A DNA stretch of 64,000 bases, taken from NCBI GenBank assembly GCA_947493695.1, contig CANLSF010000009.1, forward strand, positions 62,001 to 126,000. The letters run 5' to 3'. Below the pieces are notes generated by a model. It worked only from the letters and a program-made list of their open reading frames with translations. It did not search any database and was not told the origin of the DNA. This document shows, piece after piece, positions 1 to 64,000 of this stretch (the first letter of the stretch is position 1; each line of letters opens with the position of its first letter). This stretch comes from an uncultured Kiloniellaceae bacterium. Lineage in GTDB: Bacteria; Pseudomonadota; Alphaproteobacteria; Kiloniellales; Kiloniellaceae. The translations under genes and the position numbers were made by a program.

Positions 1-3000
1 AACAGGACCTTGGCTTGATCCCGTGGGTGGCGCGGTCTGGGTACGGGTTTGGCTTTGCCTCTGACCGACAGGCGCGGCAGCACCGGGTTTTTGAACTCGT
101 CGGCGGGGGAAAGTTCCGTCTGGAAACTTGCGCCCTCGCCCAACTGATCCAGCAAAGATGACAGGTCTTCGATGCGGTCGGCAATCAGGTGGATCACAAT
201 CCCCTCGCGCTGCAGCCGTCCGGTGATGCGCATCAGTCGTGCCGTGACGATCGCACGCCGGAAACGCTCGAAGGCCTTCGGCCAGACCACCACGTTACAG
301 ACCCCGGTCTCGTCTTCCAGCGTGATAAAGATCACGCCGGAGGCGCTGCCCGGGCGCTGCCGCACCAGGACCAGACCACAGACCGTAATGCGCGCATCCA
401 CCGGGATCTCCATCAGCCGATCAGAAGGAGTGATACCGGGAAATTCGGGATGCTGTTCGCGCAGTAAAGCCAGTGGGTGGGCCTTGAGGGAAAGCCGCAG
501 GGAGGCATAGTCCTCAACCACCTCCTCCCCCAGCGAGGGCGACGGCAGGACAACGCCGGGTTCCGGCCCCCGGTCTTCCTCTCCGGCGGCGGCAAAGAGC
601 GGCAGCGGCGCCTCGCCCAACCCCTTGATCTGCCAGAGCGCCTGACGCCGGTCCAGCGCCATGGAGGAAAAGGCATCGGCGCGCGCCAGAACATCCAGAG
701 CGCGCGGTGTCAAACCGGCGCGCCGCCATATGGCCAGCGGATCGGTATAGCCATTGCCCCGCGCCGCGACCAGCCAGTCACCATCTTCCTGAGACAGTCC
801 CTTGATCTGCCGCAGGCCAATCCGCAGCGCCATCCCCAGTCCCGCAGTGTCGGTCGTGCCGCCGGTCTCCAGACTCGAATCCCAATCCGAATGATTGACG
901 TCCGCCGGGCGCACTTCGACACCATGCTCCCGGGCGTCCCGGATGATCTGCGCCGGGGCATAAAAGCCCATGGGCTGACTGTTCAACAGTGCGCAGGCGA
1001 AGGCCGCCGGATAGCGGTGCTTCATCCAGGCAGAGACATAGGCGAGCAGCGCAAAGCTTGCCGCATGGCTCTCGGGAAAACCGTATTCACCGAAACCTTC
1101 GATCTGGCGGAAACAGCGTTCGGCAAAGTCCTGCTCATAGCCGCGCTGGATCATGCCGTTGATCATCTTTTCCCGGAAGGTGTGGATCGTCCCGCTGTTG
1201 CGAAAGGTCGCCATGGCCCGACGCAGTTTGTCGGCCTCGGTCGCGGTGAAGCCCGCCGCCACCATGGCGATGGACATAGCCTGCTCCTGAAACAGCGGTA
1301 CGCCGAGGGTCTTTTTCAAAACCCGCTCCAGCTCTTTGGAGGGGTAATGCACGTCCTCCTCGCCATTGCGCCGGCGCAGATAAGGATGCACCATATCCCC
1401 CTGGATCGGACCGGGCCGGACGATGGCAACCTCGATCACCAGGTCATAAAAATTGCGTGGCTTCATGCGCGGCAGGAAGTTCATCTGCGCCCGGCTTTCG
1501 ACCTGGAATACACCGATGGCATCGGCCCGGCAGAGCATGTCGTAGACCCCGCTGTCCCGGCCCGGCACCGAACTGAGGTCAAAGGTCGCGCCGTAATGCC
1601 GCCGGATCAGATCGAAGCCTTTGCGCAAACAGGTCAGCATCCCCAGCGACAGCACATCGACCTTCAGAATGCCCAGAGCATCCAGATCGTCCTTGTCCCA
1701 CTGAATGACCGTGCGGTCCTCCATGGCCGCATTCTCGACCGGTACCAGTTCATCCAGCCGCCCCCGGGTCATGACGAAGCCGCCGACATGCTGGGAGAGG
1801 TGCCGGGGAAAGCCGGTGATTTCGGCGGTGAGATCGAGCGTCAGGCGCAGACGGGGATCCTCGGGGTTCAGGCCGATCTCGCGCACCCGCTCGTCGCTCA
1901 AGCCATCGCGGGACCAGCCGGAAGCCTGGGTCGCCAGGGCCGCGATGCTATCCGCGCTCAACCCCATGGCCTTGCCGACATCCCGAACCGCGCCGCGTGT
2001 GCGGTAGTGGATTACAGTCGCCGTCATGCCCGCATGGGCGCGACCGTATTTCTTATAGATGTACTGGATGACCTCTTCACGGCGCTCGTGTTCGAAATCC
2101 ACATCGATGTCGGGTGGCTCGTTCCGTTCGCTGCTGATGAAACGTTCGAACAGCAGATCCGTGCGGTCCGGATCGACCGCCGTCACACCCAGACAGTAGC
2201 AGACCGCCGAATTGGCGGCCGAGCCGCGTCCCTGACAAAGAATACCCACGGACCTGGCGAATTGGACCAGATCCTGGACCGTCAGAAAATAAGGCGCGTA
2301 GGAAAGTTGGCCGATCAGATCCAGTTCATGCTCGACCTGCTTTTTGACCTTCTCCGGAATCCGGCCCGGATAACGCCAGCGCGCACCTTTCCAGGTCAGA
2401 TGTACCAGTTCCTCCTGGGGGCTTCGGCCTTCACGGGTGGTTTCATCCGGATAGTCGTAGCGCAGCTCATCCAGATTAAAACCGCAACGCGCAACGATCT
2501 CCAGACTGCGGTTCAGAGCCTCGGGATAGCCCTGAAACAACCGCGCCATCTCTCCCGGCGACTTCAAATGCCGCTCGGCATTATCGAGCAGCTTATAGCC
2601 CGCCGTATCGATGGTGCATTTTTCCCGCACGCAACTCAGGACATCCGCCATTGCCCGGCGCGCGGGCGCGTGCATCAGAACGCCATTGCTCGCCAGCAGC
2701 GGCACCGCGAGCGTCTCCGCCAGATCCGACAGGCGGCGCAGCCAGCGGTCGTCATCCCCCCGGTAGCGGTAACGCGCCGCAAGATAAAGACGCCCGGACA
2801 ATAATTCCTCCCAGGCTTTCAGTTCGTCATGATAGCGCGGATAAACCTCGTTGGTCTCATGGGCCTCGGGCTCAAGCGCGTCCGGCGGAAGCGCAACGAA
2901 AATCATCCCCTCGTGCCAGTCCTTCAGGTCCTCGCGGTAGAGTATGCAGTCTCCCTTCTCCGCCCGGCGACGGCCCAGCGTCAGCAGACGGCAGAGACGG

Positions 3001-3287
3001 CCATAGGCGGACCGGTCCATGGGAAAGGCCAGCAGATCCTCTCCGTCCTGAAAGCGCAGGCGGGAACCGACGATCAGCCGCATCCCCGCTTCCTTCGCGG
3101 CGATATGAGCCCGGACCACACCGGCCAGGCTGTTGACGTCGGCAATCCCAATGGCTTTCAGCCCCAGCGCGGCAGCTTGCAGCACGAACTCGTCCGGATG
3201 AGACGCCCCCTGCAGGAAGGTGAAGTTCGAGAGAACATCCAGCTCGGCATAGCCGGGAAGTGCTTCTGTAATCTTGTCTTCCTTCAT
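1..3287 (-). CDS. dnaE2: Error-prone DNA polymerase DnaE2 (ImuC), 3' end cut by window edge
   Basis: C-family (DnaE-type) replicase used for SOS translesion synthesis with ImuA and ImuB. The reading frame stays open from an ATG at 3287 to the window edge, giving 1095 codons, so only a handful of C-terminal residues should be missing (the visible end QAKVL is where family members are almost finished). Seen by translation: an N-terminal PHP-type start (YAELDVLSNFTFLQGASHPDE), the motif GRGSAANSAVCYCLG, the catalytic motif PDIDVDFEHERR, a helix-hairpin-helix stretch, and a C-terminal OB-fold (ITVCGLVLVRQRPGSASGVIF). Its ATG overlaps the imuB stop as ATGA, so translation is probably coupled. A 775-codon plus-strand frame at 477-2804 is its antisense shadow. 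Function follows from the family and the imuA-imuB context. Confidence 0.96.
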   Translation of the reverse strand, partial: MKEDKITEALPGYAELDVLSNFTFLQGASHPDEFVLQAAALGLKAIGIADVNSLAGVVRAHIAAKEAGMRLIVGSRLRFQDGEDLLAFPMDRSAYGRLCRLLTLGRRRAEKGDCILYREDLKDWHEGMIFVALPPDALEPEAHETNEVYPRYHDELKAWEELLSGRLYLAARYRYRGDDDRWLRRLSDLAETLAVPLLASNGVLMHAPARRAMADVLSCVREKCTIDTAGYKLLDNAERHLKSPGEMARLFQGYPEALNRSLEIVARCGFNLDELRYDYPDETTREGRSPQEELVHLTWKGARWRYPGRIPEKVKKQVEHELDLIGQLSYAPYFLTVQDLVQFARSVGILCQGRGSAANSAVCYCLGVTAVDPDRTDLLFERFISSERNEPPDIDVDFEHERREEVIQYIYKKYGRAHAGMTATVIHYRTRGAVRDVGKAMGLSADSIAALATQASGWSRDGLSDERVREIGLNPEDPRLRLTLDLTAEITGFPRHLSQHVGGFVMTRGRLDELVPVENAAMEDRTVIQWDKDDLDALGILKVDVLSLGMLTCLRKGFDLIRRHYGATFDLSSVPGRDSGVYDMLCRADAIGVFQVESRAQMNFLPRMKPRNFYDLVIEVAIVRPGPIQGDMVHPYLRRRNGEEDVHYPSKELERVLKKTLGVPLFQEQAMSIAMVAAGFTATEADKLRRAMATFRNSGTIHTFREKMINGMIQRGYEQDFAERCFRQIEGFGEYGFPESHAASFALLAYVSAWMKHRYPAAFACALLNSQPMGFYAPAQIIRDAREHGVEVRPADVNHSDWDSSLETGGTTDTAGLGMALRIGLRQIKGLSQEDGDWLVAARGNGYTDPLAIWRRAGLTPRALDVLARADAFSSMALDRRQALWQIKGLGEAPLPLFAAAGEEDRGPEPGVVLPSPSLGEEVVEDYASLRLSLKAHPLALLREQHPEFPGITPSDRLMEIPVDARITVCGLVLVRQRPGSASGVIFITLEDETGVCNVVVWPKAFERFRRAIVTARLMRITGRLQREGIVIHLIADRIEDLSSLLDQLGEGASFQTELSPADEFKNPVLPRLSVRGKAKPVPRPRHPRDQAKVL

Positions 3288-4888
3288 GCAAAAAGTCCGT
3301 GCAGAAACCAGGTCACCGGCACGTCGCTGCGCAGCGGGCCTTCGCGGTAGAGCCAGAAGCGGCGTCCGGCCTCGTCCTCAACCCGCCAGTAGTCCCGGAC
3401 GCCTTTCGCCCAGTCAGGATCGTTCCGCCACCACTCCGGGGACAGGCGTTCCGGCCCTTCCGCCGCCTGGACCTTGTGCCTGATCCGCCGCCATACAAAA
3501 ACGGCGGGCGGTGTTCCGGGCTCGCCCGGCGGCAGGAGTGAAAGGGTCTCGACCGCTTCCGGGCGGCGCAAAAGCCGAGCCGGACGCAGCAGGCGGGCCG
3601 GCCAGGGCGCGCCCGCGCCTCCAGGTGCAATAGCGGACGCATCTTCAGGCGCAGCATCGGACGCGTGATCAACATGAGACGCGGAAACCGAGCGATAGGC
3701 GCGTTCAGGCAGATAACTTGCCACCGGCTGCAGCTTCTGGATCCGCTCGAACCCCAGACGATTGCCCAGCAGATCGATCAGCGAAGCCGTGCCGTTTTCG
3801 CTGGCGGCGTCACCGGACATGCCTGCTTCAGATGGCGCGCCAACGGGGATAGCCTCCTGAAGCGCTCCCAGAGGTTCCACGCCACTGGCGGAAAGAACCA
3901 GGGTTTCGAAACCGAAGGCCGCATCGAGCTGCCCCAGATGTTCGGCAAAAAGCCGCGCCAGTTGCTTCGGATCCCGCATCGGCCGGGCCGTTCCGATCTC
4001 CAGGCGCTGGGTATCGCCGTCCACCCGGTGGCACTGAAACTCCAGGCGGCGGCAACCGTATTGCGCCTGACGCAGCCGCGCACAGAGGCGTTCCAGCAGC
4101 AGCTTGAGTGCTTCGGCGATATCATCGGCCTGCACAATCGGTTCGGGGAAAGCCATGCGCACCCGGTAAGGCCGCTCATGGCCACGCGGGGTGATCGGTT
4201 CCGCCGTGCTGCCCAGCGCCTGATCGAGACGGCGTACGACATCCAGCCTGAAACGATTGGCCAGGGAGATCCGCGACAGGGCATAGAGATCACCGACCCG
4301 CCGCAACCCCAGACGCGACAGCTTGGACAGGGTTTCGGACTCCAGACGCAAAGCCGCAACCGGTAGAGCTGCCAGAGCTGCCTTGGTTCCGCCGGGCGGA
4401 ATCACACGCCGGTCTTCGCCGCAGCGGGCGAAAGCCCAGGCCCCGCCGGGCGTATCCGCCAGTGCTCCGCGGACGAAAAAACCATAGCCGCTCAACCGGT
4501 CCAGAAGCTCGTTCAGCAAGGCTTGTTCCCCGCCGCGCAGATGTGCGCAGCCGGTCACATCGAGCCAAAGGCCGTCCGGCCCCTCCAGGGAAACCCAGGG
4601 TGTGTAAGATCCGCACCAGCGGGCCAGCCGCTCCATCATCGCGGCATCGGCCCGCTCATCCGAGGGCAGCGTGAAAAGGTCCGGCAGTACGGCCCGGGCA
4701 TCGGCCAGGGTCATACCCGGCGCAATCCCAGCGATCTCCGCAGCCCGCGTCACGGCGGAAATGACGACCCGGTTACCGGTCTCCGCCGTAACCGCCAGTG
4801 CCTTATCCCACCAGGCGCTGCCTTGCCGACGGATCAGCCTGTCCGTTTGCAGTCTCGGCAACCAAAGAGAAACGATACGCCTTTGCAT
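3284..4888 (-). CDS. imuB: ImuB, catalytically dead Y-family polymerase-like mutasome protein
   Basis: 534 residues, the usual ImuB size. The N-terminal region has the Y-family polymerase fold, but the catalytic acidic residues are absent: where DinB has the first Asp-bearing motif, this protein has VSLWLPRLQTDRLIRR, and where DinB has SxDE it has GPDGLWLDVTG. ImuB is known to act as a hub that binds the beta clamp, ImuA and DnaE2 rather than as a polymerase. The variable C-terminal half (residues ~340-534) is rich in Ala, Pro and Arg and includes the WRRIRHKV...GPERLSPEWW and VTWFLHGLFA blocks typical of the family tail. It overlaps imuA upstream by 86 bp and dnaE2 downstream by 3 bp, so the three genes form one operon. 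Confidence 0.94.
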   Translation of the reverse strand: MQRRIVSLWLPRLQTDRLIRRQGSAWWDKALAVTAETGNRVVISAVTRAAEIAGIAPGMTLADARAVLPDLFTLPSDERADAAMMERLARWCGSYTPWVSLEGPDGLWLDVTGCAHLRGGEQALLNELLDRLSGYGFFVRGALADTPGGAWAFARCGEDRRVIPPGGTKAALAALPVAALRLESETLSKLSRLGLRRVGDLYALSRISLANRFRLDVVRRLDQALGSTAEPITPRGHERPYRVRMAFPEPIVQADDIAEALKLLLERLCARLRQAQYGCRRLEFQCHRVDGDTQRLEIGTARPMRDPKQLARLFAEHLGQLDAAFGFETLVLSASGVEPLGALQEAIPVGAPSEAGMSGDAASENGTASLIDLLGNRLGFERIQKLQPVASYLPERAYRSVSASHVDHASDAAPEDASAIAPGGAGAPWPARLLRPARLLRRPEAVETLSLLPPGEPGTPPAVFVWRRIRHKVQAAEGPERLSPEWWRNDPDWAKGVRDYWRVEDEAGRRFWLYREGPLRSDVPVTWFLHGLFA

Positions 4889-5639
4889 CCCACTTCACCG
4901 TCCAGGCACCGCTGCCACCATTCCGGCAACGATGTAATGAAAGCCGCCAGGTCATGGAGCTTGCGGCACTGTCTTTATTTCTGGCGGCATCAGCCGACCA
5001 GCGGGAAAAAGCCGCGCTGGGGGCTTTTGCCTGCATCTCAAGACCATATCGCTCGGTCCCGGTTGTTTTTTGCCTCCCGGCTGACGGACTCTTCGAGATC
5101 TGGTCCCGCCAGGCCGATTGGACGAGAAAGCCGGTCACGCCACTGCTCTCCGCCGCAAGCTGAAGCCGGCGGCTGGCCGTCAGATCCATCGCAGCGGACA
5201 GCTCCCCGACCACCGCGGCCAGTACGCGGCAGCGCAAGCCATCTTCCATGGCGGCCAGCACTTCGCGCGGTTTACGGCAACGCACGACAATCAGACGCCG
5301 GTAGTCCAGTCCAAAAGCCGCAAGGCCGGGCGGATAAAGCTCACTGCCCGCCAGGGCATCCGCGCACCAGAGCACCGGCCCCTTCAAGCGACCCGAGAGA
5401 ATCGCGGCAAAAGCTTCGGCTCCCTCCCCGGCAAATTCGTGCAGGCATCCCGTCCGTAAACCGGGAGAAGTCTGATCGGACAAGAGACCATCGATCTCCG
5501 GCAGCCCTAACGCGATGGTCTTGCCAGCCCTCTCGCTCCACCCGCTGCGCTCGATCCTCCGCAGTTCCTCACGCAAGCCCGCCAGCTTCTTCGCCGACCC
5601 GCCAGAAGGGTCTCTCTTTGGGGTTTCAGAACGAAGCAT
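4803..5639 (-). CDS. imuA: ImuA, RecA-like SOS mutagenesis protein
   Basis: 278-residue ImuA/SulA-like protein of the RecA-fold family. It has the usual family pattern: an N-terminal helical region (LAGLREELRRIE), a segment GLPEIDGLL...GCLHEFAGEGAEAFAAIL, a strand-loop LKGPVLWCADALAGSELYPPGL, and a C-terminal end WTVKWDAKAYRFSLVAET. No obvious P-loop lysine remains, as is normal in this family. ImuA is thought to link RecA filaments with ImuB/DnaE2. It is first in the operon and directly follows a LexA box 32-46 bp upstream of its ATG. The C-terminal 28 codons overlap the start of imuB, an arrangement common for imuA-imuB. Confidence 0.92.
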   Translation of the reverse strand: MLRSETPKRDPSGGSAKKLAGLREELRRIERSGWSERAGKTIALGLPEIDGLLSDQTSPGLRTGCLHEFAGEGAEAFAAILSGRLKGPVLWCADALAGSELYPPGLAAFGLDYRRLIVVRCRKPREVLAAMEDGLRCRVLAAVVGELSAAMDLTASRRLQLAAESSGVTGFLVQSAWRDQISKSPSAGRQKTTGTERYGLEMQAKAPSAAFSRWSADAARNKDSAASSMTWRLSLHRCRNGGSGAWTVKWDAKAYRFSLVAETANGQADPSARQRLVG

Positions 5640-6015
5640 TGCGCCGCCAAACTCCTGTTCACTTCATAATGTTCTCTTTTTGTTCTACATGTTCTATAGA
5701 GAAAGAGTCAATAAACCCTGAATTGGAAAAGCTGCCTGCGGGCTTACCAGAATTTCGATCGCCACCGCAAAAAGGGACCCATTGCGCGCAACACGGGCCT
5801 TTCAAGAAGCTTCATGGCAACTTCCAATTAAAACAAAGCTGTGAGCAATCAAACCGGCGTTATTAATCGGGAAAGAGTTTGTCTTTTATAAAGAGACATA
5901 ACCTAGGGTAGCAGCCTGAGCCGACCCAAACGCTCAAAAGGAAGGTGAGAGAAAAAACTTCTTAAATATCCATAAAAAACAAATAATTAGAGAGAAACCT
6001 ACAAAATTTAAACCG
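5640..6015. other. Divergent intergenic region, imuA / histidine kinase
   Basis: 376 bp between two divergent genes. The imuA side holds the LexA box (listed separately). The kinase side (about 5880-6010) is strongly AT-rich, with a purine stretch (agagagaaacc) just ahead of the kinase ATG that may serve as ribosome binding site. I see no convincing sigma-70 promoter, hairpin or small gene in the remainder. Confidence 0.6.
5671..5694 (-). promoter_or_regulatory. LexA (SOS) box upstream of imuA
   Basis: Plus-strand text is GTTC at 5671-5674, seven bases, then GTTC at 5682-5685; on the minus strand this reads GAAC-N7-GAAC, the known alphaproteobacterial LexA operator. A third GTTC follows at 5691-5694. 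The site sits 32-46 bp upstream of the imuA ATG, where a repressor would cover the promoter. SOS control of imuA-imuB-dnaE2 is established in this class; for this strain it is inferred from the sequence match. Confidence 0.88.
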
Positions 6016-8409
6016 ATGAAGATACCTCACCCCAAAACCCTGTCGCGCTATCTTCCGCTGGCAATTTTTTTGTGCCTGGCCTCAGCGGTTCTGGGCGTTT
6101 CCTGGTTTCTTTCTCACAATCAGACGGTTGCAATCCGTAACGAAGCCAATCTGATCGGGCAGCAAACCGCCGGGCAGCTTGAAAATCACATCACCGATCA
6201 TCTGAGTATTCTTGAACATCTCCGGAATCTCTGGATAAAGCGCCAGATCAACAATCCTGAAGCTTTTGTGGAAACGGTCGAATCCCTTCAACAGCAATTC
6301 TCCGGCTTCCAGGCTGTGAACTGGGTTGACGCTAAGGGCATCGTTCAGTGGATCGCCCCTGAAGCAGGTAACGAACCTGCAAAGGGTGCTAATCTGGCCG
6401 AGCATCCAGCCTCCCGCCAGTTGATAGAACGGGCACTCCACAGCAATCAAGATATGGCGACCCCGCCGATCATACTGCTTCAAGGCGGCAAGGGCTTCGC
6501 AACTTACTACCCGCTTATCAGAAACGGCCAGCTGGAAGGCTATCTGAACGGCGTGTTCCGTATCGACCCCTTGATGGAGAGCGCCCTCGCCCAGGTCACC
6601 CGCAGCGACTATCAGATTATGATCCACGACGAGGGCCAGAAGGTCTACAGCCGGGGCGTCGCCTATGACGAGGAGGCCTTTACGACCACGCACCGCGTAA
6701 AGCTGCTCAACAGATCCTGGGATCTCTCCCTGACGCCTGGTCCCGGCTCGATCGCAGCTCAATCAATGAACGCCGACAAAATCATTCTGGTGCTTGGCCT
6801 ATTACTCTCTGTCGGTCTGGCGTATCTGCTCCGGCTGGTGACCCTGCGACAGGAAGCGCTCTGGGCCGCTCAAGAGAGTTACAGCGGCCTCTTCGAAAAT
6901 GCCACGGAAGGTATCTACCGCAGTCTGCCCGACGGCACCTGCGTCAGCTGTAATCCGGCCATGATCAAACTGAATGGTTTCACCAAGGAATCGGAACTTC
7001 TGAGCGCGGTCAGCTCAAAGCCCAACTCCTGGTACGTCGAACCGGACCGCAGAAACGAGTTCCTGCGACTGCTCAACCGCAATGGCCGGGTGGAAAACTT
7101 CATTTCCGAAGTCCACCGTCTGAGTGACGGTCAACGCCTCTGGGTCAGCGAGAACGCGCATATCATCTGCTGCGAAGAAGGCAAAAGCCTGGGATATCAG
7201 GGCACGATCATGGATATCTCCGAGCGCCGGCGGGCAAACGAGATTCTGCGCCGCGAGCGGGAATTCGTCGTCGCCATGCTGGATACCGCCGAAGCCCTGA
7301 TCTGCGTGATCGACATGGAAGGCCAGGTCGTTCGCTTCAACAAAGCCTGCGAAAGACTCTCGGGTTACAGCCTCTCGGAAGTCATCGGCCGGCCGGTGTA
7401 CGACTTCGTCATTCCCGAACAGGATCGCGACGGCCTGCAGGACATGCTGCGCAGTCTGCGCCTGGGAGTTTACCCAAACACCCACCTCAATTACTGGGTC
7501 TGCAGAAGTGGCGGACAACGGCTGATCGAATGGTCCAATACCGCGCTTCGGGATGAATCCGGCAGGGTCGCCTATTGCGTGTCGATCGGCATCGACGTCA
7601 CCGAACGCAAGCAGGCGGAAGAAGAACTGCAACTGGCCAAGGAAGAGGCGGAGTCGTCGAACCGGGCAAAATCCGAATTCCTAGCCAATATGAGCCATGA
7701 GCTCCGGACACCTCTGAACGCCGTGATCGGTTTCGCCGAGATCCTGGAAAACCAGATGTTCGGAGAGATGGGCGACTCCCGCTACGGTGACTACGCGCGC
7801 GATATCCGTACCAGCGCGACTCATCTCCTGGGGATCATCAACAACATCCTCGACCTCTCAAAGGTTGAGGCCGGGCGCCTGGAACTGATCGACGCGCCCA
7901 CCGATGTCCACGATGTCCTGTCGAGCTGCCTCAACATCGTAAAGGCCACCGCAAATGCCGGAGAAGTCAACTTCGACATTCAAGGCGCGGCGGGACTGCC
8001 CTATCTGCAGGTCGACGAACGCATGTTGCGCCAGATCCTGCTGAACATTCTCTCGAATGCTCTGAAATTCACGCCGGCAGGTGGACGGATCACCGTGACG
8101 CTCAAGAGCGAGCCGGAGGATGCCGCCTACAAAGTGATCATCGCCGATACCGGGATCGGTATGACCGCTGACAATATCGAAAAAGCCCTCACGCCTTTCG
8201 GACAGGTCGAGAGCTCCCTCAGCCGGAAATACGACGGTACCGGCCTGGGGCTTCCGCTCTCCCGTTCCCTGATCGAACTGCACGGCGGCCAACTGACGAT
8301 CGAAAGCGAGCCGGAGAACGGCACCGAGGTTACCTTGAGCTTCCCCGGTCACCGTATTATCCAGCGCCAGCCTCCCCAAAGCGGATCGCGCGCTTCCTCA
8401 GCCAGATAA
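6016..8409 (+). CDS. Membrane sensor histidine kinase with CHASE-like sensor and two PAS domains
   Basis: 797 residues. Order of parts: membrane segment at ~12-32; periplasmic CHASE-like sensor at ~45-250 (IGQQTAGQLENHI, FATYYPLIRNGQLEGYLNGV); second membrane segment at ~255-277; PAS at ~287-405 ending in DISERRR; PAS at ~415-535 ending in DVTERKQ; HisKA with phospho-acceptor His561 in MSHELRTPLNAV; HATPase with N-box Asn681 (NILSNALKF), G1 (DTGIGM, 711-716), phenylalanine in TPFGQ, and G2 (GTGLGLPLS, 741-749). All kinase motifs are intact. There is no receiver domain and no response-regulator gene nearby, so it is an orphan kinase and its ligand and partner are unknown. It is transcribed away from the SOS operon. 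Confidence 0.92.
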   Translation: MKIPHPKTLSRYLPLAIFLCLASAVLGVSWFLSHNQTVAIRNEANLIGQQTAGQLENHITDHLSILEHLRNLWIKRQINNPEAFVETVESLQQQFSGFQAVNWVDAKGIVQWIAPEAGNEPAKGANLAEHPASRQLIERALHSNQDMATPPIILLQGGKGFATYYPLIRNGQLEGYLNGVFRIDPLMESALAQVTRSDYQIMIHDEGQKVYSRGVAYDEEAFTTTHRVKLLNRSWDLSLTPGPGSIAAQSMNADKIILVLGLLLSVGLAYLLRLVTLRQEALWAAQESYSGLFENATEGIYRSLPDGTCVSCNPAMIKLNGFTKESELLSAVSSKPNSWYVEPDRRNEFLRLLNRNGRVENFISEVHRLSDGQRLWVSENAHIICCEEGKSLGYQGTIMDISERRRANEILRREREFVVAMLDTAEALICVIDMEGQVVRFNKACERLSGYSLSEVIGRPVYDFVIPEQDRDGLQDMLRSLRLGVYPNTHLNYWVCRSGGQRLIEWSNTALRDESGRVAYCVSIGIDVTERKQAEEELQLAKEEAESSNRAKSEFLANMSHELRTPLNAVIGFAEILENQMFGEMGDSRYGDYARDIRTSATHLLGIINNILDLSKVEAGRLELIDAPTDVHDVLSSCLNIVKATANAGEVNFDIQGAAGLPYLQVDERMLRQILLNILSNALKFTPAGGRITVTLKSEPEDAAYKVIIADTGIGMTADNIEKALTPFGQVESSLSRKYDGTGLGLPLSRSLIELHGGQLTIESEPENGTEVTLSFPGHRIIQRQPPQSGSRASSAR

Positions 8410-8444
8410 TCGATGAAGGTTTCGATCAGGCAGAAAGAAGCCGG

Positions 8445-9092
8445 TCACACGAACGGCAGCTTGACGCCTTCCTGCTCAATCGTGCGCTGGACCGCCGGAC
8501 GCTCCAGAACCCGTTGAAGAAGTCCGCCGACATTCGGCAAGCGGCGCGGTGGACGGTTCATACCGCGGCCCCAGCGCGATAACATCAGGAGATAGAGATC
8601 ACAAACGCTGATCTTTTCACCGAGCAGATAGGGTTTCCCCTCCAACGCCGCTTCCAAAATGTCGAAGCTGTCATTCAGACGCATTTCGGCCGCCGCAACC
8701 ACTGCATCTTTCCCGGCTTCATCGGTGGTGTAGCGATGACTGTAGAAGTAGGTCAGATAGGTCGACTGGATCGTATTGGTCATATAGCACAGCCACTTAT
8801 AAAGCTGTGCGCGTTCCGGTGAGCCCAGGGCCGGCGTCCAATCGGAATCAGGGTTGCTGTCCATAATATGCAGACAGACTGCGACCGTCTCATGCAAAAC
8901 CAAACGGTCAGGCCCATCGCCTTCGATCAAAACAGGAATCAGGCCGCTGGGGTGCAGCGCCAGATACTCCGGTGTCTTGTGCTCGTTCTTGGTCCGGTCC
9001 ACGAACTTGAGCTCGTAGGGAACGCCGAGTTCCTCAAGCAGCATATGCGGCGTGATGCTGGCATTTCCGGGATAGTAGTATAGCTGGTACAT
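8445..9092 (-). CDS. Glutathione S-transferase family protein
   Basis: 215 residues with the two GST domains. The N-terminal thioredoxin-like part starts MYQLYYYPGNASITPHMLLEEL and carries the cis-Pro region LHPSGLIPVLIEGDG and the glutathione-contact motif LHETVAVCLHIMD. The C-terminal helical domain has the LGEKISVCDLYLLMLSRW signature, equivalent to the conserved N-capping box of GSTs. It conjugates or reduces electrophilic compounds using glutathione; the substrate cannot be told from sequence. It ends 35 bp from the stop of the convergent histidine kinase, with no terminator visible between them. Subclass (beta- or theta-like) is uncertain. Confidence 0.88.
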   Translation of the reverse strand: MYQLYYYPGNASITPHMLLEELGVPYELKFVDRTKNEHKTPEYLALHPSGLIPVLIEGDGPDRLVLHETVAVCLHIMDSNPDSDWTPALGSPERAQLYKWLCYMTNTIQSTYLTYFYSHRYTTDEAGKDAVVAAAEMRLNDSFDILEAALEGKPYLLGEKISVCDLYLLMLSRWGRGMNRPPRRLPNVGGLLQRVLERPAVQRTIEQEGVKLPFV

Positions 9093-9159
9093 CGCTGTCG
9101 TTTCCGTTCTGATTTCCGGCTGTGAATCCGATCACTATCTCGAGGATAAGGAAATCCAC

Positions 9160-9178
9160 CTTTGCACCGGATGCAAAG
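9160..9178. repeat. Small inverted repeat upstream of the GST gene
   Basis: CTTTGCA (9160-9166) and TGCAAAG (9172-9178) form a perfect 7-bp inverted repeat around CCGGA, 68 bp upstream of the GST start codon. It could be an operator for the GST promoter. On the plus strand it is followed by CTTTTCC, but there is no plus-strand gene upstream for it to terminate, so an operator is the simpler reading. No other structure stands out in 9093-9389. Confidence 0.35.
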
Positions 9179-9389
9179 CTTTTCCGGAAAGATACCGCAT
9201 TTTTATTTCTGTACCCAATGAACCCAGTCTGCAAATCGAACGACTTAAGAAAACAGCTACAGCACTCGAAGCAGCAATCCATGCGCCCACACCAAACTTC
9301 CATTAAAGTTCCCGTCATGAGGTGCGACCGCAGCAGCTTGAAAACGCCTTCGATCCGCAACAACTTCGTTCTTTCGGGCTGATATCCTA

Positions 9390-10040
9390 ATGCTTGCCTG
9401 TATTTCACTCTGCAGACACTTCACCAGGACGCAATGGGAACTCCCGGTTGATGGCCCGCGCCTGCTTATCACCTGGCGGGAAAGCCCGGCAGTCGCTCCA
9501 GGGGACGGCGACGAGGCGATATCCGGAGCCCTTCGGGCCGTACTCTGCCAAAGCATGACAAGAGACCATGAGGTTGCCTGGTTCGACGGGGTCATCCATC
9601 CGGACGCCAAGAATCATCTTCTCACGCCTGGTTTTCTTGAATGGCCCAACAGAATCCGGCGCTATCTTACCCGGCGGCCCCGAGATGCCTGGCTTCTTCG
9701 CAGCCGGGATCTGTCAACAGTCCTGCGTCTGTTCGACGCCACGGGTTTTTCCTGGGACCAGCGCGGACAGATGGTACTGCTGTTTCCCCCGGCTGCATCC
9801 ATCGATCCGGAGCCTGCGCAGCTTCTGGCAGCCATCGGTACTCTACAGCGAGGTCCGCTGGAAACCTTCTGGCCGCTCGGCGTTGCCTATTGCATTTTAC
9901 CTGGCGTGGACGGCTGTGTGGCGGGGGTCTATGCCTCGGATTGGAATGCCATCGATGCATTCATTGCCTCTCTTGAAGCAGCAGCAGCCACCTCCGGGGT
10001 CAGATTGAGCGAATGCAACGAGGAAAGCCTGTCCGGCTAG
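9390..10040 (+). CDS. Hypothetical protein, unrecognised
   Basis: 216 residues, soluble, no signal peptide or membrane segment. I do not recognise the family. It is rich in Trp, Leu and acidic residues and has a compositional pattern consistent with a real protein, for example ITWRESPAVAPGDGDEAI, WPNRIRRYLTRRPRDAWLLR and a C-terminal VYASDWNAIDAFIASLEAAAA. The upstream ATG lacks a strong ribosome binding site, so an internal start such as the Met at residue 56 is possible. It stands alone: the GST upstream is divergent and the next operon starts 274 bp downstream. Existence is moderately supported, function unknown. Confidence 0.55.
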   Translation: MLACISLCRHFTRTQWELPVDGPRLLITWRESPAVAPGDGDEAISGALRAVLCQSMTRDHEVAWFDGVIHPDAKNHLLTPGFLEWPNRIRRYLTRRPRDAWLLRSRDLSTVLRLFDATGFSWDQRGQMVLLFPPAASIDPEPAQLLAAIGTLQRGPLETFWPLGVAYCILPGVDGCVAGVYASDWNAIDAFIASLEAAAATSGVRLSECNEESLSG

Positions 10041-10314
10041 CAATGTTGCATTGAGTCGGTGGCTCGCCGGCAACACTTCCCTCCGGACTGAGTCGACTCG
10101 AGGTCTGTCTTTCTTTGAACATCAGTCAACAACTTTGAATTAAATTATTTTCTATAGACAAAAAAATTTTCCCTATAGGCAAATTTAAACCATTAGTTTA
10201 TCAACGCGTCAGAATACCTATCCCACAGCACATCCCAAAAAGTACCTGCGCCCATTTTCCTGCGCAAAGCCGCGAAGAGTTCTCGAAATACCGTAGCCTG
10301 ACGAAACAGACCCG

Positions 10315-10602
10315 ATGCCAATGACACAACCCCAGACGCCCCTCGCCACCACGGCAAACCGGCTTGCAACGCTCTACAACGAGTCTTTCGGTGGAAAATC
10401 GAAAGGCCGGTATCGTATTTCGGTGAAGCTGGTTCGTCAGCTTGCCGGCAAGCGCCGCCTCTACGAAGACGATATCCGCGCCCTGACCCGTGAGATGCTC
10501 GAGCGCGGTTACGTCCTGATCGATATGGACAGCTTCTTCGTCGTGATGGGCGCCAATACCTTTGTGAACTATCGCCGAGCAAACGAAGACGTCCTGTCAT
10601 GA
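10315..10602 (+). CDS. Small conserved-looking protein, first gene of the rim operon
   Basis: 95 residues, basic and soluble, no known domain recognised. A helical N-terminal half (TTANRLATLYNESFGG) is followed by RISVKLVRQLAGKRRLYEDDIRALTREMLERGYVLIDMD and a hydrophobic end FFVVMGANTFVNYRRANEDVL. Its stop overlaps the start of the RimB-like gene by 4 bp (ATGA), so it is translated together with rimB and rimK and probably serves the same pathway, for example as a substrate adaptor. The start could be the Met at residue 3 instead. The 274 bp upstream are AT-rich and hold no gene I can support. Confidence 0.78.
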   Translation: MPMTQPQTPLATTANRLATLYNESFGGKSKGRYRISVKLVRQLAGKRRLYEDDIRALTREMLERGYVLIDMDSFFVVMGANTFVNYRRANEDVLS

Positions 10603-11150
10603 AGAAGAGTTCACCCGGGAAAGCTAAAACCCGCGAGAGACAGACTATCGGCTGGCGCGAGATGGTCGGTCTGCCAGAACTCGGCATCACAAGCCTGCGC
10701 GCCAAAATCGATACCGGCGCACGCACCTCGGCCTTGCATGCTGTCGACCTGGTCCTGTTCGAGAAAGATGGCGCCCGCTGGATCGAATTTCGGATCCCAC
10801 AGCCGGGCAAGCCAAAATCAGCGCGCTGTGCCGCCCCTCTCGTTGACGAGCGACAGATCAAGAATACCAGCGGCGTAGCGGAAACCCGCTACATTATCGA
10901 GACCACGCTGGTTTTCGGGAAACGCCACTGGAGCATCGAAGTATCGCTCGCGGACCGGAAGAAGATGGAGTTCGATCTGATCCTTGGCCGGACCGCTCTG
11001 CGCAGGCGAAAACTGCTGGTTGATCCAGGGAGGTCCTTTCTTGCGGGTCCGCCCCATGAGCAGCCGACCACCGGAAAAGACACCTCAAACGAACAGCCGC
11101 GGCCGCGCAAGACGTCTCGCGCAAACAACCTCCAGACAGGGAGTAAGTAA
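10599..11150 (+). CDS. rimB: RimB-like retropepsin-fold protease (PF05618 family)
   Basis: 183 residues of the family annotated as putative ATP-dependent zinc protease, now regarded as retropepsin-like. The hallmark is [14 protein letters not shown] with Asp38-Thr39-Gly40 as the aspartyl-protease motif; downstream come the family blocks [25 protein letters not shown] and [24 protein letters not shown]. In Pseudomonas the homologue RimB works with RimK to remove or trim glutamate tails on ribosomal protein S6. The last ~30 residues are a low-complexity polar tail. The gene overlaps its upstream neighbour by 4 bp and ends on the base where rimK begins, so the operon is tightly coupled. Confidence 0.88.
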
Positions 11151-12055
11151 TGAAAATCGCGATGATGGCACGAAATCCGGAGCTCTATTCCCACAAGCGC
11201 CTGAAAGAAGCCGCCGAGGAACGGGGGCATGAGTTGGATATCATCAATACCTTGCGCTGTTACATGAACATCGCCTCGCGCCGCCCTGCGATCTATTACA
11301 ACGGTGAGAAGCTGCAACACTATGATGCCGTCATCCCCCGGATCGGTGCGTCGGTCACCTACTACGGCCTCGCGGTCCTGCGCCAGTTCGAGATGATGGG
11401 TGTTTATCCCCTGAACGAATCTGTAGCCATCGGACGGTCCCGGGACAAACTACGCTCACTGCAGCTGCTCTCGCGTGAAGGGATCGGCCTGCCGGTCACG
11501 ACCTTCGCACATGATCCAAAGCAGACAGAAGAGGTCCTGGAGCTTGCCGGCGGCGCGCCGCTGGTGATCAAGTTGCTGGAAGGCACCCAGGGTATCGGTG
11601 TGGTTCTGGCCGACAGTGACCGCTCGGCAAAGTCAGTGGTCGAGGCTTTCCGGGGTGCGAAGGTCAACATCCTGGTGCAGGAATTCATCAAGGAAGCCGG
11701 TGGCACCGACATCCGCGCCCTGGTTGTCGGCGGTAAAGTCGTGGCCGCCATGCAGCGCAAGGGGGCTGAAGGCGATTTCCGCTCCAACCTGCATCGTGGC
11801 GGCAGCGCGCAGATGATCAAGATCTCACCGGAAGAACGCTCCACCGCCATCCGCTCGGCAAAAGCCATGGGCCTGAATGTCTGCGGCGTCGATATGCTGC
11901 GCTCCAATCACGGTCCGGTGGTTATGGAGGTCAATTCCTCACCGGGCCTGGAGGGTGTCGAGAAAGCCACGGGCATCAACGTCGCCGGAAAGGTCATTGA
12001 ACTGCTGGAAAAGCAGGCCAAGCCCGGTAAAACCAAAACCAAGGGCAAGGGCTGA
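11150..12055 (+). CDS. rimK: RimK, ATP-grasp glutamate ligase
   Basis: 301 residues, the normal RimK size. RimK adds L-glutamate to the C-terminus of ribosomal protein S6 and can make poly-glutamate. ATP-grasp landmarks are visible: [19 protein letters not shown], the nucleotide-binding lysine in [16 protein letters not shown], the adenine-contact segment [19 protein letters not shown], and the Mg-binding end [19 protein letters not shown]. The C-terminus is a lysine-rich tail ([11 protein letters not shown]). It starts at the last base of rimB and its stop overlaps the next gene by one base. The S6 gene rpsF is not in this window, so the substrate in this organism is inferred from the family. 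Confidence 0.93.
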
Positions 12056-13098
12056 TGCCGGATCAGGCGCCGTTTCAGATCGGCAAGCATCGGGTCCCTG
12101 CAGGGACCCGAAGAACGGTTGATCTGCCGGTCAGCGTTCTCTCGGATCATACGCCTGTCTCAATGTCGGTGCATGTCGCCCATGGCCGAAAGCCCGGTCC
12201 GACGCTCTTCGTCAGTGCCGCGGTGCATGGCGACGAAATCATCGGCGTCGAGATTGTCCGAAGGCTCCTGCGCGCGCCCAGTCTCGACAAGCTGAAGGGC
12301 ACCCTGCTCGCCATCCCGATCGTCAATGCCTACGGCTTCATGAACCATTCGCGTTATCTGCCCGACCGCCGCGATCTCAATCGGGTATTTCCCGGAAGTC
12401 CGCAAGGCTCCCTCGCCTCCCGCCTTGCTCATATTTTCATGACGGAAATCGTCGGACGCTCGGATGTGGGTATCGACCTGCACTCAGCCGCAATCCACAG
12501 AACTAACCTGCCGCAGATCCGTGTTTCGCCCTCGAAACCGGAGACTATCGCCCTGGCGGAAACCTTTGGCGCGCCCCTGGTCCTGACATCTAAAACGCGC
12601 CCGGGCTCCCTCCGGCAATCGGCGCAGGACCTCGGTATCGATGTGCTGCTCTATGAGGCCGGTGAAGGCTTGCGGTTCGACGAGTTCGCGGTCCGGGCGG
12701 GCGTCACCGGTATCCTTCGCATCATGCATCACCTTAAAATGGTGCCTGCGCGCGGAATTACCAAACTCAAGGCCGCACCGATTCAATCCTCCTCGAGCTT
12801 CTGGCAGCGCGCGCCGGCCGGTGGCTTGCTGCGGGCGTTCAAAACCATCGGCGATGAAGTCGAGCAGGATGATGTCCTGGGCATCATCTCGGATCCCTTT
12901 GGCGAAATGGATACGGAAATCCTGGCTGAAGAGGCCGGGCTGCTGATCGGCCGCAGCAACCTGCCGGTGGCCAATGAAGGCGATGGCCTGTTCCACATCG
13001 CGCGCCTCAAGCGCAACGACGACGCCGGAGCCACCATCGACAGCCTCACGACCCAGCTCAACGAGGATCCCCTCTTCGACGAAGATGAAATCATCTGA
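12055..13098 (+). CDS. Succinylglutamate desuccinylase/aspartoacylase (AstE/ASPA) family zinc hydrolase
   Basis: 347 residues, M14-like zinc hydrolase fold. Zinc ligands are visible as His58 and Glu61 (VHGDEIIG) and His143 (GIDLHSAAIHRT); the substrate-binding motif DLNRVFPGS and the likely catalytic Glu in LLYEAGEGL are present. A C-terminal beta domain (residues ~245-330) includes RAPAGGLLRAFKTIGDEV. Homologues are frequently encoded beside rimK. Family members cleave amide bonds to acidic amino acids, so a role in removing glutamate from RimK products is a reasonable inference but unproven. It is last in the operon and is followed by an intrinsic terminator. Confidence 0.87.
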   Translation: MPDQAPFQIGKHRVPAGTRRTVDLPVSVLSDHTPVSMSVHVAHGRKPGPTLFVSAAVHGDEIIGVEIVRRLLRAPSLDKLKGTLLAIPIVNAYGFMNHSRYLPDRRDLNRVFPGSPQGSLASRLAHIFMTEIVGRSDVGIDLHSAAIHRTNLPQIRVSPSKPETIALAETFGAPLVLTSKTRPGSLRQSAQDLGIDVLLYEAGEGLRFDEFAVRAGVTGILRIMHHLKMVPARGITKLKAAPIQSSSSFWQRAPAGGLLRAFKTIGDEVEQDDVLGIISDPFGEMDTEILAEEAGLLIGRSNLPVANEGDGLFHIARLKRNDDAGATIDSLTTQLNEDPLFDEDEII

Positions 13099-13136
13099 CC
13101 GCAACGAGATACCGCTGCGCTGACGCCAAAAGCAAA

Positions 13137-13172
13137 AGAGCCGGAGTGATAAACACCCCGGCTCTCTTTTTT
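13137..13172 (+). terminator. Rho-independent terminator after the rim operon
   Basis: AGAGCCGG (13137-13144) pairs perfectly with CCGGCTCT (13158-13165) and is followed by CTTTTTT. It lies 39 bp after the last gene of the plus-strand operon and before the convergent glpV stop. A weaker T-run on the minus side (CTCTTTTGCTTTTGG) suggests it may work in both directions. Confidence 0.9.
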
Positions 13173-13205
13173 AAATCCGATCAGGATTGATCGGGTGACG
13201 TCGGA

Positions 13206-14909
13206 TTACTTGGTCCAGCTTTTGACCAGCTCATCGTAGTTCACGGTCTCAGGCGTCGGCTTTTCGTTGGCGAGTTTCGCCTTCGGAGCACCGGGCTTGG
13301 AGAGCCATTCGTTCGGATCGACTTCGTCGTTCAGCTTCGGACCAATGTCGCCCTGGACACCGGCACGCTCCAAACGTGAGAGCACTTTTTCCTGAGCTGC
13401 ACAGAGAGCATCCATGGCTTCCTGCGGGGTTTTCGCGCCCGAAGAGGCATCACCGATGTTCTGCCACCAGAGCTGCGCCAGTTTCGGGTAATCCGGAACG
13501 TTGGTGCCGGTCGGGGACCACTGAACACGGGCCGGCGAACGATAGAACTCGATCAGACCGCCCAGTTTCGGGGCCCGCTCGGTGAAGCTCTCGTGCTGGA
13601 TCGTGCTTTCGCGAATGAAAGTAAGACCGACGTGGCTTTTCTTCACATCAACCGTCTTGGAGGTGACGAACTGCGCGTAGAGCCATGCGGCCTTGGCGCG
13701 ATCGACCGGAGTCGATTTCATCAGCGTCCAGGAACCGGCATCCTGATAGCCAAGCTTCTGGCCTTCTTCCCAGTAAGCACCGTGCGGTGAAGGCGCCATA
13801 CGCCACTTCGGCGTGCCGTCTTCGTTCACGACGGGAATGCCGTCTTTGACCATGTCGGCGGTAAAGGCGGTGTACCAGAAGATCTGCTGAGCAATTGCGC
13901 CCTGTGCAGGAACCGGACCGGCTTCACCGAAGACCATACCGGCAGCTTCAGGCGGAGCATAAGCCTTCAGCCAGTCAATGTACTTGGTGATCGAGTAGAC
14001 AGCAGCCGGACCGTTGGTGTCGCCGCCGCGGGCCACACAGGAACCGACAGGCTGGCTGTTTTCATTGACGCGAATACCCCACTCATCGACCGGAAGGCCG
14101 TTCGGGGAACCTTTGTCGCCGTTGCCGGCCATGGAGAGCCAGGCATCGGTGAAGCGCCAACCGAGCGATGGATCTTTCTTACCGTAGTCCATGTGGCCAT
14201 AGACTTTTTTGCCGTCGATTTCACGGCCGGTGAAGAACTCGGCGATATCCTGATACGCGGACCAGTTAACCGGAACACCCAGGTCGTAGCCGTACTTGGC
14301 CTTGAAGTCGGCCATGTTCTTTTCGTCGGTGAACCAGTCATAGCGGAACCAGTAGAGGTTCGCGAACTGCTGGTCAGGAAGCTGATAGAGCTTGCCGTCG
14401 GGACCGGTGGTGAAGTCCTTGCCAACGAAGTCGTCGATGTCGAGGGTCGGCAGGGTTACGTCCTTGCCTTCGCCAGCCATCCAGTCGGTCAGATTGCGGG
14501 CCTGCTGGTAGCGCCAGTGAGTGCCGATCAGATCCGAGTCATTGATATAGGCGTCATAGATGTTCTCGCCCGACTGCATCTGGGTCTGGAGCTTCTCGAC
14601 CACATCACCCTCACCGATCAGATCGTGGGTGATCTTGATGCCGGTGATTTCGGTGAAAGCCTTGGCGAGAGTCTTGGACTCATACTCATGGGTTCCGATG
14701 GTTTCAGAGACCACCTTGATTTCCATGCCCTTGAAGGGTTCAGCGGCTTTGATGAACCACTCCATTTCCGTCTTCTGCTCGTCCTTCGAGATCGCAGCAG
14801 GCTGGAATTCCTCAAGCCATTTTTCTGCGGCCGCCATGTCCGCAAAGGCAGATCCGGAACTCGCCATCATGGCAAGAGCCGCCGCCGTCGTTAACAGATA
14901 CCTTTTCAT
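13206..14909 (-). CDS. glpV: GlpV, periplasmic glycerol-binding protein of the ABC transporter
   Basis: 567 residues, large for a solute-binding protein but normal for GlpV. A signal peptide is clear: MKRYLLTTAAALAMMASSGSAFA with cleavage expected after SAFA. The mature protein has the family blocks NIYDAYINDSDLIGTHWRYQ, LYQLPDQQFANLYWFRYDW and RVQWSPTGTNVPDYPKLAQLWWQ. It is the last gene of the glp operon and lies in the same order (S-T-P-Q-U-V) as the characterised Rhizobium glycerol system. Ligand assignment comes from that synteny and the linked glpD, not from binding residues I can identify. Confidence 0.92.
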   Translation of the reverse strand: MKRYLLTTAAALAMMASSGSAFADMAAAEKWLEEFQPAAISKDEQKTEMEWFIKAAEPFKGMEIKVVSETIGTHEYESKTLAKAFTEITGIKITHDLIGEGDVVEKLQTQMQSGENIYDAYINDSDLIGTHWRYQQARNLTDWMAGEGKDVTLPTLDIDDFVGKDFTTGPDGKLYQLPDQQFANLYWFRYDWFTDEKNMADFKAKYGYDLGVPVNWSAYQDIAEFFTGREIDGKKVYGHMDYGKKDPSLGWRFTDAWLSMAGNGDKGSPNGLPVDEWGIRVNENSQPVGSCVARGGDTNGPAAVYSITKYIDWLKAYAPPEAAGMVFGEAGPVPAQGAIAQQIFWYTAFTADMVKDGIPVVNEDGTPKWRMAPSPHGAYWEEGQKLGYQDAGSWTLMKSTPVDRAKAAWLYAQFVTSKTVDVKKSHVGLTFIRESTIQHESFTERAPKLGGLIEFYRSPARVQWSPTGTNVPDYPKLAQLWWQNIGDASSGAKTPQEAMDALCAAQEKVLSRLERAGVQGDIGPKLNDEVDPNEWLSKPGAPKAKLANEKPTPETVNYDELVKSWTK

Positions 14910-14984
14910 TGAAGGTCCTCCCTAGTTATCGTTCAACAACACTTTGGTACGCCTCTACCTGAACCGCACCTTTCCCAAAAAAAC

Positions 14985-15269
14985 CTATACAAACCTGAAC
15001 ACAAAAAGCGCATAGAGCAAGCAAACGCCAAGTGCCCACCAGAGATTCGGGCCGACCAGCCCGAGCCATGCCAGATTGATGAAAGCGCTGCCCAGAAGCG
15101 ACAGAAACAACCTGTCGCCACGGGTGGTCTCAAAGCGCAGGATACCGACCCGCGGCCCGCCGCCGGGACGGGCATATTCCCAAATCCCCATGCCGATCAG
15201 CAGACAGATAATCGTCCCGAAGAAGATCGCTGTCGGCAGGGTCCAGGCCATCCAAGATAAATCCATCAC
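14985..15269 (-). CDS. glpU: GlpU, small DUF2160-type membrane protein of the glycerol transporter
   Basis: 94 residues with two to three predicted membrane segments (WTLPTAIFFGTIICLLIGMGIW, LFLSLLGSAFINLAWLGLVG, LWWALGVCLLYALFVFRFV). The cytoplasmic loop WEYARPGGGPRVGILRFETTRGDRLF is characteristic of the family. It lies 9 bp after glpQ and 75 bp before glpV. Its role is unknown; the constant presence in glycerol ABC operons suggests a transporter accessory subunit. Confidence 0.9.
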   Translation of the reverse strand: MMDLSWMAWTLPTAIFFGTIICLLIGMGIWEYARPGGGPRVGILRFETTRGDRLFLSLLGSAFINLAWLGLVGPNLWWALGVCLLYALFVFRFV

Positions 15270-15278
15270 CAGCCCTCC

Positions 15279-16118
15279 TTACACCCGGCCCAGGGCAAAG
15301 CCCTTGGCGATATAGTTACGCACGAAGTAAATCACCAGCGCGCCCGGAATAATCGTCAACACACCTGCCGCCGCCAGCACACCCCAGTCCAACCCGGAGG
15401 CCGAGACCGTCCTTGTCATGGTCGCCGCGATTGGCTTGGCCGCGACCGTGGTCAGGGTCCGGGCGATCAGCAGTTCGACCCAGGAGAACATGAAGCAGAA
15501 GAAAGCGGCGACGCCGATACCCGAGGCGATCAGGGGCACGAAGATCTTTACGAAGAATTTCGGGAAGGAATAGCCATCCAGATAGGCCGTCTCGTCGATC
15601 TCCTTCGGCACGCCGGACATAAAGCCTTCCAGGATCCAGACCGCCAGCGGCACGTTGAAGAGGCAGTGCGCCAGCGCCACCGCGATATGCGTATCGATCA
15701 GACCGAAGGCCGAGTAGAGCTGAAAGAACGGCAGAGCAAAAACCGCGGGCGGTGCCATGCGGTTGGTCAGCAGCCAGAAAAAGAGATGCTTGTCGCCCAG
15801 GAAGTTGTAACGCGAAAAGGCGTAGGCTGCCGGGAGCGCCACGGAGACGGAAATCACCGTGTTGAGCACCACATAGATGATCGAGTTGATGTAGCCGTTG
15901 TACCAGGAAGGGTCGCCGAAGATCACCGCGTAGTTCTGCAGGGTCGGGTTCTGCGGAAAGAGCGTAAAGGTCGAGAGAATTTCCTGGTTGGTCTTGAAGC
16001 TCATATTGACGAGCCAATAGATCGGCAGCATCAGAAACACGATGTAGAGCGTCGGCACCAGCCACTTGAAACTGCGTTGCTTACGCGGGCGAGCCGCCGT
16101 GGTGACGTCCATGCTCAT
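15279..16118 (-). CDS. glpQ: GlpQ, glycerol ABC transporter permease
   Basis: 279 residues, MalG-type inner-membrane permease with about six membrane segments (for example LVPTLYIVFLMLPIYWLVNM and VLAAAGVLTIIPGALVIYFV). The EAA coupling loop that contacts the ATPases is EIDETAYLDGYSFPKFFVKI. The N-terminus is basic and cytoplasmic (RPRKQRSFKW). Its start overlaps the end of glpP by 4 bp, indicating coupled translation; GlpP and GlpQ are expected to form a heterodimeric channel. Confidence 0.93.
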   Translation of the reverse strand: MSMDVTTAARPRKQRSFKWLVPTLYIVFLMLPIYWLVNMSFKTNQEILSTFTLFPQNPTLQNYAVIFGDPSWYNGYINSIIYVVLNTVISVSVALPAAYAFSRYNFLGDKHLFFWLLTNRMAPPAVFALPFFQLYSAFGLIDTHIAVALAHCLFNVPLAVWILEGFMSGVPKEIDETAYLDGYSFPKFFVKIFVPLIASGIGVAAFFCFMFSWVELLIARTLTTVAAKPIAATMTRTVSASGLDWGVLAAAGVLTIIPGALVIYFVRNYIAKGFALGRV

Positions 16119-17008
16119 CCCTTTTCTCCCGCACCGGCATCCGAGTTCTCCGAGCCGTAGTTAGTCATGATCGTATAGAAGACCCAGGACATCAGCAGAA
16201 TGATCAGGAAGTAGATCAGCGACATGGCCGCCGCCGGCCCCAGATCGAACTGGCCGATCGCGAGCTTGACCAGATCAATAGAGAGGAAGGTCGTCGCATT
16301 GCCGGGCCCACCGCCGGTCACCACAAAAGGCTCGGTGTAGATCATGAAGGAATCCATGAAGCGCAGCAGCACCGCGATCAGCAGCACCCGGTGCATCTTG
16401 GGCAGCTGGATGTAACGGAAGACGCTCCAGCGCGACGCTCCGTCGATACGGGCCGCCTGATAATAGGCCTCGGGAATGGACACTAGTCCGGCATAGCACA
16501 GCAGCACGACAAGGCTGGTCCAGTGCCACACGTCCATGACAATCACCGTCACCCAGGCATCGACCGCGTTCTGCGCATAATTGTACTGGATCCCCAGTGC
16601 GTCGAGAGTGTAGCCCAGCAGGCCGATATCGGCGCGGCCGAAAACCTGCCAGATAGTGCCCACCACGTTCCAGGGAATAAGCAGCGGCAGCGCCATCAGA
16701 ATCAGACAGACCGGCACCCAGATCCCCTTGCGCGGCATGGAAAGCGCAATGCCGATGCCAAGCGGAATCTCAATCGCCAGGATTGCAGCGGAGAAGGAGA
16801 GGTTCCGGACCAGAGCATCATGAAAACGCTCGGAATGAAGAATATCGGAAAACCATTCCGTGCCCGCCCAGAAGAACTGGTTATTGCCGAAGGTGTCCTG
16901 AACCGAATAATTGACGACGGTCATCAGCGGAATGATCGCCGAGATCGCAACCAGCGCGAAAACCGGCAGCACCATCAACCATGCTTTGTTGTTGACTGTC
17001 TTCTGCAT
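16115..17008 (-). CDS. glpP: GlpP, glycerol ABC transporter permease
   Basis: 297 residues, MalF-type permease with six membrane segments (WLMVLPVFALVAISAIIPLM through SLIYFLIILLMSWVFYTIM). The EAA loop is EAYYQAARIDGASRWSVFRY followed by IQLP. The gene starts 2 bp after glpT ends and overlaps glpQ by 4 bp. It partners GlpQ in the membrane and docks on the GlpS/GlpT ATPase pair. Confidence 0.93.
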   Translation of the reverse strand: MQKTVNNKAWLMVLPVFALVAISAIIPLMTVVNYSVQDTFGNNQFFWAGTEWFSDILHSERFHDALVRNLSFSAAILAIEIPLGIGIALSMPRKGIWVPVCLILMALPLLIPWNVVGTIWQVFGRADIGLLGYTLDALGIQYNYAQNAVDAWVTVIVMDVWHWTSLVVLLCYAGLVSIPEAYYQAARIDGASRWSVFRYIQLPKMHRVLLIAVLLRFMDSFMIYTEPFVVTGGGPGNATTFLSIDLVKLAIGQFDLGPAAAMSLIYFLIILLMSWVFYTIMTNYGSENSDAGAGEKG

Positions 17009-17010
17009 GA

Positions 17011-18084
17011 TTAGGCCTCTCCCCGGACCAGATGAGAATCCTGATAGATATTGACCCGGCTGGGATCGATCACCGCGCGCGGATCAGCGGGTACCTCAGC
17101 CCCTTCAGGCAGCACGGCATCGAAGTTGCAGCCTTCCAGTTTGCTGCGCACGATCTTAAAGCGACCGATGTCCTCGACCGTCGTGATCGAGAGCGGCACT
17201 CCCTCGCCATCGGACGAAAGACTGATGAATTCCGGACGGATGCCCAGCTCCGTATTGCCGGACAGCGCCGGATAGCCCTTGGGCAACTGCAACTCATGTC
17301 CGCCGAACTGCACGCGATTGCCATCGATCTGACAAGGCACCACATTCATGCCGGGTGAACCGATGAAGTAACCGACGAAGGTATGCGCGGGCTCGTCGAA
17401 GAGCTCTTCCGGCGTGCCGATCTGCACAACCTCGCCTTCGTACATCACGACAACCTTGTCCGCGAAGGTCAGTGCCTCGGTCTGATCGTGGGTCACGTAG
17501 ATCATAGTATGCTCGAACTTGCGATGCAGTTCCTTGAGCTTGGTGCGCAGCTGCCATTTCATGTGAGGATCGATGACGGTCAGCGGCTCGTCGAAGAGGA
17601 TCGCATTCACGTCATAGCGCACGAGGCCGCGCCCAAGTGAGATCTTCTGCTTCTCGTCGGCGGTCAGGCCCTGGGCCTTGCGGTTGGCTTTGTCGCCCAG
17701 ATCGAGCATCTCGATCATTTCCGCGACCCGCTTGGTGACTTCGTCCTTTGCAACCCGCCGATTGACCAGCGGGAAAGCGAGGTTCTCCGCCACAGTCATG
17801 GTGTCGTAGATCACCGGGAACTGGAAGACCTGGGCGATATTGCGTTGCTCGGGTGCCAGATGGGTGACGTCCTGCTGATCGAAAACAATGCGGCCGCGTG
17901 AGGGAACCAGCAGTCCGGAAATGATATTCAGCAGAGTCGTCTTGCCGCAGCCCGACGGCCCCAGCAGAGCGTAAGCACCACCATCGTCCCAGACGTGATT
18001 GATCTCCTTCAGGGCGAAGTCGGCTTCGTTCCTGGGGTTTGGAAAATAGGAGTGAGCGAGTTGATCTAGGGTAATCTGAGCCAT
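17011..18084 (-). CDS. glpT: GlpT-type ABC ATPase of the glycerol transporter, signature motif degenerate
   Basis: 357 residues, MalK-like ATPase with a C-terminal regulatory OB domain (from ~240). Walker A is GPSGCGKTT (42-50), Q-loop VFQFP, Walker B ILFDEP (162-167) and H-loop YVTHD (196-200), all canonical. The ABC signature, normally LSGGQ, is LTADE at residues 140-144 (17653-17667), so this subunit cannot offer a normal signature to its partner. GlpS keeps LSGGQ. The D-loop is also unusual (LTVID). The name GlpT here means the ABC ATPase of the rhizobial system, not the E. coli glycerol-3-phosphate antiporter. It follows glpS by 3 bp. Confidence 0.92.
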   Translation of the reverse strand: MAQITLDQLAHSYFPNPRNEADFALKEINHVWDDGGAYALLGPSGCGKTTLLNIISGLLVPSRGRIVFDQQDVTHLAPEQRNIAQVFQFPVIYDTMTVAENLAFPLVNRRVAKDEVTKRVAEMIEMLDLGDKANRKAQGLTADEKQKISLGRGLVRYDVNAILFDEPLTVIDPHMKWQLRTKLKELHRKFEHTMIYVTHDQTEALTFADKVVVMYEGEVVQIGTPEELFDEPAHTFVGYFIGSPGMNVVPCQIDGNRVQFGGHELQLPKGYPALSGNTELGIRPEFISLSSDGEGVPLSITTVEDIGRFKIVRSKLEGCNFDAVLPEGAEVPADPRAVIDPSRVNIYQDSHLVRGEA

Positions 18085-18087
18085 GTC

Positions 18088-19206
18088 TTAGCCGTGCCCC
18101 GCGCTGGCGCTTGCCAGGTCTTCATGAGGAAGGTTTTCCTGCGACGGTGCCGCCACCAGCCTGTCCTGTGCGTCAAAAACGAAAAAGCTGCGCGGGTCGA
18201 GGAAGACCGGGATACTGTCGCCGACTTCGACCCGGTGCACACCGTGGGTCAGCGCAACCCAGCGCGCCCCGTTACTCCCGACATGGATGAAACTCTCCGA
18301 ACCGGTGATTTCCGACGTCAGGACTTCAGCATCCACCTGTAACGAGTTGCTCTCGGGCGCGTTCAGCAGAAGGTGGTGAGGGCGAATGGCAATCTTGTAA
18401 TCGCCGTCCGCCAGATCCGATAACTGAGCCGTCACGGCAACAGACGATCCGTCGTAAGTCAGTTGCCCACCGGATTTGCGCATTGGCACGATATTCATGG
18501 GCGGATCGGAGAAGGTCTGTGCCGTGATCAGGTCCGCCGGACGATTATAGACGTCAATCGTTGGTCCGAACTGCGTCACCCGACCTTCGGAGAGGGTCAC
18601 GGTCTTGCCGCCCAGCAGCAATGCCTCATGAGGTTCGGTCGTTGCGTAAACGAAAACCGCGCCTGTTTCGGCGAAGATTTTCGGCAGCTCCACGCGCAGC
18701 TCTTCACGCAGCTTGTAGTCGAGGTTGGCGAGTGGCTCATCGAGCAGCACAAGATCCGCGCCCTTGACCAGTGCACGCGCCAGGGCCGTGCGCTGCTGCT
18801 GACCACCGGAAAGGTTGAGCGGTGTGCGATCCAGGAAATCGGAGAGCTTCATCAGAGCCGCCGCTTCGCGCACTTTGCGGTCGATGGTTTCCGCATCGAT
18901 CTTTGCGACACGCATGGGCGAAGCAATGTTCTCGTAAACGCTCAGGGCCGGATAGTTGATGAACTGCTGATACACCATGGCGACATTGCGCTTCTGCACC
19001 GCCATGCCCACGACGCTTTTGCCGTCGAAACGGATGTCGCCGGAGGTGGGTTTGTCCAGCCCCGCCATCAAACGCATCAGTGAGGTTTTCCCGGACAGCG
19101 TCGGCCCGAGCAAAACGTTGAGCGAGCCTTTCTCAAAGCTCAGGTTCACATCCCCGATGTGATCCTGGCCCTTGACCCGTTTACTGACGTTAATCAGCTC
19201 AAGCAT
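18088..19206 (-). CDS. glpS: GlpS-type ABC ATPase of the glycerol transporter, H-loop degenerate
   Basis: 372 residues, MalK-like ATPase. Walker A is GPTLSGKTS (34-42), fitting GxxxxGK[ST] although atypical; the Q-loop is VYQQF; the signature is a canonical LSGGQ (132-136); Walker B is LVLLDEP. The H-loop, normally VTHD, is ATTEP, with Thr190 at the histidine position. The C-terminal TOBE-like domain runs from ~240. Together with GlpT, the two ATPases have complementary losses (see findings). It lies 86 bp downstream of glpD and starts the transporter part of the operon. Confidence 0.92.
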   Translation of the reverse strand: MLELINVSKRVKGQDHIGDVNLSFEKGSLNVLLGPTLSGKTSLMRLMAGLDKPTSGDIRFDGKSVVGMAVQKRNVAMVYQQFINYPALSVYENIASPMRVAKIDAETIDRKVREAAALMKLSDFLDRTPLNLSGGQQQRTALARALVKGADLVLLDEPLANLDYKLREELRVELPKIFAETGAVFVYATTEPHEALLLGGKTVTLSEGRVTQFGPTIDVYNRPADLITAQTFSDPPMNIVPMRKSGGQLTYDGSSVAVTAQLSDLADGDYKIAIRPHHLLLNAPESNSLQVDAEVLTSEITGSESFIHVGSNGARWVALTHGVHRVEVGDSIPVFLDPRSFFVFDAQDRLVAAPSQENLPHEDLASASAGHG

Positions 19207-19292
19207 ACCGCACGCGTTCCTCTGCTATTCCACCGCCGCAAGGCCGTCCGCCCCGGGCCGTGTCCCCCAATCGCTCGTTCATCAAACTTCGA

Positions 19293-20828
19293 TCATCCGA
19301 CTCTGCGACCGGCGAGTCCATGCTGTCCAAGCCAGGCTTCGATCTCGGATGCGGTTTCCTTGGAAACATGCAGTCCCAATTTCGATCGCCGCCAGAGCAG
19401 ATCGGTTGCCTCGACAAGCCATTCCTGCTCGACGAGGTAATTCAATTCCGCTTCGTAGATACCGTCACCAAGTTCACGCCCCAGGCCGCTCAAATCCTTG
19501 GCATCACCCAGGATCATCGCAGCGCGCGCCCCGTAGTTGCGCGCATAGCGCCAGGCCAGATCCCGTGGCAACCAGGCATGTTGCTGAATGAAGCGTTCGA
19601 CAAAGGCATCGAAATCGACATCGCCGTACTGCGCGCCAATGTCACCGCCGGGCAACATCGCAGTCGCGGTCCAGTCGGGCGCGTCGCAGGAAATCAGCGG
19701 GCAAAGCTTTTCCATGGCATGTTCGGCCAGCTTGCGGAAGGTCGTGATCTTGCCGCCGAAGACCGAGAGCATGGGTGCCCTGCCCGCCTGCTCATCGAGA
19801 TCGAGAACATAGTCTCGCGTGATGGTCGAAGCGTTCTGCGAGGCGTCGTCGTAAAGCGGGCGCACACCGGAATAGGTCCAAACCACATCCTTGGGCGCGA
19901 CATCCGACTTGAAGTACTCATTGACGGCATTGCAGAGGTAGCTGATCTCGTCCTCGGAACAGGCCACTTTCGCCGGGTCGCCTTCGTATTCGACATCCGT
20001 AGTCCCGACCAGGGTGTACTTCCCTTCGTAGGGAATGGCGAAGACGATGCGTCCGTCAGGATTCTGAAAAATGTAGGAGTAATCGTGATCGAACATGGCC
20101 GGCACAACGATGTGGCTGCCCTTGATCATGCGCAGACCAGCCGCGCGGTTGGAGCCCACGCGCTGTTCGAGAACCGAGGCCACCCAGGGACCGGCAGCAT
20201 TCACCAACGCCCGCGCGCTGACCTTGCGCAGCTGACCGCTCAGCAGATCCCGTAGTTCGATTTCCCAGAGTTCATTCACCCGGCGGGCCGAAACGCATTC
20301 GGTCCGGGTCAGCACTTCGGCGCCGCGCTCGCGCGCATCAATCGCGTTGAGAACGACAAGGCGCGCATCCTGGACCCAGCAGTCGGAATAAACGAAGCCC
20401 TTGGTCATCTCATCCTTGAGCGGACCACCCGAAGGATGCTCGGCCAACTTGACGCCCTCTGATCCCGGCAGAAGCTTGCGACCGCCAAGGTGGTCATAAA
20501 GAAAGAGGCCAAGCCGGATCATCCAGGCGGGACGCAGGGATTTGTTGTGCGGCAGCACGAAGCGCATCGGCCAGATGATATGCGGTGCGGCGCGCAGCAG
20601 AACTTCGCGCTCCATAAGAGATTCGCGCACCAGCCGGAATTCGTACTGTTCGAGATAGCGCAGGCCGCCGTGGATCAGCTTGGTACTGGCCGAAGAGGTC
20701 CCACTGCCCAGGTCGTTTTTTTCACAAAGCAAAACCGACAGACCCCGGCCCGCAGCATCACGTGCGATCCCAGTTCCGTTCACCCCACCGCCGATGACGA
20801 CGATATCGAGTGGCTTGTCTTGCGCCAC
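19293..20828 (-). CDS. glpD: GlpD, aerobic glycerol-3-phosphate dehydrogenase
   Basis: 511 residues, FAD-dependent enzyme that oxidises glycerol 3-phosphate to dihydroxyacetone phosphate and passes electrons to quinone at the inner membrane. The FAD Rossmann motif is VIGGGVNGTGIARDAAGRG near the N-terminus, followed by SSASTKLIHGGLRYLEQYEF and GPWV; the substrate region YTLVGTTDVEYEGDP and the C-terminal helical domain are present. It lies 186 bp downstream of glpR, a gap holding GlpR-like half-sites, and 86 bp upstream of glpS, matching known alphaproteobacterial glp loci. Confidence 0.96.
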   Translation of the reverse strand: MAQDKPLDIVVIGGGVNGTGIARDAAGRGLSVLLCEKNDLGSGTSSASTKLIHGGLRYLEQYEFRLVRESLMEREVLLRAAPHIIWPMRFVLPHNKSLRPAWMIRLGLFLYDHLGGRKLLPGSEGVKLAEHPSGGPLKDEMTKGFVYSDCWVQDARLVVLNAIDARERGAEVLTRTECVSARRVNELWEIELRDLLSGQLRKVSARALVNAAGPWVASVLEQRVGSNRAAGLRMIKGSHIVVPAMFDHDYSYIFQNPDGRIVFAIPYEGKYTLVGTTDVEYEGDPAKVACSEDEISYLCNAVNEYFKSDVAPKDVVWTYSGVRPLYDDASQNASTITRDYVLDLDEQAGRAPMLSVFGGKITTFRKLAEHAMEKLCPLISCDAPDWTATAMLPGGDIGAQYGDVDFDAFVERFIQQHAWLPRDLAWRYARNYGARAAMILGDAKDLSGLGRELGDGIYEAELNYLVEQEWLVEATDLLWRRSKLGLHVSKETASEIEAWLGQHGLAGRRVG

Positions 20829-20889
20829 TGGCCGTTTCTCCCCATGAGCTATGTATCTGCGCCGTTCAGATCGGCTGTTAAAAACTTGC

Positions 20890-20915
20890 TTGGCCTAAAT
20901 CTACGCGCAGGCCAA
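20890..20915. repeat. Hairpin in the glpD leader
   Basis: TTGGCCT (20890-20896) and AGGCCAA (20909-20915) are a perfect 7-bp inverted repeat separated by 12 bases, 62 bp upstream of the glpD ATG. On the minus strand the hairpin is followed by GCAAGTTTTTAA, so it resembles a weak terminator or attenuator between the operator region and glpD. An operator role is equally possible. Confidence 0.4.
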
Positions 20916-20925
20916 AATTTTGACA

Positions 20926-20965
20926 ATCGAAAATTTTATTTATGAAAACGAAAATAACGAAAATT
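20926..20965 (-). promoter_or_regulatory. Three GlpR-like half-sites upstream of glpD
   Basis: On the minus strand three decamers fit the E. coli GlpR half-site pattern WATKYTCGWW at every position: AATTTTCGTT (20956-20965), TATTTTCGTT (20947-20956) and AATTTTCGAT (20926-20935). They are in the same orientation, spaced 9 and 21 bp, about one and two helical turns. They lie between glpR and glpD in an AT-rich stretch. The match is seen directly; binding by the adjacent GlpR is inferred. Confidence 0.6.
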
Positions 20966-21013
20966 ATTGAAAACGATTTCAAAAATTACAAACACAGCCG
21001 GCCACGGCCTGGA

Positions 21014-21793
21014 TCAGATTGGTTCTGCGATATGCAGGGTCACGTCTGCTTCTTTCAGAATGGCGGACATTTCCTTGTCGGGACGCCGGTCGGTAAAGAG
21101 GGCATCAATCTGGGAGACATGCCCGAGGCGCACCATGGCGTTTCGGCCGAACTTGGTGGTGTCCGCCGCCATGAAAACCGCCCTCGAGTTCTGAATGATG
21201 GCCTTGGCGACCCGCACCTCACGGTAATCGAAATCCAGCATGGTGCCGTCGTTGTCGATACCCGATATTCCAATGATCCCGAAGTCGACCTTGAACTGAT
21301 TGATGAAATCTATCGTGGCTTCCCCCGTAATTCCCTGGTCGCGGCTGCGCACGACCCCACCGGCAATAATCACTTCGAAACTCGGATTTGCCGCCAGAAT
21401 CCGGGCAACATTGAGGTTGTTGGTGATGATCCGCAGATCTCGATGATTGAGTAACGCCTTGGCGATTTCTTCGGTGGTCGTGCCGATGTTGATGAAGAGA
21501 GAAGCCTGCGCTGGAATGTGTTTCACCAGGGTCGCCGCGATCCGACGCTTTTCGTTCAGGCTCTTGATCTGGCGGCTGTCATAGGACTCGTTCTCGACCG
21601 AGGATGAAAGGCCGACCCCGCCATGATAGCGCCGCAGCAGCGACATCTCACTGAGCTGATTGACGTCGCTGCGGATCGTCTGCGCTGTGACGGCAAAAAG
21701 CTGCGCCAGGGATTCGATGGCAACGAAACCCTCTTTGCGGACCACTTCCAGAATACGCTGCTGACGCTGACTCAGGTTCAACATGGGGACCAT
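21014..21793 (-). CDS. glpR: GlpR, DeoR-family repressor of glycerol genes
   Basis: 259 residues. The N-terminal DeoR helix-turn-helix is clear (LSQRQQRILEVVRKEGFVAI, VTAQTIRSDVNQL, LLRRYHGG). The C-terminal sugar-phosphate sensor domain holds SLFINIGTTTEEIAKALLNH and the family ending HVSQIDALFTDR. Glycerol 3-phosphate is the known inducer for GlpR. It lies just upstream of glpD in the same direction, with an extra palindromic site upstream of its own start that suggests autoregulation. The Met at residue 4 is an equally good start. Confidence 0.9.
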   Translation of the reverse strand: MVPMLNLSQRQQRILEVVRKEGFVAIESLAQLFAVTAQTIRSDVNQLSEMSLLRRYHGGVGLSSSVENESYDSRQIKSLNEKRRIAATLVKHIPAQASLFINIGTTTEEIAKALLNHRDLRIITNNLNVARILAANPSFEVIIAGGVVRSRDQGITGEATIDFINQFKVDFGIIGISGIDNDGTMLDFDYREVRVAKAIIQNSRAVFMAADTTKFGRNAMVRLGHVSQIDALFTDRRPDKEMSAILKEADVTLHIAEPI

Positions 21794-21850
21794 TTATTAT
21801 CTGTGACTTTTTCAGAAGATGACGAGAGAGAGGATAGACACAAAAGAAGG

Positions 21851-21870
21851 ATTTTTCGAATCTGAAAATT
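21851..21870. promoter_or_regulatory. Palindromic GlpR-like operator upstream of glpR
   Basis: The 20 bp ATTTTTCGAA-TCTGAAAATT are an imperfect palindrome with the geometry of the 20-bp GlpR operator: the left half matches WATKYTCGWW at 9 of 10 positions and the right half at 8 of 10. It sits 58-77 bp upstream of the glpR ATG. Autoregulation is inferred. Confidence 0.4.
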
Positions 21871-21908
21871 ATTGCTTCACCGGACAATAGCGCGGCCCGG
21901 TGTAAAAA

Positions 21909-23405
21909 CTACTGTGGCGCGCGCCCCCTTGTAGACCGTAGAGCACGGATTATCGGTGGCAGAAACCAGATGCAAAGGGTCACGATCCCCAGAACCAGGG
22001 CGATCGGACGGGAGAAGAAGCCCAGAAGATCGCCGTCTGCCTTGATCATGGAGGACATGAAATTGTCCTCCAGCATAGTGCCGAGCACGATGCCCAGGAT
22101 GGTCGGCGCAATGGGAAAGCCGTTTTCTTCCATCAGGTAAGCCAGCAACCCCAGAACCAGCATAATCGAAATCCCGAAGACCGTGTTGTTGATGGCAAAG
22201 GCACCGACAAGACAGAACATCAGGATAATCGGCATCAATACCCGTTGCGGCATCCGCAGAACCTGCCGTGCCAGTCTGATGGCCAGAAAGCCGAGGGGCA
22301 GAAGCGCCAGATTGGCCAGAAAGAAAGCCACGAAGACCGCATAGATCAGTTCCGGCTGATTGAGAAAGACCGTCGGCCCCGGGTTCATGCCTTTCATGTA
22401 AAGCACGCCGATGACGATGGCGGTGATGGAATCGCCGGGAATGCCAAAGACCAGCGCAGGCACCCAGGCGCCGCTCAACCCCGCATTGTTCGCGCAGCCG
22501 CTATCGACCAGCCCCTCAACGTGACCCGATCCGAACTTCTCCGGCTCGCGACTGAACTTCTTGGAAACGGCGTAGGCAACCCAGGCGGCGATATCCGCCC
22601 CTGCGCCCGGCAGGATCCCGATGGCCGTACCGATGACGCCACCACGCAGGAGGTTGATCTTGTAACGTGCAAGCACCGGCCCCAATCCCCGGAAGACATT
22701 GCCGATCGCCTGCTGGGAGACCTGCGGCTTCTGGCGGTTCGACGCCACGTAACGCAGAACTTCGGAGACGGCGAACATACCGATCATCGCGGGAATAAAG
22801 GAAATTCCGCCCATCATCTCGACGCTGCCGAAGGTGAAACGCGGATGCCCAGCGGTAATATCGATCCCGATGGTGGAGATGAAGAGCCCGATGAGCAGCG
22901 AGACAACGCCTTTCAACACCGAACCGGTAGAGATCATGACCGCGCAACTTAACCCGAGGCAGGCCAGCCAGAAGTATTCGAATGAGCTGAACTGAATGGC
23001 GAACTCCGCAAGCAGCGGCGCTGTCGTCGCCAGTACCAGGGTGCCGATCAACCCACCTATGACGGCGCAGACCAGACTGGCGCCCAGCGCTTTCTCCGCC
23101 AGTCCCTTCGCTGTCATGGCATGAGCCTCGTCCGCATAGGCGGCAGAGGCCGGCGTACCGGGAATCCTGAGCAGACAGCCGGGAATGTCCCCTGCAAAGA
23201 TCGCCATCGCCACCGTGGTCACAATCGCCGCAATGGCGGGCACCGGATCCATGAAGAAGGTGATGGGGATGAGAAGCGCGGTTGCCATGGTCGCGGTCAG
23301 ACCGGGGATCGATCCAACAAAAAGACCGAAGAGCGCCGCCCCCAGCATGACCAGCAGAACGTAAGGGGTGAAAACGAGATCGAATGCAGTGAGAAGAACG
23401 TCCAT
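21909..23405 (-). CDS. TctA-type large permease of a tripartite tricarboxylate transporter
   Basis: 498 residues from the ATG at 23405 (MDVLLTAFDLVF); the frame is open a further 43 codons upstream, but that part overlaps tctB and looks untranslated. About ten to twelve membrane segments. Family blocks: GSIPGLTATMATALLIPITF, DIPGCLLRIPGTPASAAYADE, GILPGAGADIAAWVAYA and a mirrored second half ending FLPPIIRAL. Works with TctB and the periplasmic binding protein in secondary uptake of carboxylates; the substrate is unknown. It is the last gene of the tctC-tctB-tctA operon. Confidence 0.92.
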   Translation of the reverse strand: MDVLLTAFDLVFTPYVLLVMLGAALFGLFVGSIPGLTATMATALLIPITFFMDPVPAIAAIVTTVAMAIFAGDIPGCLLRIPGTPASAAYADEAHAMTAKGLAEKALGASLVCAVIGGLIGTLVLATTAPLLAEFAIQFSSFEYFWLACLGLSCAVMISTGSVLKGVVSLLIGLFISTIGIDITAGHPRFTFGSVEMMGGISFIPAMIGMFAVSEVLRYVASNRQKPQVSQQAIGNVFRGLGPVLARYKINLLRGGVIGTAIGILPGAGADIAAWVAYAVSKKFSREPEKFGSGHVEGLVDSGCANNAGLSGAWVPALVFGIPGDSITAIVIGVLYMKGMNPGPTVFLNQPELIYAVFVAFFLANLALLPLGFLAIRLARQVLRMPQRVLMPIILMFCLVGAFAINNTVFGISIMLVLGLLAYLMEENGFPIAPTILGIVLGTMLEDNFMSSMIKADGDLLGFFSRPIALVLGIVTLCIWFLPPIIRALRSTRGRAPQ

Positions 23406-23415
23406 GGTCTTTGTA

Positions 23416-23889
23416 TTACCAGGCAATCGGCTGCAGCAGGCCCCAGGGCAACGGGACCAGAAGGAAGCGCGCAAAAACCGTATGGATAAGCAGGGTCGTG
23501 ATGCAGGCAATCCCGAGTGCATTGACTGGCGCAACCGAAAAACGGCGCAGCAGCACGAAGAGAATCAGAAGTGCCGTCGGCAGAAAACCGAGGAAATCCG
23601 AGAACAGGATATAGAAGACCAGCGCTGCTGGAATCAGCATGAAGGTGACAAGCTTCTGCCGGTCCTGCGCCCAGGCGCCGAGCTCCACCCAGGGCACCAC
23701 TTTACGCGCGCCCCATCCCCTAAAGGTCAGAACGGCACCGCAGATTGCCAGACCGCTCCCAATCAGAACCGGAAAGAGATCCGGGCCATAATTCTGACCA
23801 AAGGTCGCCGGAAAGGTCTGACTGTAGGCAATGACGGCAAAGGCGAAGAACAGAAGGGCGATGCCGAAAACGGCGTCGTTCAGGCGCAT
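23416..23889 (-). CDS. TctB-type small permease
   Basis: 157 residues with four membrane segments (DAVFGIALLFFAFAVIAYS, LFPVLIGSGLAICGAVLTF, LVTFMLIPAALVFYILFSDFL, ALGIACITTLLIHTVFARF). This matches the PF07331 TctB pattern, including TFPATFGQNYGPDLFPVLIG. It precedes tctA by 10 bp and follows a strong intercistronic hairpin after tctC. Confidence 0.88.
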   Translation of the reverse strand: MRLNDAVFGIALLFFAFAVIAYSQTFPATFGQNYGPDLFPVLIGSGLAICGAVLTFRGWGARKVVPWVELGAWAQDRQKLVTFMLIPAALVFYILFSDFLGFLPTALLILFVLLRRFSVAPVNALGIACITTLLIHTVFARFLLVPLPWGLLQPIAW

Positions 23890-23916
23890 GTCGGAAACTC
23901 ATTAAGAAGAGAGCTA

Positions 23917-23946
23917 GGAACCCGGCCGCAGCTGCAACCGGGTTCC
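23917..23946. repeat. Intercistronic hairpin between tctC and tctB
   Basis: GGAACCCGG (23917-23925) and CCGGGTTCC (23938-23946) form a perfect 9-bp stem with a 12-base loop. It lies 34 bp past the tctC stop and is not followed by a T-run on the minus strand, so it looks like an mRNA stability or partial read-through element that keeps the binding-protein message more abundant than the permease message. Confidence 0.7.
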
Positions 23947-23980
23947 ATTGGCATAAAACTCTGACGGGCGAAGCCGCCGG

Positions 23981-24961
23981 TTACTTTGCCAGACCGACAG
24001 CCTTCATAACCGAACCCAGACCAGCGTCGCTCTCGGACATCCAGGTGGCGAACTCGGCTTCCGGCTTCCAGACCAGACCGAAGCCGCGGCCTTCCATGAA
24101 CTTCTGGAATTCAGCGGATTTCCAGACCTTCTCGAAAGCCGGAACCAGCTTGCCGGTTACGTCTGCCGGCAGACCCTTTGGACCCGCAAGGCCACGCCAG
24201 GCAGCGAGCTTCCAGTCCAGGTCAGTCGACTCCTTCAGGGTCGGCACATCAGGAAAAGCACCAAGACGCTCATCGCCCATGACCGCCAGGGAACGCACCT
24301 TGCCCGCGTCGATCAATGCCGCTGCCTCGACAACCGAAGAGGTCACGAATTCAACGCCACCAGCGGCCAGTTCCTGCAGGCCCGCCGCAGCACCCTTGGA
24401 GGGCACCCAGGGCGCTGCCGCGGGATCGATACCTGCATCATTCAGCATCCCGGCAAGTGCCAGATGCCAGATACCGCCCTGCCCCGTGCCCGAGCCCTTG
24501 AATTTCCCCGGATTGGCCTTGATTGCATCGATAACGTCGGCGGCTGATTGATAGGGCGCGTCTGCACGCACCTGAAGACCGGCGGGATCTGCGTTATAAA
24601 GCGCGATCGGCGTATAGGACTTGCTGTCGAGATCAGTCAGACCAGCCCAGTGCATCATGCCGACTTCCACGGTGATGACGCCCAGGGTGTAACCGTCAGG
24701 CTTCGCATTTGCGATGGCCGAATGCCCGACCACGCCACTACCACCGGTCCGGTTGACCACATTGACGGGTTGTCCCAGTTCCTTTTCAAGCAGGCTACCG
24801 ATCATGCGGCCTGTTGCATCGGTTCCACCGCCGGCGCCCCAGGGCACGATCAGGGTGATCGGACGTTCAGGCCAGTCGGCCTGCGCCGCGCCCGCCGCAA
24901 ACATCGCGACACCACCCAGGATCATCCCGGCCATACGGCCAAGTCTCGATAACTTCAGCAT
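23981..24961 (-). CDS. TctC/Bug-type periplasmic solute-binding protein
   Basis: 326 residues with a signal peptide (MAGMILGGVAMFAAGAAQA, cleavage before DWPERP). The Bug-family start WPERPITLIVPWGAGGGTDATGR and later GSGTGQGGIWHLALAGML and VRSLAVMGDERLGAFPDVPTL are visible. It captures a carboxylated solute for the TctA/TctB permease; the family binds citrate, other tricarboxylates, nicotinate and aromatic acids, and the sequence does not say which. Confidence 0.93.
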   Translation of the reverse strand: MLKLSRLGRMAGMILGGVAMFAAGAAQADWPERPITLIVPWGAGGGTDATGRMIGSLLEKELGQPVNVVNRTGGSGVVGHSAIANAKPDGYTLGVITVEVGMMHWAGLTDLDSKSYTPIALYNADPAGLQVRADAPYQSAADVIDAIKANPGKFKGSGTGQGGIWHLALAGMLNDAGIDPAAAPWVPSKGAAAGLQELAAGGVEFVTSSVVEAAALIDAGKVRSLAVMGDERLGAFPDVPTLKESTDLDWKLAAWRGLAGPKGLPADVTGKLVPAFEKVWKSAEFQKFMEGRGFGLVWKPEAEFATWMSESDAGLGSVMKAVGLAK

Positions 24962-24975
24962 TCTTTCCTCCCTCT

Positions 24976-24989
24976 ACGAAAAATTTCGT
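24976..24989. promoter_or_regulatory. Palindrome upstream of tctC, candidate LysR or promoter element
   Basis: ACGAAA (24976-24981) and TTTCGT (24984-24989) are perfect inverted arms two bases apart, 15-28 bp upstream of the tctC ATG in an AT-rich spacer. A second inverted repeat, AGTCGG/CCGACT (25021-25041), lies closer to the lysR stop. Either could bind the upstream LysR protein or be a weak terminator for lysR. Assignment is a guess. Confidence 0.3.
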
Positions 24990-25064
24990 TTTTAATTTTT
25001 TCTCGAATTTAAAAGAGTGTAGTCGGTTTTGAGGCCCGACTGTTAGGTCTTTTAGACTCCTACT

Positions 25065-25964
25065 TTAGGCTTCAGGTGTCCCGGCCAGCGCCGCGCGGTT
25101 CCTTTCAAAGACTGCAGCCAGAAAATCCATCGTCGCCCGGACGCGCGCGGAACGGCGCAAATCTTCATGGGTGACCAGCCAGATTTCCTGCATGATGTTG
25201 GCCTTATCCTCCAAGACCCGGACGAGGCCACCTTCGCGTCCCGCCAAAAAGGCCGAGGTTCCACCGACCCCGATTCCCGCTTTCATCGCGGCGACATGCA
25301 CCATCAGACCGTTTGATCGAAAAACATAGCGTTCACGCGGCGCCAGGCGCTCCATCGCTTTTGCTGTATTGGACACAATAGCGGCCTCATCGAAGCCGAC
25401 GATGTCGTGTTCTCTCAGGTCACGGAACCGCTTCGGTGTTCCGTGTTTTGCAAGGTAGTCAGGCGAAGCGAAGAAGCCCAAGCCGTGCTCGCCGACCTTC
25501 CGCGCCACCAGATCCGGTTGGTCGGGCCGGAACATCCGCACCGCGATGTCGGCCTCCCGACGCACCAGATTGGCCGAAGCATTGTCGACGATCAGCTCGA
25601 TACGAATTTTCGGGTAACTCCGCGAGAAGGCCACGAACTCCTCCGCCAGCCATTCCGCGAAGAGCTCAATCACCGAGATCCTGACCGCCCCCTCGGGCAT
25701 CGCATCCGTCCCGAGGGCAAAGCGTTCGATGGCCAGCGCCTCCAATTCCATGCGCCGGACCCGCTGCAACAGGTCCTCACCGGCTTCAGTAAGCTCCAGT
25801 CCACGTGGCACCCGGTCGAAAAGCCGGGTCTTCAAGTGCGTTTCAAGGGCGCTGATGCGCCGGGAAATGGTCGGCTGGCTGACCTTCAGGCGTTTGGCAC
25901 CCGCAGAGAGGCTGCCTGCCTCGGCAACCGTCACGAAATCCCGGAGTCCATCCCATTCGAGCAT
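25065..25964 (-). CDS. LysR-family transcriptional regulator
   Basis: 299 residues. The winged helix-turn-helix is at residues ~3-62 (LRDFVTVAEAGSLSAGAKRL, VSQPTISRRISALETHL, LFDRVPRGLELTEAGEDLL). The effector domain follows, beginning AVRISVIELFAEWLAEEFV. It is co-oriented with and immediately upstream of tctC-tctB-tctA and is probably their regulator. Similarity is to the GcvA/CrgA-like branch, but the inducer is unknown. Confidence 0.9.
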   Translation of the reverse strand: MLEWDGLRDFVTVAEAGSLSAGAKRLKVSQPTISRRISALETHLKTRLFDRVPRGLELTEAGEDLLQRVRRMELEALAIERFALGTDAMPEGAVRISVIELFAEWLAEEFVAFSRSYPKIRIELIVDNASANLVRREADIAVRMFRPDQPDLVARKVGEHGLGFFASPDYLAKHGTPKRFRDLREHDIVGFDEAAIVSNTAKAMERLAPRERYVFRSNGLMVHVAAMKAGIGVGGTSAFLAGREGGLVRVLEDKANIMQEIWLVTHEDLRRSARVRATMDFLAAVFERNRAALAGTPEA

Positions 25965-26081
25965 GCAAAATATTGTATAGCAGCTCTACCTTTTTTGCCA
26001 ATTTCTATTCAATTTTTTAATGCTATCTTTTTCTCAGATAGGCTCGAAACCGGGCCGGGCTCTCATCGAGGGATAGGAAAG

Positions 26082-26420
26082 ATGTCGAGCAACTCTTTGT
26101 CATCGCAGGTTTTTTCAATCACTTCCGTGCAGAAATTTGCAACGGTAAAGCCCGTTGGTCGAGCAAGAATGAAGGCTGCGCGTGCGACTGCACGCCCAAA
26201 GGACGCTCAGTCCCATAGGAACAAAGGCGTCAAAGTCTTTCACGAACGGCGATCATCGCGAACGCGGCGGGTATCCTTGGCGGCCACCCCCCGGCCGGCC
26301 AGAGCGAGAGCTTCGGCCTGCGATCGCGTCACGATGATCGCCCGCCTCGCCTGCTGGCTGGCGATCGGCGGGTATCTCACGGTACTTTCGCTTGAGCTCG
26401 TCAGCCTCTACGCGGGTTAG
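26082..26420 (+). CDS. Small basic protein with C-terminal membrane segment (uncertain)
   Basis: 112 residues starting at an ATG preceded by AGGAAAG. The first 80 residues are highly basic and low in complexity (VKPVGRARMKAARATARP, RRSSRTRRVSLAATPRPARARA); the last ~28 form a single hydrophobic segment (MIARLACWLAIGGYLTVLSLELVSLYAG). Its stop overlaps the convergent ATP-grasp gene by 4 bp. No family recognised. The reading frame is also open upstream across the lysR promoter, which weakens the case; it may be real or fortuitous. Confidence 0.35.
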   Translation: MSSNSLSSQVFSITSVQKFATVKPVGRARMKAARATARPKDAQSHRNKGVKVFHERRSSRTRRVSLAATPRPARARASACDRVTMIARLACWLAIGGYLTVLSLELVSLYAG

Positions 26421-27289
26421 GCGGAAGCCAGATGCTCCAGGGTTGCCGATGCAAGCAGCTCGGCCGCTCCGTCAAAGAGATGCAGGTTCAGATCGGGGTC
26501 GGTCAGTTCCAGCTCCGTGCAGATAAAGTCATCCCCCCGCATGACACCGTCAATCCGGCAAGAGACCAAAGGGCGGCCAAGCCAGGTCAGGATCTTCTCG
26601 GCAGCCACGACCGCGCCTGTAGGAGCCGGAGCGATCTCGATGACCGGATCAAAGCGGCTGTTGATCCTGAACTCTCCCGGACTTGGCACGGCATGCACTG
26701 CAAAGGCTACGCGTCCGCCGATGCAGGTCATTTTCCACTCTCCGGCTGCAATTTCCGGCAGGTAGGACTGCGCAAGGAACGGCCGTCCCGGTGCCTCGCC
26801 TTGCGCTTCAGAAAGCCGGCTTTCGAAATTTTTTTCGTCACAGAGACGCACACCAACCCCACTGCCTCCGAACGCCGGTTTCAAAACGATTTTCTCAGCG
26901 TTCAACCGGGAGAACATCTCTGCGGGTTTGTCGGGCACAAGCCCGCAGGTCTCAGGCACCGAAACCCCGGACTGCCCCAGCGCACTCAATGACCGTTTGT
27001 CGTTGTTCCAGATCGCAAGCTCAGCCGGACTTTCGACATTGCCCTTCAGGTATGAAACCCGCGCGACCCAGGCAGCGAAGCCTCCGGGATCTTCCTGGTA
27101 ATCCCAGGTCTGCCTCAAAAGGATTAGGTCGCTGTCCAAGAAGGCTTCAATCGGAGCTGCATTCCACGCCAGCGTCCGCAGATCGCAGCCGCGCGCCCGT
27201 AACGCGGCTGCGTAGGCGGAATTCGAGATCGATAGTTGTGGATATCTGGTGCAGGCCGCGAGAACGATACGAGGCACGAGTCTTTTCAT
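26417..27289 (-). CDS. ATP-grasp domain protein, substrate unknown
   Basis: 290 residues with an ATP-grasp fold: the strand-loop KIVLKPAFGGSGVGVRLCDE carries the ATP-binding lysine and glycine-rich loop, LAQSYLPEIAAGEWKMTCIGG is the adenine-side segment, and CTELELTDPDLNLHL aligns with the Mg-binding end (usually ELELIEPxLFL). The N-terminal part LAACTRYPQLSISNSAYAAALRARG and RQTWDYQEDPGGF recall the family that includes the cyclo-ligase of cycloserine biosynthesis. The nearest partner genes (permease and ArsR) give no clear pathway, so the reaction is unknown. Confidence 0.8.
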   Translation of the reverse strand: MKRLVPRIVLAACTRYPQLSISNSAYAAALRARGCDLRTLAWNAAPIEAFLDSDLILLRQTWDYQEDPGGFAAWVARVSYLKGNVESPAELAIWNNDKRSLSALGQSGVSVPETCGLVPDKPAEMFSRLNAEKIVLKPAFGGSGVGVRLCDEKNFESRLSEAQGEAPGRPFLAQSYLPEIAAGEWKMTCIGGRVAFAVHAVPSPGEFRINSRFDPVIEIAPAPTGAVVAAEKILTWLGRPLVSCRIDGVMRGDDFICTELELTDPDLNLHLFDGAAELLASATLEHLASA

Positions 27290-27309
27290 TCCGCTCGTGT
27301 TTCAGGTCA

Positions 27310-28353
27310 TCAGATCGACAGCAAGATCTGATAGCCAAAGCCGGCCATGAGACTGCCGATGAAGGCCAGCAGCAGATACCAGGCAAACACCGTCTTGCGC
27401 ACCAGAGCATAGACTGCCATGGCTGCCGGGATCGAGGTCGCGCCACCGGCCACCAGGAAGGTAATGGCCGCACCCGGCGCCATGCCCATGGACATCAATT
27501 CACCCACCAGCGGGATCGCGGCGAAGCCATTGAGATATGCGGGCACACCGATGGCTGCCGCCAGGGGTATTGCCAGCAAGCCCTGATCTGCCCCCAGGGA
27601 GGACGCAATCAGGTTGGGCGGCATCCAGGCGACCATCAGGCTTTCAATGGCAAAGGCCAGCAGCAGCCATTTGGTCAGGAAGAGGCTGACATCGCGGGCT
27701 TCTCCGGAAAAAGCCGACCAGCGCTCGCTCTCTTTCCAGAAAGCCCAGCGGACGCCCTCGGTCGAGGTCAGGGATTTCGTCCCGCAGCCGCCGCAGGTCG
27801 CGATCCCCTTCAGTGGATCGGCAAAGGCCCCGGCGCGCTGAAGCGTCAGGGTTGCGAAGCCCGCCAGGAGACCGAGCACAAAGGCCGTCACCAGCTTGAC
27901 CATGGCGAACTCCATGGAGATCGTCGCGCCGAGCAGAATAAACTGCTCGGGGTCCATCAGCGGCGATGACAGCCAGAAGGCCGCAACCACCGGCAGGGGC
28001 ACGCCGGCAGCCAGCAAACCGGCAACCAGCGGCACCACGCCGCAGGAGCAGAAGGGCGAAAGCGATCCGGCTGCCGCGGCAACAAGAATGCCCATGGCGG
28101 GAGACCGGGAAACCACCGCACCGATCAACCGGTCAGCCCCCGCGGCTTTCAGCCAGGCGGCCAGCAATACCGACAGCAGCAGGAAGGGTGCAATCCAGAG
28201 AGCAGCATCGATAACAAAGGAAACGCTCGCCACAGCCTGATCGGGGAGTGCAACGGCCAGAACCGCGAACAACAGGATCAACGCCAGCCAGACCCGGTCG
28301 AAACGCGATACACGTCCGCCAAATCCCATCATACGCTCGACCAGAACCGTCAC
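27310..28353 (-). CDS. DUF318/ArsP-type permease, probable metal or metalloid efflux
   Basis: 347 residues, eight or more membrane segments. Diagnostic features are SLSPFCSCGVVPLVAGLLAAG near the first third, a Cys-rich loop GIATCGGCGTKSL in the middle, and a mirrored second half PAYLNGFAAIPLVGELMSMG. These match the PF03773 permease family, which includes organoarsenical (ArsP) and Cu/Zn exporters. The upstream ArsR-type regulator and the palindrome 26 bp upstream of its ATG support metal- or metalloid-induced expression; the exact substrate is unknown. Confidence 0.82.
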   Translation of the reverse strand: MTVLVERMMGFGGRVSRFDRVWLALILLFAVLAVALPDQAVASVSFVIDAALWIAPFLLLSVLLAAWLKAAGADRLIGAVVSRSPAMGILVAAAAGSLSPFCSCGVVPLVAGLLAAGVPLPVVAAFWLSSPLMDPEQFILLGATISMEFAMVKLVTAFVLGLLAGFATLTLQRAGAFADPLKGIATCGGCGTKSLTSTEGVRWAFWKESERWSAFSGEARDVSLFLTKWLLLAFAIESLMVAWMPPNLIASSLGADQGLLAIPLAAAIGVPAYLNGFAAIPLVGELMSMGMAPGAAITFLVAGGATSIPAAMAVYALVRKTVFAWYLLLAFIGSLMAGFGYQILLSI

Positions 28354-28378
28354 AGTGTTACTCCTTTATCGCGACAAT

Positions 28379-28400
28379 CTATATTTCCAGAAATATCGAA
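28379..28400. promoter_or_regulatory. ArsR operator, copy 1 (before the permease)
   Basis: The palindrome ATATTTCCAGAAATAT (28381-28396; arms ATATTTC and GAAATAT) lies between the arsR stop and the permease ATG. The surrounding 22 bases are identical to a second copy at 28774-28795 upstream of arsR. Two perfect copies flanking the regulator gene make this the likely binding site of the ArsR protein. Confidence 0.8.
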
Positions 28401-28421
28401 TCTTTTATTCAAAAAAAGCCG

Positions 28422-28739
28422 TCAACCGGCATCCTTGCTCCGTTGCACAGGCCCGACACCTTCGCAGCATTCCTCGGTCATGAAGTCGATCAGCGACTGC
28501 ATCAACCTAAAATCCGGGCGGCAGCGCAGGACCCGCCCTTCGCGTTCCTGATGCACAAGACCTGCATTCACCAGGTGCGAAATATGATGAGACAGCGTCG
28601 AGGCCGGGACATCCAGGTGTTCCTGAAGATCGCCCACCGCAAGCCCATCGCCCCCCGACTTCACCAGAAGCCGGAAGACCTCCAGCCGGGTCGGGTTGCC
28701 CAGTTTATCGAGACAGCGTGCTGCTTGTAAAATTTCCAT
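28422..28739 (-). CDS. ArsR/SmtB-family metalloregulator
   Basis: 105 residues, typical ArsR size. The winged helix-turn-helix is seen as CLDKLGNPTRLEVFRLLVKSG, LDVPASTLSHHISHLVNAGL and HQEREGRVLRC. Vicinal cysteines in a C-terminal EECCEG motif are a plausible arsenic-type metal site. It is co-directional with the permease gene, 68 bp upstream of it, and is flanked on both sides by the same operator. Derepression by a metal or metalloid is inferred from the family. Confidence 0.9.
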   Translation of the reverse strand: MEILQAARCLDKLGNPTRLEVFRLLVKSGGDGLAVGDLQEHLDVPASTLSHHISHLVNAGLVHQEREGRVLRCRPDFRLMQSLIDFMTEECCEGVGPVQRSKDAG

Positions 28740-28773
28740 AGCCTATTAAAGAATGGTTTGGCTGATGAGTCAA

Positions 28774-28795
28774 CTATATTTCCAGAAATATCGAA
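28774..28795. promoter_or_regulatory. ArsR operator, copy 2 (before arsR)
   Basis: The same palindrome ATATTTCCAGAAATAT (28776-28791) within the same 22-base identity as copy 1, starting 35 bp upstream of the arsR ATG. It would give autorepression of arsR. Confidence 0.82.
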
Positions 28796-28831
28796 ATATA
28801 AGAAAATAGAGCTCCAAAGCGGCTTACCGGG

Positions 28832-29485
28832 CTACCCCTCCAAAGCGTATAGGTATCTGGATTGAGAAGGCTTCGGACCGGTCCTGCGATTCCGCGGTCG
28901 ATAAACAAAGGCCCTGGCGGATGAACGCCTGAACAACCTCGACAGCGCGAGAACGGCTAGCCCGAAGCACAGAAGCGTCAGGCTATCCGGTTCAGGGATC
29001 TTAACACGCTGCCCGCGAATCTCGTCACCTGGATTGCTGGGAAAGCTGTGAGCACTGTCGTAAACACTGCTGAGCGCCAGCCGGTTCAAAAAGGCCGCAT
29101 TCGTAATGCCGTTCACAAGGCTTTCGAGCGGCCCAAAGGCCCTTAAGCGAACACCAACGCCGCTTTCGGCGTAGAGGACCAATTCGTTAGAGACGACGGG
29201 TTCATTGGCAACCTGGGGCGCATTGCGCAGATCGACTGCCCCTGCCTCGCCGAACGCAACGCCATCCCCATCAGGCAAGGTAATGTCCGTCAAGGTAATC
29301 CCCGATACGACGAACGCGAAACTCTCAGCGGAACTTTCCTGTCCAGTTTCTGCAAGACTGTATGAGGCAATATACCCTGCACCGGCATTCTCCGGGGTGA
29401 CAAGAAGGCTTCCGGATAAAAGCAGGGTGGCCACAAGAAGCCTGGCTACCACAGCGGGCCTCTTCGCTGAATAACGACGCAGCAA
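28832..29485 (-). CDS. PEP-CTERM sorting-domain protein
   Basis: 217 residues. A signal-like N-terminus (residues ~12-36, VVARLLVATLLLSGSLLVTPENAGA) leads to a predicted beta-rich secreted domain. The C-terminus has the sorting signal: Pro-Glu-Pro at 164-166 (KIPEPDSLTLLCFGLAVLAL) followed by a hydrophobic stretch and an RLFRR basic cluster at ~183-187. Such proteins are cut by an exosortase and delivered to the surface or exopolysaccharide. Here the basic part runs on for ~30 residues (SSARAFVYRPRNRRTGPKP...), longer than usual, and no exosortase gene is in the window. The passenger domain is not recognised. Confidence 0.8.
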   Translation of the reverse strand: MLRRYSAKRPAVVARLLVATLLLSGSLLVTPENAGAGYIASYSLAETGQESSAESFAFVVSGITLTDITLPDGDGVAFGEAGAVDLRNAPQVANEPVVSNELVLYAESGVGVRLRAFGPLESLVNGITNAAFLNRLALSSVYDSAHSFPSNPGDEIRGQRVKIPEPDSLTLLCFGLAVLALSRLFRRSSARAFVYRPRNRRTGPKPSQSRYLYALEG

Positions 29486-29508
29486 TAGTTTTCCCGATCA
29501 ACACGATA

Positions 29509-29530
29509 GGGCACGTAAAATGACGTGCCC
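29509..29530. repeat. Perfect hairpin upstream of the PEP-CTERM gene
   Basis: GGGCACGT (29509-29516) and ACGTGCCC (29523-29530) are perfect 8-bp arms around AAAATG, 24 bp upstream of the start codon. It has no T-run in either direction, so an operator or 5' UTR hairpin fits better than a terminator. Nothing else is evident in 29486-29664. Confidence 0.45.
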
Positions 29531-29664
29531 TTCACAAACAGACCGAAATACTAGCAGGCAAATGTTACAGCCGTGCCGTGTACATCCTGTGGCATTTAGC
29601 GTGTTTCGTGTCTCACCGGGTAACTAGGTTCAAAGGTATGGGTGATCATCATTTTCGCCCTCAA

Positions 29665-29949
29665 CTAACGCCTTAGCTGGGTAAACCCGGGCGCGTCCGG
29701 CGCTTCGCTCACAGAAACCTCGACAGAGATGACCTTTGCGGCCGGCGGGCCGCTCCAACAGGCATCAATCATGGCATCCACGCTCACACTCTCACCGGAA
29801 AAAAGCGCTTCGACCGTCCCGTCGGGACAATTGCGCACCCAACCGCTCAATCCGAATTTCTGTGCCTCACGCTCGGTCCAACCACGGAACCAGACACCCT
29901 GGACCCGCCCGGAAATCAGCGCCCGCACGCTCTTTTTCGCCACGGTCAT
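29665..29949 (-). CDS. acyP: Acylphosphatase
   Basis: 94 residues from the ATG at 29949 (MTVAKKSVRALISGRVQGVWFRG). Catalytic residues of the family are visible: Arg in the phosphate loop VQGVWFR and Asn in GWVRNCPDGTVEALFSG. It hydrolyses carboxyl-phosphate bonds such as acetyl-phosphate or carbamoyl-phosphate. Its ATG overlaps the stop of the upstream gene (ATGA), indicating coupled translation. Confidence 0.92.
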   Translation of the reverse strand: MTVAKKSVRALISGRVQGVWFRGWTEREAQKFGLSGWVRNCPDGTVEALFSGESVSVDAMIDACWSGPPAAKVISVEVSVSEAPDAPGFTQLRR

Positions 29950-30374
29950 TGCGCTTCTTCCTCCCAAGGGAGATCGGCGTTCGGGTAGAGAGCTGCAAAC
30001 GCGAGCAGGATCGCACGGCGCGCGACCTCCTCCCACTCACTGCGCCGCAGCCAGTGATCCTCGACGGTGATCACGGGGAACTCCGGGTCCTCATGAACCA
30101 ACTTATTGCGCAGATCCTGCAGCCAGCGGCGTGCCTTGCGCTGTTCCGGATCCTTGGGTGCCTCACCGATCTGCGCTTCCACAATGGCAGCGGCGAGGAT
30201 CGCGACTGCCGAGAAGGCGCCTGCGCAAAAGCTGGACTGAAGGTCTATCATCAGCGCACAGGCCTGCTCGCTGGGTGCAGGGGCGCCGCTCTCTCCTGCG
30301 ACCGACTCCAGCGCCTCAAACCAGAAGCGTCGCTCAGACCAGACCTCGTCGCTGGGAAAATCCAGCTGTTCCAT
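29946..30374 (-). CDS. Hypothetical protein in the acylphosphatase operon
   Basis: 142 residues from the ATG at 30374 (MEQLDFPSDEVWSERRF), preceded by an AAGGG ribosome binding site; longer starts lack one. It is predominantly helical, with a central alanine-rich helix (FCAGAFSAVAILAAAIVEAQIG) followed by ARRWLQDLRNKLVHEDPEFP. This loosely resembles DUF4145-like or HEPN-type helical proteins, where the RNxxxH-like pattern (here RNKLVHE) can be an RNase site, but I cannot assign it. Translationally coupled to acylphosphatase. Confidence 0.75.
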   Translation of the reverse strand: MEQLDFPSDEVWSERRFWFEALESVAGESGAPAPSEQACALMIDLQSSFCAGAFSAVAILAAAIVEAQIGEAPKDPEQRKARRWLQDLRNKLVHEDPEFPVITVEDHWLRRSEWEEVARRAILLAFAALYPNADLPWEEEAQ

Positions 30375-30472
30375 ATTGCACCCTTCATAACCGCACTTTA
30401 GATTTGTGGCGCAAATCGCCCCTACGGCCCTCCCACCATCATTCAAAGCAAACTCTAGCGCGGGAATCGCGA

Positions 30473-31069
30473 ATGCTCTACGTCGTACGTCATGGCCAGA
30501 CCGAATGGAATATCGAGACACGATTCCAAGGCCAGCAGGATTCACCGCTCAGCACGCTGGGTCAACAGCAGGCCCATAACTCCGCCGCCTACCTCGCCGG
30601 CGTAGGAATTGAACGGCTCTATGCCAGCCCGCTTGGGCGGGCATGGAAAACGGCGGGTGTGATCTCGGAACGAATCGGCCTGGACCGCATCGCGGATGAG
30701 CGTCTCATGGAATGTAACTTCGGAGCTTGCGAAGGCATGACGTTTCCGGAGATCGAAGAAGCCTTCCCCGGCAAAACCGCCTGGCGGGACGCCGACCGCT
30801 GGAATCGCCCTTACCCCGATGCGGAAAGCTATGCCGATGTCGTGCAAAGGATCAGCGGCTTTGCCGACGAAACTCTGCGGGATGCTCTGCGCGCCGACGG
30901 TCCGATCATCTGCAGCGTCGCCCACGGCATGCTCAACCGCTGTCTGGTCGGGTACCTCTGCGACTGGGGTAACGATGAAATCCTGAACGCTCACCAGGAC
31001 AACGACGAGATCTTTCTGCTGACCGACCAGGGCGTCGAACGCATTCGCGTGCCTGGCAGCTCACAGTAG
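30473..31069 (+). CDS. Histidine phosphatase family protein (phosphoglycerate mutase-like)
   Basis: 198 residues from the ATG at 30473. The phospho-acceptor motif is RHGQTEWN near the N-terminus, the acid/base Glu region follows in MECNFGACEGMTFPEIEEAF, and the second catalytic His is in SVAHGMLNRCLVGYL. The family covers phosphatases and mutases acting on small phospho-esters; cofactor and substrate are not evident. It is divergent from the hypothetical/acylphosphatase pair and convergent with the ATP12 gene 13 bp away. Confidence 0.9.
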   Translation: MLYVVRHGQTEWNIETRFQGQQDSPLSTLGQQQAHNSAAYLAGVGIERLYASPLGRAWKTAGVISERIGLDRIADERLMECNFGACEGMTFPEIEEAFPGKTAWRDADRWNRPYPDAESYADVVQRISGFADETLRDALRADGPIICSVAHGMLNRCLVGYLCDWGNDEILNAHQDNDEIFLLTDQGVERIRVPGSSQ

Positions 31070-31082
31070 TCTAACGAAGCAT

Positions 31083-31808
31083 CTAACTTCGCAGCAGGGT
31101 CAGGAAGCTCGCAGCCGCATGGAACTCGCCGCGCAAACCGGCGTGACGAGCCGCGGCCTCGGCGTCCTCGCCCCAGAATTCGATCTGAAAGAGCTCATCC
31201 AGCAAAGCCGCGGTGAAGGCCTGGTCTGCTGTCAGGCGCTCCCGCAGCAGAGCCAGACCAATTACCAGAGATCCACCGGCGGAAACCACCGTGTGCAAGG
31301 CCGTCAGAGTCATGTCGTCAACATTTTCCACGGCATGCCGCAAAGCCGCCACTGACGCTGCTGGCTGTGGTTTCGCAAGGATACCGGGAATCACGATCAG
31401 GGGTGCGTCGAAAGTCAAGGTCACCCAATCGAGCAAGGGTTGCCAGCTCTCCTGTTGTCGCTCTATCAGATCCTGGGGTTCCTCCGCCCAGTAGCATACC
31501 AGGTCATGTTCGGCGAACGCAGCCGTCGCATCCACCGCATGTGCACGTTCCACATGAACCCAGTCGATGGCTGTACAGGCCAGCGTCATCATGGGCATGG
31601 TCTGGGCGTCGATCGTCTCGCCCTGCGCATTCCATTCAGACGCAATCGCCGCAGCCAAGCCCTGCGTCGGAAGCTGCAAGGCAGCCTTGTTGGGTGTTCG
31701 CAGCACACGGCCATCGAGAGCGACCGTAAATCCTGCGCCGCCCCCTTCTTCCGAAGAAACAACTTCAGCTTTCTTGTAAAAGCGCTTGATACTGTTAGGC
31801 GTATTCAT
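31083..31808 (-). CDS. ATP12-family F1-ATPase assembly chaperone
   Basis: 241 residues. The family start YKKAEVV, FTVALDGRVLRTPNKAALQLPT and the conserved ASEWNAQGETIDAQTMPMMTLACTAIDW are all present, followed by the Trp/Glu-rich core CYWAEEPQDLIERQQESWQPLLDW. In mitochondria ATP12 chaperones F1 alpha; alphaproteobacteria retain it. It continues the minus-strand run rarA, (isochorismatase-like), crcB, rluA-type, HAD, ATP12, an order conserved in the class. Confidence 0.92.
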   Translation of the reverse strand: MNTPNSIKRFYKKAEVVSSEEGGGAGFTVALDGRVLRTPNKAALQLPTQGLAAAIASEWNAQGETIDAQTMPMMTLACTAIDWVHVERAHAVDATAAFAEHDLVCYWAEEPQDLIERQQESWQPLLDWVTLTFDAPLIVIPGILAKPQPAASVAALRHAVENVDDMTLTALHTVVSAGGSLVIGLALLRERLTADQAFTAALLDELFQIEFWGEDAEAAARHAGLRGEFHAAASFLTLLRS

Positions 31809-31844
31809 TCTATCCCGGCACCGTCAACTGATCAGTCCAACAGA

Positions 31845-32546
31845 CTACACCGCCGAAGTTCCAACTGATAGCGAGTCGAGCAGTTCGCCGAAACTTTCCA
31901 CGACCTGCGAGGCGCCATTGGCCAGCAACTCCGCGTCGCCATGGTATCCCCAGGAGACACCAATGCCACGTGCGCCGGCATTTTTCGCCAGCAGCATGTC
32001 ATAAGTCGTGTCGCCGATCATCACCGTATGTTCCGGGGCAACTCCGGTCTCGTTCATCGCCTGTTGCAGAATCTCGGGGTGAGGCTTGCTCGGGCCATCA
32101 TCCGCCGTCTTCAAAGTTGCGAAGTGATGGTGCAGGCCATGACGCTCGAGACTGTGCAAGAGACCCCGTCGGTTCTTACCGGTTGCGATTCCCAGCCAGA
32201 TCTCCGGAAGATCCAGCGCCGCAATCGTTTCGCGCACACCCTCAAAGAGAGGTTCCTCATAGCTGCCGCTTTCTCGAATAGCATAGGCTCGTTCGCGGTA
32301 GGCTCCAGCGACCTGCGTGGCCAGCTCCATGTCCTTTGGATCCGGCAGCAATGACGCAATGGCGTACTCCAAAGCCAGTCCCACGCTCCGGCGAATGGCA
32401 TTCGCCGTGGGAACCGGCAGATCATGGTGGTCAAAGGCGCCCGACATGCATTCGATGATCACCTTCTGGCTGTCGACCAGCGTACCGTCGAAGTCAAAGA
32501 CGATCAGTCGGGGAATCATTGCCGAGGCGTTTCTGTCGTCAGGCAT
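31845..32546 (-). CDS. HAD-superfamily hydrolase (phosphoglycolate phosphatase-like)
   Basis: 233 residues. HAD motif I is IVFDFDGTLVDS, motif II is near WLGIATGKNRRG, the motif III Lys is in TADDGPSKPHPEIL, and motif IV is MIGDTTYDMLLAKNAGARGIGV. A cap-I helical domain lies between motif I and II. Adjacent rluA-type and ATP12 genes suggest housekeeping, but the substrate is unknown. Confidence 0.88.
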   Translation of the reverse strand: MPDDRNASAMIPRLIVFDFDGTLVDSQKVIIECMSGAFDHHDLPVPTANAIRRSVGLALEYAIASLLPDPKDMELATQVAGAYRERAYAIRESGSYEEPLFEGVRETIAALDLPEIWLGIATGKNRRGLLHSLERHGLHHHFATLKTADDGPSKPHPEILQQAMNETGVAPEHTVMIGDTTYDMLLAKNAGARGIGVSWGYHGDAELLANGASQVVESFGELLDSLSVGTSAV

Positions 32547-32648
32547 TATTATTTCTCAGCAATGTCAGGGAATTATCTGCGTGAGCTTAACAATAGCCGC
32601 CCGCGACGCCAAGCCGGAGCTCATTCGGCGCTGTTGCTGTTTCAGTGT

Positions 32649-32712
32649 TCATCGCGGGGCGTTTAGTTTACGGCGCTCATCGCGGGGTATTTGGTTTATG
32701 GCGCTCATCGCG
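32649..32712. repeat. 28-bp tandem repeat, 2.3 copies
   Basis: A unit beginning TCATCGCGGGG and ending GTTTAYGGCGC occurs at 32649-32676 and 32677-32704 (four mismatches), followed by a partial third copy at 32705-32712 that overlaps the stop codon of the RluA-type gene. It fills most of the gap between that gene and the HAD gene and looks like a local duplication. Confidence 0.75.
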
Positions 32713-33769
32713 CCATGGAATCCGGTTTGCGCTTCTCCAGATCGAGGGCATCCGCGTAGGTCGCCAGATCGTTGGCCACATTCTCGCCGTGCCGGACATC
32801 AAAACGGAAAGCCTTCCAGGCCTCCAGCATCTCCGTCGGCAGCGGCGCGGCAATTCTCAGGGTCGTGCCATCGTCCGGGTGCGGCAAGGCAATCTCCTGC
32901 GCATGCAGCATCAGGCGTTTCGGGAAATCGGGTTTTGCAGGAAAGGCCTGCTTGCCGCCGTACTTCCCGTCCCCGAGGATCGGCATCCCCATTTCAGCGC
33001 AGTGGACACGCAGCTGATGGGTCCGTCCGGTGAGTGGCATCAGCGCAAGCCAGGTCAATCCGCGACTCTTGCCGCTGCCTGTGGCAATTGTCTGATATAA
33101 CGTCAGCGCGCGCTTGCCCGCCGGCCCCATGGCGGCAACCTTCTCCATACCGCCTTCAGATGTCGACTTGCCAAGAGACATGTCGATAACGCCGCGCGCC
33201 TTCGGTGGCTTCCCCGCCACCAGGGCCCAATAGATCTTTCGCGCATCCTTGCCTCGAAAGGCCGCCGTCAGATCACGCGCAGCCGCGCCTGTGCGCGCCA
33301 GAAGCAGGACTCCGCTGGTATCCCGATCGAGCCGGTGCACAAGCTTGGGGCGGTCCTTGCGGTCGAAAATCAAGCCATCGAGCATGGCGTCCACGTGACG
33401 GCTTTGGCCCGTCCCGCCCTGTACCGCTAGGCCGCTGGCTTTGTTAATCGCCAGAACCCAATCGTCCTTGAAGATAACCGCGTCCTGCAGGGCTTTGATG
33501 TCTTTGCTCGAGGCAACCACCTTTTTTGCAGGGCGTGCCGAGGCTTCCGGCAGTCTGCCTGGTCCGGCAGAGATCGGGGGAACGCGCACCACCTGTCCCT
33601 CCTCGACCCGCGCCGAGGATTTCGCCCGCTTGCCGTCCAGCCGCACCTGCCCGGTCCGCAACAGCTTTTCAACCTGCCCCTGGGTCACGTCGCTGTAACG
33701 GCGCTTCAACCAGCGATCCAGCCGGTCGCCCGCTTCTTCACCGCTTACGGTCACCATCTCGACAGCCAT
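32705..33769 (-). CDS. RluA-family 23S rRNA pseudouridine synthase (RluC-like)
   Basis: 354 residues. An N-terminal S4 RNA-binding domain (GDRLDRWLKRRYSDVTQGQVEKLLRTGQVRLDGK) is followed by the catalytic motif HRLDRDTSGVLLLA with Asp148 as nucleophile, and the family end LTGRTHQLRVHCAEMGMPILGDGKYGG. It isomerises uridine in 23S rRNA. RluC-like is my best guess from the S4 domain and neighbourhood; RluD is excluded only loosely. It starts 8 bp after crcB. Confidence 0.9.
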   Translation of the reverse strand: MAVEMVTVSGEEAGDRLDRWLKRRYSDVTQGQVEKLLRTGQVRLDGKRAKSSARVEEGQVVRVPPISAGPGRLPEASARPAKKVVASSKDIKALQDAVIFKDDWVLAINKASGLAVQGGTGQSRHVDAMLDGLIFDRKDRPKLVHRLDRDTSGVLLLARTGAAARDLTAAFRGKDARKIYWALVAGKPPKARGVIDMSLGKSTSEGGMEKVAAMGPAGKRALTLYQTIATGSGKSRGLTWLALMPLTGRTHQLRVHCAEMGMPILGDGKYGGKQAFPAKPDFPKRLMLHAQEIALPHPDDGTTLRIAAPLPTEMLEAWKAFRFDVRHGENVANDLATYADALDLEKRKPDSMAR

Positions 33770-33777
33770 GATTACTT

Positions 33778-34164
33778 CTATCCTAAAATCGTTCGGAAAA
33801 GCTGGAGTCCCGCAAAGAACCCAAGCACCGAGAGTACAACGGATGCCAGCGCATAGATCACCGCCTGCCCGGTCTCACCACGCTCAACCAGCAAAACGGT
33901 CTCCATGGAAAAGGTCGAAAAGGTCGTGAACGCACCGAGACAGCCCACCGTTAAAAAGGCCCGCATCATCTGCGACGGCGACCAGACCGAAGCAAAAACC
34001 TCGACCAGCGCCGCCATGACGAAAGAGCCCACCACATTGACCACGAGGGTCCCGTAGGGAAAGCCGCCTCCCATCCAATGACTGATCTGGCTGACGGTCA
34101 GGTAACGCCCGACAGCACCAATTGCGCCGCCCAAGGCCACTGCCAGAATGATCTGGATATGCAT
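33778..34164 (-). CDS. crcB: CrcB/FluC fluoride channel
   Basis: 128 residues, four membrane segments. Family signatures GGAIGAVGRYLTV, FPYGTLVVNVVGSFVMA and TVGCLGAFTTFSTFSMET (the Phe-box lining the fluoride pore) are present. FluC forms a dual-topology dimer that exports fluoride. It heads the crcB-rluA-type pair. No fluoride riboswitch is visible in the upstream 34165-34357. Confidence 0.94.
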   Translation of the reverse strand: MHIQIILAVALGGAIGAVGRYLTVSQISHWMGGGFPYGTLVVNVVGSFVMAALVEVFASVWSPSQMMRAFLTVGCLGAFTTFSTFSMETVLLVERGETGQAVIYALASVVLSVLGFFAGLQLFRTILG

Positions 34165-34357
34165 GTCCCACCTTTCGCGCCGCTCGAAGAACGCTCACGT
34201 ACCATCTGAACGTCAAGCATGATCCGGTCCAGCGTGTGGTAGCAAACCGACCAGCCAAACGCAACGATCACGCTTCAAAGCGCTGCAGAGAATGGGATTT
34301 ACATTGTCTACTAAAGGTAGTGCGTTAACAGAGTCTATTAACTGGCTGATTTAAATA

Positions 34358-35023
34358 TCAGGCAGCTTCGCCGGAGCGTTCGTCACCGGTCAGCCAGGTC
34401 AGGCAGTTCTCTGCATTCAATAGATAAACCCCCATCCGGCCCAGTTCACGCACGCCCTCTTCGGTGGAATTGCAGACGGCGTCCGGCACCAGAACAATGC
34501 GGAAGTCACGGGCGCTGGCTTCGTAAATCGTAGCCCGGGTTCCGGTCGCGAAACTGAACCCGCAGATAACCAGCGTCGTAACACCGCGGGCCTTCAGCTC
34601 TTCTTCCAGACCGGTGTCATGAAAGGCACCCCAGCGCGGCCGATAGAAGATTGATTCTTTCTCGCCCACAGGCTGGAACTTCCCGGCGAAAAGAAGATCG
34701 GGATCCAGCCGGCTGGCAGATGAGGGTTTGACTTCGTCGATCAACTCAGACCCGAAGCTGCCGGGCATGAGGATGCGAAGGCCCTCCTCAACTGCCTGGC
34801 GGCGGCAGACGTCGACGTTGGTGCCGTCCGGGCGGTAAAGGCGGACGGAATGATAGATTGGTGCACCCTGCTGACGGAAACCGTCAACCAGACGCTTCAT
34901 CGCGGGAATGGCACGACCGAGACCGGCCGCCCGCACGGGAGAACCCGGGAGCGTAAAATCACGTTGCGCGGAAAGCGTCAGAAGAGCGACGGTTTGCTTT
35001 TCGGGTAACGTGTAATCCGGCAT
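34358..35023 (-). CDS. Isochorismatase-fold cysteine hydrolase homologue with degenerate active site
   Basis: 221 residues from the ATG at 35023 (MPDYTLPEKQ), preceded by AAGGGA. The fold is clearly the isochorismatase-like cysteine hydrolase: TVALLTLSAQRDFTLPGSP, HSVRLYRPDGTNVDVCRRQA, FYRPRWGAFHDTGLEEELKA, LVICGFSFATGTRATIYEAS. But all three catalytic positions are changed: Asp is Ser18, Lys is Arg128 and the nucleophile Cys is Gly161 (34541-34543). Family relatives normally have DxQNDF, KPRWGAF and a Cys in the xFPNCPR block. It may be a non-catalytic binding protein. It is transcribed between rarA and crcB on the minus strand. Confidence 0.85.
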   Translation of the reverse strand: MPDYTLPEKQTVALLTLSAQRDFTLPGSPVRAAGLGRAIPAMKRLVDGFRQQGAPIYHSVRLYRPDGTNVDVCRRQAVEEGLRILMPGSFGSELIDEVKPSSASRLDPDLLFAGKFQPVGEKESIFYRPRWGAFHDTGLEEELKARGVTTLVICGFSFATGTRATIYEASARDFRIVLVPDAVCNSTEEGVRELGRMGVYLLNAENCLTWLTGDERSGEAA

Positions 35024-35225
35024 GCCTGTATCCCTTAATGGCGTTTTGATCTGCCGCGGGTGTTTCCCGCAAAATGAGTGTGCGCAACCTACTCCTGATC
35101 GCGACAGATTCAATTCGAAAGGTGGAATGGCAGACGCGCAGGAAACGCAGGGCTCGAAATGCACTCATGGCGCGAGCAGGTCTAAATTTTAGGCAAAGTC
35201 GAGAGTCACCGTGGCTTTCTGCGCC

Positions 35226-36518
35226 TTAGCCCCTCTGAGCGTTCCGTAGTTTCGCCCAGTAATCGAGCCGTTTGCGGATCTCTCGTTCGAAGCCACGTTC
35301 AACCGGCCGGTAAAATGCACGTCTTTGCATATCGTCCGGGAAGTAATTCTGCCCGGAAAAGCCCTCATCGGTATCGTGATCGTAGGCGTAGCCTTTGCCG
35401 TAACCAAGATCTTTCATCATAGAGGTTGGGGCATTGAGGATGTGCATGGGCGGTGCAAGGGAGCCCGTCTCCTTCGCACTGCGAACCGACTCTTTGTAGG
35501 CCTTATAAGCCGCATTGGATTTCGGCGCCGTCGCGAGATAGACCACGGCCTGCGCCAGGGCCAGTTCCCCCTCCGGGCTGCCGAGCCGCTCATAGCTCTG
35601 CCAGGCCGCTAGGGTCTGCGGCAGCGCCTGCGGATCCGCCAGTCCCACATCTTCGACCGCAAAGCGCAACAGGCGACGGCCCACGTAGTTGGGATCCTCA
35701 CCAGCTGAAAGCATCCGCGCAAGCCAGTAGAGCGCCGCATCGCAATCCGACCCGCGTAAGGACTTATGCAACGCTGAAATGAGATTGTAGTGCCCCTCCT
35801 GGGCTTTGTCGTAGATCGGCGCGCGTTTCTGGATCATGACGGCCAAAGCTGCCGAATCGAGCAGGTCATCGACCTGCAGTGCAAAAAGCTCCTCGACCAG
35901 ATTCAAGAGATAGCGACCGTCGCCATCCGCCATAGCGGCAACTGCGGCCCGTGCATCTTCCTGCAGGGGCAGCGCCTTGCCCTTCTCCCGCTCCGCACGA
36001 CGCATCAATTCGTCCATCGCCGTGTCATCCAGGCGCTTGAGCACAAAGACCTGACAGCGCGATAGGAGCGCTGCGTTCAGCTCGAACGAAGGGTTCTCGG
36101 TCGTGGCACCAACCAGGACCACCGTCCCGTCCTCGACGTACGGCAAAAACCCGTCCTGCTGTGCGCGGTTGAAGCGATGGATCTCGTCAATGAAAAGCAA
36201 TGTTCCCCGGCCTGCCAGCCGACGATCCTTGGCACGTTCAAAGACCTTGCGCAGATCCGCCACGCCCGAGAACACTGCAGACAAGGGTTCGAACTCAAGA
36301 TCGGAAACATCGGCCAGCAAACGGGCTATGGTTGTCTTGCCACAGCCGGGCGGGCCCCAAAGCACCATCGATGCCAGGCGATTGCCCGTCACCATACGAC
36401 CCAGAGGCGCGTCGTCCTTCAGCAGATGGTCCTGACCGACCACCTCGCCCAGAACGCTGGGCCGTAAACGATCCGCCAGGGGACGCGGCGCCTGACTCTC
36501 GAAGAGCCCCGTTACCAT
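35226..36518 (-). CDS. rarA: RarA (MgsA), replication-associated recombination AAA+ ATPase
   Basis: 430 residues. Walker A is GPPGCGKTT, Walker B FIDEIHRFN, sensor and arginine-finger region GATTENPSFELNAALLSRC, and the C-terminal MgsA tetramerisation part contains MLSAGEDPNYVGRRLLRFAVEDVGLADPQ. The protein acts at stalled replication forks. It sits in its common alphaproteobacterial neighbourhood next to a Deg-family protease and the crcB/rluA-type genes. Confidence 0.95.
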   Translation of the reverse strand: MVTGLFESQAPRPLADRLRPSVLGEVVGQDHLLKDDAPLGRMVTGNRLASMVLWGPPGCGKTTIARLLADVSDLEFEPLSAVFSGVADLRKVFERAKDRRLAGRGTLLFIDEIHRFNRAQQDGFLPYVEDGTVVLVGATTENPSFELNAALLSRCQVFVLKRLDDTAMDELMRRAEREKGKALPLQEDARAAVAAMADGDGRYLLNLVEELFALQVDDLLDSAALAVMIQKRAPIYDKAQEGHYNLISALHKSLRGSDCDAALYWLARMLSAGEDPNYVGRRLLRFAVEDVGLADPQALPQTLAAWQSYERLGSPEGELALAQAVVYLATAPKSNAAYKAYKESVRSAKETGSLAPPMHILNAPTSMMKDLGYGKGYAYDHDTDEGFSGQNYFPDDMQRRAFYRPVERGFEREIRKRLDYWAKLRNAQRG

Positions 36519-36586
36519 AACCGAGACTTCATAGCTGGAAGCTCACTTTTAAAACGTCAAACAACCGGACTGGGAGCGACAGGATA

Positions 36587-38110
36587 TCAACGACCGATAT
36601 CGATCGAGCGGATTCTTCCGCCCCTGCTGAACTTAATACGCCAGCGTGTCTGGCTGGTGCCAAGCGCGCCGTCAAGATCCGCGACCTCCGCGACAGCCCG
36701 TTCATTGATCCCAAGCAGAACGTCACCGGGACGCATCCGGATCCGCTGCGCCGTGCTCCCACGGGCAATCTTCGTGATGATAACACCGCTCCAGGCGCCT
36801 GGCAGATCCAGTTCTTCCGCCAGCGCAGGCGAGAGATTGGCAACCTGAGCACCTGATAAAGGGTGCTTGCCGCGCAAACGAACCACTTCACGCGGCGGTA
36901 GTTCCGGCGCGGCCTCAATTGGAAGATTGAGCGCAAGGCTCTTTTTCGACCGCCAGACCTCGAGAGGTACGGCCTCTCCGAGATCACGGGTCGCCACCCG
37001 AAAGCGAAGGGACTCGTAATCGCCGATTTCCACCCCGTCGACGGAGAGGATCACGTCACCAGGTTTCAAGCCTGCCCGGTCTGCCGGTCCACCGTCATAG
37101 AGTTGGCTGACCACAACGCCGCCGGCCCGATCGAGGCCAAAACCCATCGCGAGGTCGCTGGTCAGGGTCTGCCCCGTGATACCCGTCCACGCGCGCACCA
37201 AAGCCCCGCCGTTCTTCGCGGACTCGATGACCGTTCGCACCATGTTCGCCGGGATCGCAAACCCGATTCCTACCGAACCTCCGCTTCGCGAATAGATTGC
37301 TGTATTGATTCCCAGCAGCTGACCGTTCGTTGTAACCAGAGCCCCACCCGAATTGCCCGGATTGATCGCTGCATCCGTCTGAACAAAGAAACTGAAATCA
37401 CCAATACCGACCTGGGTGCGAGCCAGAGCCGAGACGATACCGCTGGTCACCGTTTGCCCGACGCCAAAGGGATTGCCGATCGCCAGCACCAGATCTCCCA
37501 CTTCGACATCGTCAGAATCTCGCAGGGGAATGGTTGGCAGGCGCGCCCCTTCCGGGTCCACCCGCAGGATTGCGAGATCGGTGCGTTCGTCGTCCAGGAT
37601 AAGTTCGGCAGCGAATTCGCGTCTGTCCGACAGCACAACCTTGATCTCCGTCGCACCGTTGATGACGTGATGATTTGTAACGATCAGCCCGTCTTCGGAG
37701 ACAATCACACCCGAGCCCAAGGAGCTCTCCATTCGCTCGCGCTTTTGCTGACCACCGAATTGATCCCCGAAGAAACGTTTGAAGAAGGGGTCGTCGAAGA
37801 GCGACGGACGACGACGCTGCTTCACGGCGCGTTTGGAGAAGACGTTTACCACGGCTGGCGCTGTCGCCTTGACCACCGGCGCGAAGGATAGACTGATTTC
37901 TCCCTGCGAAGCAGGCGCACGGGTCGCGGCGACTGTCCCATCTGTCTGCGCCGCAGACGGGGCGGCCTGTAAGACAACGCCGACAAGCAATGTAAGAGCC
38001 AGTGTCAGGCTCTTGCTCAAAATTGGGCTTCTAAGACGACGCGGTTTCACCTGGTATTCGCTCCAAGACGTTTCAATCCACATTTCTCGCCGATCAGCGC
38101 GGTCGCACAT
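36587..38110 (-). CDS. Deg/HtrA-family periplasmic serine protease
   Basis: 507 residues from the first ATG; an alternative start is the Met at 38083 (residue 10) and neither has a strong ribosome binding site. A signal peptide occupies residues ~28-54 (LALTLLVGVVLQAAPSAAQ). The catalytic triad is visible as His in VTNHHVING, Asp in DERTDLAIL and Ser in NPGNSGGAL. Two PDZ domains follow (GLKPGDVILSVDGVEIGD and RMRPGDVLLGINERAV). It degrades or refolds misfolded envelope proteins. Confidence 0.92.
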   Translation of the reverse strand: MCDRADRREMWIETSWSEYQVKPRRLRSPILSKSLTLALTLLVGVVLQAAPSAAQTDGTVAATRAPASQGEISLSFAPVVKATAPAVVNVFSKRAVKQRRRPSLFDDPFFKRFFGDQFGGQQKRERMESSLGSGVIVSEDGLIVTNHHVINGATEIKVVLSDRREFAAELILDDERTDLAILRVDPEGARLPTIPLRDSDDVEVGDLVLAIGNPFGVGQTVTSGIVSALARTQVGIGDFSFFVQTDAAINPGNSGGALVTTNGQLLGINTAIYSRSGGSVGIGFAIPANMVRTVIESAKNGGALVRAWTGITGQTLTSDLAMGFGLDRAGGVVVSQLYDGGPADRAGLKPGDVILSVDGVEIGDYESLRFRVATRDLGEAVPLEVWRSKKSLALNLPIEAAPELPPREVVRLRGKHPLSGAQVANLSPALAEELDLPGAWSGVIITKIARGSTAQRIRMRPGDVLLGINERAVAEVADLDGALGTSQTRWRIKFSRGGRIRSIDIGR

Positions 38111-38246
38111 CAGAGTTTAACCTTGCTCTGCCTCAAGGCGCATCACCTTGTTGTTCTCCACCGGCCACACCCTAATATAGGGCTCTAATCACAGTTTTTA
38201 GAGGTGGATTCTCGGAGCATCATGCGCCGAAGCTTCCTCTTCTACG

Positions 38247-38275
38247 ACAAAAGGCAGCCCATGATGGACTGCCTT
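38247..38275 (-). terminator. Terminator after the ribosomal supercluster
   Basis: AAGGCAGCCCAT (38251-38262) and ATGGACTGCCTT (38264-38275) form a 12-pair stem (one G-U) read on the minus strand, followed by TTTTGTCG. It lies about 53 bp beyond the rplQ stop and ends the rplQ-containing transcript. Confidence 0.82.
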
Positions 38276-38327
38276 CGTCATAAAGTCTTCGCCTTCAGCC
38301 TCTAATGAAAGGCCCAAGCCGTAAATC

Positions 38328-38750
38328 CTAATCTTCGTCTTCGTCGTCTTCAACATCCTGGGTCGGACCGGAATCCTGCCCTTTAGCATCGACGTTGCGC
38401 TCAACCAGCTCAATGAAAGCCATCGGCGCCATGTCACCGTGACGGAAACCGGCTTTCAGCACGCGGGTGTAACCGCCTGCACGGCTTTCATAGCGACCCG
38501 CCAGCTCATCAAAGAGTTTCGCGGTGATCTTGTCGTCGCGCAGAACGGAGTGGGCCTGGCGGCGTGCGTGCAGATCGCCGCGCTTGCCGAGGGTGATCAG
38601 CTTGTCAACGATCCGCCGAAGATCCTTCGCCTTCGGCAGGGTGGTCTTGATCTGCTCGTGCTTGAGCAGGGCAACCGCCATGTTGGCGAACATAGCCTTA
38701 CGGTGGCTGCTGGTGCGGTTTAATTTACGACCGCTCATTCCGTGACGCAT
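38328..38750 (-). CDS. rplQ: 50S ribosomal protein L17
   Basis: 140 residues from the ATG at 38750 ([20 protein letters not shown]). It is a component of the large subunit near the exit tunnel. The core ends at AFIELVERN; the extra C-terminal ~22 residues are strongly acidic (VEDDEDED). It follows rpoA in the usual order and is the last gene of the cluster. Confidence 0.97.
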
Positions 38751-38886
38751 TGTCTTCTCTCCGTCCTCTTTGGTCTCGCGCACGAGACCGATTAAGCATC
38801 ACAACGCCATGTCTCCACCGGAGTCAGGTACGTCGTGTTGAGCCAGATGGCTCCGTTATCTTTCGTGAAGGGCTTTCAGGCCTGAC

Positions 38887-39903
38887 TTAGTAAGGCTCTT
38901 CAAGCTTCTTCGCGAGTTCCTCGATGTTCTCTGGCGGCCACTCAGCGATCTCCATGCCAAGATGCAGACCCATGGTCGAGAGAACTTCCTTGATCTCATT
39001 CAGCGACTTACGACCGAAGTTCGGTGTACGCAGCATCTCGCCTTCGCTCTTCTGAACCAGATCGCCGATGTAGACGATGTTGTCGTTCTTGAGGCAGTTG
39101 GCGGAACGGACCGAAAGCTCAAGTTCATCGACCTTGCGGAGCAGGTTCTTGTTGAACGGCGGCTCGCTCGGGCGATCTTCGATCTCACGAACCTGAGGCT
39201 CGTCGAAGTTCACAAAGAGCTGCAGCTGATCCTGCAGGATTCGCGCCGCGAGAGCGACTGCATCCTCGGGGCTCACCGCACCGTTGGTCTCAACCTGCAT
39301 GGTCAGCATGTCATAGTCGGTTACCTGACCAACACGCGTATTGTCGACCTTGTAAGAAACCTTGCGCACCGGCGAGAAGATCGAGTCGACCGGAACCAGT
39401 CCGATCGGGGCATCTTCCGGACGGTTCTGAGAGGCGGCAACGTAGCCTTTGCCGATCTCAACCGTCAGTTCCATGTCAATCCGCGCGCCGTCATCCAGGG
39501 TGCAGAGGATCAAGTCCGGGTTCATCACTTCGATGTCCGCACCGGTCTCGATCTGACCGGCGGAAACCGGACCAGGTCCCTCTGCCCGCAGACGCATCCG
39601 CTTGGGACCGTCACCGCCCATGCGCAGAGCGATCGACTTGATGTTGAGCACCACATCGGTCACGTCTTCGCGGACGCCGGGGATGGACGAGAATTCATGC
39701 AGAACGCCATCAACCTGGATCGAGGTCACGGCTGCACCCTGAAGGGAGGAAAGCAGAATCCGGCGCAGCGCATTGCCAAGCGTCAGGCCAAAGCCACGCT
39801 CCAAAGGCTCGGCAACGACCTTCGCAACACGGGTTCCGTCAGGGCCCGGCTGGATGTCGAGCTTGTTCGGCTTAATTAGTTCGGTCCAATTTTTCTGAAG
39901 CAC
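38887..39903 (-). CDS. rpoA: RNA polymerase alpha subunit
   Basis: 338 residues. The N-terminal assembly domain ([21 protein letters not shown]) and the C-terminal domain that contacts UP elements and activators ([37 protein letters not shown]) are both intact. It is separated from rpsK by 136 bp containing a terminator-like hairpin. Confidence 0.98.
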
Positions 39904-39960
39904 GATTGCGCCCTCATAATGTGCGGACTGCCTTGCGCCGGTCCGCTGTCATTGAATGCC

Positions 39961-39980
39961 AAAAGCCGGTCTGCACCGGC
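39961..39980 (-). terminator. Attenuator-like hairpin between rpsK and rpoA
   Basis: GCCGGT (39965-39970) and ACCGGC (39975-39980) form a perfect GC-rich 6-bp stem with a four-base loop; on the minus strand it is followed directly by TTTTGG. It lies about 60 bp after rpsK. It may reduce but cannot abolish rpoA expression unless rpoA has its own promoter downstream. Confidence 0.55.
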
Positions 39981-40039
39981 CTCCGACTTGCCACGTTTTT
40001 ACCGCCGGCGAACGCTCGCCTGCAGTGCCGTGAAACGGT

Positions 40040-40429
40040 TTAGACGCGGCGCCGTTTTGGCGGCCGGCAACCGTTATGCGGAATCGGGGTCACGTCGCGG
40101 ATCGCAGTGATCGTAAAGCCGACCGCCTGCAGAGCGCGTAGAGCCGATTCGCGACCCGAACCAGGGCCCTTCACGTTGACTTCCAGAGTCTTCATGCCGT
40201 GATCCTGTGCCTTGCGGCCAGCATCTTCAGCAGCAAGCTGCGCAGCATAAGGAGTCGATTTACGCGAGCCCTTGAAGCCCTGTCCACCAGCAGACGACCA
40301 GGAGATGGTGTTGCCCTGAACGTCGGTGATGGTGATCACCGTGTTATTGAACGTCGCACTGACGTGCGCGATGCCGGAAGAAATATTTTTCCGCTCGCGA
40401 CGACGCAAACGTGCCTGAGGTTTGGCCAT
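40040..40429 (-). CDS. rpsK: 30S ribosomal protein S11
   Basis: 129 residues. The family block [19 protein letters not shown] and the basic end [10 protein letters not shown] are present. It binds 16S rRNA at the platform. It follows rpsM by 31 bp; the usual rpsD is not between rpsK and rpoA, as normal in alphaproteobacteria. Confidence 0.98.
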
Positions 40430-40460
40430 GGCCTTTAAAACCTTATCTTAATCTTCTGAG

Positions 40461-40829
40461 TTATTTCTTCTTGCCTGCAATCGGCTTCGCCGGACCCTTA
40501 CGGGTACGTGCGTTGGTGCTTGTCCGCTGACCGCGAACAGGCAGGCCTTTACGATGCCGCAGACCACGATAGCAGCCCAGGTCCATCAGACGTTTGATGT
40601 TCATAGCCACTTCGCGGCGAAGGTCACCTTCAACCGTATAACCACGGTCGATGGCTTCACGAACCCGAACGACTTCGTCGTCGGTCAGTTCGTTCACCCG
40701 GCGCTCCGCAGGAATGCCCACCGTGTTGCAGATTTCCACGGCTTTGGTACGACCAATACCATGAATGTAGGTCAAAGCGATCTGTACCCGCTTTTGCGTC
40801 GGGATATTGACGCCAGCAATACGTGCCAC
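40461..40829 (-). CDS. rpsM: 30S ribosomal protein S13
   Basis: 122 residues, with the helix-two-turn-helix start [20 protein letters not shown] and the C-terminal [21 protein letters not shown]. It contacts the P-site tRNA at the subunit interface. A strong sigma-70-like promoter lies in the 173-bp gap upstream, so rpsM, rpsK, rpoA and rplQ can be transcribed separately from secY-adk. The usual L36 gene is absent here. Confidence 0.98.
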
Positions 40830-40971
40830 GCCACGGTCTCCTTAAAACAGTGATTCTCGGGTCGTAACCCTGAGAAGCTTGTTAATTTATGCCCCGAACC
40901 AACATAGTCCGAAGTTCGGTACGTTTGGACAGGCAAAACTCTCCGGTCGCGGCAGCGCCGAAGGATGCGGG

Positions 40972-40999
40972 ATTATATGCACCCGCTCCCCCAAGTCAA
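40972..40999 (-). promoter_or_regulatory. Sigma-70-like promoter upstream of rpsM
   Basis: On the minus strand TTGACT (40994-40999) is followed after 16 bases by a perfect TATAAT (40972-40977). It lies in the adk-rpsM gap, with a predicted leader of about 135 nt before the rpsM ATG. It would drive rpsM-rpsK-rpoA-rplQ independently of the S10/spc promoter. Confidence 0.75.
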
Positions 41000-41002
41000 C
41001 CG

Positions 41003-41653
41003 TCATCCCCCAGCAAGAATTGCTTCAATCTGCCCGGTCACATCATCGATCGCGGCCATGCCGTCAATCGCCTTCAAAACGCCCTTTTCCCGATAGTAGG
41101 GAAGGATCGGCGCTGTCTGCTCATGATACGTCGCCAAACGGGTCCGCATCGTCTCTTCGTTGTCATCAGCGCGGCGCGAGAACTCTTCGCTGCCGCAGCT
41201 GTCACAGACGCCTTCTTTCGAGGGCTTCTGAAAATCATCATGGTAACCCGCACCGCACTTGGCACAGGAATAGCGCCCCACCACGCGGGCGATCAATGCA
41301 GCTTCGTCGACCTGCATCTCAATCACCGAATCGAGCTTCATACCCTTGTCGGAGAGCATCTTGTCCAGCCCCTCCGCCTGCGGCGTTGTCCGGGGAAAGC
41401 CATCAAGGATAAAACCCGTCGCACAATCCGGCGCGTCGATCCGCTGAGAAATCATCTCGATCATCAGATCGTCCGGCATCAACTTGCCGGCATCCATGAT
41501 TTCCTTCGCCTGCGCTCCAAGCTCACTGCCCGAGTTCTTCAGTTCCCGTAGCATTTCACCGGTCGAAAGCTGCACAAGTCCGTGTTTATCTTGCAGTCGC
41601 TTCGCTTGAGTGCCCTTACCTGCCCCCGGCGGACCCAAAAGAATTATGTTCAC
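41003..41653 (-). CDS. adk: Adenylate kinase with Cys4 LID domain
   Basis: 216 residues. P-loop GPPGAGKGTQAK, AMP-binding DGFPRTTPQAEGLD and the LID region are present. The LID contains four cysteines as CAKC...CDSC, a pattern that binds zinc in Gram-positive and some alphaproteobacterial enzymes; E. coli Adk lacks it. It balances AMP, ADP and ATP. It overlaps secY by 4 bp. Confidence 0.97.
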   Translation of the reverse strand: MNIILLGPPGAGKGTQAKRLQDKHGLVQLSTGEMLRELKNSGSELGAQAKEIMDAGKLMPDDLMIEMISQRIDAPDCATGFILDGFPRTTPQAEGLDKMLSDKGMKLDSVIEMQVDEAALIARVVGRYSCAKCGAGYHDDFQKPSKEGVCDSCGSEEFSRRADDNEETMRTRLATYHEQTAPILPYYREKGVLKAIDGMAAIDDVTGQIEAILAGG

Positions 41654-42987
41654 CCACGCCGTCCCTTCAGCTTGGACTTCTTAATGAGTCCTTCGTATTG
41701 ATGCGCCAGCAGATGAGAGTGAATCTGACCTACCGTATCCATGGTGACCGAAACAATAATCAGCAGAGACGTGCCACCGAAATAAAAGGTTACAACGGAA
41801 AACTGCGAACTCACCAGTTCAGGCAACAGACAGACCAGGGCCAGATAGCAGGCGCCGACGACTGTCAGACGGTTCAGCACGAATTCCAGGTACGCTGCGG
41901 TGTTCTTTCCTGGACGGATACCGGGAATGAAGCCGCCATGTTTCTTCAGATTATCAGCAGTATCCTCAGGATTGAAGACGATGCTGGTATAGAAGAATGC
42001 GAAGAAAATGATCAGCGATGTGAAGAGCAGCAGATAACCGGGCGAACCACGGCCAAGGTTTGCAACAACCCAGTTCAGCCACTCAGGACCCGCGCCCTGC
42101 GAAAAACCAGCCGCAGTCAGAGGCATCAGCAGAAGCGACGAGGCGAAGATCGGCGGAATAACACCGGCCACGTTCAGCTTCATCGGCAGATGCGACGCTT
42201 CACCGCCAAACATCTTGTTGCCGACCTGGCGCTTCGGATACTGGACAATGATCCTGCGATGGGCGCGTTCGACAAAGACGATAAAGGCAATCACACCCAC
42301 GGCCATAAAGGGCACGAGGATCGCAAGCGCGTTGGTTTGACCGACTGAGAAGGCCTGAGCAAGCGCAATCGGCAGGTTCGCCACAATTCCGGAGAAGATG
42401 ATCAGCGAAATACCGTTACCGACGCCACGCTGGGTGATCTGTTCGCCCAGCCACATCAGGAAGATTGTGCCGCCGGTCAGGGTAATTACGGTCGAGAGCT
42501 GGAAAAACAGCCCCGGATCGATCACGGCCGATCCGCCGGTCCCCTGCGTCGCTTCAAGCCCCTTGGCTATACCGTAGGCTTGCACAGCAGCCAGAACCAC
42601 CGTGCCGTAGCGTGTGTACTGATTGATCTTCTTCCGGCCCGCTTCGCCCTCTTTCTTCATGGCCTCGATCTGCGGCGAAACCGCCGTGAGAAGCTGCATG
42701 ATAATCGATGCCGAAATGTACGGCATGATGTTGAGTGCAAAGATCGTCATGCGCTCAAGCGCACCGCCGGAGAAGGCGTTGAAGATATCCAGAACGCCGC
42801 CCTGGGCCTGGCTCTGGTAAATATTGGCAAAAATCGCGGTATCGATACCGGGAATCGGGATATAGGTGCCGAGGCGGTAGATCACCAATGCACCAAGCGT
42901 GAACCAAATGCGCTTCTTGAGTTCGGTCGCCTTGGCAAGCGCGCCGAAGTTCATATTTGCAGCAAGTTGTTCGGCGGCTGAAGCCAT
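41650..42987 (-). CDS. secY: Preprotein translocase subunit SecY
   Basis: 445 residues with ten membrane segments. Start AAEQLAANMNFGALAKATELK, the plug/TM2 region FNAFSGGALERMTIFALNI and the last cytoplasmic loop GFIPGIRPGKNTAAYLEFVLNRLTVVGA are as expected. It forms the protein-conducting channel of the inner membrane with SecE and SecG. It follows rplO after 160 bp and is coupled to adk. Confidence 0.98.
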   Translation of the reverse strand: MASAAEQLAANMNFGALAKATELKKRIWFTLGALVIYRLGTYIPIPGIDTAIFANIYQSQAQGGVLDIFNAFSGGALERMTIFALNIMPYISASIIMQLLTAVSPQIEAMKKEGEAGRKKINQYTRYGTVVLAAVQAYGIAKGLEATQGTGGSAVIDPGLFFQLSTVITLTGGTIFLMWLGEQITQRGVGNGISLIIFSGIVANLPIALAQAFSVGQTNALAILVPFMAVGVIAFIVFVERAHRRIIVQYPKRQVGNKMFGGEASHLPMKLNVAGVIPPIFASSLLLMPLTAAGFSQGAGPEWLNWVVANLGRGSPGYLLLFTSLIIFFAFFYTSIVFNPEDTADNLKKHGGFIPGIRPGKNTAAYLEFVLNRLTVVGACYLALVCLLPELVSSQFSVVTFYFGGTSLLIIVSVTMDTVGQIHSHLLAHQYEGLIKKSKLKGRRG

Positions 42988-43147
42988 ATACTTTATCCCA
43001 GTTGTGTTACATGGCCGACGCCTAGGCCCACTATCTGCCTCTTTTACCCTGGATAAAACCAGGACAAAGGACTAAGCGGCCTGAAAAATCGGCCGGCAGG
43101 CCTGCGTTTCCCTCCTCGCGGAAAGGCGCAAACCTGCTGGCGTAATC

Positions 43148-43630
43148 TTAGCTTTCTGCTGCTTCAGCCTTGGCTGCAGCAACGGTAACGCTGCCGCCGG
43201 CTTTCTCGACTGCAGCAATTGCGGCCTTGGATGCACCTGCAACCGCAATGTTTACTTTGGTCTTCAGTTCGCCAGATGCAAGCAAACGAATGCCATCGCG
43301 CGGATTTGTGACCACACCAGAGGCCTTAAGCGCCTCGGCATTGATCTCCGCTTTCGCGTCGAGCTTGCCCGCGTCAATGGCAGCCTGAAGGCGACCAATG
43401 TTCACGGCAACAAAGTTCTTGCGGAAAATGTTGTTGAAACCGCGCTTCGGAAGGCGACGGTGCAGAGGCATCTGCCCACCTTCGAAACCCTTGATGGCAA
43501 CGCCACTGCGGGCCTTCTGGCCCTTGTGACCTGAACCGGCCGTCTTGCCGGTTCCGGAGCCGATGCCACGGCCAACGCGTTTGGCATCCTTGCGGGCGCC
43601 TGCGTTATCGGACAGCTGATTGAGCTTCAT
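43148..43630 (-). CDS. rplO: 50S ribosomal protein L15
   Basis: 160 residues. The glycine/arginine-rich start [27 protein letters not shown] and the [15 protein letters not shown] block are typical. The C-terminus is a little longer and Ala-rich ([13 protein letters not shown]). It sits between rpmD and secY in the spc operon. Confidence 0.97.
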
Positions 43631-43668
43631 GTCTCTTTACCCTGCTTCAGTCACGGGAGAAGCGGCGC

Positions 43669-43863
43669 CTAAGCGTCGCTTTCAACCCGTACGAGGTGAC
43701 CGACTTTGTTGATCATGCCGCGCACTGACGGCGTATCTTCGAGCTCACGGCTCCGGTTGATCTTGTTCAAACCGAGTCCGACGAGCGTGGCGCGCTGATC
43801 TTTCGTCCGGCCGATTGGGCTGGCGATCTGCACGACCTTAAGCGTCTTCTTCTTAGCGGCCAT
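43669..43863 (-). CDS. rpmD: 50S ribosomal protein L30
   Basis: 64 residues. Matches L30 throughout ([36 protein letters not shown]). It lies 5 bp after rpsE and 38 bp before rplO. Confidence 0.97.
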
Positions 43864-43868
43864 CTAAT

Positions 43869-44447
43869 TTACTCCCGTGCCTCGGCAGCACCGGCGGTGC
43901 GGTTGCCGAGAATATCGGAGACCTTCTTGCCACGGCGCTGTGCGACCATGCGCGGGCTTGCACAACGTGACAGAGCTTCAAAAGTGGCTTTGATCATGTT
44001 GTGCGGGTTCGAGGTTCCGACAGACTTCGAAACAACGTCCTGAACGCCCAGGGCTTCGAAGATTGCGCGCATCGGACCACCAGCGATGATACCGGTACCT
44101 GCAGGAGCCGCCCGCAGGACGACACTACCAGCGCCGTAATGGCCCTTGATGTCGTGATGCAGTGTCCGGCCTTCACGCAGGGGCACCCGGATCATCGACT
44201 TCTTGGCCGACTCTGTTGCCTTGCGGATTGCTTCCGGAACTTCACGGGCCTTACCGTGACCATGACCTACGCGGCCACGGCCGTCGCCGACAACAACCAG
44301 CGCGGCAAATCCGAAGCGCCGGCCACCCTTGACGACCTTGGCAACGCGGTTAATACCGACCAGCTTCTCAATGAGCTCCGGCTCGTCGCGGTCGCGCGGC
44401 CGACGGTCATCTCTCTGGGATCGTGATTCTCTTGGGGCTCGTGCCAT
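43869..44447 (-). CDS. rpsE: 30S ribosomal protein S5
   Basis: 192 residues. S5 double-stranded RNA-binding fold: [42 protein letters not shown] and the loop around [20 protein letters not shown]. It helps decoding fidelity. It follows rplR by 12 bp. The N-terminus is arginine/aspartate-rich. Confidence 0.98.
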
Positions 44448-44459
44448 CGATCTGCTTTC

Positions 44460-44822
44460 CTAGAATGCCAGGCCGGCTTCGCGAGCAGCGTCTGCAAGGG
44501 CCTTAACGCGGCCATGGTAGATGTATCCACCACGGTCGAAGACCACTTCCTTGACGCCGGCGGCGACAGCACGCTCAGCAATAAGTTTACCCACCTCGAT
44601 AGCGGCTGCCTTGTCGGCACCCTTCGCCAGCTTTGACTTGAGGGTGTTATCGACCGTCGATGCGGCTGCAAGGGTTACACCCTGCACATCGTCGATAACC
44701 TGGGCGTAAATGTGTTTGCTCGACCGGAAAACCGACAAACGGGGACGGTTGCCGCTTCTGCGCTTGATTTGCGCGCGGACGCGGTTGGTGCGGCGATCGC
44801 GAAGTTGTTTGCTGCTCAGCAT
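44460..44822 (-). CDS. rplR: 50S ribosomal protein L18
   Basis: 120 residues, binds 5S r[24 protein letters not shown] and [24 protein letters not shown] are characteristic. It follows rplF by 4 bp. Confidence 0.98.
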
Positions 44823-44826
44823 AATC

Positions 44827-45360
44827 TTACTTCTTCTTGCCTTCTTTGCGCAGGATCACTTCTTCCGCGTACTTCACGCCCTTGCCTTTGTAAGGCTCTG
44901 GCGGACGGAAGCTGCGAATTTCGGATGCAACCTGCCCGACCTTCTGCTTGTCGGCGCCCGAGATCGTAATCGCGGTTGGCTTGGAGCAGGTGATCGAGAT
45001 CCCCTCGGGGATCGCGAAGTTGATGTCATGGCTGTAACCGAGCTGCAGGTTCAGGCTTTTGCCCTGGACTGCGGCACGATAGCCGACGCCGTTGATCTCA
45101 AGTTCCCGGGTAAAACCATCAGACACACCCGTGACCATGTTCTGGACCCGCGAACGCGCGGTGCCCCACATGGCGCGAGCCTGCTTGGACTTGTTTACCG
45201 GCGTGACCGTGACTTTACCGTCCGCGAATTCAATCGCGACGTCATCGGTTGCCTCGAACTCGAGCTGACCCAGCTTGCCTTTCGCCGAGACCAAACGGCC
45301 CTTGACCGCGATCTCGACGCCGCTGGGCACCTCTACAGGATTTTTGCCTACGCGCGACAT
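44827..45360 (-). CDS. rplF: 50S ribosomal protein L6
   Basis: 177 residues. [16 protein letters not shown] at the start and [24 protein letters not shown] at the end are diagnostic. It sits near the GTPase-associated centre. Confidence 0.98.
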
Positions 45361-45372
45361 TGACCCAATTCC

Positions 45373-45771
45373 TTAAAATACTCGGCAGAGAACTTCGCCG
45401 CCAACATTAGCAGCGCGTGCCTCCTGATCCGACATCACACCACGTGGCGTCGACAGGATGGTAATCCCCAAACCGTTGTAATAACGCGGTAACTCTTTGA
45501 TCTTAGAGTACACGCGACGACCAGGTGTCGAAACCCGTGCGATCTCGTTGATCACCGGCTGGCCTTCGTTGTACTTCAGCTCGATCTCAAGCTCGCTGAT
45601 ACCCGCAGACTGTTCCTGAGTACGGAAGTCGCGGATAAAACCTTCGCGCTTTAACACATCAAGCACGTTCGAACGCAGGCGGGAAGCCGGCGCCGTTACT
45701 TTTGACTTACCAACACGCTGTCCGTTCCGGATGCGGGTTAGCATATCCCCAAGAGGATCGCTCATCGCCAT
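45373..45771 (-). CDS. rpsH: 30S ribosomal protein S8
   Basis: 132 residues from the ATG at 45771 ([17 protein letters not shown]); a second in-frame ATG two codons on is possible. The C-terminal [22 protein letters not shown] is typical. In E. coli S8 represses the spc operon by binding its mRNA at the rplE start; here the same control is possible but no matching RNA fold was sought. Confidence 0.96.
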
Positions 45772-45787
45772 CGCGCGGACCCTTTCT

Positions 45788-46093
45788 CTACCAGCTCGAC
45801 TTGACCATGCCAGGGATCTGGCCGATCGATGCGAGGTCACGCAATGCAATACGCGACAGCTTAAATTTCCGATAGACGCCACGGGGACGTCCGCTCAGTT
45901 CGCAACGATTGCGAATACGAATTTTTGACCCATCTCTTGGCAGTTCAGCCAGTTTGAGATGTGCCAGGAAGCGCTCCTCCGGAGAGAGAGACCGGTCGTT
46001 CGCGACAGCTTTGAGAGCCGCACGTTTTGACGCCTGCTGGGCGACAACCTTCCGACGCTTCTGGTTCTTTTTGATGGCGCTAACTTTAGCCAT
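45788..46093 (-). CDS. rpsN: 30S ribosomal protein S14 (zinc-independent long form)
   Basis: 101 residues, the long form without the CxxC zinc ribbon. [21 protein letters not shown] is the family motif. It lies 16 bp before rpsH. Confidence 0.97.
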
Positions 46094-46114
46094 TCTATTC
46101 GATCCCTTCTGCCG

Positions 46115-46660
46115 CTATTTCTGGAACGGCATATCAAAGCCGGCGAGGAGAGCCTTAGCTTCCTCATTCGTCTTCGCTGTGGTGCAGATCACGATGTCCA
46201 TGCCCCGGATCTCGTCGACATTGTCGTAGTCGATCTCGGGAAAGACGATCTGTTCTTTCAAGCCCATGGCATAGTTGCCTCGGCCATCGAAACTCTTGTC
46301 GGACACGCCGCGGAAGTCGCGAACGCGCGGCAGAGCCACGGTCACCAGGCGATCCAGAAACTCGTACATCCGGTCCTTCCGCAAGGTCACCTTGCAGCCG
46401 AGCGGCATACCTTCACGCAGTTTGAAACCTGCGATCGATGTCTTTGCCTTCGTGATCACCGGCTTCTGACCGGCAATAAGGCCCATCTCGTTAGCGGCGG
46501 CAGCGACCTTCTTCTGGTCCTGTACGGCACCGGCTACGCCGATGTTCAGCACGATCTTTTCGAGCTTAGGCGCTGACATCTCGTTTTTATAACCAAACTG
46601 CTTCACCAGATCGGCTTTAACAGTCTTTTCGTAGTGCTCTTTGAAGCGCGGCTTCGTCAT
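46115..46660 (-). CDS. rplE: 50S ribosomal protein L5
   Basis: 181 residues, 5S rRNA binding. [41 protein letters not shown] and [21 protein letters not shown] are diagnostic. Confidence 0.98.
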
Positions 46661-46674
46661 GGTCCTGCCTCGCC

Positions 46675-46998
46675 TTAGATATCTATGACTTCGCCGGAGC
46701 GCTTGGAAACACGCACCTTGCGACCGCCCTCTTCCATCCGGAACCCGACGCGCGTTGGCTGGTCGGACTTTGGATCGATGTGGGCAACGTTCGAAATATG
46801 GAGGGGAGCCTCTTGCTCGACGATCCCGCCCGGTGTGGAGGCTGTTGGGCGCGTATGACGCTTCACAATGTTGACGCCCTGAACGACCACGCGGTCGTCC
46901 TCGCGCACAACACGAAGCACTTCGCCCTTCTTGCCTTTGTCGCGACCGGTGATAACCGTCACCTTGTCGCCTTTTTTGATCTTAAACTTCTTGCTCAT
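46675..46998 (-). CDS. rplX: 50S ribosomal protein L24
   Basis: 107 residues with the KOW motif ([20 protein letters not shown]). The ATG at 46998 is chosen because its first base is the last base of the rplN stop; a GTG one codon earlier is possible. L24 starts 23S rRNA assembly. Confidence 0.96.
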
Positions 46999-47366
46999 CA
47001 CAGCACCTCAGGCGCCAGAGAAATGATCTTCATGTACTGGCGTGCACGCAGTTCGCGGGTGACCGGACCGAAGATACGGGTACCGATCGGCTCGCCCTGC
47101 TTGTTGATCAAGACTGCAGCGTTGTTGTCGAACCGGATGGAGCTGCCATCCGGACGACGGATTTCCTTTGCGGTGCGCACGATAACAGCACGATGCACAT
47201 CGCCCTTTTTCACACGTCCGCGCGGAATTGCTTCCTTGACCGACACCACGATAACATCGCCGACACCCGCGGTTTTCCGCTTCGATCCGCCAAGCACCTT
47301 GATGCACTGGACTCGACGGGCGCCGGAATTATCGGCCACGTCGAGTTGGGATTGCATTTGAATCAT
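46998..47366 (-). CDS. rplN: 50S ribosomal protein L14
   Basis: 122 residues. [41 protein letters not shown] and [24 protein letters not shown] are diagnostic. It begins the rplN-rplX-rplE part of the spc operon. Confidence 0.98.
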
Positions 47367-47375
47367 AGCGAGCCC

Positions 47376-47627
47376 CTAACCTTCAGCGCTGGCAGCTGTC
47401 TCGTCGAAAACTTCCCAGCTCTTGGTCTTGGAAATCGGACGGCACTCACGGATTCGAACAGTCTCACCGGATTTGACCGAATTGGTCTCGTCATGAGCGT
47501 GATACCGTTTCGAACGCTTAATAAACTTCTTGTAGATGGGGTGCATGACGCGCCGCTCGACCAAGACGGTAACCGTCTTATCGGTCTTGTCACTAACCAC
47601 CACACCCTGCAACACACGACGCGGCAT
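47376..47627 (-). CDS. rpsQ: 30S ribosomal protein S17
   Basis: 83 residues from the ATG at 47627 ([19 protein letters not shown]). The OB-fold core and the [22 protein letters not shown] block are typical. Confidence 0.97.
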
Positions 47628-47637
47628 TGATACTCTC

Positions 47638-47832
47638 CTAAGAAACGGCCTGCATTTGATGCAGGATGGTTTTAATGCGCGCGATGTCACGGCGAACCTG
47701 TCGTGCGCGCGTCGTATTTTCGAGCTGGCCACTGGCCTTCTGGAACCGAAGATTAAACTGCTCTTTGTGCAGTCCCATCAGCTCGTCTTTCAACTCGTCC
47801 TGGGTCTTAACCCTTAGATCACTCGCTTTCAT
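47638..47832 (-). CDS. rpmC: 50S ribosomal protein L29
   Basis: 64 residues. [20 protein letters not shown] and [15 protein letters not shown] are the family features of this small helical protein at the tunnel exit. It starts 3 bp after rplP. Confidence 0.97.
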
Positions 47833-47835
47833 GAT

Positions 47836-48255
47836 TTAACCCTCCTCGCCGACACGGGCGATGAACTTGGTTTGCACAGGAAGCTTGGCCGAAGCCAGCT
47901 TGAATGCTTCACGAGCGAGCTCCATGGGAACGCCATCGAGTTCAAACATGATACGACCGGGTTTCACCCGAGCCGCCCACCACTCCGGATTACCCTTACC
48001 CTTACCCTGACGGACTTCGGCAGGCTTGCTCGAAACCGGCACGTCCGGGAAGACGCGGATCCAAAGTTTACCGACACGTTTCATGTGACGGGTAATCGTC
48101 CGACGAGCCGCTTCGATCTGGCGTGCGGAAACACGACCAGGCGTCATCGCCTTCATTCCATAGGCGCCGAAGTTAAGGGCGGTGCCCCCCTTCGCCTTAC
48201 CATGGATCCGGCCCTTATGGGCTTTGCGGAATTTTGTCCGCTTTGGTTGCAACAT
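47836..48255 (-). CDS. rplP: 50S ribosomal protein L16
   Basis: 139 residues. [39 protein letters not shown] and [22 protein letters not shown] are diagnostic. It binds near the A-site. Confidence 0.98.
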
Positions 48256-48282
48256 TGCTCTATTTCCTCAAGCCTGACTGCT

Positions 48283-48960
48283 TTAACGCGCAGCCTGCAA
48301 ATCCTGAGACCGCTTGTCTTGCGCCATCGGGTCGTGGGCCAGGACTTCTCCCTTGAATACCCAGACCTTCACGCCGCAAGCGCCGTAGGTCGTCTGTGCT
48401 GTCGCTTCGCCGTAATCGATATCGGCGCGGAGCGTGTGCAAAGGCACACGGCCTTCGCGGTACCACTCGGTCCGAGCAATTTCAGCTCCACCCAGCCGGC
48501 CGGCGCAGTTGATCCGGATGCCACCGGCGCCGAGGCGCATGGCGGACTGAACCGAACGCTTCATCGCCCGGCGGAAAGCCACACGGCGCTCCAGCTGATT
48601 GGCGATGTTCTCTGCAACCAGCTTGGCATCGATCTCGGGCTTGCGAACCTCAACGATGTTCAGATGAACTTCGCTGCTGGTGCGCTGCTGAAGAGCGGAA
48701 CGAAGCTTCTCGATGTCCGCACCCTTCTTACCGATCACAACACCGGGACGTGCCGTGTAAATCGTCACGCGTGCTTTCTTCGCAGGACGCTCAATCACGA
48801 TCCGCGAGATACCAGCCTGATGCAGACGCTTACGCAGGAACTTGCGAAGCTCGAGATCTTCGAGCAGCAGGTCCGAGTAATTGCCGTCTGCGAACCAGCG
48901 GGAATCCCAGGTCCGGTTGATACCGACGCGAAAGCCGATTGGATTAATTTTATGACCCAT
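48283..48960 (-). CDS. rpsC: 30S ribosomal protein S3
   Basis: 225 residues. N-terminal [20 protein letters not shown], the KH domain around [19 protein letters not shown] and the C-terminal [17 protein letters not shown] are intact. It begins on the last base of the rplV stop. Confidence 0.98.
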
Positions 48961-49340
48961 TACGCGGTCTCCTCACGCTCACGGACAACCACTGTCAGGC
49001 GGCTCCACGGCTTTACAATCCGCCCCACACGGCCACGGGCCCGAGCCCGGAAGCGCTTCATGGTGAAGCTCTTACCAACCGAAGCTTCCGCCACATAAAG
49101 ACGGTCGACGTCGAGCTGGTGGTTGTTCTCCGCGTTGGCAATCGCCGACTGCAGGACCTTTTTCACCTCACCGGCAATCCGCCGCTTGGAGAAGCTCAGC
49201 TCCGCCAGAGCGCTTTCAGCCGTCTTGCCGCGAATGCTCGCCGCAACCAGGTTCAGCTTCTGAGAGCTGGTCCGCATGTTCAATGCAATGGCCTTGGCTT
49301 CGTTCTCAGCCAGTGCGCGCGGGGTTTTCGACTTACTCAT
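48960..49340 (-). CDS. rplV: 50S ribosomal protein L22
   Basis: 126 residues. The tunnel-lining loop and the helix [26 protein letters not shown] are visible; the macrolide-related hairpin end [19 protein letters not shown] looks normal. Confidence 0.98.
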
Positions 49341-49345
49341 CGTCC

Positions 49346-49624
49346 TTAGCCCCTCTTGGATTTCTTATCCGCGGCGTGACCGTAATAGGTCCGCGTTGGA
49401 GAGAATTCGCCGAACTTGTGACCGACCATATTTTCGGTCACCAGAACCGGCAGGAACTTCTGGCCGTTGTAAACGCCGAAGGTCAAGCCGACAAACTGCG
49501 GCATGATCGTCGAGCGGCGCGACCAGGTCTTAATGATTTCGTTGCGTCCGGAACCTCTGACTGTATCTGCCTTCTTAAGCAGATAACCATCGACGAACGG
49601 ACCTTTCCATACGGAGCGAGCCAT
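49346..49624 (-). CDS. rpsS: 30S ribosomal protein S19
   Basis: 92 residues. [40 protein letters not shown] and [19 protein letters not shown] are diagnostic. Confidence 0.98.
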
Positions 49625-49636
49625 GGCGGCCTTCCC

Positions 49637-50467
49637 CTAGCGTTTCTTGTGACGGCGGCGCACGATGAGGCCGTCCGTCTTCTTGTTACGGCGCGTCTTT
49701 GCGCCCTTCGTCGGCTTACCCCAAGGAGTCACCGGATGGCGACCGCCGGAGGTGCGGCCTTCGCCGCCGCCGTGCGGATGGTCAATCGGGTTCATGGCAA
49801 CACCACGGACCGATGGGCGTTTGCCCATCCAGCGCTTGCGGCCGGCCTTACCCAATTTCTGGTTCGACTCATCGGGGTTCGATACGGCACCGATAGTCGC
49901 CATGCAGTCGGCCCGGACCATGCGGACTTCGCCCGATCCAAGACGCAGCAGAGCGTAACCGGCATCGCGGCCCACGATCTGAACATAAGTTCCAGCCGAA
50001 CGGGCGATCTGGCCGCCCTTGTGTGGCTTCATCTCGACGTTGTGCACAATCGTGCCGACCGGGATCGACGCAAGCGGCATAGCATTGCCAGGCTTGATGT
50101 CGGCTTTCTCGGCCGCGATGACCTTGTCGCCTACGGCCAGACGCTGCGGCGCCAGGATGTAAGAGAGTTCGCCATCGGCATATTCGATCAACGCGATGAA
50201 GGCGGTCCGGTTCGGATCGTATTCGATCCGCTGGACCGTCGCCGCGACGTCGAACTTGCGACGCTTGAAATCGACGAGACGATAATTGCGTTTGTGACCG
50301 CCACCCTGCCGGCGAGCCGTAACCCGGCCGGTATTGTTGCGTCCACCGGTCTTGGTCAGGCCTTCGGTCAGCTTCTTGACCGGCTTGCCTTTCCAAAGAC
50401 CCGAACGATCGATCAACACCAGATTACGGCGTGACGGCGTCGTTGGACTGTAAGTTTTTAGCGCCAT
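49637..50467 (-). CDS. rplB: 50S ribosomal protein L2
   Basis: 276 residues. [41 protein letters not shown], and the peptidyl-transferase-related [22 protein letters not shown] (with the conserved His) are all present. Confidence 0.98.
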
Positions 50468-50471
50468 TGGT

Positions 50472-50804
50472 TCAGATTCCCGTGGTCACGTCGATGCTGT
50501 GACCCTCTTCTAACGTGACGTATGCTTTTTTGACTTCAACGCGACGGCCCGGACGACCCTTGAACCGCTTTGTCTTGCCGGCCTGGCGAAGGGTGTTAAC
50601 CGCCTTCACCTTGACATCGAACAGACCTTCGACCGCCAGAGCGATCTCCGGCTTCGTCGCATCCATGGCCACCTTGAAGGCAACCTGGTTGTGCTCTGAA
50701 CCCAATGTCGACTTTTCCGTTACGACCGGCTGACGAATAACTTCGTACATCCGCTCCTTGGAAATCGTCACCGGCGGCTTGTTGCGTGCGCGCCCCTTAC
50801 TCAT
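50472..50804 (-). CDS. rplW: 50S ribosomal protein L23
   Basis: 110 residues. [23 protein letters not shown] and [15 protein letters not shown] are typical. The N-terminus carries about 18 extra basic residues ([18 protein letters not shown]). L23 docks SRP and trigger factor at the exit tunnel. Overlaps rplD by 4 bp. Confidence 0.96.
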
Positions 50805-51427
50805 TTTAGTCGCGCCTCCAGCGCTTCTACAGCATCTTTGGTCAACACCAGAGTGTCGCGCCGCAGAATGTCGTAAACGTTGGCACCCTGCTGCGGCAGA
50901 ACGTCGACACCAGGAATGTTGCGGGCTGCACGGGCAAAGCCCTCATTCACAGCCGCGCCGTCAATTACCAGCACCGAGCTCCATCCCAGCGATCCGAAAG
51001 TCTTCGACAGCGCCGAAGTTTTCGCATCCTTGACGTCCGCACTTTCGAGGACGATCAACTTGCCGTCCGCAACCTTGGACGACAGCGCCGTCTTCAGAGC
51101 CAGCTTCCGGACCTTCTTGGGAAGATCGAGATTGTGGTCCCGAACGACCGGACCATGGACAACGCCACCGCCACGGAAGATGGGAGCACGGATGCTGCCG
51201 TGACGGGCACCGCCACCACCTTTTTGCTTGGTGATCTTCCGGGTCGAACCGGAAACTTCGCTACGCCCCTTGACCTTGTGGTTACCGGCGCGCCGCTTCG
51301 CGAGCTGCCAGTTGACCATGCGGCCCAGGATGTCCGCCCGGACGGGAAGTCCGAAGATCGAGTCATTTAGCTCAATCTCGCCGGCGGCCTTATTTTCGAG
51401 GGTCGTGACCGAACACTTCATGGTCAT
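50801..51427 (-). CDS. rplD: 50S ribosomal protein L4
   Basis: 208 residues. The tunnel loop [32 protein letters not shown] and the end [20 protein letters not shown] are diagnostic. In E. coli L4 autoregulates the S10 operon; I did not find the corresponding leader. Overlaps rplC by 4 bp. Confidence 0.97.
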
Positions 51428-52203
51428 TGATCCTTATTTTCGCTAGCGGCATCAGATGCCTCTACCGGTGCTGCTTCTGCTTCAGCCGGAGCTTCTTCAG
51501 GAGCCTCGGCAGGTGCGTCTTCAACAGCAGCCGCAACGACACCAGCGGGGAAAGGCACATCCTTAGGAAGAGCGCGCTTTACCGCATCGATGATCCGAAC
51601 CCAACCGCCTTCGGCACCCGGAACAGCACCCTTTACCAGGATGAGGCCCCGATCCTCGTCAGTGGAAACGATCTTGAGGTTCTGCGTCGTCACCCGGACA
51701 TCACCCATGTGACCGGCCATCTTCTTACCCTTGAAGACTTTACCCGGATCCTGGCTGTTACCGGTTGAACCGTGACTACGGTGCGACACCGAAACACCAT
51801 GGGTAGCCCGCAGGCCGCCGAAGTTATGGCGTTTCATGGCACCGGCAAAACCCTTACCGATTGAGGTTCCGGTCACGTCGACGAACTGGCCAGCCACAAA
51901 GTGATTAACCGATAGCTCCTGGCCAACTTCCAGAAGCGCGTCGTCGGAAACCCGGAATTCGCCCAGCTTCCGCTTTGGCTCAACTTTGGCTTTTGCGTAA
52001 TGGCCCCGCATCGGCTTGGTCACGCGTTTGACCTTTGCCTTTCCGTTGCCCAACTGAACGGCTGCATAGCCATCCGACTCTTTCGTGCGCACTGCAACGA
52101 CCTGACACTTGTCAACCTTAAGAACGGTGACAGGAACGTGTTGACCTTCATCGGTGAACACGCGCGTCATGCCAAGCTTCTGCGCAATCATACCCGTGCG
52201 CAT
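51424..52203 (-). CDS. rplC: 50S ribosomal protein L3 with acidic C-terminal extension
   Basis: 259 residues, longer than the ~210 of E. coli L3. The core is normal ([53 protein letters not shown]). From about residue 220 a ~40-residue tail rich in Ala, Glu and Pro follows ([20 protein letters not shown]...), not part of the conserved fold. Confidence 0.96.
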
Positions 52204-52208
52204 ATCCC

Positions 52209-52523
52209 CTAGCCTTTCAGCTTGATCTCGACGTCTACACCAGCAGCCAGGTCGAGCTTCATCAGAGCATCAACGGTCTGCGGTGTAGGGTCGACAATGT
52301 CCAGAAGACGCTTGTGAGTCCGGATTTCGAACTGCTCGCGGCTCTTCTTGTCGATGTGAGGGCCACGGAGAACCGTGAACTTCTCAATGCGGGTCGGCAG
52401 TGGGATCGGGCCGCGTACCTGTGCGCCCGTCCGCTTGGCTGTACCGACGATCTCGGCGGTCGACGTGTCGAGCACCCGATGATCGAAGGCTTTAAGCCGT
52501 ATCCTAATATTCTGGCTGTCCAT
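52209..52523 (-). CDS. rpsJ: 30S ribosomal protein S10
   Basis: 104 residues. [40 protein letters not shown] and [19 protein letters not shown] are diagnostic; S10 is also the NusE transcription factor. It starts the S10 operon, 143 bp after tuf. Confidence 0.98.
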
Positions 52524-52625
52524 TTTCAGCCCCTATTGGCTGCCGGTGATCAGGATCGTTTCGGGCTCATCGAGCCACGCACCTAATACCGGCGCCCCTT
52601 TCGCGTGCTAATAACAGTTTGAACC

Positions 52626-52662
52626 CGGCCGGTATCCGGCCGCGAGTTACTCTTGGTAACTC
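52626..52662. repeat. Two tandem hairpins between tuf and rpsJ
   Basis: CGGCCGG-TAT-CCGGCCG (52626-52642) and GAGTTAC-TCTTG-GTAACTC (52644-52662) are both perfect 7-bp stems, starting 4 bp after the tuf stop on the minus strand. Neither is followed by a T-run, so they look more like 3'-end processing or attenuation structures than full terminators. Confidence 0.6.
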
Positions 52663-52666
52663 TGGA

Positions 52667-53857
<1,191 letters not shown>

Positions 53858-53905
53858 CTTCTCTATTCTCCGTCCATAGGATGATCAAAACCACGCTTGC
53901 GCGGG

Positions 53906-55981
53906 TTAGGCCATCTTGGCGACCACTTCATCTGCGACTGCCTGCGGCACCCGCTCATAGTGGTCAAAATGCATGGTGTATTGTGCCCGGCCCTGGCTCA
54001 TGGAGCGCAGGTTATTAACGTAACCGAACATGTTCGCAAGGGGGACCATCGCGTTGATCACCTGTGCGTTGCCGCGGTTGTCCATTCCGGACACGTTGCC
54101 GCGACGGCTGTTAAGATCGCCGATAATATCGCCCATGTACTCTTCAGGCGTTACGACTTCGACCTTCATGACCGGCTCAAGAAGAGCAGGTCCGGCCTTC
54201 TGCACGCCCTCACGGAAGGCGGCGCGGGCCGCAATTTCAAATGCCAGAACCGAGGAGTCGACATCATGGCTGGCGCCATCGGTCAGCGTGACCTTGAAGT
54301 CGATTACCGGGAACCCGGCCATCACGCCCGTTGCCTGGGCGGAAATCAGACCTTTTTCAACACCCGGGATGAATTCCTTCGGAACCGCACCACCGGAAAT
54401 CGAATTGTCGAAAGAATAACCTTCGCCCGGCTCCACAGGCTCGAACGTCAGCTTGATACGTGCAAACTGCCCCGAACCACCGGACTGTTTCTTATGGGTG
54501 TAATCGACCTCGGCAGCCCGCGAGATGGTCTCACGATAAGCAACCTGCGGCGCACCCACGTTTGCATCAACCTTAAACTCACGCTTCATACGATCGACAA
54601 TGATGTCGAGATGAAGTTCGCCCATCCCCTTGATCACGGTCTGGCCGCTCTCAATGTCGGTCGAAACCCGGAAAGATGGATCTTCCTGCGCCAGACGGCC
54701 CAGTGCGACACCCATTTTTTCCTGGTCAGCCTTGGTCTTAGGCTCAACAGCAACCTCGATAACCGGATCCGGGAACTCCATACGCTCCAGAATGATCGGC
54801 TTCACAGGATCACAGAGAGTCTCACCCGTCGTGGTGCTTTTCAGACCGGCGATCGCGACAATGTCGCCTGCACGGGCTTCCTTGATATCTTCGCGGTGAT
54901 TGGAATGCATCTGGAGCATCCGGCCGACACGCTCACGATTTCCCTTAACCGAATTCAGGATCTGGGTACCGGTCGAAAACACGCCCGAGTAGACACGCAC
55001 GAAGGTCAGCGAGCCAACAAAGGGATCGGTCATGATCTTGAACGCCAGGGCCGAAGCAGGCTCATCATCAGATGTCTTACGGACCAGCTCTTCTTCGGTG
55101 TCGGGCTTAACGCCAGTCACAGAGTCCACGTCGATCGGAGACGGAAGGAAGTCAACCACAGCATCGAGAAGCGGCTGAACACCCTTGTTCTTGAAGGCCG
55201 TTCCGCAAAGAACAGGGACAAAGGCAGCACCACAGGCACCCTTACGGATACAACGCTTCAGTGTCTCGATATCCGGCTCGTTGCCTTCCAGATAGGCTTC
55301 CATCGCGCCATCGTCCTGCTCAACGGCAAGATCCAGCAGCTGCTCGCGGTATTCCGCGGCCTTGTCGGCGAGATCGGCTGGAATGTCTTCTTCGACGTAT
55401 TCCGCACCCATGGTCTCGTCTTTCCAGACGATCGCCTTCATCTTGATCAGATCGACCACGCCCAGGAAATCGCTCTCGGAGCCAATCGGCAGCTGAAGCA
55501 CCAGCGGCGTCGCGCCAAGGCGATCAACAATCATGTCCACGCAACGGTAAAAATCAGCACCGATACGGTCCATTTTGTTTACGAAGCAAATCCGCGGCAC
55601 GTTGTACTTGTCAGCCTGACGCCAAACCGTCTCGGACTGAGGCTCAACACCGGCAACCGAGTCGAAAACCGCAACAGCACCATCGAGAACCCGAAGCGAA
55701 CGCTCAACTTCAATCGTGAAGTCAACGTGGCCCGGGGTATCAATGATGTTGATCCGGTGATCGTTCCAGAAGCAGGTCGTCGCCGCAGAGGTAATGGTGA
55801 TACCCCGCTCTTGCTCCTGCTCCATCCAATCCATGGTGGCGTTACCATCATGAACTTCACCGATCTTGTGGGAAACACCGGTGTAATAAAGTACGCGCTC
55901 AGTTGTGGTCGTCTTACCGGCATCAATGTGAGCCATGATGCCGATGTTGCGGTACATTTCGAGCGGAGTGGTGCGAGACAT
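53906..55981 (-). CDS. fusA: Elongation factor G
   Basis: 691 residues. GTPase motifs [41 protein letters not shown] and NKMDRIGAD are intact and domain IV tip region is present. Catalyses translocation. It lies between rpsG and tuf in the str operon. A 1049-codon plus-strand frame across fusA/rpsG/rpsL is an antisense shadow. Confidence 0.99.
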
Positions 55982-56002
55982 GACGCGGGCTCTCTTGCTT
56001 CG

Positions 56003-56488
<486 letters not shown>

Positions 56489-56860
56489 TTATTTCGGCCG
56501 TTTGGCGCCGTACTTCGAACGGCGCTGGCGGCGATCCTTGACACCCTGGGTATCCAGCGTGCCGCGAATGATGTGATAGCGAACACCGGGCAAATCCTTG
56601 ACGCGCCCGCCGCGCAGCATCACCACCGAGTGCTCTTGAAGGTTATGACCTTCACCCGGGATGTAGCTGGTGACTTCGAAGCCATTCGTCAGACGAACAC
56701 GCGCAACTTTACGCAGCGCCGAGTTAGGCTTCTTCGGTGTGGTGGTATAGACGCGCGTACAAACCCCCCGCTTTTGCGGGCAGGCTTCCAGCGCCGGTAC
56801 TTTGTTCCGTGTTACAGGCGCTTTACGCGGCTTACGGATCAATTGGTTAATCGTCGGCAT
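56489..56860 (-). CDS. rpsL: 30S ribosomal protein S12
   Basis: 123 residues. The decoding-site lysines Lys43 ([13 protein letters not shown]) and Lys88 ([13 protein letters not shown]) are the drug-sensitive wild-type residues for streptomycin. First gene of the str operon, 318 bp downstream of rpoC and about 170 nt after a promoter. Confidence 0.98.
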
Positions 56861-57036
56861 TCAGGTTACTTCCTTAAACCTAGCTCTCGAAGCAAAGCAC
56901 CGCGGTGGGGCAATAGCCTTACCCACGCGGAGCCTTTAGCGCCGTCTAAACAGCAATTAAATTTTTCATCTCGTGTACCGTCGAGGCTGCGTCTAAACCG
57001 CAGTGGGTCTACCACCAGCCCCCTCAAGGTTGGCGC

Positions 57037-57065
57037 ATACTATTGACGCGCCCCTACCGCGTCAA
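57037..57065 (-). promoter_or_regulatory. Promoter of the str operon (rpsL-rpsG-fusA-tuf)
   Basis: TTGACG (57060-57065) and TAGTAT (57037-57042) on the minus strand with exactly 17 bp between. It lies just downstream of the rpoC terminator and gives a leader of roughly 170 nt before rpsL. Confidence 0.72.
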
Positions 57066-57101
57066 GCCTTTGGAAACCCTTTTTTTGCGGGCCCAAAAGT
57101 A

Positions 57102-57149
57102 AACGCCGCCACCGGGATTCTTGAAATAAAAGAACTCGGTGACGGCGTT
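57102..57149 (-). terminator. Terminator after rpoC
   Basis: A 20-base arm (57130-57149) pairs with 57102-57122 with one bulge and three imperfect positions around a seven-base loop; on the minus strand the stem AACGCCGTCACCGAGTTCTT is followed by TACTTTTGG. It lies about 30 bp beyond the rpoC stop. Confidence 0.75.
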
Positions 57150-57178
57150 TTAACGCAACGATATATCAAAGCCTGGAG

Positions 57179-61405
<4,227 letters not shown>

Positions 61406-61466
61406 CTAGAAGCGAGCGCTGCCGGCGCATCCGTCACGAATGCACCGGCAAGATCATCCGCTCGTC

Positions 61467-64000
<2,534 letters not shown>

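Follow-up and report, generated by a model that had tools for sequence, protein, structure and literature searches.

The six isochorismatase-like superfamily proteins tabulated in PMC12553813 have Asp at the first catalytic position, Lys or Ala at the second, and Cys or Gly at the third, and the same table names a pair of substrate-stabilising residues, beginning with a Gln two places after the Asp. EntB and YecD appear there as Asp-Lys-Gly (Table 1), and PMC12210187 describes true isochorismatases as having Gly (Gly156) in place of Cys. The gene described here encodes a protein of this superfamily in which each of the three positions departs from Asp-Lys-Cys. It lies in the window, by which we mean the whole 64,000-nucleotide stretch of DNA that was analysed:

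34358..35023, minus strand: isochorismatase-fold protein, 221 aa, with Ser/Arg/Gly for Asp/Lys/Cys (translation, Pfam, alignments)

An isochorismatase-fold protein with Ser, Arg, and Gly at the triad positions

The reading frame, from 35023 to 34358 on the minus strand, is uninterrupted over 221 aa, the sequence AAGGGA stands 7 nt upstream of the ATG, and Met1 is kept in all 47 orthologous rows with a residue at that position; the open frame and ribosome binding site reported in a first-pass annotation of this DNA were thus recovered. A scan for promoters and terminators found none. Isochorismatase (PF00857) was the sole Pfam family over its cut-off (77.8 bits versus 27; E 1.4e-21), which places the protein in the superfamily by the curated profile, and the score against the BiuH equivalog (NF050097) fell far below cut-off (41.4 bits versus 370). 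The best Foldseek match of the modelled 221-aa protein was 3hu5 (E 1.4e-9), and the best 50 of 129 matches (E up to 0.001) bear names of superfamily members, names that we take to belong to the isochorismatase-like superfamily. An isochorismatase fold, as first proposed, is therefore supported by a model of medium confidence (mean pLDDT 64.5), in which residues 19-32 and 159-165 score below 50, so that the cleft is poorly modelled. Annotation by fold alone would name the gene a hydrolase.

The positions that bear on catalysis are as follows.

34970..34972, minus strand: Ser18, codon TCC, at the catalytic Asp position (codon check and alignment)
34640..34642, minus strand: Arg128, codon CGG, at the catalytic Lys position (codon check and alignment)
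34541..34543, minus strand: Gly161, codon GGA, at the nucleophile Cys position (codon check and alignment)
34964..34966, minus strand: Gln20, two residues after the Asp position, invariant in 56/56 rows (orthologue alignment; substrate-stabilising role from PMC12553813, Table 1)
34742..34852, minus strand: residues 58-94, strongly conserved HxVRLYRPDGSNVDxCRRxAVEEGxRxLMPGxxGxEL (orthologue alignment)

Residues 58-94 may cover the motif II pocket region. In 26 of 27 outside homologues, all of them from the same class (28 were found, and one was dropped for its short match), the three triad columns are Asp-Lys-Cys; the remaining homologue has Asp-Lys-Gly, and the nearest solved structure, 3hu5, also reads Asp-Lys-Cys. 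These columns rule out an alignment shift of the catalytic residues, and the replacement of the triad by Ser18, Arg128, and Gly161, as originally claimed, is confirmed at the level of codons and columns alike. Among the 12 PF00857 genes of the window genome, this is the sole one without all three triad residues: the other 11 have Asp in every case, Lys in eight, and Cys in nine, with Asp-Lys-Cys in six and DKG, DKS, DRC, DSC, and DAC in one each, the alignment being less certain for the three most divergent (DRC, DSC, and DAC). The paralogues L158 and L162 are the ones that also lack Cys (DKG and DKS).

Measured against described activities, the protein has Ser18, Arg128, and Gly161 where the cysteine hydrolases (nicotinamidase, RutB, BiuH, carbamoylsarcosine amidohydrolase) have Asp, Lys, and Cys. 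Gly161 agrees with the Gly at the Cys position of true isochorismatases (EntB/PhzD/VibB), and Ser18 and Arg128 depart from their catalytic Asp and conserved Lys. Since the Asp-Lys-Gly combination occurs in EntB and YecD (PMC12553813, Table 1), a Gly in place of the Cys is by itself no sign of inactivity; the earlier argument from triad loss is weak for the Gly, and the unusual losses are those of Asp and Lys. Arg61 and Arg75 were considered as counterparts of Gln79 and Arg88 of EntB, which bind the ring carboxylate, and this comparison led nowhere, as the profile match to 2fq1 spans only positions 122-189 and stops short of that region. Cys154, which is at least 97% conserved in Ser/Ala-Arg rows and present in 44% of Asp-Lys rows, was not accepted as a replacement nucleophile; in the model it sits in strand 150-154, before the loop.

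A sharply bounded orthologous group, mostly at one place in the chromosome

Orthologues were found in 56 of the 61 genomes of the window's order and in 47 of the 48 with completeness of 90% or more and contamination of 5% or less; among the named carriers are Denitrobaculum tricleocarpae (95% identity) and records under the label Pelagibius sp. In G344, a 100% complete genome of the same order, rarA is present but the 12 kb read there gave no convincing match to the gene (best E 0.11), so the gene is not indispensable. The gene's usual neighbours were also unmatched in that 12 kb stretch (L118; G344:C105:60000-72000), and rarA, too, went unmatched at E 1e-100 in the other four non-carriers of the order (59 to 88% complete). 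When 385 class genomes were searched with a profile at E 1e-25, nine carriers emerged, five of the window's order and four of one other genus, and in the order of that genus (the second order) 12 of 17 genomes, in three of seven genera, carry the gene. All three carriers among 299 genomes drawn from the phylum fell in these two orders. The gap in bit scores bounds the group sharply: three orthologues among 142 class genomes scored at least 334 bits versus 63 bits for the best non-orthologous match, the weakest second-order orthologue scored 318 bits, and the highest outside score, obtained with a larger profile, was 99 bits. One orthologue (L081 of G033, 7998-8725), from a 240-contig draft genome, is broken between two frames, by assembly error or by a real lesion.

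Three neighbours, identified by searches, served as synteny markers.

35226..36518, minus strand: rarA/mgsA-type AAA+ ATPase, upstream neighbour
33778..34164, minus strand: crcB-like gene, downstream neighbour
32705..33769, minus strand: rluC-like pseudouridine synthase

In 40 stretches taken from carriers, rarA was the next searched gene in 38 (none is shown in L043 and L080), and crcB or rluC came next on the other side, on the same strand, in 35; the five outside this pattern comprise two contig ends (L050, L054), one opposite strand (L056), and two stretches in which neither gene was found (L059, L075). A place with rarA on one side and crcB or rluC on the other thus characterises the orthologous group. 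Of the 46 rarA matches in 58 class genomes, we also read 30 loci; the gene was missing from 27 of them within the ~1.5 kb read on either side, and 23 of these 27 have crcB or rluC downstream. The likely history is insertion of the gene into an old gene order, followed by vertical inheritance. Because the same order is usual in the class without the gene, gene context points to no pathway, and we rejected an assignment of function from the neighbours.

Other features of these stretches were seen in passing. In L045 and L068 an open frame of ~700 aa, which by eye we take to be AsmA-like, lies between the HAD and ATP12 genes, which adjoin in the window. A small protein encoded at 28832-29485 on the minus strand has a PEP-CTERM motif at its C-terminus (PF07589, 21.1 bits versus 20.7) and is near an ArsP-type permease (PF03773) and, presumably, an ArsR-like regulator. 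The corresponding PEP-CTERM protein in the relative L079 is 46% identical; genes flanking it on one side reach 91-93% identity, and on the other 63-75%.

The triad probably departed from Asp-Lys-Cys in several steps

The orthologue alignment contained 58 distinct rows (83 before duplicate removal, window included), of which 56 are readable at position 18. These 56 have Ser (27), Asp (17), Asn (9), Ala (2), or Glu (1) at the Asp site; all 58 have Arg (32) or Lys (26) at the Lys site and Gly (32), Ser (16), or Ala (10), and never Cys, at the Cys site. Nine further members from the second order also lack Cys and are all Asp-Lys-Ser, as therefore are all 12 carriers found in that order. Given 0/58 rows and 0/9 further members with Cys, this residue was probably already absent in the common ancestor of the group. 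The triplets in readable rows were SRG (18), DKG (11), SRA (9), NKS (7), DKS (6), NRS (2), and ARG, ARA, and EKG (one each), two of the 58 rows being unreadable at position 18. All three same-genus orthologues are S/R/G. The nearest homologues thus do not keep Asp-Lys-Cys, and the conservation of S/R/G among close relatives, a check named in the first-pass annotation, is borne out.

Positions 18 and 128 covary. Ser or Ala at position 18 is paired with Arg128 in 29/29 rows and Asp or Glu with Lys in 18/18, and the nine Asn rows divide into seven with Lys and two with Arg. Because Arg128 is present in every Ser/Ala row, it looks held rather than drifting. As the gene tree alone left deep branches unresolved, we used a tree built from as many as eight neighbouring proteins (41 rows, ten of them less than half filled), which was rooted on the second order and whose deep branching is partly open. 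In this tree, families f1 and f7 form one clade of 12 rows (support 99/98), and all of its rows, one of them unreadable at position 18, fit Ser or Ala with Arg; this combination is fixed in the two sister families. Family f4 is DKG in 10/10 rows, f8 and the root group are DKS, and f3 contains DKG and EKG. The fewest changes on the tree were 6, 3, and 6 at the three triad positions, respectively. In the simplest history, Asp would have been lost in more than one lineage, and Lys would have been replaced by Arg with or after the loss of Asp. The proposal that exactly the triad was lost is accordingly half right: all three residues are absent, but not through one event, as Cys was probably missing from the start and the losses of Asp and Lys came afterwards, in some members of the family.

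Selection continues across the loss of Asp and Lys

Comparison with the three same-genus orthologues gave dN of 0.028-0.034, dS of 0.94-1.38, which is high, and dN/dS of 0.025-0.030; in one such comparison the gene had a dN/dS of 0.030, with eight neighbours at 0.015-0.095. No stop was found inside any listed orthologous match of the window's order. The gene is under strong purifying selection.

We expressed rate as the median protein distance relative to a neighbour, in the Ser-Arg clade versus the f4 Asp-Lys clade. These ratios were 1.75 (54 pairs) versus 1.85 (43 pairs) for RarA, 0.82 (54 pairs) versus 0.94 (35 pairs) for RluC, 0.64 versus 0.80 for HAD, 0.63 versus 0.66 for ATP12, 0.75 versus 0.86 for CrcB, and 3.35 versus 3.59 for RpoA. 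DegP gave the reverse, 0.99 versus 0.82 (14 pairs each), the sole rise among seven genes. For RarA, the Asn group gave 2.09 and the other Asp-Lys families together gave 2.79, and thus the fastest group still has Asp-Lys.

At the level of residues, the 18 Asp/Glu-Lys rows agree to at least 95% at 38 positions; at 33 of these, 90% or more of the 29 Ser/Ala-Arg rows have the same residue, the exceptions being R9, T16, V60, L194, and K128. The rest of the protein has therefore been largely preserved, in agreement with the initial description, and conservation that is largely intact away from the triad fits a non-catalytic role. Arg61, like Gln20, never varies (57/57 rows), and His58, Arg61, Asn69, Arg75, Arg83, Gln117, Arg130, Arg172, and Asp173 are each missing from at most one of 57-58 rows. 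Aligned without gaps to 3irv, where the residue is His, Arg61 falls at or near the second stabilising (motif II) position.

A candidate pseudoenzyme that may bind without hydrolysis

The reading we lean towards is a pseudoenzyme of the isochorismatase fold, specific to its lineage and inherited vertically, whose old active-site cleft would bind a small molecule and leave it unhydrolysed; pseudoenzyme status is here judged from residues. Underlying this reading are the missing triad, the strong selection, the mostly single syntenic place, and a relative rate and set of invariant residues that stayed largely unchanged after Asp and Lys were lost. Because Gln20 never changes while the catalytic positions do, and Arg61 is also invariant, the simplest interpretation would be that binding was kept and catalysis dropped. 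Mechanistically, the orthologous group may share a function independent of the triad, in which a cleft formed by Gln20, Arg61, Arg128, Arg130, and Phe134 would bind a putative ligand, perhaps an anion, and this binding could serve sensing, carriage, or regulation. Ligand sensing or regulation is a plausible role. In short, the gene is probably a conserved relative of the dead-enzyme type, in marine bacteria, that binds rather than cuts. A broader proposition, which we hold tentatively and rate a little short of even, is a near-order-wide core pseudoenzyme that lost its triad stepwise, from an ancestor without Cys, through Asp to Asn or Ser/Ala, to Lys to Arg, with ligand binding selected throughout. 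Several observations count against binding by a pseudoenzyme: the reversed DegP ratio, the absence from G344, the model pLDDT of 64.5, and the placement of Arg61 by way of 3irv. The conserved cleft residues could instead serve folding or oligomer contacts, and Asp-Lys-Ser in all 12 second-order carriers would fit activity there.

Decay is the alternative most readily dismissed. The orthologue split over two frames could be read as a pseudogene, but a dN/dS of about 0.03 in the genus, open frames with no stop inside orthologous matches, and the conserved place led us to reject neutral decay, as the first-pass annotation had also suggested. It is unlikely, though deserving of some weight, that the protein is still an enzyme with other chemistry (of isomerisation, lyase, or vinyl-ether type), in which Arg, His, and Gln of the cleft would catalyse without Cys or the Asp-Lys pair. 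The nine nearly invariant polar residues listed above would suit such an enzyme, as would the Gly that true isochorismatases carry for Cys (PMC12210187; PMC12553813, Table 1); however, this protein lacks the Asp called catalytic in the VibB account of PMC12210187, and the invariant residues stay the same with Asp, Asn, Ser, Ala, or Glu at position 18.

Mixed oligomers offer another explanation, in which the protein would be a structural or regulatory subunit of an active isochorismatase-fold paralogue or an unrelated protein, with the cleft as a relic. Potential partners exist among the 11 other PF00857 genes of the genome, six of them Asp-Lys-Cys, and superfamily members form dimers or larger oligomers according to PMC12210187 and PMC4519933. 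We nonetheless regard this explanation as rather unlikely, given that outside homologues are distant (63 bits at best in the 142 class genomes) and that the cleft residue Gln20 stays invariant. There might, finally, be no single common function, with active Asp-Lys members (f44, f4, f8, f3) and Ser-Arg members that are inactivated copies with a derived role. The uniform DKS of the second order and DKG of f4 are compatible with such a division, which we consider highly improbable because six of the seven neighbours show a lower or level relative rate and 33 of the 38 invariant positions survive the loss of Asp and Lys. For the favoured pseudoenzyme, the orthologues constitute a natural series (DKS, DKG, NKS, NRS, SRA, and SRG), mostly at one locus and under similar constraint, in which the function remaining after loss of catalytic residues can be tested directly. 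The Asp kept by the 11 other paralogues and by the six proteins tabulated in PMC12553813 is dispensable here.

Comparison with known systems

By sequence as well as by fold, the closest match is 3hu5, by its title a Desulfovibrio vulgaris isochorismatase family protein (profile E 5.6e-31). Both proteins have His58, Arg61, Asp66-Gly67, and Arg163, but 3hu5 keeps Asp-Lys-Cys and has other residues at Arg75, Arg83, Met86, and Pro87. YecD of E. coli belongs to the same superfamily and also has Gly for Cys, and gamma-lactamase activity of the wild type went undetected in the account of PMC12553813; YecD differs in keeping Asp25 and Lys112 (Table 1 of that source). EntB, PhzD, and VibB share Gly at the Cys position (PMC12553813, Table 1; PMC12210187), whereas they keep Asp and Lys, and they match weakly in sequence (profile E 2.8e-9 to 2fq1 and 3.1e-8 to 1nf9). 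YcaC resembles the window protein in departing from the triad, at one position (Asp-Ala-Cys), but retains Asp and Cys (PMC12553813, Table 1).

In the parts of the open-licence PubMed Central literature consulted, we recognised no described pseudoenzyme of the isochorismatase fold and found no description of Asp lost with the other two residues and fixed in a two-family clade. Gly for Cys and single departures such as that of YcaC are known, and Asp loss with the other two was not found described there; for this reason, what appears to be new within a known superfamily is a putative pseudoenzyme clade that lacks Asp, Lys, and Cys together.
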